Positions 1-64,000 of a DNA stretch of 64,000 nt are shown piece by piece. Below the pieces are notes generated by a model. That model was not told the origin of the DNA, made no database searches, and saw only the letters and a list, made by a program, of their open reading frames with translations. Both the position numbers and the translations under genes were made by a program. Origin of the DNA: Niastella populi (GTDB taxonomy: Bacteria; Bacteroidota; Bacteroidia; Chitinophagales; Chitinophagaceae); assembly GCF_002078015.1 (NCBI RefSeq), contig NZ_LWBP01000112.1:1-64000 (forward strand), given 5' to 3'. Position 1 is the first letter of the stretch. Each line of letters starts with the position of its first letter.

Positions 1-121
1 TGTATCCTATGTTATGCTATACGACACTTAATGCTTAAGGCTTAACGCTATTTTCATCCCGGGGGCATCAGGCGTTCCGCGTTCAGCTTTTAGGCTATTA
101 ACTAAATGAATGTTCATTTAT

Positions 122-376
122 ATGAATAACATTAAACCTCCTTCTTATTCCAGACAAAACATACAGGTGCTGGTTTTTAAAACCAACCTGTTGTCTGCAA
201 AGGACATCTGGCATATTTCACCCATTATGGGCGAAACACCCGGCATTCTCAGGTGGAATGTCGACGAGCACGATATAGACAATGTGCTGCGGATCGAAAC
301 CGCCTGGCTATTGCCTGAAGATATCATCCGCCTGGTTACCGGCGCCGGATATATCTGTGAAGAACTGCCCGACTAA
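122..376 (+). CDS. Small protein with heavy-metal-associated-like fold, no CxxC
   Basis: 84 residues if the second ATG (122) is used; the ATG at 110 would add four residues. The pattern is beta-alpha-beta-beta-alpha-beta-like: a strand around IQVLVFKTN, a helix, a strand around GILRWNVD, a strand around VLRIETAW, a helix, and GYICEEL at the end. This resembles ferredoxin-like HMA proteins, but the metal-binding CxxC is absent; in its place is a loop around residues 25-30. It is followed 106 bases later by an MFS transporter on the same strand, which suggests co-expression. The fold assignment is inferred from pattern only. A function other than metal handling, such as protein interaction, is equally possible. 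Confidence 0.6.
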   Translation: MNNIKPPSYSRQNIQVLVFKTNLLSAKDIWHISPIMGETPGILRWNVDEHDIDNVLRIETAWLLPEDIIRLVTGAGYICEELPD

Positions 377-482
377 TAAAATTTAAAACCAGAGGAAACG
401 TCATTCCGATTGTACCGGGGATGGGGGAAACCACCTGTTCTACGACATGGGCGGCATCTGTCCAATCAAATAAACACATCAA

Positions 483-1781
483 ATGAACCAAACCAATTTA
501 ACCAAACCCGCGAAACCTTCCTTTTCGGGCTATGAGGTTTTTGTGATAGCCATCTTAGCCTTTTTGCAGTTCACCGTTATTCTCGACTTTATGGTGATGT
601 CGCCGCTGGGCGCCATTATCCGCCCGCAATTGAAGATTACCCCGGCCCAGTTCGGGATTGCGGTATCGGCCTATGCCATCAGCGCGGGTGTTTCGGGGTT
701 GCTGGCTGCAGGTTTTGCCGACAGGTTCGACCGTAAGAAACTGCTCATCTTCTTTTATACCGGCTTTTTAATTGGTACCGCATTATGCGCTATGGCGCCA
801 AACTATTACTTTTTACTGGGCGCCCGCATCGTGACCGGTCTTTTCGGTGGCGTTATAGGCTCGGTAAGTATGGCCATTGTAACCGATCTGTTCCGCATGG
901 AAGTGCGGGGCCGGGTAATGGGGTTTATTCAAATGGCCTTTGCCGCCAGCCAGGTGCTGGGACTGCCCATTGGGCTCTACCTCGCCAATAAGTTCGCCTG
1001 GCACGCGCCATTCTGGATGATCGTTATCGCGGGCATTATTCCGGGGATCATTATTGCGCTGAAAATGAAGCCGGTGAACGCCCATCTGGCGTTGCAGAAC
1101 AATCATAATGCCTTTGTGCATATGCGGAAAACCGTTTCGAACCCCAATTACCTGCTGGCCTTTCTGACTACCACCCTGCTGGCAACCGGCGGTTTTATGC
1201 TGATGCCATTTGGCAGTGATTTCAGTATCAGGAACCTCGGCATCAGGCAGGAAGACCTGCCGGTTTTATACGGAGTTTCAGGGGTATTTTCCTTTGTGTT
1301 TGGTCCGCTCACCGGTTACCTCGGCGATAAACTGGGCAAATACAGTGTTTTTGCAGGCGGCAGCATTTTGACAATGATCATGGTGGCCATTTATACCAAC
1401 CTCGGCGTTACGCCGCTGGCGGTTGTCATTTCCATCAATGTGCTCATGTTTGCAGGGGTTTTGGCAAGAATGGCCACCTCAACGGCCTTGGTGAGCGCCA
1501 TTCCGCAGCCGCAGGACAGGGGAGCGTTCATGAGCATCAACTCATCGGTTCAGCAGTTTGCGGGTGGTTTGGCGGCTTTTGTGGCCGGACAGGTGATAAC
1601 CGAAGGGCCCGATCAAAAATTGCAGCATTACAGCACGCTGGGTATCATTGTTATAGCTTCAATGCTGGTGGTGATGGTTATGTTGTACTTCGTAAACAAA
1701 CAGGTGGCCGGGAAGATGGCGGGCGTGGGTGCGCATAAAGAAACTTCGAAGGAGCCTGTGGAAGCGTTTGTAATTGAATAG
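483..1781 (+). CDS. MFS transporter
   Basis: 432-residue inner-membrane protein with about twelve hydrophobic segments, typical of the major facilitator superfamily. The loop between helices 2 and 3 has the MFS signature-like GFADRFDRKK (about residues 79-88). A central hydrophilic loop near residues 200-215 separates the two six-helix halves. The closest broad type is the drug-efflux/arabinose-exporter-like (DHA1) group. Substrate cannot be read from sequence. The ATG at 483 gives a short polar N-terminus before the first helix. It lies downstream of the small HMA-like protein, so the pair may act together. Confidence 0.85.
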   Translation: MNQTNLTKPAKPSFSGYEVFVIAILAFLQFTVILDFMVMSPLGAIIRPQLKITPAQFGIAVSAYAISAGVSGLLAAGFADRFDRKKLLIFFYTGFLIGTALCAMAPNYYFLLGARIVTGLFGGVIGSVSMAIVTDLFRMEVRGRVMGFIQMAFAASQVLGLPIGLYLANKFAWHAPFWMIVIAGIIPGIIIALKMKPVNAHLALQNNHNAFVHMRKTVSNPNYLLAFLTTTLLATGGFMLMPFGSDFSIRNLGIRQEDLPVLYGVSGVFSFVFGPLTGYLGDKLGKYSVFAGGSILTMIMVAIYTNLGVTPLAVVISINVLMFAGVLARMATSTALVSAIPQPQDRGAFMSINSSVQQFAGGLAAFVAGQVITEGPDQKLQHYSTLGIIVIASMLVVMVMLYFVNKQVAGKMAGVGAHKETSKEPVEAFVIE

Positions 1782-1997
1782 TTACGGGTTACCCGATCGC
1801 CTGTTGTTGGGAGAACCCGCCATTTTTGGCATCCTGAATTGGTACAGCGCCACCCGGAACCCGTTAAAAGGCAGACTGGTGACGGTTTACCTGTTACCTG
1901 AAACGGTTCACTATATTCGGCGGATACATGTTGAAACTAAAATATTGTTATGTGACAAGCCTTTTGTAAATTGGAAATCAACAAAAAATGCTGTCAT

Positions 1998-2405
1998 ATG
2001 ATCAAATTTTCAGAGCTTAAATTCGGAGATATTGTTCTGGCTGAATACGAAGGCCAACGGCGTGAAGGAATGGTAAAGGAGCTGAACCGGGAAGATAAGG
2101 AAGTGTGTGTTGAAAGCGGTGAGCAGGAATTCTGGTATACCCCCGACCAGTTGTACCCGATTGCCTTGAATGACGAGCAAATGGGCAGGCTTGGTTTTAC
2201 AAAAGCCGAGGACGGGAATGGGTCGGTGAAGTACATGCGCGACTCTTTCAGGGTTTTATTGCCCCAAAAAGGCGATTTTTCGAACATGGAGATCTGGTGG
2301 CGGGAAGATCACCGGTTTTTGAACCAGCCCATCAATGTACATGAGCTGCAAAACCATTACTACCAGATGACCAAGGTGGAGCTGATACCGGCAAATGTGC
2401 ATTAA
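1998..2405 (+). CDS. Conserved-looking hypothetical protein
   Basis: 135 residues from the ATG at 1998; an earlier in-frame ATG at 1971 would add a short unconvincing leader. I do not recognise a named family. The N-terminus (FGDIVLAEYEGQRREGMVKEL, described as a basic beta-rich segment) is like a small KOW/SH3-type barrel found at the start of many Bacteroidota hypotheticals. The C-terminal half is polar with aromatic residues (EIWWREDHRF). There is no signal peptide or membrane segment, so it is probably cytoplasmic. It stands alone between the MFS gene and the ribosomal cluster. Confidence 0.65.
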   Translation: MIKFSELKFGDIVLAEYEGQRREGMVKELNREDKEVCVESGEQEFWYTPDQLYPIALNDEQMGRLGFTKAEDGNGSVKYMRDSFRVLLPQKGDFSNMEIWWREDHRFLNQPINVHELQNHYYQMTKVELIPANVH

Positions 2406-2617
2406 TGTATTAATTTTCAAATTTTTATAAACTGGCAAGGAGTGTTGGGCCCGGGCGATGGATGAAGCTTCGGCGGGCAGCATTCCTTGTTTTTTTTTGT
2501 ATATTTGCGAAGGATTATAGGGAATTATTTTTTCATTTTTCCTCGTTATTTATAATTCTTTCTTATTTTTTTCCTTTTTTATTTCAATAATCATATCTTT
2601 GCGCTCCTTAAAATTAT
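2406..2617. promoter_or_regulatory. Promoter region of the alpha ribosomal cluster
   Basis: AT-rich 212-base spacer ahead of infA. It holds two matches to the Bacteroidota -7 box TAnnTTTG, TATATTTG at 2500-2507 and TATCTTTG at 2594-2601. No convincing -33 TTG lies at the expected distance from either. Long T-runs between them are typical of strong promoters in this phylum. The nearer box would give a leader of about ten bases before infA. Expression from here is inferred. Confidence 0.45.
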
Positions 2618-2836
2618 ATGGGTAAACAACCGCTGATTAAACAGGATGGAGTTATTATAGAAGCTTTATCGAACGCCATGTTTAGGGTAAAACTTGAGAA
2701 CGGGCATGAAATACTGGCTACGATCTCGGGCAAAATGCGGATGAATTACATCAGGATTTTACCCGGTGATAAAGTGGGGGTAGAGATGAGCCCTTATGAT
2801 TTGACGAGAGGAAGGATAATCTTCCGGTATAAATAA
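2618..2836 (+). CDS. infA: Translation initiation factor IF-1
   Basis: 72 residues, the usual length. Single S1/OB-fold protein that occupies the ribosomal A site during initiation. Recognisable blocks are [36 protein letters not shown] and a C-terminal segment equivalent to the family's [12 protein letters not shown]. It is the first gene of the infA-rpmJ-rpsM-rpsK-rpsD-rpoA-rplQ cluster. In many bacteria it follows secY/map of the spc operon; here the gene before it is an unrelated hypothetical, so the cluster starts its own transcription unit. Confidence 0.97.
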
Positions 2837-2863
2837 GTAAAGCACTGTAAATAAATAAATGTT

Positions 2864-2980
2864 ATGAAAGTTCGTGCATCTATTAAAAAGCGTAGCGCAG
2901 ATTGTAAAATTGTGCGTAGAAAAGGCCGGTTATACGTTATAAACAAAAAGAACCCCCGCTTCAAGCAGAGGCAAGGGTAA
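2864..2980 (+). CDS. rpmJ: Ribosomal protein L36, zinc-free form
   Basis: 38 residues, starting [10 protein letters not shown] and ending RFKQRQG. It is a component of the 50S subunit. The zinc-binding form of L36 has Cys-Cys-Cys-His at about positions 11, 14, 27 and 33. Here these are Ser11, Cys14, Asn27 and Phe33, so only one ligand remains and the protein should not bind zinc. It sits 27 bases after infA and 109 bases before rpsM. The gene is short and easily missed, but the sequence is unmistakable. Confidence 0.96.
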
Positions 2981-3089
2981 TCAATTGGCTATAGACAACT
3001 GGCAAGATGCAATAAATGCTGTTGCAGTTTGTTTGGCCGATCGATTGAATGAACAACAAACTACAAACAACAAACAATAAACAAGAACT

Positions 3090-3470
3090 ATGGCTCGTAT
3101 TGCCGGTGTAGACTTACCCAAGAATAAAAGAGGCGAAATTGGTCTTACCTATATTTTTGGGATCGGCCGTTCAACTGCCCAGTACATCCTTGAAAAAGCA
3201 GGTATTGCGCTGGACAAGAAAGTTCATCAGTGGAATGATGATGAACTGAACGCAATCCGTAACATTATTACCAACGAATTTAAGGTAGAAGGTCAGTTAC
3301 GTTCAGAAGTGCAAATGAGTATCAAGCGCCTGCTCGATATCGCTTGCTACCGTGGGTTACGTCATCGTAAAGGATTACCTGTTCGTGGACAACGTACACG
3401 TACCAACAGCCGTACCCGTAAAGGAAAACGGAAAACTGTTGCCGGTAAAAAGAAAGCACCTAAGAAATAA
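3090..3470 (+). CDS. rpsM: Ribosomal protein S13
   Basis: 126 residues, normal length. It is a head protein of the 30S subunit that contacts tRNA and L5/L31. The family start [13 protein letters not shown] and the basic tail with [18 protein letters not shown] are clear. The extreme C-terminus is Lys-rich. It belongs to the alpha cluster. The following spacer of 203 bases before rpsK is far longer than usual for this operon and contains a large hairpin repeat. Confidence 0.98.
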
Positions 3471-3473
3471 TAT

Positions 3474-3563
3474 TAGCTGTAAGCTGCGAGCTGCAGGCTT
3501 CAGGCAAAATACAAAATGTATTTGTATTGCTTGCAGCCTGAAGCTTGTGGCTTGAGGCTTTTT
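3474..3563. repeat. Self-complementary repeat tract between rpsM and rpsK
   Basis: AGCTGTAAGCTGCGAGCTGCAGGC-like words on the left are matched by the complement (GCAGCCTGAAGCTTGTGGC) on the right, around an AT-rich centre, so the transcript could fold into a long imperfect hairpin that ends in TTTTTTA. The position, inside the ribosomal operon, makes it a possible partial terminator or processing site. Confidence 0.6.
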
Positions 3564-3673
3564 TATATGCACCAATATAACAGGTCAGCTACGGATACCC
3601 GGTGCAGGTGGAGTGTTGATCTGGTTTCCATGCAAATGGGATTATTTTAAAACAAGATTACCTGTAAACAATT

Positions 3674-4078
3674 ATGGCAAAAGCACAACAACCCAGCGCA
3701 AAAGCCGCTGCGAAGAAAAGGATTGTGAAGGTGGACACCTACGGTGATGTTCACATTTCAGCAAGCTTCAACAACATCATCATCAGCATTACCAACAAGA
3801 ATGGCCAGGTTATTTCCTGGAGCAGTGCCGGTAAAATGGGTTTCAAAGGTTCTAAAAAGAACACCCCATACGCCGCTCAGATGGCTGCAGCCGATGCTGC
3901 CAAAACAGCCTTCGATGCAGGTGTGAAGAAAGTTGACGTATATGTAAAGGGTCCCGGCGCTGGTCGTGAAAGCTCGATCCGTGGTCTGTCTCAGAACGGA
4001 ATTGAAATAGCTATGATCAAGGACGTAACTCCGCTGCCTCACAATGGCTGCCGTCCTCCCAAAAAGAGAAGAGTATAA
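3674..4078 (+). CDS. rpsK: Ribosomal protein S11
   Basis: 134 residues. It is a 30S platform protein near the 3' end of 16S rRNA. Family blocks are [17 protein letters not shown] near the N-terminus, [13 protein letters not shown] in the middle, and the diagnostic tail [13 protein letters not shown]. The N-terminus has an Ala/Lys-rich extension ([14 protein letters not shown]) common in Bacteroidota. It is cotranscribed with rpsM and rpsD unless the flanking hairpins interrupt transcription. Confidence 0.98.
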
Positions 4079-4082
4079 TGAA

Positions 4083-4150
4083 ATTGCTGATTTCTGATTT
4101 GTTGATTTTTAGATGTAAAATCCCGAAATCGCCAAATCAGAAATCTCTAA
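4083..4150. repeat. Self-complementary repeat tract between rpsK and rpsD
   Basis: Words GATTTCTGATTTGTTGATTT on the left are answered by CGAAATCGCCAAATCAG and AAATCTC on the right. The same family of words (GGGATTTCTGATTT / AAATCAGAAATC) recurs at about 6757, 8506 and 22718. Confidence 0.6.
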
Positions 4151-4160
4151 ATATTAAAAG

Positions 4161-4200
4161 GGTACACGATTGATTTTTAAGATTTTTAGGATCGTGTACC
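4161..4200 (+). promoter_or_regulatory. Hairpin in the rpsD leader
   Basis: Perfect 10-bp inverted repeat, GGTACACGAT at 4161-4170 and ATCGTGTACC at 4191-4200, around a 20-base AT-rich loop, 28 bases upstream of the rpsD start. There is no T-run, so it is not a standard terminator. S4 is a known autoregulator in other phyla, so a protein-binding leader is possible; this is inference. Confidence 0.5.
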
Positions 4201-4228
4201 GTCACCAAAAAATCTATTTAATAACAAC

Positions 4229-4834
4229 ATGGCACGTTACACTGGTCCAAAAACAAGAATCTGCCGTATTTTCGGCGAGCCTATCTTAGGCAATGGTAAA
4301 TATCTTTCAAAGAACAGCAACCCTCCCGGTCAGCATGGTCCTTCAAAAAGACGTAAAGCGCCCGGTGAGTATGCATTGCAGTTAAAAGAAAAGCAAAAAG
4401 CTAAATATACTTACGGCGTTCTGGAAAAACAATTCCGCAAAACATTTGAAGAGGCTGCCCGTATCAAAGGTGTTACCGGTGAAAACCTGATCAAATTGCT
4501 GGAAGCCCGTTTGGATAATGCAGTTTACCGCCTGGGTCTTTCTCCTTCACGTCCCGGCGCCCGTCAGCTGGTTTCTCACAAACACGTTACTGTTAACGGT
4601 TTTGTAGTGAACATTCCTTCTTACCAGTTGAAACCAGGTGATATCATCAGCATCAAGGAAAAGGATAAAGGAAATACAGCTATTACCAGCGTATTCCGCG
4701 GTAAGAACCAAAAGTTCAGCTGGCTCGATTGGAACGAAACTGAAATGACAGGTACTTTCGTAGCTTATCCAGAGCGTGAAAGCGTTCCAGAGAACATTAA
4801 GGAGCAGTTGATTGTTGAGTTGTATAGTAAATAA
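4229..4834 (+). CDS. rpsD: Ribosomal protein S4
   Basis: 201 residues, normal for the cysteine-poor form of S4. It is a primary 16S rRNA binder and 30S assembly nucleator. The N-terminal region [13 protein letters not shown] lacks a four-Cys zinc site. The S4 RNA-binding domain lies at about residues 90-150 ([30 protein letters not shown], here only summarised). It precedes rpoA, as in most bacteria. The 150-base spacer in front contains a repeat tract and a 10-bp hairpin. Confidence 0.98.
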
Positions 4835-4838
4835 TCGG

Positions 4839-4871
4839 GAAGCGTGAAACGTGAAACGGCAAACGTGAAAG
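4839..4871. repeat. Short repeat word GTGAAACGTGAAACGGCAAACG
   Basis: The tract in the rpsD-rpoA spacer has the words GCGTGAAACGTGAAACGGC and AAACGTGAAAGG. The same words, or their complement, occur near 34680, 57709, 57911 and 59866, all intergenic. Confidence 0.55.
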
Positions 4872-4963
4872 GATTTCCGGAATGTCCGGTTCGCGACTGA
4901 TACGCACAACTCAAAGTCACAGCTACCTTTTTATAAAGAAGTAAAAAATCGAAATTTTAAAAT

Positions 4964-5965
4964 ATGGCCATTTTAAATTTCCAGAAACCTGACAAAATAG
5001 TTTTACAAAAAGCAACGGAATTCGAAGCTCAGTTTGAGTTTCGCCCGTTAGAGCCTGGTTACGGTGTAACCATCGGTAATGCTTTGCGCAGGGTATTGTT
5101 GAGTTCATTGGAAGGGTTTGCAATCGTAGGTATTCGCATTGAAGGCGTAGACCACGAGTTTGCCACCATCAAAGGAATCACCGAAGATGTGCTGGAGATC
5201 ATTCTGAACCTGAAACAGGTTCGGTTCAAAAAGAAAGTAGATCATGAAGTGAGCCAGGAAAAAGTGACGTTGAGCATTAAAAATAAATCAGAGTTCACAG
5301 CCGGTATGATCGGAGAAGCTACTCAAAACTTCGAGATCATGAACCCGGATCTGCTGATCTGTATTCTGGATTCATCTGCAAAGCTCGACATCGAGCTGAC
5401 CATTTCAAAAGGTCGCGGTTATGTTCCTGCTGAAGATAACAAAGTGAAAGATGCACCATTCGGCTACATCCCCACTGACGCTATCTTCACGCCGATCAAA
5501 AACGTAAAGTACGCTATTGAAAACACCCGTGTTGAACAGCGCACTGACTACGAAAAACTGATCATGGACGTATCTACCGATGGCACCATTCATCCTGAAG
5601 AAGCGGTGAAACAGGCCAGCCGCATCCTGATCCAGCACCTGATGATCATCACCGACGAAAACATCACTTTCGATAACAAGGAAGACAAGAAAGAAGATGT
5701 GGTTGATGAGCAAATGCTGCAACTGCGCAAGATCCTGAAAACTCCGCTCGAAGATCTCGATCTGTCTGTGCGCGCTTTCAACTGTTTGAAAGCTGCCAAG
5801 ATCAACAGCTTAAGCGAGTTGGTTCAATACGAGCAGGAAGACCTGATGAAGTTCAGGAACTTCGGACAAAAATCACTTGCTGAAATTGAGCAGGTGCTTG
5901 CTGAAAGAGGTTTGCACTTCGGAATGGACCTTAGCAAACTCGGATTGGATAAGGAAGAACTTTAG
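4964..5965 (+). CDS. rpoA: RNA polymerase alpha subunit
   Basis: 333 residues. It dimerises to scaffold beta/beta-prime and contacts upstream DNA and activators. The N-terminal domain (about 1-235) has the conserved PLEPGYGVTIGNALRRVLLSS block. The C-terminal domain (about 255-325) holds the helix-hairpin-helix with SVRAFNCLKAA and FRNFGQKSLAEIE. A charged linker (DNKEDKKEDVVDE) joins them. It belongs to the alpha cluster, followed by rplQ after a 179-base repeat-filled spacer. Confidence 0.98.
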   Translation: MAILNFQKPDKIVLQKATEFEAQFEFRPLEPGYGVTIGNALRRVLLSSLEGFAIVGIRIEGVDHEFATIKGITEDVLEIILNLKQVRFKKKVDHEVSQEKVTLSIKNKSEFTAGMIGEATQNFEIMNPDLLICILDSSAKLDIELTISKGRGYVPAEDNKVKDAPFGYIPTDAIFTPIKNVKYAIENTRVEQRTDYEKLIMDVSTDGTIHPEEAVKQASRILIQHLMIITDENITFDNKEDKKEDVVDEQMLQLRKILKTPLEDLDLSVRAFNCLKAAKINSLSELVQYEQEDLMKFRNFGQKSLAEIEQVLAERGLHFGMDLSKLGLDKEEL

Positions 5966-6090
5966 TTAATTAGCTAATGTGATAATGGAATACTGGCTTA
6001 GTGAATGCTTACGCATGAGCTTCGATTTTATAGGAGCTGCCGGGCCTCAAAGCATTATCAAATTATCGAATTATCACATTATCACATTTA
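5966..6090. repeat. Long imperfect inverted repeat between rpoA and rplQ
   Basis: The left arm TTAGCTAATGTGATAATGG and the right arm CATTATCAAATTATCGAATTATCACATT are built from complementary words. The arms enclose about 60 bases of unrelated sequence. The same word family is found at 9.4, 17.7, 21.7, 31.0, 38.0, 40.0 and 50.5 kb. Confidence 0.65.
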
Positions 6091-6144
6091 TAAATTGTAG
6101 ACTGTAATTCCTGACACGGTACAGTCGGTAAAACAAACATCGTC

Positions 6145-6651
6145 ATGCGTCACGGAGACAAAATCAACAATCTCGGCAGAACGGCTTCTCACCGGAAGGC
6201 GTTACTGAAGAACCTGGCTTCTGAGTTGATCAGACACAAGCGTATCAACACCACTTTAGCTAAAGCAAAAGCGCTGCGCAAGTTCATTGAGCCGCTGATC
6301 ACTAAAGCTAAGGATAACACCACTCACCAACGCCGCGTAGTATTCAGCTACCTGCAAAACAAGGAAGCGGTTACCGAACTGTTCGGACCCATCGCTGAGA
6401 AAATAGGTGGTCGTCCTGGTGGTTATACCCGCATCATTAAGCTGGGTATCCGCGTAGGTGATAACGCTGAAACTGCAATGATCGAACTGGTTGACTATAA
6501 CGAGATCTACGGTAAAGGAAAAGGCGAAGTTAAAGAAGCTGCGAAAAGAACACGTCGTGGTGGAAGCCGTAAAAAAGCTGAAGATACTGCCGCCGCTCCT
6601 GCAGAAGAAAAAGCAGCAGAAGAAAAGCCAGCTAAAAAAGCAGCAAAGTAA
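6145..6651 (+). CDS. rplQ: Ribosomal protein L17
   Basis: 168 residues. The L17 core (about 1-120) starts [23 protein letters not shown] and contains [25 protein letters not shown]. The C-terminal 45 residues are a low-complexity Ala/Lys/Glu tail, as in other Bacteroidota; the E. coli protein lacks such an extension of this kind. It is a 50S subunit protein near the exit tunnel. It is the last gene of the cluster and is followed by a strong terminator. Confidence 0.97.
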
Positions 6652-6676
6652 AAATGATCGAACTGTTTTATAAAGG

Positions 6677-6708
6677 AGCAAGACTTTTAACAGTCTTGCT
6701 TTTTTTTT
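6677..6708 (+). terminator. Terminator of the alpha ribosomal cluster
   Basis: Stem AGCAAGACT / AGTCTTGCT with a short loop, followed by eight T, 26 bases after the rplQ stop. Confidence 0.85.
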
Positions 6709-6756
6709 GAAATTAAATTGATGTTCAGGATGCAACCCTGAGGTAATGGAGTATGC

Positions 6757-6858
6757 ATTTTGGGATTTCTGATTTCGGGATTTTGAGATGGTGAGATTGG
6801 TTCTATGTCTTAAATAATTATAAATCCCCAGAATCTCTAAATCTTAAAATCAGAAATA
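6757..6858. repeat. Self-complementary repeat tract before carA
   Basis: Left words GGGATTTCTGATTTCGGGATTTTGAG are answered on the right by AAATCCCCAGAATCTC and AAAATCAGAAAT. It is the same family as the tract in the rpsK-rpsD spacer. Confidence 0.6.
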
Positions 6859-6872
6859 ATTAATTATTGTGT

Positions 6873-6880
6873 TATTTTTG
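6873..6880 (+). promoter_or_regulatory. carA -7 promoter box
   Basis: TATTTTTG matches the Bacteroidota -7 consensus TAnnTTTG, 19 bases upstream of the carA start. No clear -33 element. Confidence 0.45.
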
Positions 6881-6899
6881 CAAAATTTTTTTTTAGACA

Positions 6900-8009
6900 A
6901 TGTCGAACACGCTTCAAAAACCCGCTGTATTACTATTGGCAGATGGTACCGTACATTACGGAAAAGCCTTTGGCAAAATAGGCACTACAGCCGGTGAAAT
7001 TTGTTTTAATACCGGGATGACCGGTTACCAGGAAGTTTTTACCGATCCCAGCTACTATGGCCAGGTCGTCATCATGAACAACGTGCACGTAGGTAACTAT
7101 GGCACCAAAGACACTGATGTTGAATCTGACGGTGTTAAGATCAGAGGTATGATCGGTCGTAACCTGGAAGAACAATACAGCCGTAAACAGGCTACTGAAT
7201 CGCTCGATCAGTATCTGATCAAAAATAATATCGTGTGTATAGAAGGTGTTGATACCCGCGCGCTGGTAACGCATGTTCGTGAAAAGGGCGCTATGAACTG
7301 TATCATCTCTTCTGAAATACTCGACATCGACCAGTTGAAGAAAGAACTGGCGAAAGAGCCCAACATGGACGGTCTGGAGCTGGCCAGCAAAGTGAGCACG
7401 GCCGAGCCTTACACCCTGGGCGATCCCAGTTCAGCGGTGAAGATCGCGGTGCTTGATTTCGGTACCAAACAGCACATTCTGCAATGTATGGTTGAACGCG
7501 GCGCCTATGTAAAAGTATTCCCCGCCAAAACACCGATCAGCGAACTGAAGAAATTCGCGCCCAATGGTTACTTTATCTCCAACGGTCCCGGCGACCCGGC
7601 AGCAATGGACTATGCCATCATTACCGTGAAGGACGTACTAAAAGAGAAAAAGCCAACCTTCGGCATTTGCCTCGGCCACCAGTTGATTGCCCTGGCAAAC
7701 GATATCTCAACCTATAAAATGCACCACGGCCACCGCGGACTGAACCACCCGGTGAAGAACCTGGTCACCGGCAAATGTGAGGTAACCACGCAGAACCATG
7801 GCTTTGGTGTTGACCCCGAGAGCGTGAAAAAGGCAAAGAATGTAGAGATCACCCACGTGAACCTGAACGATAATTCAATTGAAGGTATCAAGCTGAAAGA
7901 TCAGCCGGCTTTTTCGGTGCAATACCACCCCGAAAGCACGCCCGGCCCGCACGACAGCCGCTACCTGTTCGATGATTTTATCAACCTGATCAAAGAACAC
8001 ATGAACTAA
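6900..8009 (+). CDS. carA: Carbamoyl-phosphate synthase small subunit
   Basis: 369 residues, full length. It hydrolyses glutamine and channels ammonia to CarB for carbamoyl phosphate (arginine and pyrimidine synthesis). The N-terminal CPSase domain covers about 8-140 with CFNTGMTGYQEV. The C-terminal class I amidotransferase covers about 180-369, with the catalytic Cys257 in FGICLGHQ, His343 and Glu345 in VQYHPE. carB is not adjacent; the next gene is aroQ. It has its own -7 box and lies after the ribosomal terminator. Confidence 0.97.
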   Translation: MSNTLQKPAVLLLADGTVHYGKAFGKIGTTAGEICFNTGMTGYQEVFTDPSYYGQVVIMNNVHVGNYGTKDTDVESDGVKIRGMIGRNLEEQYSRKQATESLDQYLIKNNIVCIEGVDTRALVTHVREKGAMNCIISSEILDIDQLKKELAKEPNMDGLELASKVSTAEPYTLGDPSSAVKIAVLDFGTKQHILQCMVERGAYVKVFPAKTPISELKKFAPNGYFISNGPGDPAAMDYAIITVKDVLKEKKPTFGICLGHQLIALANDISTYKMHHGHRGLNHPVKNLVTGKCEVTTQNHGFGVDPESVKKAKNVEITHVNLNDNSIEGIKLKDQPAFSVQYHPESTPGPHDSRYLFDDFINLIKEHMN

Positions 8010-8016
8010 ACTGAAT

Positions 8017-8061
8017 GTGTGCCACACTTATGTTCCCATCGCCAGGGAAAGTGTGGCACAC
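8017..8061. repeat. GTGTGCCACACTT palindrome, copy A
   Basis: Perfect 13-bp arms, GTGTGCCACACTT at 8017-8029 and its complement at 8049-8061, with a 19-base loop. It lies 12 bases upstream of the aroQ start. The arm sequence is identical to that of copy B at 46081 although the loops are unrelated. There is no T-run. Confidence 0.75.
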
Positions 8062-8073
8062 CTTATACTCAAT

Positions 8074-8499
8074 ATGAAAATAGCCATCATCAATGGTCCA
8101 AACCTGAATCTGCTGGGCAAACGCGAACCCGGTATTTACGGCAGCATGTCATTCGACGATTACCTGGTGACGTTGAAAGAGAAATATCCGCAGGTTGATA
8201 TTCATTATTTTCAGAGCAATGTAGAAGGCGAGCTCATCAATGAATTGCAACGGACAGGATTCGATTATGATGGCATTATTATGAACCCCGGTGGTTATAC
8301 CCACACTTCAGTAGCCATTGGCGATGCCATCGCCGGCATAAAGACCCCGGTGGTTGAAGTACATATCTCCAATGTACATGCACGGGAAGAGTTTCGCAAG
8401 TTAAGCCACGTATCGGGCAAATCGGCCGGCAGCATTATTGGGCTGGGACTGAAGGGCTACGAGCTGGCAATGCAGTACCTAATCGGCCTTAAAGGATAG
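8074..8499 (+). CDS. aroQ: Type II 3-dehydroquinate dehydratase
   Basis: 141 residues from the ATG at 8074. An upstream ATG at 8017 would read through the palindrome and is unlikely, since the family starts with KIAIINGPNLNLLG. The enzyme catalyses the anti-dehydration of 3-dehydroquinate in the shikimate pathway and forms a dodecamer in the cytoplasm. Key residues are Tyr22 (GIYG), Asn71 in NPGGYTHTS, His97 in VEVHISN, and Arg108. The gap to carA is 64 bases, so the two may share a transcript. Confidence 0.96.
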   Translation: MKIAIINGPNLNLLGKREPGIYGSMSFDDYLVTLKEKYPQVDIHYFQSNVEGELINELQRTGFDYDGIIMNPGGYTHTSVAIGDAIAGIKTPVVEVHISNVHAREEFRKLSHVSGKSAGSIIGLGLKGYELAMQYLIGLKG

Positions 8500-8505
8500 G
8501 AAGAC

Positions 8506-8625
8506 GTAATTTCTGATTTTGAGATGTATATTGGTTTGAGCTCTATAACAACTCCCAAAATCCCGAAATCCAAAATTCCCCAATCCCACGATCCCCCAAT
8601 CCCTCAATCTCCAAATTCCTACATC
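8506..8625. repeat. Repeat tract after aroQ
   Basis: TTTCTGATTTTGAGAT is answered by CTCCCAAAATCCCGAAATCC and a run of AATCCC words (AATTCCCCAATCCCACGATCCC). It is low-complexity, non-coding, and belongs to the GGGATTTCTGATTT family. Confidence 0.55.
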
Positions 8626-8743
8626 CGCAGGATAATGGTTAATTTTAACAAAGAGCCTATTCCAGACTGGCAATGAAATAATTAGGATTGGCGTTATTAT
8701 TGTGAAGATCAAGTTGTTTATTACCATTACAAACCTGTTAAAG

Positions 8744-9394
8744 ATGCGATCGATATTATTAGTGTTCCTGCTGGTGTTTTCCCTGAGCAGTTTTGCCCAA
8801 TGGAAAAGTTATAAACTGACTTCATCGGGCGATACCCTTAACCGGGTGGATAAAATAAACCGTAAATGGGGGCCGTGGAAACTGCATTACGACCAGGTAC
8901 GCGGCGAGCCCGGGTATGAGGAAGAAGGCTGGTTCGAAAAGGACCGCAAGGAAGGTGAGTGGCGGTTGTTTACCCTTATGGGCGACCTCGTAGGCATTGA
9001 ATACTATAAATGGGGTTTAAAGGACAGTATTTGCCGTTATTTTACAAAGGATGGAGCACTCAGGCTCGAGCAAAGCTGGCGCGCATTGAACCCTGACAAG
9101 GAATATGATACCCTCGAGATCGAGGACCCCGACAAATTCAATACCTACCGCACGGTGGTCGTCAAAAACGAGGGCGCGGCCATTAAACACGGCATCTGGA
9201 AGTACTATGATCCTCAAACGGGCCGGGTAATTCGTTCAGAGTTATATACATTGGGAAAACTCGAAGAAGAAGCAAAAGCGCCCGTAACAACTGAAAAAAA
9301 ACCGGTAGCCAAACCCAAAGAAGTGATAGAGTTTGAAAAGAAGAATTCGGGTAAGAAAAGGGTACGGTATAAGGATGGAAGCACCGGAGGTTAA
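8744..9394 (+). CDS. Exported MORN-like/YwqK-type repeat protein
   Basis: 216 residues from the ATG at 8744, which begins a clear signal peptide (RSILLVFLLVFSLSSFAQ). A start at 8702 would bury it. The middle has repeats of the type W-x-L-x-Y/F-x-x-G (WGPWKLHY, EGWFEKDRKEGEWRLF, YYKWGLKDSICRYF, HGIWKYY). These resemble the YwqK antitoxin-like/MORN repeats often found on Bacteroidota surface proteins. The C-terminus is Lys/Glu-rich. Function is unknown. It is probably periplasmic or outer-membrane associated. It converges on a type IX cargo gene. Confidence 0.7.
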   Translation: MRSILLVFLLVFSLSSFAQWKSYKLTSSGDTLNRVDKINRKWGPWKLHYDQVRGEPGYEEEGWFEKDRKEGEWRLFTLMGDLVGIEYYKWGLKDSICRYFTKDGALRLEQSWRALNPDKEYDTLEIEDPDKFNTYRTVVVKNEGAAIKHGIWKYYDPQTGRVIRSELYTLGKLEEEAKAPVTTEKKPVAKPKEVIEFEKKNSGKKRVRYKDGSTGG

Positions 9395-9510
9395 TTAGCA
9401 AATGTGATAATTAGCAAATGTGCAAATGAAATACAATTATAGCAAAAGGCCCGCGACGTAGTCGCGGGCCTTTTGCATTTGCACATTTTCCAATTTGCTA
9501 ATTAGCTAAT
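9395..9510. repeat. Inverted repeat and terminator between convergent genes
   Basis: The left word TTAGCAAATGTGATAATTAG and the right word CAATTTGCTAATTAGCTAATTAG flank the hairpin at 9442-9476. The whole spacer can fold on itself. Confidence 0.65.
9442..9476. terminator. Bidirectional terminator
   Basis: Perfect 16-bp stem GCAAAAGGCCCGCGAC / GTCGCGGGCCTTTTGC with a 3-base loop. It has T-rich flanks on both strands and can serve both convergent genes. Confidence 0.9.
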
Positions 9511-11402
9511 TAGTTCTTCGTGAATCTGCTGATCGCGGTAGTATTACCTGCCGAAGCTTTTATGATATAAATACCTTTTACAAGCGTGCTTACATCCATG
9601 GTAGTGTTCAGGGCACTGCCATCGCCGGCTATGTTGTTCCTTCTTATAATACGGCCGTTCATATCGATGATCTGGATACCGATATTTCCTTTCATACCAT
9701 CGGGTAACTGTACCTGCAAAATGTCTCTCACTATGCTGGGGTATACCTTCATGTCGGTGCTCAGCTGTCCATCGAATTTAATGTTAAGCGTTTTGCTGTA
9801 TTTGAAGCTGCCATCGGCATCCTGCATCAACAGGCGGTAATAGTTGGTGGCAGAGATGAATGGCGAATTATCGGCAAAATTATATTTGCGGGTAGTGGTG
9901 CTGTTGCCTGTTGCGGCAACTGTTCCAATAGCTTTAAACGTTTTGCCGTCATTGCTGCGCTCGATAACGAATTGTTTTACGCCTTCTTCACTGGCCGTTT
10001 GCCATTGCAATACCACTTTGCTGGTTTGTTTTTGTCCATAGAATTGTGACAACACCAGTGGAAGCGCCCCGCCCACAGTGTTCTGGAATGCGGCTATCGC
10101 CAGGTCTTTGGGTTGACCGCTGCTACCAGACAGGTAAATACGGTTAGCACTCAGGACAAGTGCCATACCGAAATCATTATCTGTGTATGCTATATTGGCT
10201 GCTGTTTTTCCATCTCCATCGAATGAGGGATCGAGTACACCGTTATTTGTAAAACGCATCAACATCAGGCCTATTGGTTTTAAACCTGTTGTGTTGGGGA
10301 AAGCGTCAACGTTGCCGCCAATTACGATCTTGCCATCGCTTTGCAGGGCTACGCTCCGGCAATCGTCATCAGAATTGACACCATCATAGTTTTCGATTAC
10401 TACGCCACCCGTGCCAAAGCTTGCATCCAGCGCGCCGGCGGTCGTTAACCGTAATACAACCACATCTTTATTATTTACTGTTCTTACCGTTGTGCCGGCC
10501 ACTATCAGTTTACCATCGGGTTGAACCGCCAGGCCATGTGCCGCATCGGCTGAACCGGAGCTGATATCGAAGGTTGCTATACCACCAGTGCCAAATGAGG
10601 CGTCGAGCGCACCGGTAGATGTATATCGTACCACGGTGAAATCTCCATTACCGGTATGATGGGTTCCTAATAGGGAATAGTCTGAATTGCTGGTGCCGGC
10701 TATTGTTATGGCGCCGGTGGCATTATTGATCGCAATTCCTTCCGGAATATCGTAAGCATTGATATCTGTAGTTACAATACCATTGGTGCCAAATGTGCTA
10801 TCTACCACGCCGGTAGATGTATATCGAATAACTACATAATCGGTATTGCCTGAGGCATTGAAGCTGGAGCCTGTTACCACTATTTTGCCATCGCTTTGCA
10901 GGGCCACATTGGTTCCTTCATCGTTGCCGGCGCCTATTGGCGTAGTTACTTTTCCGCCTGTTCCGAAGGTATTGTCAAAGCTGCCATCGGCGTTGAAACG
11001 CATTACGCAAAAATCAATAGTAGAAGGCCAGTTCCAGCCTGCCATTACTATTTTGCCATCGGGTTGAAGCACCATGCCATAACCGCGAGCGGAGTTATTT
11101 ACTTCCGAGCGTACTTTCACCACGCCCCCGGTGCCAAATGTGGCATCAATTTCACCGGCCATTGTATACCGGGTTATAAGGAAATAATTGTCGTTCTCAG
11201 CACGTCCGCCAACTAATAATTTGCCATCCGATGTAATTGCCATCGCTGTTGCAAATTCATATCCGTCTGGTGTGCCGGATGCATTATCGATCCTGAATCC
11301 TGGTGTTCCCGACGCGTTGAATGTAGGGTCCAGGCTGCCAACCTGTGCGTTTACGTACAGGCAAAGGAAAGCCATTGTAATGGTTGAGGTAAACTTCTTC
11401 AT
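9510..11402 (-). CDS. Type IX secreted delta-60 repeat protein
   Basis: 630 residues with an N-terminal signal peptide (about 1-19, ending VNAQ). Residues about 25-440 hold around seven repeats of roughly 55-60 residues with the marks ALQ(S/P)DGKIV and LDxSFGTGG, matching the delta-60 repeat family (TIGR02608), which probably forms a beta-propeller. A fibronectin-like linker starting LPLVLSQFYG leads to a C-terminal Por sorting domain (DMKVYPSIVRDILQV..., GIYIIKAS.GNTTAISRFTKN). It should be exported through the type IX system to the cell surface or medium. Function is unknown. It is a tandem paralogue of the next gene. Confidence 0.85.
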   Translation of the reverse strand: MKKFTSTITMAFLCLYVNAQVGSLDPTFNASGTPGFRIDNASGTPDGYEFATAMAITSDGKLLVGGRAENDNYFLITRYTMAGEIDATFGTGGVVKVRSEVNNSARGYGMVLQPDGKIVMAGWNWPSTIDFCVMRFNADGSFDNTFGTGGKVTTPIGAGNDEGTNVALQSDGKIVVTGSSFNASGNTDYVVIRYTSTGVVDSTFGTNGIVTTDINAYDIPEGIAINNATGAITIAGTSNSDYSLLGTHHTGNGDFTVVRYTSTGALDASFGTGGIATFDISSGSADAAHGLAVQPDGKLIVAGTTVRTVNNKDVVVLRLTTAGALDASFGTGGVVIENYDGVNSDDDCRSVALQSDGKIVIGGNVDAFPNTTGLKPIGLMLMRFTNNGVLDPSFDGDGKTAANIAYTDNDFGMALVLSANRIYLSGSSGQPKDLAIAAFQNTVGGALPLVLSQFYGQKQTSKVVLQWQTASEEGVKQFVIERSNDGKTFKAIGTVAATGNSTTTRKYNFADNSPFISATNYYRLLMQDADGSFKYSKTLNIKFDGQLSTDMKVYPSIVRDILQVQLPDGMKGNIGIQIIDMNGRIIRRNNIAGDGSALNTTMDVSTLVKGIYIIKASAGNTTAISRFTKN

Positions 11403-11439
11403 AAATTTATAATTGTGACTTTTAGAATGTACAAAAGCA

Positions 11440-11452
11440 CATAGAAATTGGA
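11440..11452 (-). promoter_or_regulatory. Element shared upstream of the two delta-60 genes, copy 1
   Basis: TCCAATTTCTATG on the minus strand, 38 bases upstream of the gene ending at 9510. The same 13-mer lies at 13466-13478 at a matching distance upstream of the paralogue. It could be a promoter/operator or simply retained from duplication. Confidence 0.4.
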
Positions 11453-11501
11453 AAACAGTTTTTTCAGAGGATTATGAAGTAAGCAAAACCTGGCTTATAG
11501 C

Positions 11502-13427
11502 CTATTGTTTTGTAAAGCGGCTGGTTACCGAAACATTACCGGCTGTTGCCTTAATGATATAAACACCTTTTATCAGCGTGCTTACATCCATGGTAGTGTT
11601 CAGGGCATGGCCATCGCCGGCTATGTTGTTCTTTCTTATAACACGGCCGTTCATATCGATGATCCGGATACCGATATTCCCGTTCATGCCATCGGGCAGC
11701 TGTACCTGCAAAATATCTTTTACCATGCTGGGATAAACCTTCATGTCGGTGCTCAGCTGTCCGTCGAATTTAATGATGAGCATTTTGCTGTATTTGAAGT
11801 TCCCGTCGGCATCCTGCATCAGCAGGCGATAGTAGTTGCTGGCAGAAATAAATGGCGAATTGTCGGCAAAAGAATATTTGCGGGTGATGGTGCTGTTGCC
11901 TGTTGCAGCAACTGTACCAATGGCTTTAAACGATTTGCCATCATTGCTGCGCTCGATAACGAATTGTTTTACGCCTTCTTCGCTGCTGGTTTGCCATTGC
12001 AACACCACTTTGCTGGATTGTTTTTGCGCATAGAACTGTGATAATACCAGCGGAAGCGGGGCGCCGTCGTTCTGGATGGCAATGAGGGCGAGGTCTTTTG
12101 AACCGTTTTCTCCCGTTGAACCGGTAAAATAGATGCGGTTACCGAATAATGCTATATCATAGCCATAATCGCGGTTGCCTGAAATGTCGTAAAAAATTAC
12201 CCCATTACTATTACTACTGCCATCAAAAGTATCATCGAGGGTGCCATCTGAATTGTAACGTAAAAGTAAAAACGCAAAAGTAGAGCTGCCGCCTTGTGAA
12301 TCTCCGCCTACCAGGATATCGCCATTGCTTTGGAGGGCCAGGGTGCGGGAGCCTTCGTCGGTGTTTGATGGGCCATAGTTGAAAAGTGCAATGCCGGCTG
12401 CTGTAAAACCTCCCGCACGGTTGACAATAGCGCCGGTTGCATTAAATGCAGGATCAAGCGCGCCGGTTGTGGTTAAACGAATGGTTGCAAAATCATAGTT
12501 TGAGAAAGAAACGCCTTTGCTCATTCCGGCCATCACTATTTTGCCATCGGCCTGCAGAGCGATCTTGTACACCTCGTCGGTTGACCCTGCGCCGTTATTA
12601 CCTAAATCGAGGTCAACGATACCGCCGGTGCCAAAGTTACCGGGGGCTGCATCCAACGTTCCATCTGTATTATAACGTACTACACCAATGTTTGAGTTGG
12701 TGGCGCTGGCATTGGTTATACCGCCAACAACTATTTTTTGATCGGCTGATTGTATCGCCACGCTATAAGCTTCATCATCACCATTGATATGGGTAGTTAC
12801 TTTGCCGGTGCCGCCGCCAAATGCGCCAACGCCGGTTTCAAGAATGCCATTGGATGTATAGCGTACTACCGCATAGTCATTGTCTGTTCCATTATTGATA
12901 TATCCTGCGAGTACAATTTTACCATCGCTTTGAACGGCTATGCTACGGGCTTCGTCTCTGGCAGTACCAACGGGTGTAAGGATCCAGCCGTTTCCCTGGG
13001 GGCCAAAGGTGGTGATGGGGGCGCCATTTTCATCCAGCTTCACCAATGCCATATCAAAAGTTGAGTTGGTGGGGTTCCAGGCATAACCGGCTGCAAGCAG
13101 CGAGTTATCGCTTAATACCGTAATAGCATAGGCAATTGCGTCGTCGTTTGAATTTCTAACTTTAACAAGGCCACCGGTACCGAAATTGGGATCCAGGGTG
13201 CCATCGGGCATATACCGTAAGAATGTAAACCACTTGTCAGTATTATAGGCAGCGACAACAACACGGCCGTCGCTGTAGGTAGCTACTGCCTGGCCATAAT
13301 CATCCGCGGCGTTCAACGGGTTTATGACGGTGCCGGTGGTATTAAAACCGCCATCCGGCACGCCAACCTGGGCGCTGACGTACAGGCATATGAGTAAAGT
13401 AGTGAGAGTAGAGGTAACCTTCTTCAT
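11502..13427 (-). CDS. Type IX secreted delta-60 repeat protein, paralogue
   Basis: 641 residues with a signal peptide (about 1-19), about seven delta-60 repeats and the same C-terminal sorting domain as its downstream neighbour. The last 184 residues of the two proteins align without gaps with about 25 differences, whereas the propeller regions are much more divergent. This suggests tandem duplication followed by divergence of the exposed part or conversion of the end. Both are on the minus strand and 99 bases apart. It is probably surface-exposed or secreted; the ligand is unknown. Confidence 0.85.
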   Translation of the reverse strand: MKKVTSTLTTLLICLYVSAQVGVPDGGFNTTGTVINPLNAADDYGQAVATYSDGRVVVAAYNTDKWFTFLRYMPDGTLDPNFGTGGLVKVRNSNDDAIAYAITVLSDNSLLAAGYAWNPTNSTFDMALVKLDENGAPITTFGPQGNGWILTPVGTARDEARSIAVQSDGKIVLAGYINNGTDNDYAVVRYTSNGILETGVGAFGGGTGKVTTHINGDDEAYSVAIQSADQKIVVGGITNASATNSNIGVVRYNTDGTLDAAPGNFGTGGIVDLDLGNNGAGSTDEVYKIALQADGKIVMAGMSKGVSFSNYDFATIRLTTTGALDPAFNATGAIVNRAGGFTAAGIALFNYGPSNTDEGSRTLALQSNGDILVGGDSQGGSSTFAFLLLRYNSDGTLDDTFDGSSNSNGVIFYDISGNRDYGYDIALFGNRIYFTGSTGENGSKDLALIAIQNDGAPLPLVLSQFYAQKQSSKVVLQWQTSSEEGVKQFVIERSNDGKSFKAIGTVAATGNSTITRKYSFADNSPFISASNYYRLLMQDADGNFKYSKMLIIKFDGQLSTDMKVYPSMVKDILQVQLPDGMNGNIGIRIIDMNGRVIRKNNIAGDGHALNTTMDVSTLIKGVYIIKATAGNVSVTSRFTKQ

Positions 13428-14022
13428 AAATATATGTGTCTTTAGAGTTTTGCAAGAATCCCGTGCATAGAAATTGGAGGTATTGTTTCAAAGGAATATG
13501 GGAGGTACATAATAAAGAAAGGAAGGAACAATCAGAACCTGCCTAGCGTCAACACGTAACCAAGGATCTATTATTAATAGTGCAATGAAAATATCTACGT
13601 GGAGATTGGAGCCTTAAAAGATGGGGCATTCAAAGGAATGGTGGCGCTATATTAGAAAGAAAAGTCCAGATTGAAAAGTGTTGTCTGAACTTTAATTTCA
13701 TGTGTCGCAAAAATAATGTATTAAAGTTGAGGTAAGCTGATTCATGCTTATAATATTTATAATTAATGATAACGTTACCGGGTTATCATCGAAAATGGTA
13801 GCCGGTAAATTCAACACAAAGCCGCACAATGGATCACATTGCGGAATGAAATGGATAATTCAAATGTTTGGAAAATTGGAGGTAACCAGCCGGGGATTTC
13901 AATGGGATACAGTAAAGGATCTTTCTTTTCGGCCATAAATGTAAATATTATATGTTCAAATTACAATAGTAAATTTCCTTCGTATATATATAATGTTATT
14001 TCATGTGTTGTTTGCTGACGGG
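13428..14022. other. Long non-coding spacer
   Basis: About 600 bases without a convincing gene. It contains the shared 13-mer at 13466-13478 just upstream of the delta-60 gene. The rest is AT-rich with no clear repeat, hairpin or RNA gene. A 64-codon open frame at 13744-13938 has no recognisable protein character. Confidence 0.5.
13466..13478 (-). promoter_or_regulatory. Element shared upstream of the two delta-60 genes, copy 2
   Basis: TCCAATTTCTATG on the minus strand, 39 bases upstream of the gene ending at 11502; same as 11440-11452. Confidence 0.4.
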
Positions 14023-14057
14023 CAAAAAAAATCGTTCCGGTTGCAGCCGGAACGATT
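14023..14057 (-). terminator. Terminator of the M1 peptidase gene
   Basis: Read on the minus strand: stem AATCGTTCCGG / CCGGAACGATT with a 6-base loop, then eight T. It lies 20 bases after the stop of the metallopeptidase. Confidence 0.85.
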
Positions 14058-14077
14058 GAGTATCAGTTAGAATTATA

Positions 14078-16468
14078 TTAGAATCCTTTTTTCTTCTCCT
14101 GTGCTTTCTGCATTGGAGTAATACCGGTTGACTGGCCGCGCGGTTGTTGTTTTTGTTTGAACACGGCAAACTTTGAAGGCTGCGGCATAGTGCCCCAGGT
14201 GTTGTTGCTTTCGTTGATATCGGCTGTTTCACGAAGCGGATCGAGCTTCACGGAAGCTACTTCCTTATCTTTCATGAACACTTTCGATACGCTCTTTTCA
14301 TTGTAGCGCCAGATCTGTACAGGAATACGGTCTACCTGTTTGCTGCCATCTGTAAACGTCCATTCAACGATGATGGGCATTACCAGTCCGCCCTTGTTGC
14401 TGAAAGTTACTTCATAGAAATATTTGCTTTCTACTTTTTCTTTGGTGCTTTCATCTACCTTTTCGGTAGTAACAGGCACCGGAACGCTATAGGTTGTTGT
14501 ATCTACAGGTTCAAGGCCGCGGGCATATCTGTAGTAAAAATCATGCAGGGCGGTATCCTGTTCTACAAGGAATTTAATTTTCTCTTCGCGGTTACGTTGT
14601 TTGCTGATATCGTCGAATGCGGTGAGCATTGGTTTATCCACTTTTCTGTAAACGACGGTATCGGTGGGCTGGGCGAGGGGAGTGCTGGCATCGGGGCGGA
14701 AGTATTTCACGCTGTCGATGGCGATGTCGCAGGGGTCAGTTCCAAAGAACCAGCCGCGCCAGAACCAGTCGAGGTCTTCACCTGATGCATCTTCCATCGT
14801 ACGGAAGAAATCGGCAGGCTCAGGATGTTTGAAGGCCCAGCGGCGAGCATATTCTTTGAAAGCATAATCGAACAGCTCGCGGCCCATGATGGTCTCACGC
14901 AATATATTCAAGCCGGTTGCCGGTTTTGTATAGGCGTTGGGACCGAAACCGATGATGTTCTCCGAATTCGACATGATAGGTTCCAGCTGATCTTTGGGCA
15001 GTTTCATATAATCGACGATGGCCCAGGCTGGTCCTTTTCCGCGAATAGGAAATTTATTATCGTACAGTTCTTCTGTGAGGTATTCTACAAATGAGTTCAG
15101 GCCTTCATCCATCCAGCTCCACTGGCGTTCATCGCTGTTGATGATCATGGGGAAGAAGTTATGGCCCACCTCGTGAATGATAACTCCCAGCATACCATAC
15201 TTGGTGGCTTCGCTGTAGGTGCCATCTTTATCGGTACGGCCGTAATTGAAGCAGATCATCGGATATTCCATCCCATTCGCGGCTTCTACGCTTTGCGCTA
15301 CCGGGTAAGGGTAGGGGATGGTGAATTTTGAATAGCTTTTAATGGTATGCGCTACCGCCTTTGTGGAGAATTTGCTGTACAGGCCGTATGCTTCCTTTCC
15401 GTAAAAGCTCATACACATTACCTTTTTGCTTTCTACATACGCCGGCATGGCGTCCCATACGAATTTGCGTGAAGCCGTCCATGCAAAGTCACGTACGTTA
15501 TCGGCTTTGAAGATCCAGGTCTTTTTTGTTTTGCTTTTGGAGCCTTCCGCTTTTTTGGCTTCTTCCAGCGTTACGATCTGAACAGGTTCTTTGGCGGTTT
15601 GCGCTTTTGTCCAGCGCGATAGCTGGGTAGGCGTCAATACCTGTGCATAGTTCTGGCATTCGCCGGTGCTGCCAACCATATGATCGGCGGGCAGGGTCAT
15701 TTGTACTTTGAAGTTGCCGAAGGTAAGCGCGAATTCACCGCGGCCGGTGAACTGGTGGTTCTGCCAGCCCTGGAAATCGCTGTATACGCAAAGGCGGGGA
15801 TACCACTGTGCCATGGTGAACAGGTAGTTGCCATCTTCGGGAAAATATTCATAACCGCCGCGGCCGCCATATTTAAAACGATCGGCGATCTTGTAGTTCC
15901 AGCTGATGTTGAACGCGAACTTTTGTCCGGGTTTCAGCTCAGTGGGCAGTTCAACCCGCATCATGGTCTTATTCACGGTGTACTTAAGCTTTTTGCCAAG
16001 CGCATCGGATATTTTCACGATGTTGAAACCGTAGCCATTGTCGGTATCGCCTTCTTCCAGCCTTTCTACAATGGCGGCATTCAGCTGTTTGGGCATTGTG
16101 CTGCCGCTTTGGTAATTGGCATTTTTAGTAGTGCTGTGCTGGTTTTCGTCGAGCTGCAGCCACAAATACGTAAGCGTATTGGGTGAATTGTTGAAATAAG
16201 TGATGGTTTCGCTGCCGGTTAATTTCTGGTTGGCCTCGTCGAGCTCGCATTTGATATCATAATCGCAACGCTGCTGCCAGTACTTTGGACCGGGTGCACC
16301 GCTGGCGGTGCGATATTCGTTGGGGGTTGGTAGTATGGTACCCAACTGTTCGAATTTATTTCCGTGATTGGATCCGGGATTGTTCTGTATGTTCTGCGCT
16401 TGCGCACCATTATACAGAGCGGCTACAGCCATCACCAGAAACAAGAACTGTTTTTTCTGATTCATCAT
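14078..16468 (-). CDS. M1 family metallopeptidase (gluzincin), exported
   Basis: 796 residues with a signal peptide (about 1-24). It is a zinc aminopeptidase-like enzyme. The zinc site HEVGH is at about 432-436 with the third ligand Glu455 in WMDEGLNSF. The GxMEN-like substrate-binding motif reads GMEYP (399-403). A C-terminal region of about 200 residues follows the catalytic domain and may be beta-rich. A second ATG one codon downstream is also possible. It is probably periplasmic or outer-membrane facing. The upstream HupE-like gene overlaps its start by 59 bases in another frame, so the two are likely cotranscribed. Confidence 0.9.
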   Translation of the reverse strand: MMNQKKQFLFLVMAVAALYNGAQAQNIQNNPGSNHGNKFEQLGTILPTPNEYRTASGAPGPKYWQQRCDYDIKCELDEANQKLTGSETITYFNNSPNTLTYLWLQLDENQHSTTKNANYQSGSTMPKQLNAAIVERLEEGDTDNGYGFNIVKISDALGKKLKYTVNKTMMRVELPTELKPGQKFAFNISWNYKIADRFKYGGRGGYEYFPEDGNYLFTMAQWYPRLCVYSDFQGWQNHQFTGRGEFALTFGNFKVQMTLPADHMVGSTGECQNYAQVLTPTQLSRWTKAQTAKEPVQIVTLEEAKKAEGSKSKTKKTWIFKADNVRDFAWTASRKFVWDAMPAYVESKKVMCMSFYGKEAYGLYSKFSTKAVAHTIKSYSKFTIPYPYPVAQSVEAANGMEYPMICFNYGRTDKDGTYSEATKYGMLGVIIHEVGHNFFPMIINSDERQWSWMDEGLNSFVEYLTEELYDNKFPIRGKGPAWAIVDYMKLPKDQLEPIMSNSENIIGFGPNAYTKPATGLNILRETIMGRELFDYAFKEYARRWAFKHPEPADFFRTMEDASGEDLDWFWRGWFFGTDPCDIAIDSVKYFRPDASTPLAQPTDTVVYRKVDKPMLTAFDDISKQRNREEKIKFLVEQDTALHDFYYRYARGLEPVDTTTYSVPVPVTTEKVDESTKEKVESKYFYEVTFSNKGGLVMPIIVEWTFTDGSKQVDRIPVQIWRYNEKSVSKVFMKDKEVASVKLDPLRETADINESNNTWGTMPQPSKFAVFKQKQQPRGQSTGITPMQKAQEKKKGF

Positions 16469-17054
16469 CGTAGTTTTTATATGGGAATCTTTGATATGCC
16501 CAAAAGATTGAAATGACCAAAATTAAGGCAGAAGCGCCCCGCAACCATACCGTTCGTGATAATTTTAATTGCTGAACTGCCAAATAAGAGATTAGCAATA
16601 CGATCAGCACGATAAGCAGTTGCGCTACTTCAATACCAAGGTTAAAGGCCAGCAGGTGCCCTATCAATCCTTCCTTCCCTTCGAGGCTCAGGAACTGGCC
16701 GGCGAAGGCCATACCGTGTATGAGGCCGAAGAAAAGGGCAAAGATATAGATGAGCGGTACCGTTTTTTTAGGTTCGGTATGCTGTTGAAAAATATTGTTT
16801 ATACAGGTGGCGGCAATGGTAAGCGGAATCAGGAATTCGATCCAGGATGAATCAACCTGGATATACCCCAGTGCGCTTAAAGCCAGTGTTAACGAGTGCC
16901 CAAGGGTAAAAGCGGTCACCAGCACCACTACTTTTTTCCAGTCCTTCCACAGGTACCGCAGGCACAAAGCGGTAACGAACAGGATGTGATCGAGTGCATC
17001 CGGTGTAAGAATGTGTTCGGTTCCAAGTTGAAAATAAATTGTGAAATCCTGCAT
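16410..17054 (-). CDS. HupE/UreJ-like membrane protein
   Basis: 214 residues with about seven hydrophobic segments. The conserved His/Asp pattern is present: HILTPDALDHILF near residues 14-26, TLGHS near 51-55, and GLIHGMAFAG near 114-123. HupE/UreJ proteins accompany nickel or cobalt enzymes and are thought to be metal permeases, but no hydrogenase or urease is nearby. The C-terminus (EKTVLVSGDGCSRSV) overlaps the start of the M1 gene by 59 bases. It is divergently arranged with a DUF6702 gene. Metal transport is inferred from the family. Confidence 0.85.
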   Translation of the reverse strand: MQDFTIYFQLGTEHILTPDALDHILFVTALCLRYLWKDWKKVVVLVTAFTLGHSLTLALSALGYIQVDSSWIEFLIPLTIAATCINNIFQQHTEPKKTVPLIYIFALFFGLIHGMAFAGQFLSLEGKEGLIGHLLAFNLGIEVAQLLIVLIVLLISYLAVQQLKLSRTVWLRGASALILVISIFWAYQRFPYKNYDDESEKTVLVSGDGCSRSV

Positions 17055-17113
17055 ATTGCCGTGAAGGTGTTAAAATAATTAAGAGATTTGTATCCTTAAA
17101 ATTTTCATGTTTA

Positions 17114-17644
17114 ATGGTAATACTTCTGTATAAATGGTTATTACTGGCGTCTACGATCCTCGGTAATGGTGAATTGCCCACCAGTAAGACGGCTGGCGCC
17201 CGCCACCCGTTGTATATAAGTGTTACTGAAATGGAGCACAATGCTACCGAAAAAAGCCTGGAAATAAGCTGCAAGGTCTTTACCGATGATTTTGAAAAAA
17301 CGCTGGCCGGCGTTTTCAAGGCAAAGGTTGATCTTACAGCGCCTGCCGATAAGGGTGAGGCCGACAGCATGGTGCGCGCGTATATTAAAAGCCATTTACT
17401 GTTGAAGGTGGATAACAAAGCGGTGACGATGGAATTTATAGGGTTTGAAAAAGAGAATGATGCGGTTTGGAGTTATTTTGAGGTAAAGAACATTGCCACA
17501 GCGCCGAAAAAGATAGATGTTACCAATACGATCCTGTACGAGTTGTACAATAAACAAATGAACCTGATGCACGTGAAGGTGAATGGCAACCGGAAGAGTT
17601 ACAGGTTGAATTATCCGGATAAGGAGGTGACTTTTGCGTTTTAA
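17114..17644 (+). CDS. DUF6702 family exported protein
   Basis: 176 residues. The N-terminus is hydrophobic (VILLYKWLLLASTILG), followed by HPLYISVTEMEHN, the mark of the DUF6702 family common in Bacteroidota. The body is predicted beta-rich with a final NYPDKEVTFAF. The function is unknown. It is divergent from hupE and the M1 peptidase; similar trios occur in related genomes as far as I recall, which hints at a shared envelope or metal-related role. Confidence 0.8.
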   Translation: MVILLYKWLLLASTILGNGELPTSKTAGARHPLYISVTEMEHNATEKSLEISCKVFTDDFEKTLAGVFKAKVDLTAPADKGEADSMVRAYIKSHLLLKVDNKAVTMEFIGFEKENDAVWSYFEVKNIATAPKKIDVTNTILYELYNKQMNLMHVKVNGNRKSYRLNYPDKEVTFAF

Positions 17645-17764
17645 GGAGTTATTCAGTTATTCAGTTGTTCAGTTGTTTAGTTGTTTCCAACTTAGTAACT
17701 GAACAACTGAATAACTCAGGAACTGTATTCCATTATCGAATTATCACATTATCAAATTAGCTAA
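17645..17764. repeat. Inverted repeat between convergent genes
   Basis: TTATTCAGTTATTCAGTTGTTCAGTTG on the left is answered by TAACTGAACAACTGAATAAC on the right within 75 bases. This is followed by words of the second family (ATTATCGAATTATCACATTATC, AATTAGCTAATTAGC). Confidence 0.7.
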
Positions 17765-19078
17765 TTAGCTTTCGTCTTCCTCATTATCCTCCATATCCTC
17801 TTTAATATCTTCCGAAGCGGTCACCAGCACTTTATCTATCCGCTGGGCGTCCATATCGATGATCTCGAACTGAAAGCCCTTCCATTCCATGGTGTCGCCG
17901 ATATGCGGAATGCGTTCAAGCTGGTGCAGAATAAAGCCGGCGAGGGTATCGAACTCCTGCTCCACTTCGTTCATCCATTCGGCCTTATAGAAATAGCTCA
18001 GGAAATTATAGAAAGGTATTTGCGCGTCAACGAGGAACGTGCCGTCCTTTCGTTTCACTACCTCGTAATCGTCGTCATCGGGCTGCGGCATTTCGCCCAC
18101 GATGGCCTGTAAAATATCGTTCAGGGTGATCATGCCCTGCAGGCTGCCGTATTCATCTACGATAAAACACGATGTTACCCGTTGTTGTTTAAAGCGTTCG
18201 AGCAGGCGGTATGCCGTAATGTTCTCGGGAACGAACAACGCAGGTTTCATGATGGTTTTGAAGGCGGTAAAATCGTTGGTAACGTATAGATCTTTCAATG
18301 ATACGTTGCCTTTGATATTATCGAGGTCTTTATCGCAAATGGGATAAACCGAGTGTGGTTCCTTAATGATCTTGTCGCGGATGGAAGCTTCGGTATCGTT
18401 GAGGTCGAACCAGATGATATCGCTGCGGTGGGTCATTAACGAGGTAATGTTGCGGTCGCTCAGATGAAAAACCCGCTCAATGATCTCCTGTTCCACTTCT
18501 TCGATGGCGCCCTGTTCGGTGCCTTCGCTTATCATGGCTTTTATCTCTTCTTCCGTAACGTTATTATCGGCCGTTGACCTTATGTTCAGGATCTTCAGGA
18601 ACAGGTTGCTGGTTTTGTTCAGCAACCACACGAAAGGGTGGGTGGCTTTGGAGAAATACAAAACCGGCAATGCAACGATACGCGCTATTTTTTCGGCCTT
18701 TATTAAACCGATGCGTTTGGGGATCAGTTCGCCAAAAACGATAGAAAGGAACGTAACGATAATTACAATGATAGTGGTAGATATCGTTTGCGCATACGAA
18801 CGCACCAAGTCAATTTGTTCAATATAGGGTTCCAGGTATTTGCCAAAACGTTCGCCGGAATACACACCCGTAAGAATGGCTATCAGGGTGATGCCGATCT
18901 GGGCTGCCGATAAAAATATTTCGGGGTTGTTAGCCAGGTCGAGCGCCTTGCGGGCGGTTTCATCGCCTTTATTGGCCAGGTTCTCCAACCTGGATTTTCG
19001 AACCGATACCAGGGCTATTTCAGACATTGTAAATAAACCATTCAATAAGATCAACGCCAGTAAAATAAATAATTCCAT
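17765..19078 (-). CDS. CNNM/CorC-type hemolysin-family membrane protein
   Basis: 437 residues. The N-terminal CNNM (DUF21) domain, about 1-190, has three to four membrane helices and the start ILLNGLFTMSEIALVSVRKSRL. Two CBS domains follow at about 205-330 (SLMTHRSDIIWFDL; CFIVDEYGSLQGMITLNDILQAIVGE, summarised). A CorC_HlyC domain occupies about 345-420. The C-terminus is acidic. Members are implicated in Mg/Co efflux or resistance, and hemolysin is a historical name. It is 21 bases downstream of the PAP2 gene on the same strand. Confidence 0.92.
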   Translation of the reverse strand: MELFILLALILLNGLFTMSEIALVSVRKSRLENLANKGDETARKALDLANNPEIFLSAAQIGITLIAILTGVYSGERFGKYLEPYIEQIDLVRSYAQTISTTIIVIIVTFLSIVFGELIPKRIGLIKAEKIARIVALPVLYFSKATHPFVWLLNKTSNLFLKILNIRSTADNNVTEEEIKAMISEGTEQGAIEEVEQEIIERVFHLSDRNITSLMTHRSDIIWFDLNDTEASIRDKIIKEPHSVYPICDKDLDNIKGNVSLKDLYVTNDFTAFKTIMKPALFVPENITAYRLLERFKQQRVTSCFIVDEYGSLQGMITLNDILQAIVGEMPQPDDDDYEVVKRKDGTFLVDAQIPFYNFLSYFYKAEWMNEVEQEFDTLAGFILHQLERIPHIGDTMEWKGFQFEIIDMDAQRIDKVLVTASEDIKEDMEDNEEDES

Positions 19079-19099
19079 TAGCCGGTTGGTTTGGTTAAA

Positions 19100-19708
19100 C
19101 TAAGATACTGTAAGCATTCCTATTCGCTTATGAAATAGTTTGCTCAGCATAAAACCTATTCCGCAACCCAGGAGCGCTCCGCAAAATACGTCAAAAGGAT
19201 AATGAACCCCTACATAAACCTGCGTATAGGCAATAATAAACGCCCAAACAAAAAAAAGGGATGCCCATTTTCCCATTACCGGCCGTAAAGTGGTGAAAAA
19301 GAACATGGCTTGTGCAAAGTGGGTAGTGGCGTGCGATGAGGTAAAGCTGGAGCTGCGCGGACAATAATTTATAAAAAAGCGCAGTTGCGGCCCCACTATT
19401 TCATCGCGGCAGGGGCGGGTGCGCAGGATGGTTTGTTTTATGAACTGGCTGCTGATGAGGTCGCTCAGGGCGGCGCAAAGAATAACGCCCATCACCCACC
19501 ACCAGCCTTTGATACCGAAATTGCCGGTTACAAACAGCAAAAGGAATAAATACAGGGGGATCCAGAACAGGGTTTCCCGCATAAAGGGTAAAACGGTATC
19601 TAAAAAGCTATTGCCCCAGTCCTGGTTAATATGGGTAATAAGCCAGGAATCGAAGGGTTGAATATGCTCCCAAAATGTTAATAAGCAAAAGGGCAGGTCA
19701 ATAGTCAT
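19100..19708 (-). CDS. PAP2-family membrane phosphatase
   Basis: 202 residues, five to six membrane helices. Motif C1 is KQTILRTRP, C2 is SSSFTSSHATTHFA (family PSGH replaced by SSH) and C3 is TQVYVGVHYPFD. The C3 Arg of the family (SRxxxGxHxxxD) is Gln here, while the catalytic His and the Asp are kept. It probably dephosphorylates undecaprenyl pyrophosphate or a lipid phosphate. The -7 box TATTTTTG ends 5 bases before the ATG. It starts an operon with the CNNM gene. Confidence 0.9.
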   Translation of the reverse strand: MTIDLPFCLLTFWEHIQPFDSWLITHINQDWGNSFLDTVLPFMRETLFWIPLYLFLLLFVTGNFGIKGWWWVMGVILCAALSDLISSQFIKQTILRTRPCRDEIVGPQLRFFINYCPRSSSFTSSHATTHFAQAMFFFTTLRPVMGKWASLFFVWAFIIAYTQVYVGVHYPFDVFCGALLGCGIGFMLSKLFHKRIGMLTVS

Positions 19709-19713
19709 AATTG

Positions 19714-19721
19714 CAAAAATA
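19714..19721 (-). promoter_or_regulatory. -7 box directly before the PAP2 gene
   Basis: TATTTTTG on the minus strand, with only five bases to the ATG. This predicts a leaderless or nearly leaderless mRNA. No clear -33. Confidence 0.4.
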
Positions 19722-19761
19722 AAAAACTATAATTTTAGGTCTTATTTGTATTTAATCACGT

Positions 19762-21735
19762 ATGGCGAAAATTCCTAAACTGATCCGGTGGATTATTTGG
19801 ACGGGCTTGATGTTCCTGGTTTTATTTACAATCATGCGACTGGGATTATTTATTCTTAGTGACCAGCAAAGTTATGGACTTAGCAAGTTGGGTGGTTCTT
19901 TTTTCCTTGGCTTGCGGTACGATTTACGGATGATCTCCTGGTTATTGATCGTAATGCTTGTTTTGGGCAGCATTCCCGTGTTGCACCCGTTTACCGGTAA
20001 ACGGGGTAAAAAGTTCTGGATGCTGTTGCTGGGGGCGGTCGTTTTGTTTGTGCTTTTCTTCTTTTCGGTCGACTTTGCCCATTATGCCTATCTCGAGCAG
20101 CGGCTGAATGCCAGCGTGTTGAATTACCTCGAGGATGCAAAGATCTCTATGGGTATGGTTTGGCAGAGTTACCCCATTATTCGCATGGTGCTGGGGGTAT
20201 TGCTGCTGGCGGCGTTATTAATATGGATCATACACCGCACCCACCGGTGGGTAAGCAAACAGCCCTATACCGGCACCCGGCGCAGCCGCATCATATCTTT
20301 TGCAGTGTGTTTTCTGCTGAGCGGTTTTTTCATCTTTGGCAAGTTCGATCAGTATCCCCTGCGCTGGAGCGATGCTTTTGCGCTGGGCAGCGATTATAAA
20401 GCCTACCTGGCACTGAACCCGTTCGAAAGCTTTTTCAGCACGCTGAAGTTCAGGCACAGCGGGTACGATGAAAAGAAGGTGAAGGCGCTGGCGCCCGTCA
20501 TCGGCAGCTATTTCAATTTTACGCCCAATGATAACCCGTTGAGTTTTGTACGGGTAGTGGAGCCAAAACCCGGTGCGCTCACCACAAAACCCAATGTGGT
20601 GCTGGTCATTTGCGAATCGTTCAGTGCTTATAAAAGCTCGATGTTCGGCAACCCGTTGAATACCACGCCCTTTTTTGATAGTATGTGCCGGCAGGGCATT
20701 TTCTTCGACCGTTGTTTTACGCCTACCTACGGAACGGCGCGGGGCGTTTGGGCCACCATTACCGGTACGCCCGATGTGGAAATGACAAAAACCGCCAGCC
20801 GCAACCCGGCGGCTGTCGATCAGCATACCATTATCAATGACTTCACCGGTTACGAAAAATTCTATTTCCTGGGCGGAAGCACCAGTTGGGCGAATATCAG
20901 GGGCGTGCTTACCAATAACATAGATAACCTGCATTTGTACGAGCAGGAAGATTATAAAGCGGAAAAGATTGACGTATGGGGCATCAGCGATAAGAACCTG
21001 TTCCTCGAAGCGAACAAAGTGCTGGCCCGGCAGCAGAAGCCCTTCTTTGCCATTATTCAAACCGCAGATAACCACCGGCCATATACCATACCGGAGGAAG
21101 ATCTGAAAGAATTCAGTAAGGTGGAGGTGCCGGCCGATTCATTACGCAAGTATGGCTTCGAATCGCTGGCTGAGATGAACGCCTTCCGGTATACCGATTT
21201 TGGTTATAAGAAATTTATGGAAGCGGCGCAGAAAGAAAAGTATTATAACAATACGGTGTTTGTGTTCATTGGCGATCATGGCATTCCGGGTAATGCCGAT
21301 GCATTGTTCCCGAACTCATGGACGGCCCAGCGGCTGACCACCATGCATGTGCCGCTGCTGATCTACGCACCGGGAATGCTGGCGCCGAAACGGGTGAATA
21401 TCCTCAGCTCGCAAACGGATGTGTTGCCCACGATCGCCGGTTTGTGCCATATCAAATACACCAACAGTACGTTGGGAAAAGACCTGCTCGATTCCACTAC
21501 CAAAGGATTTGCATTCATTTTCGATCCGGATAACAGCATGACCGGTGTGGTAAAAGGCGATTATTTGTACCGCAAACAATTGCGCTCGAACAAGGAAGAA
21601 CTGGTTAGCATCGTTAACAACGAACCCGTGCCCAATGACGCGGAACATACCGCTATTGCGCATGAGATGGAAGTGCTCACAGATGCCCTTTTCGAAACAG
21701 CTAAGTTTATGTTGCTTAATAATAAGAAGAAATAA
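19762..21735 (+). CDS. LTA-synthase-like sulfatase-fold phosphotransferase
   Basis: 657 residues. Five membrane helices occupy about 1-190, followed by a large periplasmic alkaline-phosphatase/sulfatase domain. Metal-site residues are in VVLVICESFSAYKSS (Glu), the nucleophile Thr in PTYGTARGVW, and the late FIGDHGIPGN motif. Family members transfer phosphoglycerol, phosphoethanolamine or similar groups onto lipids and glycans. Gram-negative homologues of this size often modify periplasmic glucans or lipid A. The exact substrate cannot be told. It is divergent from the PAP2 gene with 53 bases between. Confidence 0.9.
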   Translation: MAKIPKLIRWIIWTGLMFLVLFTIMRLGLFILSDQQSYGLSKLGGSFFLGLRYDLRMISWLLIVMLVLGSIPVLHPFTGKRGKKFWMLLLGAVVLFVLFFFSVDFAHYAYLEQRLNASVLNYLEDAKISMGMVWQSYPIIRMVLGVLLLAALLIWIIHRTHRWVSKQPYTGTRRSRIISFAVCFLLSGFFIFGKFDQYPLRWSDAFALGSDYKAYLALNPFESFFSTLKFRHSGYDEKKVKALAPVIGSYFNFTPNDNPLSFVRVVEPKPGALTTKPNVVLVICESFSAYKSSMFGNPLNTTPFFDSMCRQGIFFDRCFTPTYGTARGVWATITGTPDVEMTKTASRNPAAVDQHTIINDFTGYEKFYFLGGSTSWANIRGVLTNNIDNLHLYEQEDYKAEKIDVWGISDKNLFLEANKVLARQQKPFFAIIQTADNHRPYTIPEEDLKEFSKVEVPADSLRKYGFESLAEMNAFRYTDFGYKKFMEAAQKEKYYNNTVFVFIGDHGIPGNADALFPNSWTAQRLTTMHVPLLIYAPGMLAPKRVNILSSQTDVLPTIAGLCHIKYTNSTLGKDLLDSTTKGFAFIFDPDNSMTGVVKGDYLYRKQLRSNKEELVSIVNNEPVPNDAEHTAIAHEMEVLTDALFETAKFMLLNNKKK

Positions 21736-21943
21736 TGTGATAATGTGATAATTCGATAATGTAATAATGAAACGGAATGCGATGTGCTAATTAGCTAATG
21801 TGCTGATGTGCTGATGTGCTGATGAAATACAGGAATACAGTGTGCTGGGTAGTTAATGTACAATGCATGAAATTCGGGAGGCTTGATAAAACTCAGACTT
21901 TCCGAATAAAAGAATTATCACATTATCGAATTATCACATTAGC
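21736..21943. repeat. Inverted repeat between convergent genes
   Basis: AATGTGATAATGTGATAATTCGATAATG on the left and TTATCACATTATCGAATTATCACATT on the right (summarised words). Between them are three direct copies of GTGCTGAT at about 21800-21822 and about 60 bases of other sequence. Confidence 0.7.
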
Positions 21944-22685
21944 TGATTTTTTCAGCGATCAAAATCATTCTCGGCGATTGTTTTATATCGTACGAATTAA
22001 GTGAGTAATCGCCGTACACATCCTTCAGCTGCAGCCGGTAAAAGGCAAACATATCGTTGAAATCGCCGAGAGAGAATTTGGCTACTTTCTCGGTGAATTC
22101 AAGCGGCGCTTCAAGGGCTTCGTCTTCTATCTCTATCTTTTTGTAAAAATGGGTTTCGTCGAACCATTTGGTGAGGTAATACGTAACATCATCGATCTGT
22201 TTTTCCTGTTTATGCACCAGGTGGTCTTCGGCATAATGTACATTCAGGTAATCGATCACCACGGTACCATGCGGTTTTACCGCGTTGGCGATAGTACGAA
22301 TAACGTTGTAGTGTTCGCGTTCGGTTCTAAAGTAACCAAAGCTGGTGAAGAGGTTGAAAGCGTAGTCGAAATAATTGATCCAGAAGGGCAGGCGCATATC
22401 ATGTTCGAAAAAATGCAGCTGCCCGTTCTCCTGTGCTTTGGCAATGGCGATGCTGGCCGGCGCCAGGTCTATACCGGTAACATCTAAACCTTTTGTGGCG
22501 AGAAATTTTGAATGGCGGCCGCGGCCGCAGGCGACATCGAGCAGCTTTGCATGTTCGGCCGGCTGCAGTTTGTTGAGCAAATGGGTCATAAACGCAGAAG
22601 CTTCCTGTTCGTCGTGCTCAAAGTATAATTTATGGTAATAGGGTGAATTGAACCACTCCCTGAACCAGTTGCTGCTGTTGAACAT
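21939..22685 (-). CDS. Class I SAM-dependent methyltransferase
   Basis: 248 residues. The AdoMet motif I is KLLDVACGRGRHS (about 57-69), the acidic strand-2 end is VTGIDLAPASIA (about 79-90), and the methyltransferase 25 core follows. The substrate is not evident; small-molecule or ubiquinone-type roles are possible. The C-terminal part contains FYRLQLKDVYGDYSL, typical of a common Bacteroidota family. It has a -7 box TACTTTTG at 22703-22710. Confidence 0.88.
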   Translation of the reverse strand: MFNSSNWFREWFNSPYYHKLYFEHDEQEASAFMTHLLNKLQPAEHAKLLDVACGRGRHSKFLATKGLDVTGIDLAPASIAIAKAQENGQLHFFEHDMRLPFWINYFDYAFNLFTSFGYFRTEREHYNVIRTIANAVKPHGTVVIDYLNVHYAEDHLVHKQEKQIDDVTYYLTKWFDETHFYKKIEIEDEALEAPLEFTEKVAKFSLGDFNDMFAFYRLQLKDVYGDYSLNSYDIKQSPRMILIAEKIS

Positions 22686-22702
22686 GGCTGCCTTATTTGA
22701 GG

Positions 22703-22710
22703 CAAAAGTA
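22703..22710 (-). promoter_or_regulatory. Methyltransferase -7 promoter box
   Basis: TACTTTTG on the minus strand, 17 bases before the ATG. Confidence 0.4.
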
Positions 22711-22717
22711 AGTTAGA

Positions 22718-22846
22718 AATTTTGTGATTTCGGGGTTTTGAGATTTCGGGATTCGGGGATTATGAAATTCATGGGAAACTTCAAAACTGAAGAAATCCCA
22801 AAATCCAAAATCCAATTCCAAAATCACTAAATCAGAAATAACTAAT
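22718..22846. repeat. Inverted repeat in the methyltransferase/glmM divergent spacer
   Basis: Left words GATTTCGGGGTTTTGAGATTTCGGGATT are answered by GAAATCCCAAAATCC and AAAATCACTAAATCAG. The spacer of 339 bases holds this and the two promoter boxes and no gene. Confidence 0.6.
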
Positions 22847-22989
22847 TGATATGCTTTTTTTTATTCATTGTTTTCCACATGCAGGGGATCATATTAAAAT
22901 TGTCGTTATTTTTCACTTACCTTCACTTTTCTGATTCCCGATCCTGTAAAATACCCGAATCTGGTAGCCCCTGCTAACGGCCAAACACT

Positions 22990-22997
22990 TATTTTTG
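22990..22997 (+). promoter_or_regulatory. glmM -7 promoter box
   Basis: TATTTTTG, 27 bases upstream of the GTG start. Confidence 0.45.
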
Positions 22998-23024
22998 TAA
23001 TTATTACTGTTAAACCCTGTTATT

Positions 23025-24404
23025 GTGGCATTGATAAAAAGTATATCAGGTATTCGTGGAACGATCGGAGGTAAAACCGGAGAAAATCTCACTCCCCTTG
23101 ATGTGGTTAAATTTTCCGCTGCCTTTGGTAGTTGGTTGCTTGAAAAAAATTCCGGCAATAAAATAGTTATTGGCCGCGACGGCCGTATCAGCGGCGCTAT
23201 GGTGCAGCAATTAGTAGTGAATACACTTACAGGGCTGGGCATAGATGTGGTCGATATCGGGCTTTCTACCACTCCAACCGTTGAAATGGCGGTGGTTTGG
23301 GAAAATGCTGCCGGTGGTATTATCATTACGGCCAGCCATAATCCCAAAGAATGGAATGCCCTTAAACTGCTTAACGCGCGTGGTGAGTTCATCAGCGGTG
23401 AAGATGGTGCGCAGGTGTTGGAAAAAGCAGGTAAGGAAGAATTCAATTTTGTATCGGTAGATAAGTTAGGCGCCTATACAGTAAACGATACCTACCTGCA
23501 AAAACATATCGATACGATCGTTAACTATCCGCTGGTTGATGTGGAAAGCATTCGCCAGAAGAATTATAAAGTGGTGGTTGATGTGGTGAACTCCACCGGT
23601 GCGCTGGCTATTCCCCCATTGCTTACCGCATTGGGAATAGAAGAAGTGATTGTGCTGAACGAAGAGATCACGGGCAAATTTGCACACAACCCCGAACCAC
23701 TGCCCGAAAACCTTACCGGTTTAAGCGGAGCTGTACGCAAGCATAAAGCCGACCTGGGTATTGCAGTGGATCCCGATGTTGACCGCCTTTGTTTTGTTTG
23801 TGAAGACGGCAGCATGTTCGGTGAGGAATATACCCTGGTAGCGGTTGCCGACTATGTGCTGGGCAAAAAGGTTGGCAATACCGTAAGCAATATGAGCAGC
23901 ACCAAAGCGCTGAAAGAGATCACCCTTAAACATGGCGGCGAGTATTATCCTTCTGCCGTGGGCGAGGTGAATGTGGTTGATAAAATGAAAGCGGTGAATG
24001 CGGTGATCGGCGGCGAAGGCAATGGCGGTATCATTGTACCCGATCTGCATTATGGCCGCGATGCGCTTATTGGCATCGGTTTATTCCTGAGCTCGCTGGC
24101 AACACATAAGAATGGCATCCGTTCTTTCAGAACGCGTTACCCCGATTATTTCATCTCCAAGAATAAAATTGAGCTGCAGAACGGTATAGATGTAAAAGAT
24201 ATTTTCGAGAAGATAAAAACGAAATACAGGAACCAGCCGGTGAATACCGAAGATGGTTTGAAGATCGAGTTCGATAGCGACTGGGTTCATTTACGTACAT
24301 CGAATACTGAGCCTATCATCCGCATTTATGCCGAAAGCAGTTTTGAAACCACCGCCAATAATATTGCATTGCGTTTGATGCATGATATTAAGGAGTTTAT
24401 GTAG
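23025..24404 (+). CDS. glmM: Phosphoglucosamine mutase (phosphohexomutase family)
   Basis: 459 residues from a GTG start, which matches the family N-terminus ALIKSISGIRGTIGG. It interconverts glucosamine-6-P and glucosamine-1-P for UDP-GlcNAc synthesis, via a phosphoserine. The phosphoserine loop is ITASHNPKEWN (Ser104). The Mg-binding loop is DPDVDRL (Asp249, 251, 253). The sugar-specificity loop is GEGNGG, and the phosphate-binding loop is RTSNTEPIIRIYAE near 425. Phosphomannomutase activity cannot be ruled out. Confidence 0.92.
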   Translation: MALIKSISGIRGTIGGKTGENLTPLDVVKFSAAFGSWLLEKNSGNKIVIGRDGRISGAMVQQLVVNTLTGLGIDVVDIGLSTTPTVEMAVVWENAAGGIIITASHNPKEWNALKLLNARGEFISGEDGAQVLEKAGKEEFNFVSVDKLGAYTVNDTYLQKHIDTIVNYPLVDVESIRQKNYKVVVDVVNSTGALAIPPLLTALGIEEVIVLNEEITGKFAHNPEPLPENLTGLSGAVRKHKADLGIAVDPDVDRLCFVCEDGSMFGEEYTLVAVADYVLGKKVGNTVSNMSSTKALKEITLKHGGEYYPSAVGEVNVVDKMKAVNAVIGGEGNGGIIVPDLHYGRDALIGIGLFLSSLATHKNGIRSFRTRYPDYFISKNKIELQNGIDVKDIFEKIKTKYRNQPVNTEDGLKIEFDSDWVHLRTSNTEPIIRIYAESSFETTANNIALRLMHDIKEFM

Positions 24405-24732
24405 CCCGGGCAAAGTAGAAGCGGGAAGGCCTATAGCTGAAGCCGCAGCGCGTAATCGAACGGCAATTTGATTGGTTTAAATAATATAATAAACAGCCTT
24501 CTTTATTAAAAAATATTTGACCATTTAAGCGAATTTTTGAACAATTACCTGTCTGTTGACGTTTTTGATGTGAGGCTTGTAATTCATTGGTATTAAAATA
24601 ACTTTTGAAATATTTTATTCAATTTTGCTCCGCTTTTTAAGCGGAGCTTTTTTTTAGGCCTCGCCAATCCAGCCTCCTCCGACTCCCCCGGTGGGGGAAC
24701 GAAAACGGTGGAGGGGAGTAAAACAGAACTAC
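24405..24732. other. Non-coding spacer with terminator and GC-rich hairpin
   Basis: About 330 bases without a gene. It holds the terminator at 24627-24655 and, near 24676-24710, a GC-rich hairpin-like part (CCTCCTCCGACTCCCCC / GGGGGAAC...GGTGGAGGGG). The unusual distance from glmM to the terminator (220 bases) would allow a small RNA, but I see no recognisable family. Confidence 0.4.
24627..24655 (+). terminator. Rho-independent terminator
   Basis: Stem GCTCCGCTT / AAGCGGAGC, loop TTT, followed by eight T. Confidence 0.85.
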
Positions 24733-25872
24733 ATGTCAAAGCCGGTTAACCGTATTTATTTCGATAATGCTGCAACAACGCCCCTCGACCCGCTGGTGCT
24801 GGAGGCGATGATGCCGTATTTTACCGATAAGTTTGGTAACCCTTCTTCTATATATTCATATGGACGGGAGAGCCGGCTGGCCATCGAGAATGCCCGCAAA
24901 TCGGTAGCGAAGATCCTGAATGCGCATCCGGCCGAGATCTTTTTTACATCGGGCGGAACCGAAAGCTCCAATACGGCCATCAATGCAGCCATAACCGACC
25001 TCGGCTGCAGGCATATCATCACTTCGCCCATTGAACATCACGCTACGTTACATACGGTAGAACATCTAAGCTGTTATGGCGATGTGGAGTTAAGCATGGT
25101 AAAATTACTTCCTGACGGCCATGTTGATCTGGACGACCTTGGGCGCCTGCTGGCAAACAGCAGCGAAAAATGCCTGGTAACCCTTATGCATGCCAATAAT
25201 GAGATCGGCAATATGATCGATCTGCATGCGGTAGGGAACCTGTGTAAAATGTATGGCGCCATCTTTCATTCAGATACCGTGCAAACCGTTGGGCATTTTC
25301 CCTTCGACCTGCGCAATACGCCCGTGCATTTTATTACCGGCGCCGGGCATAAATTTCATGGGCCCAAGGGGGCAGGCATATTATACATCAATGAAAATGT
25401 AAGAATAAAACCATATATCCATGGCGGTGCCCAGGAGCGCAATATGCGTGCGGGAACTGAAAACCTGTATGGAATAGTAGGTTTTGCCAAAGCCCTTGAG
25501 CTGGCCACCGGAGAATACGAAACACAAAGCGCTTATATAAGGGAATTGAAGTTATATATGATGGAGAAGGTAAAGAATGCGGTGCCGGGCATCACCTTCA
25601 ATGGCGATCCGCTGGGCCGCAGCCTGTACACCGTGCTGAGCGTTTCTTTCCCAAAGACCGAAAAGTCGGAGATGATCCTGTTCGCACTCGATATGAACAA
25701 TATTTGCGTGAGCGGCGGCAGCGCCTGTACCAGCGGGGCCGATCAGGGCTCGCATGTTATACGCGCCATCAATAACGATCCAAACCAGGTAACGGTACGT
25801 TTTTCGTTCAGTAAACATAATACCAGAGAAGAAATTGATTTTGTGGTAGAGAAACTGAGGGAGATGATTTAG
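24733..25872 (+). CDS. Cysteine desulfurase (NifS/IscS family)
   Basis: 379 residues from the ATG at 24733. An upstream ATG at 24691 would translate the GC-rich hairpin. It is a PLP enzyme that releases sulfur from cysteine for Fe-S clusters or tRNA thiolation. The start YFDNAATTPLDP is typical. The PLP lysine is Lys207 in GAGHKFHGPKG, and the catalytic Cys332 is in SGGSACTSG. It has the short catalytic loop of the IscS/NifS class rather than SufS. No iscU or sufE is adjacent. Confidence 0.94.
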   Translation: MSKPVNRIYFDNAATTPLDPLVLEAMMPYFTDKFGNPSSIYSYGRESRLAIENARKSVAKILNAHPAEIFFTSGGTESSNTAINAAITDLGCRHIITSPIEHHATLHTVEHLSCYGDVELSMVKLLPDGHVDLDDLGRLLANSSEKCLVTLMHANNEIGNMIDLHAVGNLCKMYGAIFHSDTVQTVGHFPFDLRNTPVHFITGAGHKFHGPKGAGILYINENVRIKPYIHGGAQERNMRAGTENLYGIVGFAKALELATGEYETQSAYIRELKLYMMEKVKNAVPGITFNGDPLGRSLYTVLSVSFPKTEKSEMILFALDMNNICVSGGSACTSGADQGSHVIRAINNDPNQVTVRFSFSKHNTREEIDFVVEKLREMI

Positions 25873-25942
25873 GGTAAGTTGACGAGTTGACGAGTTGACG
25901 AGTTGACTGGTTAACGAGTTGACTGGTTAACGAGTTGACTGG
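25873..25942. repeat. Tandem GTTGACGAGTTGAC words
   Basis: AAGTTGACGAGTTGACGAG is repeated, then GACTGGTTAACGAGTT twice. The 7-base GTTGACGA/GTTGACTG and GTTAACGA steps give a direct-repeat array; it pairs with the complement words near 33930 and 53676 by sequence similarity. Confidence 0.65.
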
Positions 25943-26038
25943 TTTGCAGATTTTAAGTTAAAAGGTTGAAGAGGGAAGGCGGGGAGTTAGTGAAATAGTT
26001 ACAACTGCTGTATGTTTTGTTTTTGCTAAATAAGAATT

Positions 26039-26067
26039 GGTCCCGGTTTTACCGGGATCTTTTTTTG
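26039..26067 (+). terminator. Rho-independent terminator before gluconokinase
   Basis: Stem TCCCGGT / ACCGGGA with a short TTT loop, then seven T. It lies 40 bases upstream of the kinase start, so it either ends the desulfurase transcript or acts as an attenuator. Confidence 0.75.
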
Positions 26068-26106
26068 TATATACAGGTAATGCGAAAATGGGGTAAATTA
26101 CTTCTC

Positions 26107-27657
26107 ATGAACGAATGGTCTCAAAGCAGAAAAAATTACGTTATCATAGGCGTTGATATCGGCACATCGGGCACCAAGGCCATTGCGGTAACCTTCGACG
26201 GCCGGGTGGTGGCAAATACTTACGTTTCATATAATCCCCTGCCGGGTAAACCGGGCTATCATGAGCTGGATCCCGAAGTATTGTACCAGGCCGTTGTTAC
26301 CAGTATCGAAAGAACGGCGCAACAGCTGCCGCCATTGGGAAAGATGCTGAACGCCGTTTCTTTTAGTACGGCCATGCATAGCCTTATAGCGGTCGATGCA
26401 AACGGCGATCCGCTTACCAATGTAATTACCTGGGCCGATGGCCGCAGTGTTGAATACGCCGAAGCATTAAAAGGCTCACCGGCCGGTCACGCGATCTACC
26501 TGCATACCGGTACACCCCTTCATCCTATGAGCCCCCTGTGCAAGATCATGTGGTTGCGCGATCATTGGCCTGAGGTATTTGCAGCGGCACATAAATTTAT
26601 CGGCATAAAGGAATTTATCTTTTACCGGTTCTTCGGCAGGTACCTGATCGATCATTCCATTGCCGCCGCTACGGGCCTGTTCGATATTCACACCAAAACA
26701 TGGTATGAACCGGCGCTGGCTGCTGCGGGTATTACCAGTGAGCGGTTATCCACGCCCGTTCCCACGTACTACACCATTCCAAAATTAAATAAACCGTATC
26801 CCGAACGGCTTACGATGGTAGCGGATGCGTTGTTTGTCATTGGCGCCAGCGATGGTTGCCTGGCCAACCTGGGCAGCCATGCTACAAAACCCGGCGATCT
26901 GTCGGTGACCATTGGCACCAGCGGGGCGGTGCGCATGTTAACAACAGCGCCGGCCGCCGATACGCAGGAGCGCATCTTCAATTATATACTTACCGACAAA
27001 TTATATGTATCGGGCGGCGCCATCAACAACGGGGTGGTATTGCTGAAATGGTATACAGAAAACTTTTTACAAAAAACATTTTCGGGCGCCACCGACCTCA
27101 ACTGGTTTTTAAAAGAGGCGGCGCGTGCGCCGGCAGGCGCCGATGGATTGATCTTTCTTCCCTATATATTGGGCGAACGCGCGCCGGTATGGGATGCCGA
27201 TGCCCGCGGAGTGTTTATAGGTGTACATGCCGGTCATACACAGGCGCATTTTATGCGTGCTGTTATTGAAGGAATAAACTATGCTTTATACCAGGTGGCA
27301 AAATCGGTAGAAGAAACAGTTGGCAGTATTCAACATGTGTATGCCAGCGGCGGGTTTATCAATGCACCGTTATGGCTGCAATGGTTAACCGATCTGTTTG
27401 GCCGCGAAATAAAAGTGATCAGCAGTGATGATGCATCTGCAGTAGGGGCCGCTATGCTGGGGCTGCAGGCTATTGATATGACACCCATTGACGAATCGGC
27501 GCCTGTTTTCCACAATAAGCAGCAATTTAACCCCGATATGGCATTGCACGCTGCGTATCAGCGGTATTATGGGGTATATGCAGGATTGTATCATAAATTA
27601 AAGGCTGATTTTCAAACACTCAAAGAAATACGCTTAACGCGGAACGTTGAATGTTGA
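26107..27657 (+). CDS. FGGY-family carbohydrate kinase, probably gluconokinase
   Basis: 516 residues from the ATG at 26107; an in-frame ATG at 26080 and another at 26017 read through the terminator. The FGGY N-terminal phosphate-binding motif is GVDIGTSGTKAIAV. The C-terminal ATPase motif is HVYASGGFINAPLWLQWLTDLFG, summarised. Segments AMHSLIAVD...NVITWAD and TGTPLHPMSPLCK resemble FGGY gluconokinases (GntK of Bacillus) more than xylulokinase or glycerol kinase. It would phosphorylate D-gluconate to 6-phosphogluconate. No gluconate transporter is nearby. Substrate is inferred. Confidence 0.85.
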   Translation: MNEWSQSRKNYVIIGVDIGTSGTKAIAVTFDGRVVANTYVSYNPLPGKPGYHELDPEVLYQAVVTSIERTAQQLPPLGKMLNAVSFSTAMHSLIAVDANGDPLTNVITWADGRSVEYAEALKGSPAGHAIYLHTGTPLHPMSPLCKIMWLRDHWPEVFAAAHKFIGIKEFIFYRFFGRYLIDHSIAAATGLFDIHTKTWYEPALAAAGITSERLSTPVPTYYTIPKLNKPYPERLTMVADALFVIGASDGCLANLGSHATKPGDLSVTIGTSGAVRMLTTAPAADTQERIFNYILTDKLYVSGGAINNGVVLLKWYTENFLQKTFSGATDLNWFLKEAARAPAGADGLIFLPYILGERAPVWDADARGVFIGVHAGHTQAHFMRAVIEGINYALYQVAKSVEETVGSIQHVYASGGFINAPLWLQWLTDLFGREIKVISSDDASAVGAAMLGLQAIDMTPIDESAPVFHNKQQFNPDMALHAAYQRYYGVYAGLYHKLKADFQTLKEIRLTRNVEC

Positions 27658-27812
27658 ACGCGAAACGCGAAATGCAGAACGCTTAAGGAAGGCTAAACGC
27701 AAAATGCATAGGGGCGAAGCCGGTTCCCGGATTTCAGGCTTTTCAAAATATTTAAAACAGCACGAATATTGAGGTCAGCGTTAAGCCTTTAGCCTTCAGC
27801 GTAAAGCATTTT
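27640..27812. repeat. Repeat words after the kinase gene
   Basis: CGCTTAACGCGGAACGTTGAATGTTGAACGCG and CGAAACGCGAAATGCAGAACGC (shown in part) are answered by AGCGTTAAGCCTTTAGCCTTCAGCG at the far end. Non-coding; the last bases of the kinase gene overlap the first word. Confidence 0.5.
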
Positions 27813-28055
27813 CTTTAACAATTTCTTGTATTTATAAGTCAACCCTGGCATATTTTTTAAGTTATATATAGTGAAAGGCTGCACAACTCTGCCTTTCAAT
27901 CGCTGTGGTTAAGTTAAAACAAGTCTTCCCGCATGGCGGGACGATACAGTCCTCCCGATAGATCGGGAGGACTTTTTTATGCACATCCCGTACGTCTTAA
28001 ATCATGGGCTGTTAAGAGGAATAGTTGTAAATTGTACATCCCTTATATAGCCAGT
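27813..28055. other. Spacer before DUF1624 gene
   Basis: It contains two hairpins in tandem: CCCGCATGGCGGG near 27929-27941 and the terminator at 27948-27978. There is no gene. Confidence 0.45.
27948..27978 (+). terminator. Rho-independent terminator
   Basis: Stem AGTCCTCCCGAT / TCGGGAGGACT with a short loop and six T. A second, smaller GC-rich hairpin precedes it. Confidence 0.8.
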
Positions 28056-29252
28056 ATGAACCAACTAACTGACCTTACCGCTAATAAAAAGCGGGTACAA
28101 TCCATTGACATTTTACGCGGTATCGTAATGATCATAATGGCGCTCGATCATGTGCGCGATTATTTCCATATAGAAGCATTTACCGGCGACCCGCTCAATC
28201 CCGATACTACTACTCCCATATTGTATTTTACCCGCTGGATCACCCATTTTTGTGCGCCTACCTTTGTGTTCCTGGCAGGTACCTCGGGTTATCTGATCGG
28301 CTTACGAAAAACAAAAGCCGGCCTAAGCAGTTTTCTGCTTAAGCGCGGACTGTGGCTGATACTGGTTGAAGCGGTTATAATTTCGTTGGGCTGGACGTTT
28401 GACCCATTATATCATAATATTATCTTCCAGGTGATCTGGGCTATCGGTATCAGTATGGTGTTGCTGGGCCTGGCGGTGCGGTTGCCCTATGAAGTTATTT
28501 TTGCCGTAGGCGCATTGATCGTACTGGGCCATAATTTGCTCGACTATCCCGAAGCCGACCGCAAACACGATGTGGGTTTTGTGTGGGACCTGTTGCATAA
28601 CGGCCGGTTCGATACCTACAATTTTGCCCCCGGCCGCGTACTGATCATTGCCTATGCATTTTTACCCTGGACGGGAATTATGTTCATGGGTTATAGCGCC
28701 GGTAAATTATTTGAAGCAACGGTAGAACCCATAAAACGCCAAAAGGCTTTATTGATCATTGGCAGTGGGTTGATCGCCCTGTTTGTGGTGCTGCGGCTGA
28801 TCAATGAATACGGCAATCCATTCCCATGGCCGCCGCAAAAAGATGCGCTGTCTACCTTTATGGCATTTATGAATGTGCAGAAGTATCCGCCTTCATTGAT
28901 GTATGCAAGCATTACACTGGGGCCTGCGCTTATTCTGCTGGCATTGATCGAAAATGTGCAGAACCGGTTTACTGATTATGTAAAGGTATTTGGCCGCGTA
29001 CCGTTCTTCTATTATGTGCTGCACTTATATTTCATTCACATATTTACCGTGATCGCTTTTTACTTAGAAGGTTATGGTTCTAAGGATATAAGCGGGCAAA
29101 CGCCATTCCTGTTCAGGCCGGTACAGTTCGGGTACCCGCTGTGGGCGGTGTATGTGATCTGGATCGTATTGATCCTGGCTTTATATCCTTTATGCAGATG
29201 GTACAATAAGTACAAAGCCACACATACACAGTGGTGGTTGAGTTATTTATAG
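28056..29252 (+). CDS. DUF1624-type acyltransferase-like membrane protein
   Basis: 398 residues from the ATG at 28056. It has the N-terminal mark RVQSIDILRGIVMIIMALDHVRDYF of the DUF1624/heparan-alpha-glucosaminide N-acetyltransferase-like family. About ten membrane segments follow. The His in ALDHVRD is the conserved residue of the family. Such proteins probably acylate sugars or envelope polymers in or across the inner membrane; the donor and acceptor are unknown. An earlier start at 27933 would include the terminator. Confidence 0.85.
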   Translation: MNQLTDLTANKKRVQSIDILRGIVMIIMALDHVRDYFHIEAFTGDPLNPDTTTPILYFTRWITHFCAPTFVFLAGTSGYLIGLRKTKAGLSSFLLKRGLWLILVEAVIISLGWTFDPLYHNIIFQVIWAIGISMVLLGLAVRLPYEVIFAVGALIVLGHNLLDYPEADRKHDVGFVWDLLHNGRFDTYNFAPGRVLIIAYAFLPWTGIMFMGYSAGKLFEATVEPIKRQKALLIIGSGLIALFVVLRLINEYGNPFPWPPQKDALSTFMAFMNVQKYPPSLMYASITLGPALILLALIENVQNRFTDYVKVFGRVPFFYYVLHLYFIHIFTVIAFYLEGYGSKDISGQTPFLFRPVQFGYPLWAVYVIWIVLILALYPLCRWYNKYKATHTQWWLSYL

Positions 29253-29302
29253 CAACTATTGTAAACGTTTGACGCCTGTGTCGTTGTAGGAAACAGGTTG
29301 TA

Positions 29303-29383
29303 AGTTGTTAAGTTGTTCAGTTATTCAGTCAAAGCAATAACTTACAACTGAACAACTGAACAACTGAATAACTGAATAACTTT
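29303..29383. repeat. Inverted repeat between convergent genes
   Basis: TAAGTTGTTAAGTTGTTCAGTTATTCAG is answered by AACTGAACAACTGAACAACTGAATAACTG (each given in part). Same word family as 17645-17764. Confidence 0.7.
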
Positions 29384-29385
29384 TT

Positions 29386-30882
29386 CTATTGAACTACAAT
29401 TTTCTGGTTAAGCAAAATGCCTGTTATGGTTTTCACCTGCACCATATAAACGCCAGTCACCAGATTTCGCTTTAGTACAATAGCTGTTGTCTGGTTACTT
29501 TCCAGCGCCGGCAGCTGTTTTTGCATTGCCGGCCGGCCCATCATATCGGTTAGGGTGATGGTAAGGTCTTCCACCCGCTTATTGCTTTCAAGTATCAATT
29601 GATTGCCGGCATGTAATACTGTTGGGTATATCCTAATGCTTTCGCTGGTGTTGTTCTTAATGGTAATAACTTCAGAGTAAGTGACAATACCGTTGAGATC
29701 GATCATCTTCAGGCGATAGAAGCGGCTGCCGCTGAATGAAACCTTATCTGTAAAGGCATACTGTGTACCGGTAGCGATATTGATACCGGAAGCAGCTTCT
29801 ACCTCTCCGGCCACATCGTACACCCGGCCATCGGCGCTTCTTTCTATTATGAATTGTTCGGTATTGCTGTTGAGGGTAGTGCTCCAGTATAAATGGGTTC
29901 GACCGTTCTGCCGGTTGCCGGTGAAACGCAGCAGCTCTATGGGCAGCACAGTTGAGTTCATATCGAAGCTAATGCGGTTTGAACCGCCGTTCTCGTAATA
30001 CTCCAGCACCATATCGTATGTACCGGTGAGGGTGGCTGTGTAGTTGTCGGTCATATAAACATGGTCGTTCCAGTTTTGAATAACCCAGTTGGCCCCGCCA
30101 TCGAGGCTAAAGCGATATCCATCGTCGCCGCCTACCAGAAATACGACGTTCTCATTGTTGAATGTTTTTCGCAGCCGGTAACGTACACTAAATGTCTGGG
30201 TGTTTATGGAGCAGGTGTTGGTATAATAGGTAACATCATCGCCGCCGAAGTTTTGATCGAAAAAGGGGTTCATTGCAGAACCTTCGAATACGGTGCCTTT
30301 GAAGGCAGTGAAATCGGGGTTATCGTATACATATCCGCGCCAAACATTATTTGTTCCATATACGCCTGGATCATCGGCCAGGCTGCAAATGCTAAAACTT
30401 ATGCGGTTTCCGCCGCCATTATCGAAATACTCTATTACCAGGTTGGTGCTGCCGTTCAAACGGAATGTTCCCTGCCGGGTGGTATAACCATGGCCGCCCC
30501 AGTCCTGCAGCACCCAGGTAACGCCGCCATCGATGCTAAAGCGGTAACCATCGTCGCCGCCGACAATGATGGTATAATCGTTATCGGTAAAGTTCTTATT
30601 GAGCTTGTACCGAATACTGAAATCTTCGGTTTGAATATTACAGCCATTGACCGCATACGTAACGTTGTCGCCGCCAAAGCTCTGGTCGAAATTCATATTA
30701 CCGCCTGAGCCTTCGGTAACATAACCATAATAATTTGTAAAGTTATTGTTGTTGTAAACGTAGCCTATCCAGGTGTCATTGGTGCCGTACGTGTTTTGGT
30801 CACCCTGGGGCGAGGCACAGGTTTGCGCGTTCAGCCGGCCAAAAAGCAACAGGCTGATAACTAAAAGTTTACCAGTTTTCAA
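29386..30882 (-). CDS. Type IX secreted protein with two tandem PA14-like modules
   Basis: 498 residues from a TTG start (30882), with a signal peptide of about 19 residues. Residues about 28-165 and 170-305 are two similar modules. Shared marks are YGTNxxWxGYVY, FDQxFGGDxVTY and GGDDGYRFSxDGGxxWVxQxW. The DGYR/GGDDGYRF type is typical of PA14/GLEYA-like sugar-binding modules. A linker (LPIELLRFTGNRQNGR) and a C-terminal type IX sorting domain (IRIYPTVLHAGNQL..., GVYMVQVKT) follow. It is probably a cell-surface carbohydrate-binding protein. No enzyme domain is seen. Confidence 0.8.
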   Translation of the reverse strand: MKTGKLLVISLLLFGRLNAQTCASPQGDQNTYGTNDTWIGYVYNNNNFTNYYGYVTEGSGGNMNFDQSFGGDNVTYAVNGCNIQTEDFSIRYKLNKNFTDNDYTIIVGGDDGYRFSIDGGVTWVLQDWGGHGYTTRQGTFRLNGSTNLVIEYFDNGGGNRISFSICSLADDPGVYGTNNVWRGYVYDNPDFTAFKGTVFEGSAMNPFFDQNFGGDDVTYYTNTCSINTQTFSVRYRLRKTFNNENVVFLVGGDDGYRFSLDGGANWVIQNWNDHVYMTDNYTATLTGTYDMVLEYYENGGSNRISFDMNSTVLPIELLRFTGNRQNGRTHLYWSTTLNSNTEQFIIERSADGRVYDVAGEVEAASGINIATGTQYAFTDKVSFSGSRFYRLKMIDLNGIVTYSEVITIKNNTSESIRIYPTVLHAGNQLILESNKRVEDLTITLTDMMGRPAMQKQLPALESNQTTAIVLKRNLVTGVYMVQVKTITGILLNQKIVVQ

Positions 30883-31232
30883 GGGAGGGGTACTATTAAA
30901 TATTTAAAATGTTCTACGGGTTAATCCTTAGATTAAACGAATTAGCAAAATCAGTATTGCCAGCGCAAGATGATATTAATGTTACCACACTGGTACTTTT
31001 TTCGATGATTTATCCAATAAATCCGATTAATGTGATAATATGATAATGTGATAATTCGATAATTAAATGCAATTGTGAGGATGCCAATAGATTCGAGTCA
31101 GCTAAATTATATTCCAAGCCCACGCGAAGCATTCACGAAGCCTGTATTCATTAGCACATTAGCAAATTATCCAATTAGCTAATTCTGTATTTGTATTCCA
31201 TCATCACATTATCACATTATCAAATTAGCTAA
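30883..31232. other. Spacer of 350 bases, mostly repeat words
   Basis: Non-coding, between the 3' end of mutS and the start of the type IX cargo gene. From 31030 onwards it consists of the repeat listed separately. No gene or terminator with a clean stem is seen. Confidence 0.5.
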
Positions 31233-31236
31233 TTAC
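31030..31236. repeat. Long imperfect inverted repeat after mutS
   Basis: Left AATGTGATAATATGATAATGTG and GATAATTCGATAATT. Right: ATTAGCACATTAGCAAATTATCC and CATCATCACATTATCACATTATC. The arms are separated by about 100 bases. Confidence 0.65.
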
Positions 31237-33857
31237 TTCACCAGTCCTTTTATCTCATTCAGTTTCATCAAAGCCTCTACAGGGGTAAGTCTGTTGATAT
31301 CGATATCATTCAGCATCTTTCTGATGTCATCGAAGGTTTCGCTGTGGGCATCGAAAATGGAGAGTTGTACTTTTTGGGTGGAGATCTGTTTTACCTGATC
31401 GGTGAGGTTTGTTTGGGTGCTTCCGCCAGCTGGCTGATTGTCTTCGTGTTTCTTTTCCAGCAGCTTTAAAATTTCATTGGCGCGGTCGATAAGGGCGGGG
31501 GGCATGCCGGCCATTTTGGCCACATGAATACCAAAGCTATGGGTGCTGCCGCCTGGCGCCAGTTTGCGCAGGAAGATGATCTTGTTGCCTACTTCTTTAT
31601 TGGTGATATGGAAGTTTCGGATGCGCGCCAGTTTGTTCTCGAGTTCGTTCAGCTCGTGGTAGTGCGTGGCGAACAAGGTTTTTGGTGCGTGGGGACTTTG
31701 GTGCAGGTATTCTGCAATGCTCCAGGCAATGGAAATACCGTCGTATGTAGAGGTACCGCGGCCTATTTCATCGAGCAATATCAGGCTGCGGGATGAAATA
31801 TTATTGATGATGCTGGCCGTTTCATTCATCTCTACCATGAAGGTTGATTCGCCGCCGCTTAAGTTATCGGAGGCGCCTACGCGGGTAAAGATCTTATCGG
31901 TAAGCGGAATGCGGGCGGCGGTGGCCGGAACAAAACTTCCCATATGCGCCATCAGCGTAATAAGCGCGGTTTGCCGTAAGATGGCGCTTTTACCGCTCAT
32001 GTTCGGTCCGGTTAAAATGATCACCTGTTGCGTAGCTGGTTCCAGCAACACGTCGTTGGCAATATACGGTTCACCAACGGGCAGGTTACGTTCAATAACG
32101 GGGTGACGGCTATCTTTCAGTTCGAGCACGCCATCTTCGTGCAGCTCGGGCTTTTTGTAGTTGAAGTGAAGGGCATTGTGCGCAAAACATAGCAGGCAGT
32201 CGAGAATGGCCATTACGTTACCATTTACCTGCATGGGCGCAATATAATCCTGCAGTTCGAGCAGCAATTTTTCATACAGGTCAAGCTCTATGGCCATTAT
32301 CTTTTCTTCGGCGCCGGTTATCTTTTCTTCATACTCCTTCAGTTCGGCGGTTATATAACGTTCGGCATTGGCGAGGGTTTGCTTGCGCATCCATTCGGCC
32401 GGTACCTTGCTTTTATGCGAGTTGGTTACTTCGAGGTAGTAACCGAAAACGTTGTTGAAACCGATCTTTAAGGAAGAAATGCCAGTTTTCTCCGATTCCT
32501 TTTGTTGCAGTTGCACCAGGTATTCTTTGCCATTGGTGGCAATGTTGCGCAGATCGTCGAGCCCGGCATGAATGCCATTGGCAATAGCGCCGCCTTTGGC
32601 CACGGCCACCGGCGGGTTATCGATGATCTCTCTGGTGATCTTTTCTTCAATGTACCGGCAGCCATTCAGCGAGTCGGCCAGCCGTTTCAGGTATTCATTC
32701 TCTGCCGTGCTGCAGATCTGTTTTATTTCTTCAATATGCCGCAGGCCGCGGGCTATTTGCAATACCTCGCGCGGGTTGATCTTTTTCAGCGGGATCTTGC
32801 TCACCAGCCGCTCTATATCGCCGCATTGTTTTATATGTTGAATCAGTTTGCTGCGCAGGTCAACTTCTTTTATAAAGAACTCAACCAGTTCGAGCCGTTC
32901 GTTGATACGGTTGATATCTTTTAGCGGAAGTAAGATCCAGCGTTTCAGCAGCCGTGCACCCATGGGCGATACGGTATTGTCGAGCACCTTGTGCAGGTTG
33001 TTGCCATCGCCGTTACCGGTGCTGATGAGTTCGAGGTTGCGGATGGTGAAGCGGTCCATCCACAGATAGTCATCTCTGTCGATGCGCTGGATACTTGTAA
33101 TATGTTGCAGGTTGGGGTGTTCGGTATCTTTCAGGTAATGCAATACCGCGCCGGCGGCCACAATACCATGATGCAGTTCTTCTACCCCAAAACCTTTTAA
33201 CGAATGTGTGTTGAAATGTTTCAGTAAACTTTCAGTGGCATAGGCTTCATCGAAGATCCAGCTTTCCATTGTATAAGTATAGAAGCGGGAACCAAACACT
33301 TCCTTGAAATGTTTTTGAAAGCTGCGCTGAAAGATCACTTCAGCCGGTTTTAATGTTTGCAGTAATTTATCGATGTACTCCGAATTGCCTTCGGCCACAA
33401 AGAATTCACCGGTTGAAATATCGAGAAAAGCGATACCTGCAAAGTCTTCGGTAAAATGAATGCCGGCCAGGAAGTTGTTGCTGTTATGCTCCAGCATTTT
33501 ATCGTTGGTGGCCACCCCGGGCGTTACCAGTTCGGTTACGCCGCGTTTCACAATGCCTTTTGCCGCTTTGGGATCTTCGAGCTGATCGCAAATGGCTACC
33601 CGGTAACCGGCCCGCACCAGTTTGTGCAGGTAGGTGTCGAGCGCATGGTGTGGAAACCCTGCCAGTTCGCTGCTGAAAGCTGCGCCGTTGTTTCGTTTGG
33701 TAAGGGTAATGCCCAGCACCTGCGAAGCAATAACGGCGTCTTCGCCAAAAGTTTCGTAAAAATCACCTACTCTGAAGAGCAGCACAGCGTCGGGATACCG
33801 TTGCTTGATGGCCCGGTGTTGCTGCATTAAAGGAGTTTCTGTAGTAGCTTTTGACAT
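31233..33857 (-). CDS. mutS: DNA mismatch repair protein MutS
   Basis: 874 residues from the ATG at 33857; a longer start at 33953 would begin inside the divergent spacer. It recognises mismatches and recruits MutL. The mismatch-binding wedge is FRVGDFYETFGEDA (Phe-Tyr-Glu). The central core and clamp follow, then the ATPase with Walker A GPNMSGKSAILRQT and Walker B LILLDEIGRGTST. The C-terminus has a linker and a short helical end. The -7 box TATATTTG ends six bases before the ATG, so the mRNA is probably leaderless. No mutL in the window. Confidence 0.97.
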   Translation of the reverse strand: MSKATTETPLMQQHRAIKQRYPDAVLLFRVGDFYETFGEDAVIASQVLGITLTKRNNGAAFSSELAGFPHHALDTYLHKLVRAGYRVAICDQLEDPKAAKGIVKRGVTELVTPGVATNDKMLEHNSNNFLAGIHFTEDFAGIAFLDISTGEFFVAEGNSEYIDKLLQTLKPAEVIFQRSFQKHFKEVFGSRFYTYTMESWIFDEAYATESLLKHFNTHSLKGFGVEELHHGIVAAGAVLHYLKDTEHPNLQHITSIQRIDRDDYLWMDRFTIRNLELISTGNGDGNNLHKVLDNTVSPMGARLLKRWILLPLKDINRINERLELVEFFIKEVDLRSKLIQHIKQCGDIERLVSKIPLKKINPREVLQIARGLRHIEEIKQICSTAENEYLKRLADSLNGCRYIEEKITREIIDNPPVAVAKGGAIANGIHAGLDDLRNIATNGKEYLVQLQQKESEKTGISSLKIGFNNVFGYYLEVTNSHKSKVPAEWMRKQTLANAERYITAELKEYEEKITGAEEKIMAIELDLYEKLLLELQDYIAPMQVNGNVMAILDCLLCFAHNALHFNYKKPELHEDGVLELKDSRHPVIERNLPVGEPYIANDVLLEPATQQVIILTGPNMSGKSAILRQTALITLMAHMGSFVPATAARIPLTDKIFTRVGASDNLSGGESTFMVEMNETASIINNISSRSLILLDEIGRGTSTYDGISIAWSIAEYLHQSPHAPKTLFATHYHELNELENKLARIRNFHITNKEVGNKIIFLRKLAPGGSTHSFGIHVAKMAGMPPALIDRANEILKLLEKKHEDNQPAGGSTQTNLTDQVKQISTQKVQLSIFDAHSETFDDIRKMLNDIDINRLTPVEALMKLNEIKGLVK

Positions 33858-33863
33858 GGAGGG

Positions 33864-33871
33864 CAAATATA
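33864..33871 (-). promoter_or_regulatory. mutS -7 box next to the start codon
   Basis: TATATTTG on the minus strand with six bases to the ATG; leaderless mRNA predicted. No clear -33. Confidence 0.4.
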
Positions 33872-33927
33872 AAAGGTTTGGAAGGGGATAAAAAAGAGAG
33901 GTTGGGGTATGTGGAGAAAATGGGGAA

Positions 33928-33987
33928 TAGTTGACGAGTTGACAAGTTGACAAGTTAACTCGTTAACCAGTTAACAAGTCAACTTGT
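33928..33987. repeat. Inverted repeat in the mutS/trmH divergent spacer
   Basis: AGTTGACGAGTTGACAAGTTGACAAGTTAACTCG is answered by TTAACCAGTTAACAAGTCAACTTG (given in part). Same words as at 25873 and 53676. Confidence 0.7.
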
Positions 33988-33989
33988 CC

Positions 33990-33997
33990 TATCTTTG
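33990..33997 (+). promoter_or_regulatory. trmH-family gene -7 box next to the start codon
   Basis: TATCTTTG with four bases to the ATG at 34002; leaderless mRNA predicted. Confidence 0.4.
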
Positions 33998-34001
33998 CGC
34001 C

Positions 34002-34559
34002 ATGCGAAAGCTGAGTATGGACGAGCTGGACCGGAAATCGGTTCATGAATTTAAGGAAGCCGAAAAAATGCCTGTGGTAGTGGTGCTGGATAACATCCGC
34101 AGCATGCACAATGTAGGCAGCGTGTTTCGTACTGCCGATGCGTTCTTATTACGCGGTATTTACCTCTGCGGGTATACGCCCCAGCCGCCGCACCGCGATA
34201 TTCACAAAACCGCCCTTGGCGCCACTGAAACCGTGGAATGGAAATATACCGAAACAACCGTAGAGGCGGTAACCCGGCTGAAAGAAGACGGGTACAAAGT
34301 GTTTGCGGTAGAGCAGGTGGAAAGCAGCATTGCGCTGAATAAATTCGAAATGAACCAATCCCGCGCAGGCGCGGAACCGGTGGCTGTTGTATTTGGCAAT
34401 GAAGTGAGCGGGGTAGAGCAGGAGGTGATAAAATTATGCGATGGCTGCATCGAAATTCCGCAACTGGGCATGAAGCATTCGCTGAATATCTCTGTGGCTG
34501 CAGGAATTGTGTTGTGGGAACTGGTTAGGACGCGAATACAGCACAAAGCTGAAAGCTAA
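34002..34559 (+). CDS. TrmH/SpoU-family RNA methyltransferase
   Basis: 185 residues from the ATG at 34002. SPOUT fold enzyme that methylates ribose 2'-OH in tRNA or rRNA. Motif 1 is NIRSMHNVGSVFRTADAF (about 26-43), motif 2 is VVFGNEVSGV (about 126-135) and motif 3 is IEIPQLGMKHSLNISVAAG (about 148-166), which together form the trefoil knot. An N-terminal L30-like substrate domain is absent. It is divergent from mutS. The exact RNA target is unknown. Confidence 0.9.
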   Translation: MRKLSMDELDRKSVHEFKEAEKMPVVVVLDNIRSMHNVGSVFRTADAFLLRGIYLCGYTPQPPHRDIHKTALGATETVEWKYTETTVEAVTRLKEDGYKVFAVEQVESSIALNKFEMNQSRAGAEPVAVVFGNEVSGVEQEVIKLCDGCIEIPQLGMKHSLNISVAAGIVLWELVRTRIQHKAES

Positions 34560-34765
34560 AAGCCGAAAGCCTGAATACAGCTGCAAGCGAATACAAATAC
34601 AACTTAAAGGCCAAACCGAAGGATGAGGCCCGGAAAAACAGAGGAAGCGCCGTGAAATGTACGCTGATCAACCGGTAACCCTTTCACATTTGCCGTTTCA
34701 CGTTTCACGATTGCCGGCCTTCATTTCGACATTCGACATTTAACATTCAATATTCGTTATTATCA
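34544..34765. repeat. Mixed repeat words between trmH-like gene and ubiA
   Basis: Contains AAAGCTGAAAGCTAAAAGCCGAAAGCC words, then CCCTTTCACATTTGCCGTTTCACGTTTCACGATTGCC, then CATTCGACATTTAACATTCAATATTCG (parts given). These are three of the word families found elsewhere in the window. Confidence 0.6.
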
Positions 34766-35737
34766 ATGAGCACCGTTAAGAAATACCTGAGCCTGATCAA
34801 ATTTTCGCATACCATTTTCGCAATGCCGTTTGCGCTGATCGGGTTTGTGCTGGGCGTGTTTACATTAATGAACAGGGGCATAGCTGATGCAAAAAAAGCT
34901 ATTGGTGAACAGGGCGAGTTTGTAAACACTGTTTTCAGATTTACTCCTAACTATTCCCGTCTCGCACTGTTGTTTTTGTTGGTCGTTCTCTGCATGATCT
35001 TTGCGCGCAGCGCCGCCATGGCGTTCAACCGCTATCTCGATCGCAGCTTCGATGCGCAAAACCCACGCACCGCCATCCGCGAAATTCCGGCCGGTATTTT
35101 AAAAGCAAACAATGTACTCTGGTTCACCATCATTTGCAGTGTATTGTTTATCGTTTGCACCTGGTTCATCAACCGCATTTGTTTCTTCCTTTCGCCGGTA
35201 GCTTTGTTTGTGATCTTATTTTACAGCTATACAAAACGGTTCACGCCCCTGTGCCACCTCGTATTGGGACTTGGTTTATCACTGGCGCCAATAGGCGCTT
35301 ACCTCGCTGTGACCGGCGAATTTGCTTTACTGCCCATCCTGTTTTCGCTTACGGTGATCTTCTGGGTGAGCGGCTTCGATATCATTTATGCCCTGCAGGA
35401 TGAAGAGTTCGATAAATCGAAACAATTGTATTCCATTCCCGCCTGGCTGGGTAAATCGAAAGGATTACGCGTGTCTGAAATACTTCACGTAATAAGCGCA
35501 GCATGCGTGATGGCAGCAGGAATAGTGGGAGAACTGCATTGGTTGTACTGGATTGGAGTGGCTGTTTTCGTGGGTATGTTGGTTTACCAGCATTCTATTG
35601 TAAAACCCACCGATCTGCGCCGGGTGAACCTCGCCTTTATGACCGCCAACGGGATTGCCAGCGTGGTATTCGCCTTATTTGTTATTGCCGATCTACTGCT
35701 TATCAGGGAGATAAGGTTTATTGAAAATATTAATTAA
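34766..35737 (+). CDS. UbiA-family prenyltransferase
   Basis: 323 residues, about eight or nine membrane helices. Two Asp-rich prenyl-diphosphate binding motifs: FNRYLDRSFDAQNPRTA (about 90-106; N-x3-D-x3-D) and GFDIIYALQDEEFDK (about 205-219). It is in the 4-hydroxybenzoate octaprenyltransferase type. In Bacteroidota, which use menaquinone, such an enzyme could instead serve menaquinone or heme A; the sequence does not decide. It acts in the inner membrane. Confidence 0.9.
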   Translation: MSTVKKYLSLIKFSHTIFAMPFALIGFVLGVFTLMNRGIADAKKAIGEQGEFVNTVFRFTPNYSRLALLFLLVVLCMIFARSAAMAFNRYLDRSFDAQNPRTAIREIPAGILKANNVLWFTIICSVLFIVCTWFINRICFFLSPVALFVILFYSYTKRFTPLCHLVLGLGLSLAPIGAYLAVTGEFALLPILFSLTVIFWVSGFDIIYALQDEEFDKSKQLYSIPAWLGKSKGLRVSEILHVISAACVMAAGIVGELHWLYWIGVAVFVGMLVYQHSIVKPTDLRRVNLAFMTANGIASVVFALFVIADLLLIREIRFIENIN

Positions 35738-35779
35738 ATAGCCCGGACCCTGGCGAAGCCTATAAATGCTTATGAGTTT

Positions 35780-35825
35780 CGAATTAAAGAACTTAGAACT
35801 TAAAACGTAGAACTTAAAACTTTAA
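35780..35825. repeat. Direct-repeat words GAACTTAGAACTTAAAAC
   Basis: AGAACTTAGAACTTAAAACG then TAGAACTTAAAACTTTA; three near-copies of AGAACTTAAAAC immediately before the ruvX start. Confidence 0.5.
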
Positions 35826-36239
35826 ATGGCTCGCATATTATCTATAGACTACGGAAAAAAACGCACCGGCATCGCCGTTACCGATCCCTTACAGATCATC
35901 GCAACGGGGTTAACGACGGTTGAAACGCCCCAGCTGTTCAAATTTTTAAAAGAATACTTTGCCAAAGAACAGGTAGAGCTCATTATTATGGGCGAACCAA
36001 AAAATATGGACGATTCCGATACGCATGCCACCCCGCTGGTAAAACAGGCGGTGGCGCGGTTAAAAAAGGAATTTCCCGCCATTCCCGTAAAAATGGTCGA
36101 TGAACGCTTTACCTCCAAAATGGCCTCCCAGGCCATGATCGATATGGGCATGAAGAAAAAACAACGGCAGAACAAAGCGTTGGTGGATGAAATAGCCGCT
36201 ACTATCTTATTACAGGAATATTTGCGCAGTATTAGCTGA
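35826..36239 (+). CDS. ruvX: Putative Holliday junction resolvase RuvX (YqgF)
   Basis: 137 residues, normal length. RNase H-like fold. The first catalytic Asp is Asp8 in ILSIDYGKKRTG, Glu is in VDERFTSKMA (about 97), and the last Asp in DEIAATILLQEYL (about 123). Role: resolution of branched DNA or 16S rRNA maturation. It is followed after 189 bases by def. Confidence 0.95.
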   Translation: MARILSIDYGKKRTGIAVTDPLQIIATGLTTVETPQLFKFLKEYFAKEQVELIIMGEPKNMDDSDTHATPLVKQAVARLKKEFPAIPVKMVDERFTSKMASQAMIDMGMKKKQRQNKALVDEIAATILLQEYLRSIS

Positions 36240-36391
36240 TTATCAATTTATAATGACTGTTGCCGGTTGCCAGGCGACAGTTGCCGGCCCCTTTTTGCAG
36301 AGGGCTGAGCAATTGTAATTCCCCGGAACCGGTACGCGGGAACCGGTAACCGGAACCCGGCTACAGCCTTCCGCCACTCGTATTTTTCAAG

Positions 36392-36399
36392 TAACTTTG
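36392..36399 (+). promoter_or_regulatory. def -7 promoter box
   Basis: TAACTTTG, 29 bases upstream of the def start. Confidence 0.4.
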
Positions 36400-36428
36400 C
36401 AAACTCATACAATAACAACAGTTTAATA

Positions 36429-37007
36429 ATGATATTACCGATCGTAGCATATGGCGCTGATATTTTGAGGACCACGGGAAAAGAAATAACGCCCGACTAT
36501 CCGAACCTGGGCAAATTGATTACCGACATGTGGGAAACCATGTATGCCAGCAGCGGGGTAGGCCTGGCCGCGCCACAGATCAACAAAGATATCCGCTTGT
36601 TTATTATAGACAGTGCCCAGGTTTTTGAGAACCAGGATGAAGATGAAAAAGGAAAATATCCCGATGAGCCGGGCATTAAACAGGTATTCATCAATGCAAA
36701 GGTAACAGCGCTCAATGGCGAAGAATGGGCCTATAATGAAGGCTGTTTAAGCATTCCAAAGATCAGGGAAGATGTGATGCGTAATGAGTCGGTGACCATT
36801 TCTTATGTTGATGAAAATTTCAAACCATTCGAAAAAACGTTCAACGGTATTACCGCCCGTATCATTCTGCACGAATACGATCATATAGAAGGGAAACTAT
36901 TCATCGATTACCTGAAGCCGCTGAAGAAAAAAATGCTGCACGGAAAACTTACCGATATTTCAAAGGGTAAAGTACGGGCCGATTATAAAATGATCTTCCC
37001 TAAATAG
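36429..37007 (+). CDS. def: Peptide deformylase
   Basis: 192 residues. It removes the formyl group from nascent N-formylmethionine proteins; metallopeptidase with Fe2+ or Zn2+. Motif I is GVGLAAPQI (43-51), motif II EGCLSIP with Cys106, motif III HEYDHIEG with His148, Glu149 and His152. The three metal ligands and catalytic Glu are all present. The stop codon overlaps or touches the next gene, suggesting an operon. Confidence 0.97.
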   Translation: MILPIVAYGADILRTTGKEITPDYPNLGKLITDMWETMYASSGVGLAAPQINKDIRLFIIDSAQVFENQDEDEKGKYPDEPGIKQVFINAKVTALNGEEWAYNEGCLSIPKIREDVMRNESVTISYVDENFKPFEKTFNGITARIILHEYDHIEGKLFIDYLKPLKKKMLHGKLTDISKGKVRADYKMIFPK

Positions 37008-37015
37008 TGTACGCT

Positions 37016-37957
37016 ATGTATTCCGGCTGCTGGTGCGTTATTGTTTTTTTGCTGGTTTCCTGCCAAGTCGTTGCGCAGGATTCTTTGGTGAAATTGCAAA
37101 ACAAAACGGTAACCCTGAAAGAGGTGGTGGTGCGTAACAACCTGAATGTGCAGGCTTTTATTGAACGCATCAAAAACGACACTACTTTTTATAAAGCGTT
37201 CCGCAATCTGAAAGTGCTTGGTTATACCTCGCTGAACGATATCAGGATGTTCGATAAAAAAGACAGGGTAACCGCATCGCTGTACAGCAGAACCCGGCAG
37301 TATGTGAACGATGGCTGTCGCTATACCCAGGTGTTGGAAGAACAAACCACCGGCGACATTTACGACAAAGATCATCAGTTCAACTATTATACGGCCGGCA
37401 TGTACGCCGGTTTGTTTTTTGCCGCAGATACTGTTTGCGGTGAAACCAATATTGTAGGCGATGCCGCCTTTAGCACCCGGGGAAAAAGCGGACTGGCCAA
37501 ACACAAGGAGCAGTTGAAAATGCTGTTCTTCAATCCCGGTAAAAAGATCCCCGGTATTCCATTTATCGGCAACAAGGTGGCCATCTTTGATGACGAGGTA
37601 GCCGAACGGTACGATTTCACCATCGATATGGATGCTTTTAAAGGCGAAATGTGTTATGTGTTTACCTGTAAGCCGCGGGACGGTCTTAGTGGCGGAGAAA
37701 AAGACAAGATCGTAGTGAATGATATGACCACCTGGTTTAAAATAGATACCTGGGAGATCGTTGCCCGTAATTACGATCTGAGTTACAATGCAGGCGTATA
37801 CGATTTTGACGTAAGCATGGAGGTTGAGCTAACCAAACTCGGCAATTACCTGGTGCCAAAAGTGCTTCGTTATAATGGCAATTGGGATGTGGTGATGAAG
37901 AAGAGAGAAAGGTGTGTGTTTACAGCCACTCTCTTTGATTTTAGCAAAAGTGAGTAA
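37016..37957 (+). CDS. Exported hypothetical protein
   Basis: 313 residues from the ATG at 37016; the overlapping GTG at 37007 is also possible. It has a signal peptide (YSGCWCVIVFLLVSCQVVAQ). After it comes VTLKEVVVRN, a phrase typical of the start of many Bacteroidota exported beta-rich proteins. No catalytic motif is recognised. The tail reads KRERCVFTATLFDFSK. It is nine bases from def, which suggests cotranscription but not a shared role. Confidence 0.7.
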   Translation: MYSGCWCVIVFLLVSCQVVAQDSLVKLQNKTVTLKEVVVRNNLNVQAFIERIKNDTTFYKAFRNLKVLGYTSLNDIRMFDKKDRVTASLYSRTRQYVNDGCRYTQVLEEQTTGDIYDKDHQFNYYTAGMYAGLFFAADTVCGETNIVGDAAFSTRGKSGLAKHKEQLKMLFFNPGKKIPGIPFIGNKVAIFDDEVAERYDFTIDMDAFKGEMCYVFTCKPRDGLSGGEKDKIVVNDMTTWFKIDTWEIVARNYDLSYNAGVYDFDVSMEVELTKLGNYLVPKVLRYNGNWDVVMKKRERCVFTATLFDFSKSE

Positions 37958-37962
37958 TATGT

Positions 37963-38048
37963 CGAATGTGATAATGGAATACAAAAAAAGCAGGCACTCT
38001 ACCTAACTGGCAAAGAGCCTGCTTTTTAATTATCGAATTATCACATTA
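37963..38048. repeat. Inverted repeat around a terminator between convergent genes
   Basis: TCGAATGTGATAATGGAATAC on the left and TTAATTATCGAATTATCACATTAT on the right enclose the hairpin at 37985-38028. Confidence 0.65.
37985..38028. terminator. Bidirectional terminator
   Basis: AAAAAGCAGGCACTCT pairs with AGAGCCTGCTTTTT with one bulge; A-rich on one side and T-rich on the other, so it can serve both strands. Confidence 0.8.
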
Positions 38049-39126
38049 TGTTTTTGGTCTTCGCATATCCCCGCCACTTCTCAAACAACTTCTGCATATC
38101 CTCGGGCATTTCGCTGTTGAACACTACTTCCTTGCGGGAGCGCGGATGAATAAAGCCAATTGTTTTTGCGTGTAAGGCATGGCGTGGGCAAATGGAAAAG
38201 CAGTTATCTACAAACTGTTTGTACTTGCTGAAAACGGTACCCTTTACAATTCTGTCGCCGCCGTATAATTCATCATTGAACAGGGGATGGCCAAGGTGTT
38301 TCATGTGTACCCTGATCTGGTGGGTGCGGCCGGTTTCCAGTTCGCATTGAATGATGGTCACATAACCGAGGCGTTCGATCACTTTGTAGTGAGTAATGGC
38401 ATCTTTACCATATTCCCCGTCGGGATAGGCATCGAAGATCTTCCGAAAACGCTGGTGGCGGCCGATATGCGCCCGTACGGTACCGCTGTCTTCAGCCACA
38501 TCGCCCCAAACCATGGCCACATACTGGCGGTGAATGGTATGGTCGAAGAATTCCTTGGCAAGGCAGGTAACCGCTTTTTCGGTTTTCGCCAGTACCATCA
38601 GGCCGCTGGTATTTTTATCTATACGATGCACCAGTCCGAAGCGCGGCAGCGTGTCGGACGAAATATCGCTGTTCTGTTGCTGTAAATGCCAGGCAACGCC
38701 ATTGATAAGCGTACCGCGCGGGTTGCCGCTTGCAGGGTGAACAACAAGACCCACCGGTTTATTTACGATGAGGATATCATCATCCTCGAACACGATGTTC
38801 AAAGACATTTTTTCAGGGATAATATCTTCCCCGTGCATCTCCTTGTCGGAGTATACAATGATCTCTTCGCCCGGTTTTATTTTGTGATTGGCCTGTACGG
38901 TTTTACCGTTTACGGTTACCCGGCCGCTTTCGATAGATTGCTGCACTTTGTTACGGGACGCGTTCTCGATGCGGGCGACAAGGAATTTGTCGAGCCGCAT
39001 AGGTTCCTGGCCTTTATCCACTACCAAACTAAATCGCTCAAATAATTCTTCCGCTCCATCGGCACCTTCCACACTATCGATATTTTCTTCCTGATCGTTA
39101 AAAGCGTTGGCATCCTTTATAGTCAT
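38041..39126 (-). CDS. RluA/RluD-family rRNA pseudouridine synthase
   Basis: 361 residues. An N-terminal S4-like RNA-binding domain (about 40-100, EPMRLDKFLVARIENASRNKVQQ, shown as words) is followed by the catalytic domain. The catalytic Asp170 is in HRIDKNTSGLMVLAK. Other core blocks are QIRVHMKHLGHPLFND and RHALHAKTIGF. It isomerises uridines in 23S rRNA (helix 69 for RluD), but the target cannot be fixed. Its start is 69 bases from lipB, divergent. Confidence 0.93.
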   Translation of the reverse strand: MTIKDANAFNDQEENIDSVEGADGAEELFERFSLVVDKGQEPMRLDKFLVARIENASRNKVQQSIESGRVTVNGKTVQANHKIKPGEEIIVYSDKEMHGEDIIPEKMSLNIVFEDDDILIVNKPVGLVVHPASGNPRGTLINGVAWHLQQQNSDISSDTLPRFGLVHRIDKNTSGLMVLAKTEKAVTCLAKEFFDHTIHRQYVAMVWGDVAEDSGTVRAHIGRHQRFRKIFDAYPDGEYGKDAITHYKVIERLGYVTIIQCELETGRTHQIRVHMKHLGHPLFNDELYGGDRIVKGTVFSKYKQFVDNCFSICPRHALHAKTIGFIHPRSRKEVVFNSEMPEDMQKLFEKWRGYAKTKNIM

Positions 39127-39144
39127 TGGGTATCACAGTTTGCA

Positions 39145-39152
39145 CAAAGGTA
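39145..39152 (-). promoter_or_regulatory. rluD-like gene -7 box
   Basis: TACCTTTG on the minus strand, 18 bases before the ATG at 39126. Confidence 0.4.
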
Positions 39153-39179
39153 AGCATCCGGGGGAGTTGTATAAAGTAG

Positions 39180-39187
39180 TACATTTG
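39180..39187 (+). promoter_or_regulatory. lipB -7 box next to the start codon
   Basis: TACATTTG, seven bases before the ATG at 39195; nearly leaderless. Confidence 0.4.
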
Positions 39188-39194
39188 TTTCTAT

Positions 39195-39983
39195 ATGGAA
39201 ACCAGTAATAAACAGGGGGTGCTGTTCCGCGATCTGGGACAGATAGAGTACCGTAACGCCTGGGACCTGCAGGAGCAATTACTGCAGGAGAATGTGGCTG
39301 TAAAAGCGGAAATAAGGAACCGAAAGGTTGCTTTGCAAGATATCTCCTCTCCCAGCGGGGAAGCGGCCGGGCAATTGGTTATAAATGCCATTGATAATGA
39401 GGTTGTTGCGCCTTCCACTACACACTATTTATTGTTTGTTGAACATCCGCCGGTGTATACGCTTGGTAAAAGCGGCGATATTGAGAACGTGCTCATCAGC
39501 GAGGAGGAAAGAGCGGCGAAGGGCATCAGTTTCTACCATACCAACCGCGGCGGCGATATCACTTTTCATGGAAAAGAACAACTGGTTGGGTATCCCATTC
39601 TCGACCTTGAACGGTTCTATACAGATATTGGCAAATACCTGCGCAACCTCGAAGATGTGATCATAGCTACCATGGCCGATTATGGCCTGAAAGGCGAGCG
39701 TTCACCCGGTGAAACGGGGGTTTGGATGGATGCGGCCATAAAAGGGAAGGAAAGAAAAATATGCGCAATGGGTATTCGTTGCAGCCGCTGGGTCACCATG
39801 CATGGCTTTGCCTTCAATGTAAATACCGATCTCTCTTATTTCGATTATATCATTCCCTGCGGTATTCAGAACAAGCAGGTTACTTCAATGGAGAAAGAGT
39901 TGGGGCGGAAGTTGGAGATGAAAGAGGTGAAGGAACGCGTGAAACATCACTTTGAACGTGTATTTGATGTGGAACTAATTTGA
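39195..39983 (+). CDS. lipB: Octanoyl-(acyl-carrier-protein) transferase
   Basis: 262 residues. It transfers octanoyl groups from ACP to lipoyl domains as the first step of lipoate synthesis. Blocks: HPPVYTLGKSG (about 84-94), RGGDITFHGKEQLVGYPI (118-135), Lys188 with AMGIRCSRWVTMHGFA, and the catalytic Cys222 in IIPCGIQNKQVTSM. The segment at about 38-75 is longer than in most homologues I know. The 2-oxoacid dehydrogenase E2 gene (54.8 kb) encodes a likely acceptor. Confidence 0.95.
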   Translation: METSNKQGVLFRDLGQIEYRNAWDLQEQLLQENVAVKAEIRNRKVALQDISSPSGEAAGQLVINAIDNEVVAPSTTHYLLFVEHPPVYTLGKSGDIENVLISEEERAAKGISFYHTNRGGDITFHGKEQLVGYPILDLERFYTDIGKYLRNLEDVIIATMADYGLKGERSPGETGVWMDAAIKGKERKICAMGIRCSRWVTMHGFAFNVNTDLSYFDYIIPCGIQNKQVTSMEKELGRKLEMKEVKERVKHHFERVFDVELI

Positions 39984-40087
39984 TAATTCGATAATGTGAT
40001 AATTAATGCATTTTAGGTTATGCTGATAATACTCGAAATCCCTTGATTTTGGCAGAAAGTTGTATTCCATTATCACATTATCACATT
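39981..40087. repeat. Inverted repeat between convergent genes
   Basis: TTGATAATTCGATAATGTGATAATTAATG on the left and TCCATTATCACATTATCACATTG on the right (parts given). Confidence 0.7.
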
Positions 40088-40091
40088 GATC

Positions 40092-40991
40092 TTAGTCCTT
40101 CGGCACAAAGAACTTATGCTTTTCCTTTATTTTCCCGTCTTCAAATAACTCGAACCGGTACCAGCCCGATTTCAGGAAGTTTACCTTGTCGAGCGTAACA
40201 ACGGGTTCTTTTACATCTGTAATATCGAACAGGAATTCGCTTTTGTCGTCGAAGAATTTGAGCGAATAATGGCGCTGCGGCGCCCCGGGCACATTCACAA
40301 TTATATTTCCATCCTTTGCGGTAAAAACAAACTTCGATGGTTTGAATACTTCTTTTGGAACAAATGGTTTTAGCAAAATGGTATCGCTGCCTGCAAATGC
40401 GATCGTGTCTTTTGTTTTTAAAACCACCGAATCGCGGAACTTTTTCAGGTCCTTTGAATTGATAGTGGCAATCAGCGAATCGCGTCTTTTTACGAAAAAG
40501 AACTTCTCGGGCTCGGGTGCTTTCTCTACGGGCGTGGGCGCCAGTTTTTCTTTTATTTCTTCGGCCTGTTTAGGCGTAACACTTTCTGATATGATCACCC
40601 GGGGAGCGTTCTCATTTTGTTGCGGTTTGTTTACTACAACGCGGGTGGTATCGAGGATGGGGCGTTTTGATTTGGTGAACACGAATTTGCCGCTGTCCTG
40701 TACAATGAACAGGCGGTAGAATTGTCTTTCATCCGGAGCTTTACTGTCAACAATACCGTTTTGGGGGGCGGTAGGGTCGGCAACGGATAAAATGCTGGTA
40801 AACCCCCTGGTGCTGTCCTTCGAGCGCTGAATGTTTATTTGCTTAACAACAGGATAATTGTTGGTCCAGCTAATGATAACCTTTTTATTTCCCTTGGTAA
40901 CAACAGTAAAATTAGGCAGAACTTCCTGCGCCCAGCTGGTGGTACATAAGGTACAAGTAAAAATAAAAAGTAATACTGCCAGTTTGCGCAT
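40092..40991 (-). CDS. Exported hypothetical protein
   Basis: 299 residues with a signal peptide (about 1-21, ending WAQ). The first domain is fibronectin type III-like (PNFTVVTKGNKKVIISWTNNYPVVKQINIQRS, summarised). The middle is charged and Pro-rich (PTPVEKAPEPEKFF). The C-terminal region is predicted beta-rich. Not recognised as a named family. A periplasmic or surface location is inferred. Confidence 0.75.
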   Translation of the reverse strand: MRKLAVLLFIFTCTLCTTSWAQEVLPNFTVVTKGNKKVIISWTNNYPVVKQINIQRSKDSTRGFTSILSVADPTAPQNGIVDSKAPDERQFYRLFIVQDSGKFVFTKSKRPILDTTRVVVNKPQQNENAPRVIISESVTPKQAEEIKEKLAPTPVEKAPEPEKFFFVKRRDSLIATINSKDLKKFRDSVVLKTKDTIAFAGSDTILLKPFVPKEVFKPSKFVFTAKDGNIIVNVPGAPQRHYSLKFFDDKSEFLFDITDVKEPVVTLDKVNFLKSGWYRFELFEDGKIKEKHKFFVPKD

Positions 40992-41026
40992 GCCTATTGT
41001 ATTAGTAGGTAAAGGATTTGGCGTCG

Positions 41027-41034
41027 CAAATATA
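41027..41034 (-). promoter_or_regulatory. -7 promoter box
   Basis: TATATTTG on the minus strand, 35 bases before the start of the exported hypothetical gene. Confidence 0.4.
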
Positions 41035-41066
41035 ATAGTTTTGCGATAGCGGTTTTATATTGCAAT

Positions 41067-41990
41067 TTACAGGAATGTTAATGTTCCTGCGGGTAATGAC
41101 CGGTTACCCTGTAATCCGCCGCTATGCACCATCAATATACGACTGCCGGGTTGAAAATGATCGTTTTGCACCAGGTGCATCAATCCGAAAAGCAATTTGC
41201 CGGTATACACGAAGTCGGTAGGCAGCTCATGTTTTTGATAAATTGAGTTCATAAACCGGAGCAATTCACCGGTTTTACGTGCATAACCGCCAAAATGATA
41301 ATCGTAAAATATGCGGTAATTTTTAACGGGTTCACCTATTTTATCAACTCCTTCCTCGAGCCGGGGAGAGGTCTTTTCTCCTCTCCGCCAGTTGGCGTAG
41401 GAGGCCGGGCCCGCTGCGTATGGTTTTACAAAGGTGTTCAGGCTGTTGTCGTCCGCATCGGGCATTTTAAGCGTACAAATGCCAATGACCTTTTGATGCG
41501 GTAATGCAGCGTGCACCAAACCTGCAAGCATGGTGCCGGTACCCGTGGCGCAGGATATATGTGAATAACTTTTTATGGGTGCCAGTTCCAGGATCTCTGC
41601 TGCGCCAAGCACGCCCAGATGGCTTTGTCCGCCCTGCGGCACAATGAAATGATCAGGATGTTGCAGTTGCAAGCCGGGTATAATGGCTGCCTCATTACTA
41701 TATGCTTCACGCGAAACAAACTGTAATTGCATTCCATAGTCCTGCACTTCCTGTAAAGTAGCTGAAAGCGTAGCCGGCTTTTCGCCCCGGATAATGCCAA
41801 TGCTTTGGAGATTGGCCTGGCGGCAGGCGAGGGCGGTGGCAACGAGGTGATTGCTCCACGCGCCGCCAAAAGTGAGGATCCCTTTTTTGTTTTGGCCAAT
41901 GGCTTCCTGTAAATGGTATTTCAGTTTGAACCATTTGTTGCCTGAGATCACCGGGTGAATACGATCGAGGCGTAAAACATCTATTGGCAC
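41067..41990 (-). CDS. D-cysteine desulfhydrase/ACC deaminase-type PLP enzyme
   Basis: Fold type II PLP enzyme. The PLP lysine is Lys19 in ISGNKWFKLK. Gly-rich phosphate-binding segment ATGTGTMLAGL is typical. In-frame reading upstream of the GTG at 41990 gives family-like residues (VVQPIEDELLYKK) to a stop at 42081, but contains no ATG, GTG or TTG; the real start is thus unclear (candidate ATT at 42059, ATA at 42065 or CTG at 42077). Residues around GPASYANWRRGEKTSPRLEEG look like an insertion. Enzyme activity may be D-cysteine desulfhydrase or ACC deaminase. Confidence 0.85.
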   Translation of the reverse strand: MPIDVLRLDRIHPVISGNKWFKLKYHLQEAIGQNKKGILTFGGAWSNHLVATALACRQANLQSIGIIRGEKPATLSATLQEVQDYGMQLQFVSREAYSNEAAIIPGLQLQHPDHFIVPQGGQSHLGVLGAAEILELAPIKSYSHISCATGTGTMLAGLVHAALPHQKVIGICTLKMPDADDNSLNTFVKPYAAGPASYANWRRGEKTSPRLEEGVDKIGEPVKNYRIFYDYHFGGYARKTGELLRFMNSIYQKHELPTDFVYTGKLLFGLMHLVQNDHFQPGSRILMVHSGGLQGNRSLPAGTLTFL

Positions 41991-42091
41991 ACTCTTTTTA
42001 TAAAGCAGTTCATCTTCAATCGGCTGTACTACCGCTTTTGAAAGGTCAATCGGTTGAATGAATATGTTGTTTGTCAGAACCTATATTTTTA

Positions 42092-42099
42092 TATTTTCG
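42092..42099 (+). promoter_or_regulatory. Nucleotidyltransferase -7-like box
   Basis: TATTTTCG followed by T, 25 bases before the ATG. The same nine bases TATTTTCGT occur 23 bases before the TTG start at 48553. Confidence 0.35.
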
Positions 42100-42124
42100 T
42101 GGCTCAATTTTTAAAAATACAATA

Positions 42125-43024
42125 ATGGAACCAACTCTTTTGATTTTGGCAGCAGGCATGGCTTCCCGCTATGGCAGTATGAAACAGATACAGGCATTCG
42201 GCCCCGGTGGTGAAACGATCATGGATTATTCAATTTATGATGCTATTCGCGCCGGATTTAAAAAGGTGGTATTTATTATCCGCAAAGAATTCGCTGACGA
42301 TTTCAAAGCCATTGTGGAACCACCGCTTAAAGGTAAAATTGCCATTGATTATGTATACCAGGACCTGAAATCATTTACTGAAGGCCATGCTGTGCCGGCC
42401 GACCGTACAAAACCCTGGGGTACCGCGCATGCCGTTCTGTGCGCCAAAAATAATATCAATGAACCATTTGCTGTTATCAATGCCGACGATTTCTATGGTC
42501 GCGATGCATTTGAAAAAGCATATACCTTCCTTACCAAAGATGTAAATGATAATACATACTCTATTATCGGTTATGAATTGCTGAAAACATTAAGCGACAA
42601 TGGAACCGTGAACAGGGGCGTTTGCGTGGCCAATGGTAATGGTGACCTGGTTTCCATTGCCGAGCGCCTGAACATTGCCAAAGTTGATGGTAAAATAATG
42701 ACCGACGACAATCAGCAGCCAAAAGAGTTGCCTACAGATTCACAGGTGTCGATGAACTTCTGGTGTTTTTCGCCTTCTATTTTCAGTTATTCAGAAAAAC
42801 TGTTCAACGAGTTCCTGAAAGATAATATCACCAATATTAAATCGGAGTTCTTTATTCCTATCGTTGCCGACAAATTCATCAATGAAGGCAAGGGCACTAT
42901 TAAAGTGATCCCCACTTCTGCGCAATGGTTTGGTGTAACGTATAAAGAAGATGCGCCTGAGGTGAAAGCCAATCTGGAGACTTTAGTAAAAGCTGGCGAG
43001 TATCCTGCTTCTTTGTGGAAATGA
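42125..43024 (+). CDS. Sugar-phosphate nucleotidyltransferase
   Basis: 299 residues from the ATG at 42125. An earlier in-frame start at 42071 would lie upstream of the promoter box. The Rossmann-like GT-A N-terminus LLILAAGMASRYGSMKQ carries the nucleotide-binding loop. The metal-binding Asp pair is in VINADDFYGRD (about 118-128). It belongs to the glucose-1-phosphate thymidylyl/uridylyl-like NTP_transferase family. The sugar and NTP are not certain. It is followed by a terminator. Confidence 0.88.
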   Translation: MEPTLLILAAGMASRYGSMKQIQAFGPGGETIMDYSIYDAIRAGFKKVVFIIRKEFADDFKAIVEPPLKGKIAIDYVYQDLKSFTEGHAVPADRTKPWGTAHAVLCAKNNINEPFAVINADDFYGRDAFEKAYTFLTKDVNDNTYSIIGYELLKTLSDNGTVNRGVCVANGNGDLVSIAERLNIAKVDGKIMTDDNQQPKELPTDSQVSMNFWCFSPSIFSYSEKLFNEFLKDNITNIKSEFFIPIVADKFINEGKGTIKVIPTSAQWFGVTYKEDAPEVKANLETLVKAGEYPASLWK

Positions 43025-43039
43025 GCAATTAGAAATGAA

Positions 43040-43082
43040 AAGTTCTGAATACAGAATGTTGAATATTCAATGTTGAATGCAG
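43040..43082. repeat. Palindromic GAATGTTGAATATTCAATG words
   Basis: GAATGTTGAATATTCAATGTTGAATG includes the palindrome TTGAATATTCAA. It belongs to the ATTCAACATT/AATGTTGAAT family. Confidence 0.6.
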
Positions 43083-43125
43083 AAGTAGAAATACAGCTAA
43101 CGTATGAATGTTCTGTAAAACTAAA

Positions 43126-43155
43126 AAGCCCCTGGAATATCCGGGGGCTTCTTTT
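43126..43155 (+). terminator. Rho-independent terminator
   Basis: Stem AAGCCCCTGG / CCGGGGGCTT with one G-T pair, loop AATAT, then CTTTT. Located between convergent genes. Confidence 0.8.
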
Positions 43156-43202
43156 ATATATTTGTTCGGCTCTATGCCTTTATGCCTTGTTGCCTCACTG
43201 CC

Positions 43203-44297
43203 TTAATAAGATTTCACCATAAACACCGCTTCTTCAATTTTCTTGATCTGCTGTACCCTGTCCATACTTCTGATAGAAGAGTTAAGTGTTAAGCGTATAT
43301 TCTGAAAGGCTGTATCTTTTTTTATTTCTTCGAGGCTGCGGAAAATGTTTTTTGCGGTGAGGGCGAATACCACGCCTTCGGCGGCTTTTTCGCGGGAATT
43401 GATAATCCCGATCACTTCTCCATTTTTATTGAATACCGGTCCGCCTGAGTTACCGGGGTTGGCCGATACGCCGATCTGGAAGGAGAGGGTATCGCCATTA
43501 TAACCGGTTTTGGCGCTCATATACCCTTCGTTGTAAACAATTTCTTCGCGGGGGAAGCCCAGGGTGAACAATTGTTCGCCAAGTTCGGTGCTGCTTTTAC
43601 GAATGCCATATGGCAGGGGGCCTACGCTTCTGAAGTCAGCATCTTCTATTTTTATAAAAGCAATATCATTTTCTTTATTGGTATATATAATACGTGATCT
43701 GAATTCCTGGCCCTTGTTGTTTTGTACAACGACGGTAGAAGAACCGCTTACCACGTGTTCGTTGGTTACCAGTATACCTTTGCCATCGACCAGGAAGCCG
43801 GTACCATTAAATTTAACCGGCTGGTTTTCGGGGCCTTTAGGCATACGGTCCTGTACGTCTTTTTTTATTTCGTTCGCTTTTCTGGCTATTTCAGATTTGT
43901 ATTCGCCTCTTAGTTTTTGCAGATCGTTGGCCGTTTTCTTCTGGTTAAGGTAAGTGGCCATACCGGCAATAAGCAGGGTAGTGATACCGGCGATGGAAGC
44001 GGCAACCGCCATAACGCGTTTGTATTTTCTCCAGATCTGGATAACAGTAGCCCTGGGCGCTTCTTTGATATCGCCCGATTCGATCAGGTGATTATGTACA
44101 TCGTGGAGAGTTGACTTGAAATTCTTCCAGTCGGCGAACTGGTCAACCTGCTGCAAAAACATAGTGTGTTCCACTACTTTTTCATCCACTTCCGGATTAC
44201 TTTTTCGCAGCTGCTCAAAAGAAGCCATTTCTTCGGGCGACATTTCACCACGGAGAAAGCGTTCGATAGCATCTAATAATTGTACATCTTGCATCAC
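43203..44297 (-). CDS. Membrane-anchored trypsin-like serine protease with anti-sigma-like N-terminus
   Basis: 364 residues. Residues about 1-85 are cytoplasmic and acidic, with the LLDAIERFLRGEMSPEEMASFEQL pattern common at the start of Bacteroidota anti-sigma and related regulators. A membrane helix lies at about 95-117. The periplasmic S1C protease domain follows, with His181 (TNEHV), Asp211 (ENDIAF) and Ser284 (NPGNSGGPVF). No PDZ domain is present. Its start overlaps the stop of the sigma factor gene by four bases, so the two are translationally coupled. Role as a sensor/anti-sigma protease is inference. Confidence 0.88.
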   Translation of the reverse strand: MMQDVQLLDAIERFLRGEMSPEEMASFEQLRKSNPEVDEKVVEHTMFLQQVDQFADWKNFKSTLHDVHNHLIESGDIKEAPRATVIQIWRKYKRVMAVAASIAGITTLLIAGMATYLNQKKTANDLQKLRGEYKSEIARKANEIKKDVQDRMPKGPENQPVKFNGTGFLVDGKGILVTNEHVVSGSSTVVVQNNKGQEFRSRIIYTNKENDIAFIKIEDADFRSVGPLPYGIRKSSTELGEQLFTLGFPREEIVYNEGYMSAKTGYNGDTLSFQIGVSANPGNSGGPVFNKNGEVIGIINSREKAAEGVVFALTAKNIFRSLEEIKKDTAFQNIRLTLNSSIRSMDRVQQIKKIEEAVFMVKSY

Positions 44298-44878
44298 ACG
44301 TCGTTGTTTTTAAGTTCGGCAAAGAATAATTTCCGAAGCCGCATCAGACATTTATATTTCTGATTTTTGGCGTTATCAGCGTTTGTATATCCAAAATGGC
44401 TGGCAATATCCGTCATGCTTTTTTTCTGCAGGTAAAATGCCTCTATCAAACTTCTGCAGGGTTCGCCCAGGTGCAACAATGCTTTTTCCATCATCTGGAA
44501 CTCTGAATTGCGCAAGCTGTGGTTATCAACTTCTTCCTCAACCGGTACGGTTTCATCCAAACCGATAAGGTTGGGAATGTATTTCTGCTGTTGCTGCAGC
44601 TTTTTGAGCCACAACCGGCGGCTTACTGAATAAACATATGTTTTTAGCTGACAGTTTAATTCAAATGAGCCGCTCTTCGCTTTTTCATACAGAACAATTA
44701 CAGTTTCCTGGAATATGTCCCGTGCATCGTCCGCCGATCCATTGTTGTTGATAATTAACGTTTGAACCATATTATAAAACAGTTTATATATGGTTTCAAC
44801 AGATTTGCGGTCGTTTACAGCCAGGCCTTTTAACAGTGCTTTTTCGTCGGTAGAATCAGTTTTCACGCTTTGAACCAT
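44294..44878 (-). CDS. ECF-type RNA polymerase sigma factor
   Basis: 194 residues. Region 2 (about 22-90) includes ADDARDIFQETVIVLYEKA. Region 4 (about 128-185) includes RSLIEAFYLQKKSMTDIASHFGYTNADNAKNQKYKCLMRLRKLF, shown by its helix-turn-helix. The loop at 105-120 is acidic. Followed at once by the protease/anti-sigma gene. The stimulus is unknown; outside-to-inside signalling via the protease is a reasonable guess. No TonB receptor is nearby. Confidence 0.92.
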   Translation of the reverse strand: MVQSVKTDSTDEKALLKGLAVNDRKSVETIYKLFYNMVQTLIINNNGSADDARDIFQETVIVLYEKAKSGSFELNCQLKTYVYSVSRRLWLKKLQQQQKYIPNLIGLDETVPVEEEVDNHSLRNSEFQMMEKALLHLGEPCRSLIEAFYLQKKSMTDIASHFGYTNADNAKNQKYKCLMRLRKLFFAELKNNDV

Positions 44879-45089
44879 TAATTAATACTCAATTTAATCA
44901 GAAGTAACCCAACCGGGTTGTAAAATTCAGCGCCTGCCCCGCCAATAAGGAGCCAAATATGGCCTGCGGCTGAAAGGTTGTATTTTTTTTTAGAAAAAAA
45001 TAAAAATTCTGGGGTTACCGGGGTTACCTTTTCCTCTTTCTTGTATTAACCTACAATAAATCATTTGTAAACAAACAAAAAACGGTACA

Positions 45090-45290
45090 ATGAAAAAACT
45101 GTTGTTAGTTTTAGCTATTGGTTCTTTCGTAGCTTGTAATGATGGCGGAAGCGCCGAGGCTGAAAAAACTGCTGCTGATTCAGCTGCAATCGCTCCTGCT
45201 GATACTGCTGCTGTTACTCCAGCACCTATTGTTGACTCTTCAGCTCATGCTACAGATTCAGCGAAAGTTGATTCTGCTGCTAAGAAATAA
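45090..45290 (+). CDS. Small putative lipoprotein, Ala/Asp/Ser/Pro-rich
   Basis: 66 residues. N-terminal signal MKKLLLVLAIGSFVAC; the last four residues FVAC are a lipobox, with Cys16 as the lipid anchor. The rest is low-complexity: ADSAA, APADTAA, APIVDSSAH, DSAKVDSAAKK. No fold is expected. It is 211 bases from the sigma factor gene and divergent from it. Homologues of this type are common in Bacteroidota, and their role is unknown. Confidence 0.75.
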   Translation: MKKLLLVLAIGSFVACNDGGSAEAEKTAADSAAIAPADTAAVTPAPIVDSSAHATDSAKVDSAAKK

Positions 45291-45320
45291 GTTTTTTTCA
45301 TATGGCAAGCAATCGTTAGA

Positions 45321-45349
45321 GACCGTCCTGTTCACAGGATGGTCCTTTT
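45321..45349 (+). terminator. Terminator of the small lipoprotein gene
   Basis: GACCGTCCTG / CAGGATGGTC with a TTCA loop and one G-T pair, then CTTTT. Confidence 0.7.
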
Positions 45350-45368
45350 GACAAGCCATAAGAAGCTT

Positions 45369-45400
45369 AAACCCTTTCACCAACCGGCGAAAGGGTTTTC
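45369..45400 (+). terminator. Second hairpin terminator
   Basis: AAACCCTTTC / GAAAGGGTTT around a 10-base loop, then TTC; A-rich on the other side, so it may be bidirectional. Confidence 0.65.
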
Positions 45401-45551
45401 TTATTGCCTTCACCTCAGGGCAAAAAATGCTCCCTAAGTCCCTTAGTTAGTTTTAGTCATTGATTTTGTGTATGTTAAGTTGATCATCGCGGTATCATCG
45501 GCGTTTTGTGTAATTACAAATGGCCTGCAGTTCGCTCAAACTGGCCCCAAA

Positions 45552-45580
45552 CAAAAAAAGGCTATCCGGAAAGATAGCCT
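45552..45580 (-). terminator. Terminator of the minus-strand lipoprotein gene
   Basis: On the minus strand, AGGCTATC / GATAGCCT with a short loop, then seven T. Confidence 0.75.
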
Positions 45581-45605
45581 CAACAATAATATCAGGGATT
45601 AAATA

Positions 45606-45737
45606 TTAGCGGTGGCCGTAACCTATATAACCTTGAGTTCCTTTACATCCGCCCTTAGCGCCTCTTGAGGCAGCACATGAAGTGATAGTAGCACCGGCCA
45701 GAATAAGCATAGCCAGGATAACGAGTGTCCGTTTCAT
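45606..45737 (-). CDS. Tiny lipoprotein, Gly/Lys-rich tail
   Basis: 43 residues from the ATG at 45737, preferred over a start at 45806. Signal MKRTLVILAMLILAGATITSC with a lipobox-like ITSC and Cys21. The mature part is AASRGAKGGCKGTQGYIGYGHR, with a second Cys. It is convergent with the Ala/Asp-rich lipoprotein. Not recognised as a named family. The length and signal make it real. Confidence 0.7.
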   Translation of the reverse strand: MKRTLVILAMLILAGATITSCAASRGAKGGCKGTQGYIGYGHR

Positions 45738-46156
45738 TTTGTGATTATTTAAAGTTTGACAATTGCCTGATGAATACAAGGGCTCAACGATCATCAGGTC
45801 ATTCAAAGGTTAACGGACTTAAGGGAGAGGAAAATTCGGTCGGATTGGATAGAAAGATTATCAAAATAACAAAGAATATCCGGTTCATGCAAGACTGTGC
45901 CAAAAATTTATTTTGATTGTATATAAATAGTTTTTGGTAATCGTTTCACCTTAAATACATTTAGCCGCAAATCAACTGGCAATTTGCAATTGGCAATTGG
46001 CAAGTCCCGCAAACAGCCGGGGGCGTATTATTACAACTTTGCCTATTGTATATTGCCTGTTGCATGAAACGGATTACAAGGTGTGCCACACTTGCTTTAG
46101 CACAGCCGGGGAAGTGTGGCACACCTTTGCAGTCAAAAAAACAAATCAATTTTCCG
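45738..46156. other. Spacer before mpl
   Basis: About 420 bases with no gene. The first part is AT-rich with the promoter region of the tiny lipoprotein gene. Near 45975-46010 is a CAATTGGCAATTGGCAA repeat. It then contains palindrome B at 46081-46124. Confidence 0.45.
46081..46124. repeat. GTGTGCCACACTT palindrome, copy B
   Basis: Arms GTGTGCCACACTT at 46081-46093 and AAGTGTGGCACAC at 46112-46124, identical to copy A near 8017. The loop is 18 bases and unrelated. It ends 32 bases upstream of the mpl start. Confidence 0.75.
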
Positions 46157-47524
46157 ATGAAAGTACATTTTATTGCCATTGGTGGAAGTGTGATGCATCA
46201 GTTGGCGCTTGCTTTGCACAAAAAAGGCTACCAGGTAACCGGTAGCGACGATGAAATATTTGAACCGGCCCTGAGTAACCTGCAAAAGGAGGGATTATTA
46301 CCCGCCGAAATTGGCTGGCATCCGGCCAACATAACGCCCGGCATCGATGCGGTGATCCTTGGAATGCATGCCAAACAGGACAATCCCGAGTTGCAAAAGG
46401 CCCGTGAGCTGGGATTACAGATCTATTCATTCCCCGAATACATATACCAGGAGAGCAGGGAAAAAACCCGGGTAGTAGTAGGTGGCAGCCATGGAAAGAC
46501 CACAACTACTTCCATGATCATGCATGCGTTGAGAAACGCCAAAAAAGACTTCGATTACCTGGTGGGCGCCCGCCTCGACGGGTTCGATCAGAGCGTGCAG
46601 GTGACCCATGCCCCCGTTATTGTATGCGAGGGCGATGAATACCCGGCCAGCGTTATTGAAAAACGGCCCAAGTTCCATTTCCTGTTCCCCCATATTGCCA
46701 TTTTAACCGGCATCGCCTGGGATCATATAAATGTGTTTCCAACCTTCGATTTCTACCTCGAGCAATTCACCATCTTCATTCAAAAGATAGAGCCGGGCGG
46801 CATCCTCATCTACAACGAAACCGACGTGGTGCTGAAGAAACTGGTAAAGGCGAACAAACGTGCCGATATCCGCTATCAGCCCTACAATGTGCCGTTCCAT
46901 ACCATCAACAATGGCAAAACCACGCTTACCATTGATGGGCAAACCGGTGTGCTGCAGGTATTTGGCAACCATAACCTGTTGAATTTACACGCCGCCTGGT
47001 ACGTTTGCCGGGAGCTTGGCATGAATGCCGCAAATTATGTAAAGGCCATTTCTTCCTTTACCGGCGCTGCCAAACGGCTCGAACTGCTGGCCAGTAACGA
47101 TAATACGATCGTGTACCGCGATTTTGCCCATGCCCCTTCCAAAGTAAAAGCCACCATCGAGGCGGTGAAACAGCAATTTCCCAACCGTACACTGATTGGC
47201 GTTCTGGAACTGCACACCTACAGCAGCCTGAACGAGCAGTTTATGAGCGAGTATAAAGGTGCAATGGACAAGGCCGACAAAGCAGCCGTATTTTATTCGC
47301 GCCATGCCCTTGAACTGAAGCGCATGCCTGAACTGCCTGCTGAAAAAGTTATAGCAGGTTTTGGAAAAGAGGGTCTGAAAGTGGTGAACGATAAAAACGA
47401 CCTCATGCAATGGCTGCAACAACATAATTATAACAATGCCTGTTTGCTGTTAATGAGCTCGGGCAATTATGATGGGGCAGATATACTTACTTTTGCACAG
47501 CAGGTAACAGGGAATAGCAAATAG
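46157..47524 (+). CDS. mpl: Mpl-type muropeptide ligase
   Basis: 455 residues from the ATG at 46157. The upstream start at 46046 would translate the palindrome. Mur ligase fold: N-terminal UDP-binding GGSVMHQLALALHKKGYQVTGSDDE, then the P-loop GGSHGKTTTTS (near 108-118), EGDEYP (near 160) and the C-terminal domain. Mpl joins L-Ala-D-Glu-meso-DAP peptide to UDP-MurNAc in peptidoglycan recycling; MurC is the alternative, but the start and segment GGSVMH fit Mpl better. Confidence 0.87.
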   Translation: MKVHFIAIGGSVMHQLALALHKKGYQVTGSDDEIFEPALSNLQKEGLLPAEIGWHPANITPGIDAVILGMHAKQDNPELQKARELGLQIYSFPEYIYQESREKTRVVVGGSHGKTTTTSMIMHALRNAKKDFDYLVGARLDGFDQSVQVTHAPVIVCEGDEYPASVIEKRPKFHFLFPHIAILTGIAWDHINVFPTFDFYLEQFTIFIQKIEPGGILIYNETDVVLKKLVKANKRADIRYQPYNVPFHTINNGKTTLTIDGQTGVLQVFGNHNLLNLHAAWYVCRELGMNAANYVKAISSFTGAAKRLELLASNDNTIVYRDFAHAPSKVKATIEAVKQQFPNRTLIGVLELHTYSSLNEQFMSEYKGAMDKADKAAVFYSRHALELKRMPELPAEKVIAGFGKEGLKVVNDKNDLMQWLQQHNYNNACLLLMSSGNYDGADILTFAQQVTGNSK

Positions 47525-47687
47525 TATTATATTGTTTTTGATTTTGACCTCAAATTTCAAAATAAACCATTTTATCATTTGCCTGTTTGATAATTTTATA
47601 AAGAATCTGCCTGCAAAAGGGGGAGAATTTTTAACTTTTGACCTATACGACTAATTTTATATAACCATTATCAATTATCATTGCTGA

Positions 47688-48458
47688 ATGTTGCAGTTAA
47701 AGAAGCCGCTGGCAGTCATTGATCTTGAAACCACCGGGATAAACCTGGGCTCGGATCGTATCGTTGAAATAGCCATTGTAAAGATCCAAACCGATGGTAG
47801 CCGTCTGGTTAAGCAAAAACTTATCAATCCTGAAATTCCGATCTCTCAAGTTTCACAGGAACTGAATGGTTTAACCAATGAAAAGGTGAAGGATGCCCCC
47901 ACGTTCAAACAGGTAGCTAACGAAATAAAGCAATTTCTCGATAATTGCGACCTGGCCGGGTATAATTCGAACCGGTTCGATATTCCCATGCTGGCCGAGG
48001 AATTTTTACGGGTTGGGCTCGAATTCGATTTCAGCAACCGCAGACTGTTGGATGTACAAAAGATCTTCCATATGATGGAGCAGCGTACCCTCAGCGCGGC
48101 ATATAAATTTTACTGTAATAAGCAGCTCGATGATTCACATCGTGCAGAGCCCGACGCACTGGCCACATGGGAAGTATTGCAGGCCCAATTGGAGAAATAT
48201 CCCCAATTGGGAGATAGTGTGGAAAGTATTATCACCTGCATTGGGGATGATAATATTGTGGATTTTGCCCGCCGCATGATCATGGAGAACGGCGTGGAAG
48301 TGTTTAATTTCGGAAAACACAAGGGCCGGTCGGTGGCAGATGTGTTAAAAGCTGAGCCTCAATATTATGACTGGATGATGAAGGGTGATTTCCCCAAACA
48401 TACCAAGGCAAAACTTACCGAGATATTTAACAGAACCTTGTTAAAGAAAGGATTGTGA
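47688..48458 (+). CDS. DnaQ-like 3'-5' exonuclease
   Basis: 256 residues. DEDDh fold: ExoI is AVIDLETTGINLGSDRIVEIA (Asp-Glu near 10-12), ExoII includes GYNSNRFDIPML (near 83-94) and ExoIII includes SHRAEPDALAT (His-x4-Asp near 147-151). After about residue 200 comes a domain NFGKHKGRSVADVLKAEPQYYDWMMKGDF, a phrase found at the end of many Bacteroidota exonucleases. It could act in DNA repair or nucleotide recycling. It is not in an operon with dnaE. Confidence 0.9.
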   Translation: MLQLKKPLAVIDLETTGINLGSDRIVEIAIVKIQTDGSRLVKQKLINPEIPISQVSQELNGLTNEKVKDAPTFKQVANEIKQFLDNCDLAGYNSNRFDIPMLAEEFLRVGLEFDFSNRRLLDVQKIFHMMEQRTLSAAYKFYCNKQLDDSHRAEPDALATWEVLQAQLEKYPQLGDSVESIITCIGDDNIVDFARRMIMENGVEVFNFGKHKGRSVADVLKAEPQYYDWMMKGDFPKHTKAKLTEIFNRTLLKKGL

Positions 48459-48521
48459 TTTGCCTTCAATTTATTTACTTGCAAATGTGTAATTTATATA
48501 ATTGCACAAATTGAATTATTG

Positions 48522-48529
48522 TATTTTCG
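48522..48529 (+). promoter_or_regulatory. -7-like box before the mannosyltransferase-like gene
   Basis: TATTTTCG followed by T, 23 bases before the TTG start at 48553; matches the box at 42092. It lies inside the alternative ATG-initiated reading, which argues for the TTG. Confidence 0.35.
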
Positions 48530-48552
48530 TACTCCAATATCAATTGATTTGT

Positions 48553-49356
48553 TTGGAAAACATCGTTATTATACCAACTTACAATGAAAGGGAAAATATC
48601 GGTCATTTGATTGATATAATCTTTGCGCAATACGATAATTTTCACATTCTTGTAATTGACGACGGCTCTCCCGATAATACCGCCACACTGGTAAAGGACC
48701 GGCAGATAAAGTATTCAGGTAAACTCTTCCTCGAAGAACGAAAAGGCAAGCTGGGCCTTGGCACCGCATACATTCATGGTTTTAAATGGGCTTTGAAAAA
48801 GGGCTACCAGTTCATTTTTGAAATGGATGCCGATTTTTCGCATAATCCCAAGGATCTTCAGCGGTTATACGATGCCTGTGCCACCGGTGGCGCCGATCTG
48901 GCAGTTGGTTCGCGCTATGTAAAGGGCGGCGGCACCATCAACTGGCCGCGTAACCGAATCCTGTTGTCAAAAGGCGGGTCGTTATACACCCGGCTTATTA
49001 CCTGGATGCCGGTTCACGATACCACAGCGGGTTTTGTATGTTATTCGCGTGAAGTGCTTGAATCGATCAACCTCGAGCAGATCCAGTTCCTCGGATATGC
49101 ATTCCAGATTGAAATGAAGTTTGCAGCCTGGAAACTCGGCTTTAAAATAAAAGAAGTGCCCATTATTTTTGAAGACCGCAAATACGGCGTTTCAAAAATG
49201 CACAAGGGTATTGTTAAAGAAGGCATCTGGGGCGTACTGAAATTACGCTGGGCCAGCCTCTTCAAAGATTACCACAACCGGGTTAAGAATACAGGGGGGG
49301 CGCCGTACGAGCCCGTATCCCAGCCGGGCGATAAGGTGTTGGCAAAAACAAAATAA
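48553..49356 (+). CDS. Polyprenol-phosphate mannosyltransferase-like glycosyltransferase
   Basis: 267 residues from the TTG at 48553. An ATG at 48502 gives an unlikely 17-residue leader that contains the promoter box. GT2 family: PTYNERENI at the start, DDGSPDNT (near 37-44), the DxD-like EMDADFSHNP (near 92-101) and GSRYVKGGG (near 118-126). It resembles dolichol/polyprenol monophosphomannose synthase and would charge a lipid carrier with a sugar for surface glycosylation. The sugar is not certain. Confidence 0.9.
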   Translation: MENIVIIPTYNERENIGHLIDIIFAQYDNFHILVIDDGSPDNTATLVKDRQIKYSGKLFLEERKGKLGLGTAYIHGFKWALKKGYQFIFEMDADFSHNPKDLQRLYDACATGGADLAVGSRYVKGGGTINWPRNRILLSKGGSLYTRLITWMPVHDTTAGFVCYSREVLESINLEQIQFLGYAFQIEMKFAAWKLGFKIKEVPIIFEDRKYGVSKMHKGIVKEGIWGVLKLRWASLFKDYHNRVKNTGGAPYEPVSQPGDKVLAKTK

Positions 49357-49373
49357 TATTTTTAAAAATAGCA

Positions 49374-49409
49374 GGTGTGCCACGTTTTCAAAACGTGGCA
49401 CACCTTTTT
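49374..49409 (+). terminator. GTGTGCCAC palindrome, copy C, with T-run
   Basis: GGTGTGCCACGTTTT at 49374-49388 pairs with AAAACGTGGCACACC at 49390-49404, leaving one base between. Followed by TTTTTA. It is a terminator-like relative of palindromes A and B, ending just upstream of the next gene's start. Confidence 0.8.
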
Positions 49410-49412
49410 AGT

Positions 49413-50288
49413 ATGCGTAAGGCCTTTATACAATTACATACTGCTGTTTTCCTGGCGGGATTTACCGGTATACTCGGCCGGCTGATCACATTGAACGAGG
49501 CATACCTGGTATGGTATCGGTTATTGATAACGGTAATTACATTATGGGTTCTGTATTATTTTCAGCAAAAACTGCATCGTGTTTCGTGGGCGGGTATCAG
49601 GCGCATAATGGGAGTGGGAGTGATTGTAGCCTTACACTGGGTAACCTTTTACGCCAGCATCAAATATGCAAATGTTTCGGTAGCGCTAGTTTGCTTTTCC
49701 GCAATTGGTTTTTTCACCGCCATACTCGAACCGCTAATTGTTCGAAAGCCGTTCAGTATAACAGAGTTGATGCTTGGATTGCTGGTGATGGCCGGCATTT
49801 ACCTCATCTTTCATTTCGATCCCCAATTCAAGACCGGGATCATTTTGGGAATTATCTCAGCACTGCTTGCCAGTTTGTTTACCGTATTCAACCGCATACT
49901 GGTACAACAGAATAAACCGGAAACGGTTACTTTATACCAGTTGAGCGGCGGCTTTTTGTTCCTCACCATGCTGCTGCCGGTATACCTGTTGTATTTTCCT
50001 GCCGGTCATATTTTACCAACCCTGTCAGATGCCGGCTGGCTGCTGGTCTTAAGTTTGTTTTGTACCGTTTGGGCTTTTAATTTATCAATGAATGCGTTGA
50101 AGAAGATTGCTGCGTTCACCGTCAACCTCACCTATAACCTGGAACCCGTTTATGGAATAGCCCTTGCATTTCTTATATACCGGGAAGATAAATACCTGTC
50201 GGGCTCTTTTTACACAGGCCTGTTTTTAATTATGTTATCCGTAGTGATGCATACATGGCTGGTGTACAGAACAGGAAAAAAAACTTAA
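49413..50288 (+). CDS. EamA/DMT-superfamily transporter
   Basis: 291 residues from the ATG at 49413; an upstream start at 49377 would translate palindrome C. About ten membrane helices in two EamA halves, with a repeated motif (HTAVFLAGFTGILGR; AFTVNLTYNLEPVYGIALAF). Members export amino acids or metabolites or import sugars; the substrate cannot be read. The codon after the start lies nine bases from the terminator hairpin, so this hairpin could also modulate its expression. Confidence 0.88.
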   Translation: MRKAFIQLHTAVFLAGFTGILGRLITLNEAYLVWYRLLITVITLWVLYYFQQKLHRVSWAGIRRIMGVGVIVALHWVTFYASIKYANVSVALVCFSAIGFFTAILEPLIVRKPFSITELMLGLLVMAGIYLIFHFDPQFKTGIILGIISALLASLFTVFNRILVQQNKPETVTLYQLSGGFLFLTMLLPVYLLYFPAGHILPTLSDAGWLLVLSLFCTVWAFNLSMNALKKIAAFTVNLTYNLEPVYGIALAFLIYREDKYLSGSFYTGLFLIMLSVVMHTWLVYRTGKKT

Positions 50289-50453
50289 CGCCTGCACATG
50301 CAACGCCCGTATTCAACCATGTGTCAACAATAAAAATACTGGTGCATGAAAAAATTGTTTTTGTTATGCGCTTGATGCGGGCCATAAGGAAGTATACCGA
50401 CGGATAAACAAAGAACTGATAGTCGATTAATATTGTTTTTAAACATGCGATGT

Positions 50454-50484
50454 AACCGGTTTCGCCAGGGGCGGCCGGTTTTTT
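50454..50484 (+). terminator. Rho-independent terminator
   Basis: AACCGG pairs with CCGGTT, with an inner CGCC/GGCG pair, then six T. Confidence 0.75.
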
Positions 50485-50517
50485 ATTGTCAGGTATATCC
50501 CTGGAAGTGGAAATATC

Positions 50518-50562
50518 TGCATTCCATTATTGAATTATCACATTAGCGAATTATTGCATTAA
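50518..50562. repeat. Repeat words before the S9 peptidase gene
   Basis: CATTCCATTATTGAATTATCACATTAGCGAATTATTGC (in part). Belongs to the ATTATCGAATTATCACATT family. Confidence 0.55.
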
Positions 50563-50652
50563 ACATAATTCTACAAGCGGTTCAACGGCAGGATGATAGT
50601 TGCGGGAAAAATGGAGTTTGTATTAATTTTATTTTTTAACCGACTTCTATCA

Positions 50653-53634
50653 ATGAGAAAATTATTCTGTATCCCAGTCTTGCTACTGGTAGGCCTGCAT
50701 GTTTCAGCACAGAAAAAGCCGCTTACCCACGCCGTGTACGATGGCTGGCAAAGCATCAATGAACGCTATATCAGCAATGATGGCAAATGGGTGGTTTACA
50801 CTGTTACGCCCCAGGAGGGTGACGCCACACTGGTCATTCAGTCAACCGACAATACCTACAGAAAGGAGATCCCCCGCGGATATGGAGCGGCTATTACCGA
50901 AGACAGCCGTTTTGTGATCTGTAAGATAAGGCCATTGTTCAGCGCTACCCGCGAGGCAAAGATCAAAAAGAAAAAGCCCGATGAAATGCCGAATGACAGT
51001 TTGGCCATAATAGAAACCGGCACAGACAGCGTATTGCGTATTCCACGGGTGAAATCATTTAAGACGCCCGAAAAGGGAGCAGGGCAATGGATGGCTTATT
51101 TGCGTGAGAAGGAATTGCCTGTTCCGCCTGCAGTGGCCACACCTGATTCTTTATCGCAATTGAATGGCTTATTACGAATGGCCGACAGCCTTACCCGGCT
51201 GGCCGATAGCTTACGTAATAAGGCCAGCGAAGCCAAAACAAAAGGTCTTACTGCTTTGCAACCCGTCAAAAAAGAAAGCAAACCAAAGGCGGGCGACCGC
51301 GTTGATGAAGGAACGGAGCTCGTGCTGCGGAATTTATACACGGGTGAAGAAAAGAAATTTGCATTGGCAAGCGATTATTACTTCAGCAAACCGGGTAATA
51401 CCCTCATCATAGAAACTACGCGCAGTAATGCCGACACATTGATGAAAGCGACGGTATTGTGGTACAGCATCATCAATGGAAAAGCCGATACGGTGTTCCG
51501 TGGGTTCAACGAAGCAAAGAACTATGTGCTCGATGATGCAGGCACCCAACTGGCGTTTATTGCCGAACGCGATAGCAGTGCAAAAGCCCTGCAGAAGTTT
51601 TATAAATTATATCATTATCGCACCGGAATGGACAGTGCCCGGTTGCGGGTTCACAGAAATACAGCCGGCATAACAAAAGGGTTGACCATAAGTGAAACCC
51701 AGGCGCCTGAATTCAGCGCGAACGGAAAGAAATTATATTTCAGCCTGATGGCCATACGTAAACCAAAAGATACCACACTGGTTGATTTTGAAACGGCGCG
51801 GCTCGACATCTGGCATTATAAAGACGATTACCTGCAACCGCAACAGTTGGTGCAACTGAACACCGAGTTACAAAGAAGTTACCGTGCCGTGTTGAATGGC
51901 GATGATGATAAAGTGATAAAGCTGGGTGGTGAAGATGCGGAAATGGTTTACCTGGCCGATGAAGGGAATTCCGATTATGTGATGGCGGCCACAACAAAAG
52001 GCAACCGCATCGAGTTCCAGTGGCTGGGGTATACAAGATACAATGTATATCTTGTAAGCACTATCGATGGCGCTCGTAAACAGGTAAAGGATAAAATACG
52101 CACACCCATCATTTTCTCGCCAAAAGGAAAATATGTGCTCTGGTACGATGCTGCGCAGAAGAACTACTTCACCTATGCGGTAGCCGGCGGCGCTATTACC
52201 AATATCACCAAAAGCATTAAAGTGCCTTTGTATGAAGAGGACGATGATCATCCCGACGATCCCCCGGCGCACGGTATTATGAAATGGCATGAGGATGATA
52301 AGTATGTTTATTTGTACGATAAGTATGATGTATGGCAGTGCGATCCCGGCGGAAAAACAGCACCGCTCAATGTTACCAATGGCCGCCCGCATAAGGTGGT
52401 GTACCGGTATATGCCGACCAATAAGGAGGAAAAATTTATTGCCGATACGCAAAAGCTGGTGTTCAAAAGACTGAACATGGTGAACAAGTACGGCGGCCTG
52501 TCGATCTATGATATGAAGGACAGACGGTTTGTGGCCGATACGGCCGATGGACCGTTTAAGATTGGTTTTGGTATTGTAAAAGCAAAGAACAGTGATCAGT
52601 TCGTTTATACCAGGGAGAGTTTTGATGTATCGCCGGTTTTGATGATGGCCCAGATAAAGAATACAGATGTATCTGACAACAGCGGCGGCGCCATGATGCC
52701 CGTGCTAGTGCAAACTCAGTTACACGCTACCAATCCGCAACAAAAAGAATACAACTGGTTAACCTGTGAACTGGTAAAATGGACCATGTTCGATGGCAAA
52801 CGATCGGAAGGGTTGTTGTACAAACCGGAAAACTTTGACCCGAAGAAGAAGTATCCCGTTATTTTTTACTTCTACGAAAAATACAGCGATGAGTTGTATG
52901 CTTACCGGCCGCCGGCGCCAAGCGCTTCAACGGTCAACTTCCCGTACTTTGCAAGCAATGGTTACCTGATCTTCGTTCCCGACATCTATTACAAAAAAGG
53001 CGAGCCCGGTGAAAGCGCTTACAACGCCGTTGTATCGGCTGCGAAGTTCATGGCCAAAAAGCCCTGGGTCGATTCAACGAAAATGGCCATCCAGGGACAA
53101 AGCTGGGGCGGTTACCAGGTAGCTTACCTCATTACGCGCACCAATATGTTTGCGGCTGCGGAAGCCGGTGCGCCCGTGGCCAATATGACCAGCGCATATG
53201 GGGGCATTCGCTGGGGAACCGGTTTGAACCGCCAGTTCCAGTACGAGCGTTCGCAAAGCCGTATCGGCTATACGCTGTGGCAGCGGCCCGATCTGTATAT
53301 CAAAAACTCACCTTTGTTCAATGCCGATAAAGTAAATACGCCGTTGATGATAATGCATAACGATGCCGATGGAGCCGTACCCTGGTATCAGGGCATTGAA
53401 TACTTCACGGCATTGCGCCGGTTGGGGAAGAAAGTATGGATGTTGCAGTATAATGGCGAAGACCATAACCTGGTTGAAAGAAGGAACCGCAAAGACCTGA
53501 GCATTCGCCTTGGCCAGTATTTCGATCACTTTTTGAAAGGCGCACCCGCACCGCGCTGGCTGGCAGAGGGATTACCTGCTACATCGAAAGGAATTGATTG
53601 GGGTGTTGAGGTTGAAGAGAAAAAGGCTTTTTAA
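50653..53634 (+). CDS. S9-family prolyl oligopeptidase, exported
   Basis: 993 residues from the ATG at 50653. Signal peptide about 1-21 (MRKLFCIPVLLLVGLHVSA). An N-terminal beta-propeller-like region occupies about 25-690, with a charged coiled insertion near 150-220. The C-terminal alpha/beta hydrolase has the catalytic Ser817 in GQSWGGYQ, Asp906 in HNDADGAVPW and His938 in GEDHNL. It probably degrades peptides in the periplasm. Upstream ATGs are less likely because they lack a good signal. Confidence 0.92.
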   Translation: MRKLFCIPVLLLVGLHVSAQKKPLTHAVYDGWQSINERYISNDGKWVVYTVTPQEGDATLVIQSTDNTYRKEIPRGYGAAITEDSRFVICKIRPLFSATREAKIKKKKPDEMPNDSLAIIETGTDSVLRIPRVKSFKTPEKGAGQWMAYLREKELPVPPAVATPDSLSQLNGLLRMADSLTRLADSLRNKASEAKTKGLTALQPVKKESKPKAGDRVDEGTELVLRNLYTGEEKKFALASDYYFSKPGNTLIIETTRSNADTLMKATVLWYSIINGKADTVFRGFNEAKNYVLDDAGTQLAFIAERDSSAKALQKFYKLYHYRTGMDSARLRVHRNTAGITKGLTISETQAPEFSANGKKLYFSLMAIRKPKDTTLVDFETARLDIWHYKDDYLQPQQLVQLNTELQRSYRAVLNGDDDKVIKLGGEDAEMVYLADEGNSDYVMAATTKGNRIEFQWLGYTRYNVYLVSTIDGARKQVKDKIRTPIIFSPKGKYVLWYDAAQKNYFTYAVAGGAITNITKSIKVPLYEEDDDHPDDPPAHGIMKWHEDDKYVYLYDKYDVWQCDPGGKTAPLNVTNGRPHKVVYRYMPTNKEEKFIADTQKLVFKRLNMVNKYGGLSIYDMKDRRFVADTADGPFKIGFGIVKAKNSDQFVYTRESFDVSPVLMMAQIKNTDVSDNSGGAMMPVLVQTQLHATNPQQKEYNWLTCELVKWTMFDGKRSEGLLYKPENFDPKKKYPVIFYFYEKYSDELYAYRPPAPSASTVNFPYFASNGYLIFVPDIYYKKGEPGESAYNAVVSAAKFMAKKPWVDSTKMAIQGQSWGGYQVAYLITRTNMFAAAEAGAPVANMTSAYGGIRWGTGLNRQFQYERSQSRIGYTLWQRPDLYIKNSPLFNADKVNTPLMIMHNDADGAVPWYQGIEYFTALRRLGKKVWMLQYNGEDHNLVERRNRKDLSIRLGQYFDHFLKGAPAPRWLAEGLPATSKGIDWGVEVEEKKAF

Positions 53635-53673
53635 GAGAGCACTTGTTTGAAAAATGTTTCTTTGAGGACATAA

Positions 53674-53731
53674 GTTTGTTAAGTTGACGAGTTAACCGGT
53701 TAACAAGTTAACTCGTCAACTCGTTAACTTT
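53674..53731. repeat. Inverted repeat between convergent genes
   Basis: AGTTGACGAGTTAACCGGTTAACAAGTTAACTCGTCAACTCG with a palindromic middle ACCGGTTAACAAG (parts given). Words as at 25873 and 33928. Confidence 0.7.
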
Positions 53732-53733
53732 TT

Positions 53734-54450
53734 TTACGCCGCTTTAGAGATATACCTCACCAGGCTCCGCTTTGCAACGGGTAGCAACGTTTCACCAATA
53801 GGGAAGGTCAGTTCCGTTTCAATTGAGTATACCGCCGGGTTAGGAAGGTCTTTGTTGTTGCGTAACAATTCGGCTTTGATGTTTTCATACGTATTCACGA
53901 TACTGCGTTCCCACTCGTTCACATATTCGGTTTTGATGGCGCGGTATTTTTCATCGTGTTTTTCAAAAAAGCTCAGCCGGTATTGATACACCAGTGTTTG
54001 CCGGTACGAGCCTTCACTTAAAAAGAAATACCCTTCATTGGTATCGAGCGGTACAAGCCCTACCGGAAATATATTCAGCTTATCTTCTACAAATTCATAG
54101 ATCTCTGTGCCGCTGCTAATGGTTGTCTTTAGTTTATCGGCAGAGAAATTGATTATGTCTTCCAGTTCCTGCATCAGTTCATCATCTTCGATGATCTGCT
54201 CATAGAGCAACTGCAGCTTTTCTATTTGAACGCCGGAAAGCTTTTTGGGGAATTGTTCCTGCAGGAATTTCTTGTTTTCTTTTAATGCCTGCAAATTGTT
54301 GTAATGGAATATTACATCCGATAATTGCGGGTACAATTTGGATTCATTAAAATAGCTGGTAACCTGTTGCAGATAGGCGAGAAGCGTATATTTCTTCAAC
54401 TCGAAATCAATATAGCCTTCGGCAAACCAGGTTTCTGAAAGCGTCTTCAT
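53734..54450 (-). CDS. Conserved-looking hypothetical, alpha-helical
   Basis: 238 residues. No signal peptide or membrane helix. N-terminus MKTLSETWFAEGYIDFELKKYTLLAYLQQV. Most of it is predicted alpha-helical and charged, with acidic clusters (EQIIEDDELMQELEDI). The C-terminal part YSIETELTFPIGETLLPVAKRSLVRYI is beta-like. Not recognised. It is probably cytoplasmic. Related proteins in other Bacteroidota are likely because the sequence is well-formed and coding-like. Confidence 0.7.
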   Translation of the reverse strand: MKTLSETWFAEGYIDFELKKYTLLAYLQQVTSYFNESKLYPQLSDVIFHYNNLQALKENKKFLQEQFPKKLSGVQIEKLQLLYEQIIEDDELMQELEDIINFSADKLKTTISSGTEIYEFVEDKLNIFPVGLVPLDTNEGYFFLSEGSYRQTLVYQYRLSFFEKHDEKYRAIKTEYVNEWERSIVNTYENIKAELLRNNKDLPNPAVYSIETELTFPIGETLLPVAKRSLVRYISKAA

Positions 54451-54691
54451 TTGATTACGTTTTAGGTTTTAGAAAAAGGCCGGTGCTGTCACTTAGTTCT
54501 GCAGGCAAAATAATCAGGTTTGTCGTTATAGTAATTTACAAAAAAAAGACCATGCCAGGAAGGGCGGGTTTACATATTTTCCGTTAAATGGTATATAAAG
54601 TAGTGCTAAGCTGGCGCCAGGGTCAGTTTCCATTAAAAAGGAACCCTCCTTATGAAAACGCAGGTTCTTTTAACTTATTATACAAAAAACA

Positions 54692-54722
54692 AACCCCGTT
54701 CAGGTTAAGCCCGAACGGGGTT
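54692..54722 (-). terminator. Terminator of the E2 gene
   Basis: On the minus strand: AACCCCGTTC...GAACGGGGTT, loop of about 11 bases with GGG/CCT pairing, then TTTGTTTTTTG. Confidence 0.75.
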
Positions 54723-54728
54723 GATATT

Positions 54729-54765
54729 GTGGACCGTGTTACGGTTGCAAACCGTGGCACGGTTG
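54729..54765. repeat. ACCGTG...CACGGT imperfect palindrome
   Basis: ACCGTGTTACGGTT pairs with AACCGTGGCACGGT with two mismatches. The GTGGCAC core resembles the palindromes at 8017, 46081 and 49374, but the arm is different. Confidence 0.45.
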
Positions 54766-54768
54766 AAA

Positions 54769-56136
54769 TTATAATGCTCTGTCAACCGAAAAGTTCTCCA
54801 GTTCTTTCGCTACCGCATTCAGGAAGGTTGAACCGAGGGCGCCATCGATGATGCGGTGATCGTATGACAGCGACAGGTACATCATGTGGCGGATGGCAAT
54901 GGAATCGCCCTGATCTGTTTCTATAACCACCGGTCTTTTCTTGATGGCTCCTGTAGCCAGTATGGCTACCTGCGGCTGGTTGATAATGGGGGTGCCCATC
55001 AGGCTGCCAAAAGTTCCTACGTTAGTGAGCGTGAATGTGCCGCCCTGGGTATCGTCGGGACGCAGGCGGTTATTACGGGCCGCATGGGAAAGGCCGTTCA
55101 CCTGTTTGGTAAGTCCAACCAGGTTCAGCTGATCGGCATTACGAATTACCGGAACGATCAGGTTACCGGAGGGCAGTGCAGTGGCCATGCCTATATTGAT
55201 ATCTTTTTTAACGATCAGTTTATCGCCATCGACGCTGCTGTTAAGCCAGGGATACTTTTTAATGCAACGGATGATGGCTTCAATGAACAGCGGCGTAAAG
55301 GTTAGTTTTTCGCCTTCCTGTTTTTCGAATTCCTTTTTAACCTTTTCGCGCCACATTACCATATGGGTAACATCGCATTCGGTAAAACTGGTCACATGCG
55401 CGCTGGTTTGTTTACTGCGGATCATATGATCGGAGATCAGTTTGCGCATGCGGTCCAACTCAATGATCTCTACATTTCCGCTGTAGGTTTGTATATGGCG
55501 CTCAGTTTCCTGAACGGGCTGTGCGGTTTGAACCTGTGGCAGAATGGTAGGTGTTGTTTCCGGTACTTTATTGGTTACCGTTGATGTAGCAGTGCTGCTT
55601 CCGGCTTTACCGGCCTTTTTATTGGCTACATATTGCAGAATGTCTTTTTTGGTAACGCGGCCTTCGATGCCGGTACCGGGAAGGCTTTCCAGTTCGCTCA
55701 GGCTTACACCTTCACTGGTGGCAATGTTCAATACCAGCGGGGAATAGAAGCGCGACCCATTTTGGGAAGAAGAGGGGGTGTATGTTTCGGTTGAAACCGG
55801 CTTATGGTTCATGTCAGTGGCCAGCGGGCGGTTCTCCGATACTTCAACTGCCGGGCTTGTTACAACCGGTGTGTTGGTAGTAGCCGGTTCTGCAGCACCT
55901 GATCTGATTCGTGCCAGCACTGTACCAACCGGAACTACATCGTTTACATTGAAAAAGGTTTCTTCAATTACGCCTTCAGCGATGGAGGGCACTTCGCTAT
56001 CCACCTTGTCGGTGGCAATTTCAAGAACGGCCTCGTCCATCTTCACCGTTTCACCGGGATGTTTGAACCACTTCAATATGGTGGCTTCCGTAATACTTTC
56101 TCCCATTTTAGGCATCACCAGGTCAACTAGAGCCAT
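54769..56136 (-). CDS. 2-oxoacid dehydrogenase E2, dihydrolipoyl acyltransferase
   Basis: 455 residues from the ATG at 56136. The lipoyl domain is at about 1-78, with the lipoylated Lys in TDKVDSEVPS. A Pro/Thr/Ser-rich linker follows. An E3-binding domain lies near 128-165 (YSPLVLNIATSEGVSLSELESLPG). The catalytic core near 220-455 has the active-site block LSYDHRIIDGALG. It belongs to the E2 of pyruvate or branched-chain 2-oxoacid dehydrogenase; E1 and E3 genes are not adjacent, so the substrate is open. The first domain is probably a substrate of LipB. Confidence 0.93.
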   Translation of the reverse strand: MALVDLVMPKMGESITEATILKWFKHPGETVKMDEAVLEIATDKVDSEVPSIAEGVIEETFFNVNDVVPVGTVLARIRSGAAEPATTNTPVVTSPAVEVSENRPLATDMNHKPVSTETYTPSSSQNGSRFYSPLVLNIATSEGVSLSELESLPGTGIEGRVTKKDILQYVANKKAGKAGSSTATSTVTNKVPETTPTILPQVQTAQPVQETERHIQTYSGNVEIIELDRMRKLISDHMIRSKQTSAHVTSFTECDVTHMVMWREKVKKEFEKQEGEKLTFTPLFIEAIIRCIKKYPWLNSSVDGDKLIVKKDINIGMATALPSGNLIVPVIRNADQLNLVGLTKQVNGLSHAARNNRLRPDDTQGGTFTLTNVGTFGSLMGTPIINQPQVAILATGAIKKRPVVIETDQGDSIAIRHMMYLSLSYDHRIIDGALGSTFLNAVAKELENFSVDRAL

Positions 56137-56418
56137 ATGCAATTGCAGATTTTTTTCCCGGTTCATCTAATTCGCCGGGATGGTTTATGCTTTCGGTTTC
56201 TTCGACCGCCTTCGCTTTTCGGCAGGGCGGTCTGCCTCTTTTCATCAGTGCCATAACTTTTTGCCATGACAGTGAAACAACCGCCTGCGCTAACGTTTCG
56301 GCGGTCAGGGGCTGCGAACTTATTAATTAATAAGCAGAACGCATCTTTTCACTTCGTTTGGGACTAAAAAAGTTCAGCCACCGTTGCGAAGATAGGGATT
56401 TACTAACAATCGTTTGCT
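56137..56418. other. Spacer with hairpin-rich repeat
   Basis: About 280 bases. Near 56190-56230 CGACCGCCTTCGC...GCAGGGCGGTC can pair. No gene. A CTGCCTC...TTTGGGACT region follows. Promoter signals are not obvious. Confidence 0.35.
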
Positions 56419-57675
56419 TTATGCGTTTTCTACTACAAATTTCCGCAATAAATTCAAAGCCTGTGTTGCGGTCATCTCAATATTCCGGTCGCGATCGAAC
56501 CGGAACTGAAATTTTTGGGTGATCAGTTTGTTGCGATCACCCGCTGCCACCCAAACCGTTCCTACCGGTTTTTCGGGCGAACCGCCATCGGGCCCCATGA
56601 TTCCCGATACGGCCAGCGTATAATCGGTGTTCAGCTTCGCCAATGCACCAGCCGCCATTTCCTTTACCACTTCCTCGCTTACGGCCCCTGCTTTTTGCAA
56701 TGTTGCGGGCGATACTTTCAGCTCTTTGATCTTTACCTCGTTATCATAACTTATTATGCTGCCTTTATATATGTTGCTGGCGCCGGGATAAGCAGTAATA
56801 AGGTGGGCAATATAACCACCTGTACAGCTTTCTGCAGTGGACATTGTTTTGTTCTTTGAACGCAACAGGTTGCTCAGCGCCAGGGGCAGCGACTGGTCTT
56901 CATCGGTAACAAGCCATTCCCGTACCAGTATTTTCAGTTTGTCGAATTCGGTGTTCAGTTCTTTTTCGAGCTGATCACTGTTGGTGCTCCACCCGGTAAT
57001 GCGCAACCGTACCATGCCATAGTTGGGTAAGTAGGCCAGCTTCAAATGCGCAGGCAGGCGTTCTTCCCAGTCTTTTATCATTTCAGCAACAAACGATTCG
57101 CCCACACCGGCGGTAAGCATGGTGCGGTGACTGATAAACGGCATCGTGAACGTTTGTTGCAGGCGCGGAAGCACTTCATTGATGATCAGTCCCTTCATTT
57201 CATGCGGCACACCCGGTAATGAAACAAATACTTTGCCTTCTTTTTCAAACCACATGCCCGGCGCTGTGCCGCGGGCATTGGGCAGTACGGTGCACACATC
57301 GGGTACCTCTGCCTGCTTCAGGTTGCGTTCGATGAGCGGACGGCGAAAAACCTCTTCAAACAAATACACCACGTGTTTGCGCACATCTTCATTCACCACC
57401 AGTTTGCCGCCGAAATATTCGGCCAGCACCGGTTTGGTAATATCATCGGCGGTAGGGCCGAGGCCGCCGGTCATTATAATAATATTGGTATCGCGGCTTT
57501 CTTCATTCAGGGCGCGAACGATCTCTTCTTTGCTATCGCCCACAGCCACTCTTCTTTTCACCCATACGCCGGCTTTGTTTAGTTCCTGTGAAATGAAGGC
57601 GCTGTTGGTATCAATTACCTGGCCTATCAGCAATTCATCGCCAATGGTTATTATCGAGGCTACAATTTTTTCCAT
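56419..57675 (-). CDS. cinA: CinA-family competence/damage-inducible protein
   Basis: 418 residues from the ATG at 57675; a start at 57684 adds three residues. The N-terminal MoCF-like/COG1058 domain, about 1-170, has ASIITIGDELLIGQVIDTN and IMTGGLGPTADD. The C-terminal NMN amidohydrolase-like domain, about 260-418, has TAESCTGGYIAHLITAYPGAS and SGIMGPDGGSPEKPVGTVW. It probably hydrolyses ADP-ribose and deamidates NMN. The upstream spacer contains the tandem heptamer array. Confidence 0.92.
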   Translation of the reverse strand: MEKIVASIITIGDELLIGQVIDTNSAFISQELNKAGVWVKRRVAVGDSKEEIVRALNEESRDTNIIIMTGGLGPTADDITKPVLAEYFGGKLVVNEDVRKHVVYLFEEVFRRPLIERNLKQAEVPDVCTVLPNARGTAPGMWFEKEGKVFVSLPGVPHEMKGLIINEVLPRLQQTFTMPFISHRTMLTAGVGESFVAEMIKDWEERLPAHLKLAYLPNYGMVRLRITGWSTNSDQLEKELNTEFDKLKILVREWLVTDEDQSLPLALSNLLRSKNKTMSTAESCTGGYIAHLITAYPGASNIYKGSIISYDNEVKIKELKVSPATLQKAGAVSEEVVKEMAAGALAKLNTDYTLAVSGIMGPDGGSPEKPVGTVWVAAGDRNKLITQKFQFRFDRDRNIEMTATQALNLLRKFVVENA

Positions 57676-57708
57676 ACCGGTCAATTATCGCAAATGTAGG
57701 TTAATGGC

Positions 57709-57935
57709 GTGAAACGTGAAACGGCAAACGGTAGCGCGGCTTACGTCGGCAATCGGCAAACGGCAAACCTTAGCGCGGCTTGCGGCTTGCGGCTTGCGGC
57801 TTGCGGCTTGCGGCTTGCGGCTTGCGGCTTGCGGCTTGCGGCTTGCGGCTTGCGGCTTGCGGCTTGAATTTCGGCGGCGCAAGGTCGTAAATAAATCCCG
57901 GATTTTCGTGAGCCCTTTCACGTTTCACGATTGCT
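57709..57935. repeat. Complex repeat element with heptamer array, copy 1
   Basis: Left GCGTGAAACGTGAAACGGC, TAGCGCGGCTTACGTCGGC and CCTTAGCGCGGC words. The array of 13 GCGGCTT copies comes next, then GGCGGCGCAAGGTCGTAAATA, GTGAGCC and TTTCACGTTTCACGATTGC. Left and right ends are complementary. A related element lies at 59866-60030. Confidence 0.65.
57775..57865. repeat. Perfect 13-copy tandem repeat of GCGGCTT
   Basis: Thirteen identical copies of a 7-base unit, 91 bases. It lies 100 bases upstream of the cinA start and 96 bases upstream of dacB, in their divergent spacer. Slippage could change the length. Confidence 0.9.
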
Positions 57936-57960
57936 TGTGGCTTTTCATTAATTTGCCAAA

Positions 57961-59370
57961 ATGAAGAAGCTACTCTTTTTGTTACTATTGGCACAGGCGC
58001 AAACAGGCATATCGCAAAATATAGCCACCAGGCTGGCAACAGCCATAAAACATTTTGAAGCAGACGCGCAGGTGCGGCATGGCATAGTTAGTTTGTATGT
58101 TGCCGATGCGCAAACGGGCAAAACGGTATATGCGCACAATGCGCAGATCGGTATGGCTCCTGCCAGCACGCAAAAGATCTTTACGAGCGTGGCTTCATTC
58201 GATCTGTTGGGAAGCGCCTACCGCTACCAAACGGTGCTGGGTTATGATGGCCATATTGAGAACGGTGTTTTGAATGGTAACCTGCATATTAACGGTTATG
58301 GAGACCCCACATTGGGCAGTTGGCGCTGGAACGATACCAAAGAAGAAGTAGTTACCGGCAAAATAATGAATGCGCTGAAAAAAAATAACATCACAAAAAT
58401 ATCGGGCAATGTGGTGCTGAACGATGCCGCTTTTTCAATACAACCCACACCCGGTGGCTGGATCTGGGATGATATCGGTAATTATTATGGTGCAGGTTGC
58501 TGGGCCATCAACTGGCACGAGAACCAGTATGACCTGCAGCTGGAACCGGGAAAGAAAGAAGGCGACACTACTAAAATTGTAAAAATAATACCCCATTTAA
58601 AGGAAGCGGCGCTGTATAATACCATTACTACCGGAAAACAGGGGAGCGGCGACAATGGCTACATTTACCTGGCGCCTCATTCGTCGATGGGCTTTACCGA
58701 GGGTACTATTCCATTGGGGAATAAACCCTTTGCCATTTCCGGTGCTTTCCCCGATGCACCCGGGCAGTTTGCCGATGTGTTGGAACAATTATTTTCAAAA
58801 CAGCAAATAAAGGTGGGTGGTGTATTTATAACTTATAATAGTTTAAGAGCGAATAAAAAGGAATGCACACCCATGCAGCACACATTGACCACCCTGTTGT
58901 CGCCACCGTTCGATAGCATTAATTACTGGTTCCTTCGGAAAAGTATAAATCTGTATGGCGAAGCGTTGATAAAAACGATCGCCCTCGAGAAAACCGGTTT
59001 TGGTTCTACCCAAAAAGGCGTTGAACTGGTGCGCACATTCTGGAGTGAGCGCGGCATCGATAAAGGGGCGGTGAATGTGATCGATGGCAGTGGGTTAAGT
59101 CCGCAAAACCGGGTAACAACCCATGCAGAAGTGAAAGTGTTGCAATACGCCAGAACGCGTAGCTGGTACAAAGCTTTTTACAATGCCCTGCCCGAATACA
59201 ATGGGATGAAAATGAAAAGCGGTTCCATTGGCGGAGCGCGTGCTTTTGCAGGTTATCATACTGCAAAGGATGGCAGGCAATACGTGTTCTCGATCATTGT
59301 AAATAACTATGAGGGATCGTCGGGAGAAATTGTTAAAAAACTATATTCGGTATTGAACGTTTTGAAATAA
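57961..59370 (+). CDS. dacB: PBP4-type D-Ala-D-Ala carboxypeptidase/endopeptidase
   Basis: 469 residues, signal peptide about 1-18. The active-site SxxK is STQK with Ser69 and Lys72 in PASTQKIF. SxN is SIN (near 324 or 331), in an FDSINYWFLRKSINLYG region. The KTG box is KSG in KMKSGSIGG (near 418). It trims peptidoglycan peptide cross-links in the periplasm. The gene begins 96 bases after the heptamer array. Confidence 0.93.
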   Translation: MKKLLFLLLLAQAQTGISQNIATRLATAIKHFEADAQVRHGIVSLYVADAQTGKTVYAHNAQIGMAPASTQKIFTSVASFDLLGSAYRYQTVLGYDGHIENGVLNGNLHINGYGDPTLGSWRWNDTKEEVVTGKIMNALKKNNITKISGNVVLNDAAFSIQPTPGGWIWDDIGNYYGAGCWAINWHENQYDLQLEPGKKEGDTTKIVKIIPHLKEAALYNTITTGKQGSGDNGYIYLAPHSSMGFTEGTIPLGNKPFAISGAFPDAPGQFADVLEQLFSKQQIKVGGVFITYNSLRANKKECTPMQHTLTTLLSPPFDSINYWFLRKSINLYGEALIKTIALEKTGFGSTQKGVELVRTFWSERGIDKGAVNVIDGSGLSPQNRVTTHAEVKVLQYARTRSWYKAFYNALPEYNGMKMKSGSIGGARAFAGYHTAKDGRQYVFSIIVNNYEGSSGEIVKKLYSVLNVLK

Positions 59371-59410
59371 ATATCAGTTTGTAGCTGAACCACAAACAAC
59401 AAACCATAAA
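59371..59410. repeat. Short hairpin between convergent genes
   Basis: GTTTGTAGCTGAACCACAAAC is a 6-bp stem with 9-base loop, followed by AACAAACC. It may weakly end transcription from either gene. Confidence 0.4.
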
Positions 59411-59818
59411 CTAGAAGAATTGTTTCAACTTGTCGTATAGTTGAACAGGCATCGTGGTCTTCTGCATGCCGCCGGCAGTTACAAAATAAAGAACTATGCG
59501 GCCCACCGTCAACAGTTTTTTGTTCTCGTTATATACTTCATGATGGAATTCGATCCGGTGATCGGCGGGTAATTCTTTGAGGGTGGTTCTGATGGTTAGC
59601 AGGTCGTCGTAATGTGCGGTGCGTAAGTATTTACAATGGAGTTCAACAACGGGCATAATAACGCCCATAGCCTCCATATCCTTATACGTAAAGCCCAGTT
59701 GGCGGATCGACTCTGCACGGCCTACTTCAAAATACTGGGCATAATTACCATAGTAAACGACGTTCATCTGGTCGGTTTCGGCGTAACGAACACGGATCTG
59801 GGTTTCTGAGATAAACAT
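59411..59818 (-). CDS. Hot-dog acyl-CoA thioesterase (4HBT/YbgC-like)
   Basis: 135 residues, normal for the family. The signature is VRYAETDQMNVVYYGNYAQYFEVGR at 10-34, with the catalytic Asp16 region and Tyr/Asn near VYYGNY. It hydrolyses acyl-CoA or acyl-ACP thioesters in the cytoplasm; the acyl chain is unknown. Its spacer upstream contains the repeat element copy 2. Confidence 0.92.
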   Translation of the reverse strand: MFISETQIRVRYAETDQMNVVYYGNYAQYFEVGRAESIRQLGFTYKDMEAMGVIMPVVELHCKYLRTAHYDDLLTIRTTLKELPADHRIEFHHEVYNENKKLLTVGRIVLYFVTAGGMQKTTMPVQLYDKLKQFF

Positions 59819-59865
59819 ATACTAAGTTGTGTCTTGAGTGGTTTCAGGTGGTTTTGTGGTTGAAT

Positions 59866-60030
59866 CGGCAAAACCTTAGCGCGGCGTATGCGGCAATCGT
59901 GAATCGGCAAACGGTAAACCTTAGCGCGGCGTACGTCGGCAATCGCTCGAAATTCGAGCGGCGCAAGATCGTATATACATCAGAATAATCGCGAGCCATT
60001 GACAATTCACGATTGCCGATTCACGACTGA
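59866..60030. repeat. Complex repeat element, copy 2
   Basis: CCTTAGCGCGGCGTATGC, GGTAAACCTTAGCGCGGCG, TACGTCGGCAATCG, GGCGGCGCAAGATCG-like, CGCGAGCC and TTCACGATTGCCGATTCAC. These are in the same order as in 57709-57935, without the heptamer array. It fills most of the spacer between the thioesterase and DoxX genes. Confidence 0.6.
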
Positions 60031-60034
60031 CGTT

Positions 60035-60442
60035 CTATTTTCCCATTGCTCCATCGATACTATACTTGCCCGGTCCCATTAACAGAATGCTGAAAAAGCC
60101 GGCCAGATAAAGAACGGCAACTTCATTATCGCCGCGAAACCCTTTGTGGATCATGAAAACGGCTACTAAAAATGTGATTACGACCGGAATGGTCATAATA
60201 CGGGTAAACAGTCCCAATACCACAAATACGGCACAAAAAACTTCAGCGAACAGAACCAGCATCAGCGAGGGCATGTGGCCAATGTGTATGGGATCGGGAA
60301 AACTGTTTTGTCTTTCTGCAAAATGCTTTAGTTTGTCAATCCCATGGTTAACGAGGAGTAACATGCCGAAAGTGACCCGTAAAATCAACACGGCAATATT
60401 GAACGAGGTTTCGGAACAGGCGGTGCTCAATAGTCTTTTCAT
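60035..60442 (-). CDS. DoxX-family membrane protein
   Basis: 135 residues, four membrane helices. It has the DoxX/YphA-like order with NIAVLILRVTFGMLLLVNHGIDKLKHF at the N-terminus, and FCAVFVVLGLFTRIMTIPVVI in the middle. Such proteins are linked to redox or respiratory functions, but no exact role is known. A -7 box TATTTTTG is at 60463-60470. Confidence 0.9.
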   Translation of the reverse strand: MKRLLSTACSETSFNIAVLILRVTFGMLLLVNHGIDKLKHFAERQNSFPDPIHIGHMPSLMLVLFAEVFCAVFVVLGLFTRIMTIPVVITFLVAVFMIHKGFRGDNEVAVLYLAGFFSILLMGPGKYSIDGAMGK

Positions 60443-60462
60443 GAGTTCGTTTTTAGGAGGCT

Positions 60463-60470
60463 CAAAAATA
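60463..60470 (-). promoter_or_regulatory. DoxX gene -7 promoter box
   Basis: TATTTTTG on the minus strand, 20 bases before the ATG. Confidence 0.4.
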
Positions 60471-60614
60471 GGGTATTTGTTTTTTTCACATTTAGTATTA
60501 AAAAGAATTGTTAATCCTGGTACTTATCCACATCTGTTTGGAACGATGTTTGGTTGGAGGTAAATAATTTAGAACCTTTACCTTGTTTTACCTATCACCT
60601 TAAGGACACTTTGA

Positions 60615-63600
60615 ATGAAAAAAACGACAGCCTTCATAACCCTTTTAGGTCTTTTTCACTTTTCTTATGCGCAGCAAACCCGTGTAATAACTGATCCCCA
60701 GGCAACTTTCAAGCACGCCAAAGAATTATATCAACGCGAGCAGTACAGTCTGGCATATCCTTTATTAAAGGACCTGCAGTTGCAACAAACTGCCATCGAC
60801 CGTAGCAGCAAGGCGATCAGCTACCAGGAAGTTAAATACTACACTATAGTGTGTGCGCTGAAGCAAAATGAGGAGGGCGCGGTATTAAAGGCACGAAAAT
60901 TTATAGATCAGGAAGATAATGCGGCCCGGGTGCAAATGATGAGTTTTCATTTGGCCGAATATTATTTCCGGAAAGACGATCTGGCACAGGCTGCATCCCT
61001 GTACGAAACTACCGGCATTGCGAACCTGAGCAATCGCGAAATAGCGGATATGAAGTTTCATCAGGGGTATGTATACTTCACTTTAAAGCAATTCGATAAG
61101 GCCAAACCGAAATTCGATGCCATCAGGCAGGATAGCAGGGACCCCAATTATTTCGATGCCAACTACTACTACGGTTTTATTTGCTTTTACGAAAAGAAAT
61201 ATAATGACGCGCTTGCCGCTTTTACCATCGTAGAAGATCATCCTAACTATGGCCGGGTAGTGCCGTTCTATATTGCAGGCATCCATTACTCGCTTGGTCA
61301 AAAAGAAAAAGCGCTTCAATATGCCGAAGCAAAACTCAAAAGAGGCAACCTGCATTATGATGTGCCCATGCGCCAGATGGTGGGACATGCCTATTTTGAG
61401 AAAAAACAATTTGACAAAGCCCTTCCATACCTTGAAACATATGTTAACAAAGCCGATAGCGTAAAGCGCGAGGATATTTACGAGTTATCGTATTGTTACT
61501 ATGAGGCTAAGAACTGGAACAAAGCCATTGAAGGGTTTAAACAGATCGGCGGAAAAGAAGATTCGCTGGCGCAGAACGCCATGTACCTGCTGGGCGATTC
61601 CTATTTGAGAACAGGCCAGAAAGCCAATGCGCGTAATGCCTTCCTGATGTGCGCCCGCAACAGCAGTAACCAAAAACAACAGGAGGTTTCGCAGTTCAAT
61701 TATGCCAAACTCTCTTACGAACTGGGTTACCAGGACGTAGCGTTAACCGAGTTGCAGGAATTTCTGACCAAATACCCCCAATCGGACTATAATAATGAAG
61801 CAAAGGAATTGCTGGTGAACATGCTTGCCAGCACCAATAACTATAAAGATGCACTGGCTTTACTGGAAAGCCTGAAAACGCCATCACCCAACGCACGGCG
61901 TTTGTACCCGGTGGTACTGCTGGGCCGGGCTACTGAAATGATAAATGATGGAATGCTGGTGACGGCCAACGACCTGCTAACCAAAGCAGAAGCCGATGCC
62001 AATAACACATCGGTATTGCCCCAGATCCAGTTTTGGAAAGGGGAGATCTCATACCGGTTGAATAAAGTCGATGATGCCATCCGCTATTTTTTCGAATATT
62101 TGAAACGCCCGGTTTCATATATAGAGGTTAACCCCAATAATGCCAATTACAGTCTGGGTTATTGTTTTTTGAAACGCGAAAACTATAACCAGGCCCTGGG
62201 ATTCTTCGAAAAAGTGGTTGTCAATCCGAAGATCAATGCCAATCCGCTGGAGCAGGACGCTTACGTTCGCAGTGCCGATTGTTATTATATGAACCGCGAT
62301 TACAAAAAAGCCCTCGCGATGTACGATAAAGTGATCGGTTATTCGTGGGCCGCAGGTGACTATGCCACTTTTCAAAAGGCCATGATCACGGGTGTGAGCA
62401 ATGAAAAAGAGAAGATCACCCTGTTGGCCAGCATCAGCCGCCGTTATCCGCAATCGAACTTATCGGCCGACGCCAATATGGAAGTGGCCACCACCCATAT
62501 TGCTGCTGAAAATTTTCGCGAAGCCCTTCCTTATTTAAAGAATGTTGTGAACGATCCGGTTTCTTCATTGAAGCCAAAGGCCTATTTAAAAATGGGAATT
62601 GCCTATTACAACCTGAACAACGATAACGAGGCGTTGAAGCAATATGCAACCGTTTTGCAGCAGTTTCCCAATTCAACCGAAGCGGAAGCTGCGCTCGAGA
62701 ACTCCCGGATCATTTATGTTGAGCAGGGTAAAACAAGCGAATACGTAGCATTTGCCCGTTCAATGGGTAAGGAAATTACCACCAACCAGGAAGATGAGCT
62801 GATGTATCAGCAGGCAGAAGTGCAATTCAATAATGGGAACTTCCCCAGTGCAGCCAAAAAATTTGAGGAATATCTTGCCCGGTTCCCTGAAGGCAAATTT
62901 GCGCTGGAAGCATTGTATTATAAAAGTGAAATTTATTATAACCAGAAAGACTGGAAAAAAGCTGCAGACGGATATGAGAAGCTGAGCGAACTGGTGCCCA
63001 ATAAATTTGGCGAAAAAGCATTGCTCAACGCAGCCCGGCTGAACTTCTTTGAATTGAAGAATTACGAAAAAGCAGAAAAGTATTTTATTAAACTGAAAGA
63101 TTTTGCTACTTCGCAGGAAAATAAACTCGAAGCCATGCGCGGATTACTGCGAAGCCAGTTCCAGCTGCAAAAATGGAACGATGCCGTTACCAATGCCAAA
63201 GACCTGTTGAACCAGAAAGGTATTGGTTCCGATGATAAAGTGATAGCCAATATGGCTATTGCCAAATCATTCCACACATCAAATCAATGCGATCAGGCGA
63301 TCAGTTATTACCGTCAGGTAGTTTCATTGAATAAATCGGCTTATGGGGCGGAAGCCCGTTACGGAATTGCTCAGTGCTTCTTTGTACAGGACCGCTTGTC
63401 AGATGCCGAAAAAGCGGCATTCGAGGTGGTGAACAAATCAGGTTCTTATGAAGTATGGGTAACCAGGGCTTATTTGTTACTGGGTGATATCTACCTGAAA
63501 CAGAAAGATTATTTCAATGCAAAAGCTACGTTCCAAAGCATTGTAGACAATGCCAAACTGGAAGACGTGCGCCAGGAAGCGGATAAGAAATTGAAACAAA

Positions 63601-63641
63601 CCCAGGAAGAGGAAAGAAAGAACAGTAAAGTAGGAGGGTAA
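60615..63641 (+). CDS. Large exported TPR protein
   Basis: 1008 residues with a signal peptide (about 1-19, ending SYAQ). It consists almost wholly of TPR-type helical repeats, with typical marks AxxxY..G, FDKAKPKFDAI, YNDALAAF, and several ALPYLETYVNKAD-like units. The last 20 residues are Lys/Glu-rich. It is probably periplasmic and acts as a scaffold. The next gene on the same strand, after 155 bases, is another exported protein that may be its partner. Not similar enough for me to name as BamD or PorW. Confidence 0.88.
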   Translation: MKKTTAFITLLGLFHFSYAQQTRVITDPQATFKHAKELYQREQYSLAYPLLKDLQLQQTAIDRSSKAISYQEVKYYTIVCALKQNEEGAVLKARKFIDQEDNAARVQMMSFHLAEYYFRKDDLAQAASLYETTGIANLSNREIADMKFHQGYVYFTLKQFDKAKPKFDAIRQDSRDPNYFDANYYYGFICFYEKKYNDALAAFTIVEDHPNYGRVVPFYIAGIHYSLGQKEKALQYAEAKLKRGNLHYDVPMRQMVGHAYFEKKQFDKALPYLETYVNKADSVKREDIYELSYCYYEAKNWNKAIEGFKQIGGKEDSLAQNAMYLLGDSYLRTGQKANARNAFLMCARNSSNQKQQEVSQFNYAKLSYELGYQDVALTELQEFLTKYPQSDYNNEAKELLVNMLASTNNYKDALALLESLKTPSPNARRLYPVVLLGRATEMINDGMLVTANDLLTKAEADANNTSVLPQIQFWKGEISYRLNKVDDAIRYFFEYLKRPVSYIEVNPNNANYSLGYCFLKRENYNQALGFFEKVVVNPKINANPLEQDAYVRSADCYYMNRDYKKALAMYDKVIGYSWAAGDYATFQKAMITGVSNEKEKITLLASISRRYPQSNLSADANMEVATTHIAAENFREALPYLKNVVNDPVSSLKPKAYLKMGIAYYNLNNDNEALKQYATVLQQFPNSTEAEAALENSRIIYVEQGKTSEYVAFARSMGKEITTNQEDELMYQQAEVQFNNGNFPSAAKKFEEYLARFPEGKFALEALYYKSEIYYNQKDWKKAADGYEKLSELVPNKFGEKALLNAARLNFFELKNYEKAEKYFIKLKDFATSQENKLEAMRGLLRSQFQLQKWNDAVTNAKDLLNQKGIGSDDKVIANMAIAKSFHTSNQCDQAISYYRQVVSLNKSAYGAEARYGIAQCFFVQDRLSDAEKAAFEVVNKSGSYEVWVTRAYLLLGDIYLKQKDYFNAKATFQSIVDNAKLEDVRQEADKKLKQTQEEERKNSKVGG

Positions 63642-63649
63642 GGATGACG

Positions 63650-63776
63650 AATATTGAACTGAAGAACATCGAATGTTGAAGTATAATATAGTTTCGTTAT
63701 GTCTTTTGCATTTCACTCGACATTCAACATTGGACATACGATATTCGACATTGAACATTGGATATTCGATATTATT
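63650..63776. repeat. ATTCAACATT/AATGTTGAAG repeat words
   Basis: CGAATATTGAACTGAAGAACATCGAATGTTGAAG on the left is answered by CTCGACATTCAACATTGGACATACGATATTCGACATTGAACATTGG (parts given). Word family shared with 27640, 34728 and 43040. Confidence 0.6.
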
Positions 63777-63796
63777 AAAAAGAACATCGTTTTCAG

Positions 63797-64000
63797 ATGA
63801 ATAAACAATTTCGAAAAACAGTTTTCTTTATCAGTGGTTGCTTTTTTGGTGTTGCTGCAGCACAGGCACAGGAGCCCAATAAAGGGAAAACCATCGATGT
63901 AACCTCTACATTCAAACCGGTATTACGGGAAGCTTCAAAGATCAATTTCAATGCAACCGAGCCTGCAGTCGACACCACAAAACCCAGGCTCAATTACAAT
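63797..64000 (+). CDS. Start of an exported protein, truncated by the window
   Basis: First 68 codons of a gene that runs off the end. It starts MNKQFRKTVFFISGCFFGVA with a signal peptide ending AQAQ. The mature start has TIDVTSTFKPVLREASKINFNAT...DTTKPRLNYN. The phrase FKPVLREASKINF is familiar from an outer-membrane-beta-barrel-like family found next to TPR genes in Bacteroidota, but I cannot confirm it here. It may form a pair with the TPR protein. Confidence 0.75.
   Translation, partial: MNKQFRKTVFFISGCFFGVAAAQAQEPNKGKTIDVTSTFKPVLREASKINFNATEPAVDTTKPRLNYN

Follow-up and report, generated by a model that had tools for sequence, protein, structure and literature searches.

Sequence analysis of the window (the whole stretch of 64,000 nucleotides, positions 1 to 64,000 of contig NZ_LWBP01000112.1 of Niastella populi) located two genes on the minus strand, as the initial annotation had placed them: a gene for an ECF-type sigma factor and, downstream from it, a gene for a membrane protease with an anti-sigma-like N-terminus. 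The features of the region are as follows.

44294 to 44866, minus strand: ECF-type sigma factor, 190 aa from GTG 44866 (194 aa from ATG 44878)
43203 to 44294, minus strand: fusion gene, 363 aa, with a cytoplasmic anti-sigma-like domain, membrane helix, stalk and HtrA-type protease
44049 to 44294, minus strand: anti-sigma-like N-terminal domain, residues 1-82, helices 2-15, 20-32 and 34-73 (profile matches, NCBIfam, AF2)
43950 to 44015, minus strand: membrane helix, approximately residues 94-115 (sequence, AF2, conservation)
43815 to 43940, minus strand: periplasmic stalk, residues 119-160 (alignments, AF2)
43305 to 43814, minus strand: HtrA/DegS-type trypsin-fold protease, residues 161-330 (PF13365, fold, triad)
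43755-43757, 43665-43667 and 43446-43448, minus strand: codons of the triad His180, Asp210 and Ser283
43206 to 43304, minus strand: conserved C-terminal tail QQIKKIE..VFMVKSY, where a PDZ domain would be (alignment, AF2)
44882 to 44910, minus strand: predicted sigma-dependent promoter of the sigma-protease operon, GGGTTAC-N15-GTATTAA (exact match)
45021 to 45049, plus strand: identical promoter sequence, directed towards the divergent lipoprotein gene (exact match)
45090 to 45290, plus strand: small Asp/Ser/Ala-rich lipoprotein, 66 aa, predicted sigma target (conserved divergent neighbour)

The sigma factor is made up of regions 2 and 4 only. The sigma70-ECF model TIGR02937, which spans most of the protein (residues 27-183), matched it above the cut-off of the model (E 2.7e-16), and the Pfam model Sigma70_r2 matched it at 7.4e-6. 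The -10 element of the predicted promoter ends 3 bases before ATG 44878, and the relatives have their start at the equivalent of 44866; both observations favour GTG 44866, which is more likely the start of the gene than ATG 44878.

The two genes had been described as overlapping by four bases. They do overlap, but an overlap of four bases requires a GTG start for the fusion gene; from the next codon, the ATG at 44294, the protein begins MQDVQLL... and the overlap with the sigma stop codon is a single base (TGATG). Among 188 distinct relatives the spacing between the genes ranged from -32 to +167, with -1 being the commonest value (49 of 188). The triad reported as His181-Asp211-Ser284, a count from the GTG, was found intact; the numbering from the ATG is given above. 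The description of a single membrane helix was also borne out, by the sequence and by the AF2 model of the fusion protein, which consists of three N-terminal helices, a helix at residues 83-116, another at 122-150 and an HtrA-type trypsin fold. Conserved small residues were found in the membrane helix (A98, A99 and A102, alignment A1). The stalk between the membrane and the protease is the most variable segment in the alignments and would be a possible cutting site.

The Pfam model Trypsin_2 (PF13365) matched the fusion protein at 1.1e-24, and among solved structures the closest in fold to its protease were the corresponding domains of HtrA1 and DegS (Z about 20, approximately 24-30% identity). 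No PDZ domain was matched by Pfam, and the chain stops some 33 residues past the protease, so that the enzyme is HtrA-like and not a DegS. These last residues carry a consensus among the relatives (QQIKKIE..VF.VK.Y) and were modelled by AF2 as a helix (346-354) and a strand (357-362). The N. populi genome holds one full copy of the fusion; three other matches cover the protease part only.

Conservation of the sigma-protease pair

The DNA analysed covered 205 homologue loci, in the Chitinophagaceae and in eight further families of the class and the order. The pair proved to be conserved across the Chitinophagaceae, and a sigma gene was found directly upstream from the fusion gene, on the same strand, in 202 of the 205 loci; the three others (L038, L088 and L196) are all cut by contig ends. 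Relatives of the fusion occur in 193 of 195 Chitinophagaceae genomes, most of them at full length, and relatives of the sigma factor in 189 of the 195. Outside this family, the class sample contained full-length members in a patchy distribution (about 36 genomes), and the order sample a full-length member in one genome only. The His, Asp and Ser residues of the triad were kept in all 188 distinct pairs. The linkage between the sigma factor and the fusion is far above chance, and the pair is old.

The conserved neighbours of the pair are the divergent lipoprotein gene, a convergent nucleotidyltransferase gene and the genes beyond it. No separate anti-sigma gene was found conserved among the neighbours in the relatives.

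Other families of the order carry related HtrA-type proteases (L109-L119), in which the protease domain, including its conserved C-terminal part, resembles that of the fusion, whereas the N-terminal region is a different and longer one (approximately 180-360 residues); no sigma gene was found within 1.5 kb of them. A distant relative (L086, 1386-1700) lacks the first two helices of the N-terminal domain, while the sigma factor, the third helix, the membrane helix, the protease and the promoter are kept.

The N-terminal domain and its predicted contact with the sigma factor

The initial annotation had proposed that the cytoplasmic segment of 85 residues is of anti-sigma type and stands in one chain with the protease. 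Scores against the existing family models fell below their cut-offs: zf-HC2 matched the window protein at 0.07, under its curated cut-off, with single members matching as weakly, and the NCBIfam model 'anti-sigma factor' matched 6 of 22 distant members, the best at 4.3e-5, also under its cut-off. When PDB sequences were searched with a profile of the N-terminal domain, chance matches to long helices were all that came up, and no solved anti-sigma structure was found.

The same profile was run against the N. populi genome and yielded four non-self matches. Three were the N-termini of genes located directly downstream from ECF sigma paralogues: a protein of at least 560 residues that has a single membrane helix, a TPR protein that itself fits the NCBIfam 'anti-sigma factor' model at its N-terminus (7.4e-9), and a FecR (E 0.4). 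The fourth was a P-loop protein (E 1.3). Because the matches are weak, that to FecR for instance, they count little individually; what carries weight is where three of the four are located. By a rough estimate, which assumes at most about 75 sigma-like candidates in 8.6 Mb, the probability of finding three of four beside a sigma gene by chance is below one in a million. Adjacency to the cognate ECF sigma gene, as expected of class I anti-sigma domains (ASDI), is likewise present in the 202 loci mentioned above.

A domain of this kind, together with a membrane helix, stands at the start of the genes that follow two further ECF sigma paralogues of the N. populi genome (L121 and L122, at G000:C206 and G000:C189); one of these genes ends in a large periplasmic part and the other in TPR repeats.

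Contact between the two proteins was modelled at loci where the sigma frame reads into the fusion gene, with stop codons taken as a residue. At L229 a natural stretch of 31 codons separates the sigma factor from the fusion, and this read-through was submitted to AF2 with an alignment of 26 joined rows and 66 rows containing one part only. The sigma factor and the N-terminal domain were packed with confidence (pLDDT 88, pTM 0.84): pLDDT was mostly 93-98 in both proteins and 53-64 in the intervening stretch. For the fusion protein alone, the halves of which lie on opposite sides of the membrane, pTM was 0.60. The read-through model supports an interface between the sigma factor and the N-terminal domain and is not proof of one. 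When searched with Foldseek and VIA the model matched sigma chains only, which makes these searches uninformative on the fold of the anti-sigma domain, and they found no solved complex that closely matches the way in which sigma regions 2 and 4, between which a class I anti-sigma domain is sandwiched, are placed in the model.

Mean-field covariation across the 188 pairs (Meff 151) is too shallow for contact prediction and was read for enrichment only. Among the top 20 couplings to the sigma factor, 9 fell within residues 1-85 against 4.7 expected, and the top-20 coupling mean of the N-terminal domain exceeded that of all 1000 draws of entropy-matched columns from the rest of the protein, indicating modest covariation with the sigma factor.

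From the positions of the profile matches and the packing model, the best reading of the N-terminal 80 residues or so is that of an anti-sigma domain. Homology, gene position, modest covariation and the model together predict that it binds the sigma factor. The proposal that one chain combines a protease with an N-terminus of anti-sigma type is supported, and neither the structure model nor the neighbourhood survey, both of which the initial annotation had named as checks, refuted it; the assignment of the segment itself has these results in its favour and the low family-model scores against it.

Predicted promoter and candidate regulon

Alignment of the upstream regions revealed two blocks of conservation, which occur in both orientations. 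The motif GGGTTAC-N15/16-GTATTAA was found upstream from the sigma gene at 12 or more of 14 positions in 186 of 187 loci, 148 of them exact, as compared with 12 at most for shuffled sequences; on the divergent strand it matched at 13 or more of 14 positions in 153 of the 187. The 8.6 Mb genome contains only two exact N15 matches, at 44882-44910 and 45021-45049. Across 60 family genomes the matches summed to 125, against 24 for the reversed control. The motif was also considered as a general promoter and rejected as such: 19 genomes in which the sigma factor has no clear orthologue gave 5 matches against 5 for the reversed control. It is likely, judging from these alignments and counts, that the motif is an autoregulatory promoter of the sigma factor. 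Nothing matching it was found in the open-access literature searched.

Away from the locus, motif sites recur before the same few families, including small Asp/Ser/Ala-rich lipoproteins. An exported protein family of 137-146 aa without a Pfam name is preceded by the motif in six members from six genomes: that of N. populi itself (L260, G000:C199:53327-53355) and those at L286, L314, L316, L321 and L329. Proteins of approximately 96 aa resembling AMPK1_CBM/CBM48 follow it at L288, L300, L312, L315 and L318 (and L319); as targets these would tie an envelope-type sigma factor to glycogen.

Some further observations were made in passing. At L298 two small lipoprotein genes lie in tandem beside the sigma operon, each with its own copy of the motif. 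At L317, in one genome only, the motif lies 225 bases upstream from an rpoD-like primary sigma gene, which may be due to chance. In the window, a short ORF at 45606-45806 on the minus strand contains in frame MKRTLVILAMLILAGATITSC, which resembles a lipoprotein signal.

Proposed mechanism and relation to known systems

The reading that we consider somewhat likely to be correct is that of a one-chain membrane regulator, in which the N-terminal domain would hold the sigma factor until the protease, activated by a signal, cuts the stalk and sets it free. The N-terminal 80 residues or so are predicted to keep the product of the upstream ECF sigma gene at the inner membrane face; one membrane helix joins them to the periplasmic protease of HtrA/DegS type without PDZ, an arrangement seen both in the sequence and in the fold. 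An envelope signal would then activate the protease, and the stalk of its own or of a neighbouring subunit would be cut. By analogy, it is plausible that the protease frees the sigma factor by cutting either the chain to which it belongs or a sister chain. The remainder would be cleared, as in the sigma-E pathway, by an intramembrane protease of RseP type and by cytoplasmic proteases; an RseP-type gene (Peptidase_M50) is present in the N. populi genome. The freed sigma factor is predicted to transcribe its own operon and a few genes for small envelope proteins from GGGTTAC-N15/16-GTATTAA promoters, and each burst would remake the inhibitor-protease so that the response shuts itself off.

Three findings count against such a regulator: the lack of a PDZ domain, which is the sensor of the signal in DegS; the loss of the first two N-domain helices in L086 even though sigma factor and promoter are kept; and the N-domain scores below the curated cut-offs. 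These low scores, and the failure of sequence searches to find a solved anti-sigma structure, would also suit a reading in which the N-terminal domain is no anti-sigma domain at all, the sigma factor and the membrane protease simply share an operon and the sigma factor is controlled by something else. This we judge very improbable, since the N-domain profile selects genes beside sigma paralogues, the sigma linkage holds only where the N-terminal domain is present, the domain packs confidently with the sigma factor in the model, and no other conserved candidate adjoins the pair.

If the N-terminal domain is an anti-sigma domain, the role of the protease could differ from the one proposed. HtrA proteases are general quality-control enzymes, and the protease could be the quality-control effector of the response rather than its switch, its own free amount being metered by its anti-sigma tail: whenever protease is consumed or undergoes self-degradation, sigma factor would be released and more protease made. 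This fits nearly as well as a one-chain switch, given the predicted sigma-dependent promoter of the operon and an invariant triad that suits an effector equally. We nevertheless regard it as rather unlikely: the rest of the candidate regulon consists of small lipoproteins and exported proteins that are not evidently devoted to quality control, and a membrane-tethered HtrA without PDZ is more like a regulator of the DegS type than a degrader. It is also conceivable that the periplasmic part is a ligand sensor and that a change of shape, passed through the membrane helix, frees the sigma factor from an uncut chain. The small conserved residues of the helix could serve helix packing and the conserved C-terminal tail could bind a ligand, but a pure sensor has no need of a triad, which is invariant in 188 of 188 pairs, and this possibility appears improbable.

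The one-chain regulator resembles the sigma-E/RseA/DegS/RseP pathway of Escherichia coli (reviewed in PMC10202637) in its ECF sigma factor, in a predicted anti-sigma domain that is cytoplasmic and carried by one membrane helix, in a membrane-anchored HtrA-type protease, in the RseP-type gene of the genome and in an operon predicted to be self-driven. It differs in that the functions of RseA and DegS, separate proteins in E. coli, would be joined in one chain, in the lack of a PDZ domain, in the promoter sequence, and in that no RseB-like gene was found among the conserved neighbours. With two players of the cascade merged in this way, protease activity and sigma release would be separable by single point mutations.

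In Bacteroidota, the Dma/Das systems of Bacteroides (PMC13088901) are a known case in which a membrane helix connects an anti-sigma domain with an unusual C-terminal domain, and like the fusion the Dma proteins are encoded with their ECF sigma factors; the C-terminal part of Dma is a beta-barrel on a disordered tether and not a protease. Regulators of the FecR and RsgI types are also single-pass proteins, which undergo successive cuts across the membrane, the last of them by RseP (PMC8144685, PMC12203970), and a FecR was among the N-domain matches in the N. populi genome, but they carry no serine protease domain. No report of an anti-sigma/protease fusion was found in the open-access literature searched, a search that did not extend to the main ECF reclassification paper.

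More tentatively, the pair could form a self-sufficient envelope-stress switch, with inhibitor and site-1 protease in one molecule, a PDZ-independent signal, stalks cut between HtrA subunits and refilling from its own promoter; we put this at somewhat less than an even chance. Such a switch, if it exists, would be a Bacteroidota counterpart of sigma-E/RseA/DegS with three proteins reduced to two.

In a published survey, class I anti-sigma domains could be recognised next to no more than 6% of the ECF genes of Bacteroidetes, the average being 32%, and the control of the remaining ones was left open (PMC7406223). For a pair that occurs in nearly all Chitinophagaceae, the fusion would be one concrete answer to this scarcity, and the system supplies a promoter sequence that can be tested together with a small candidate regulon.
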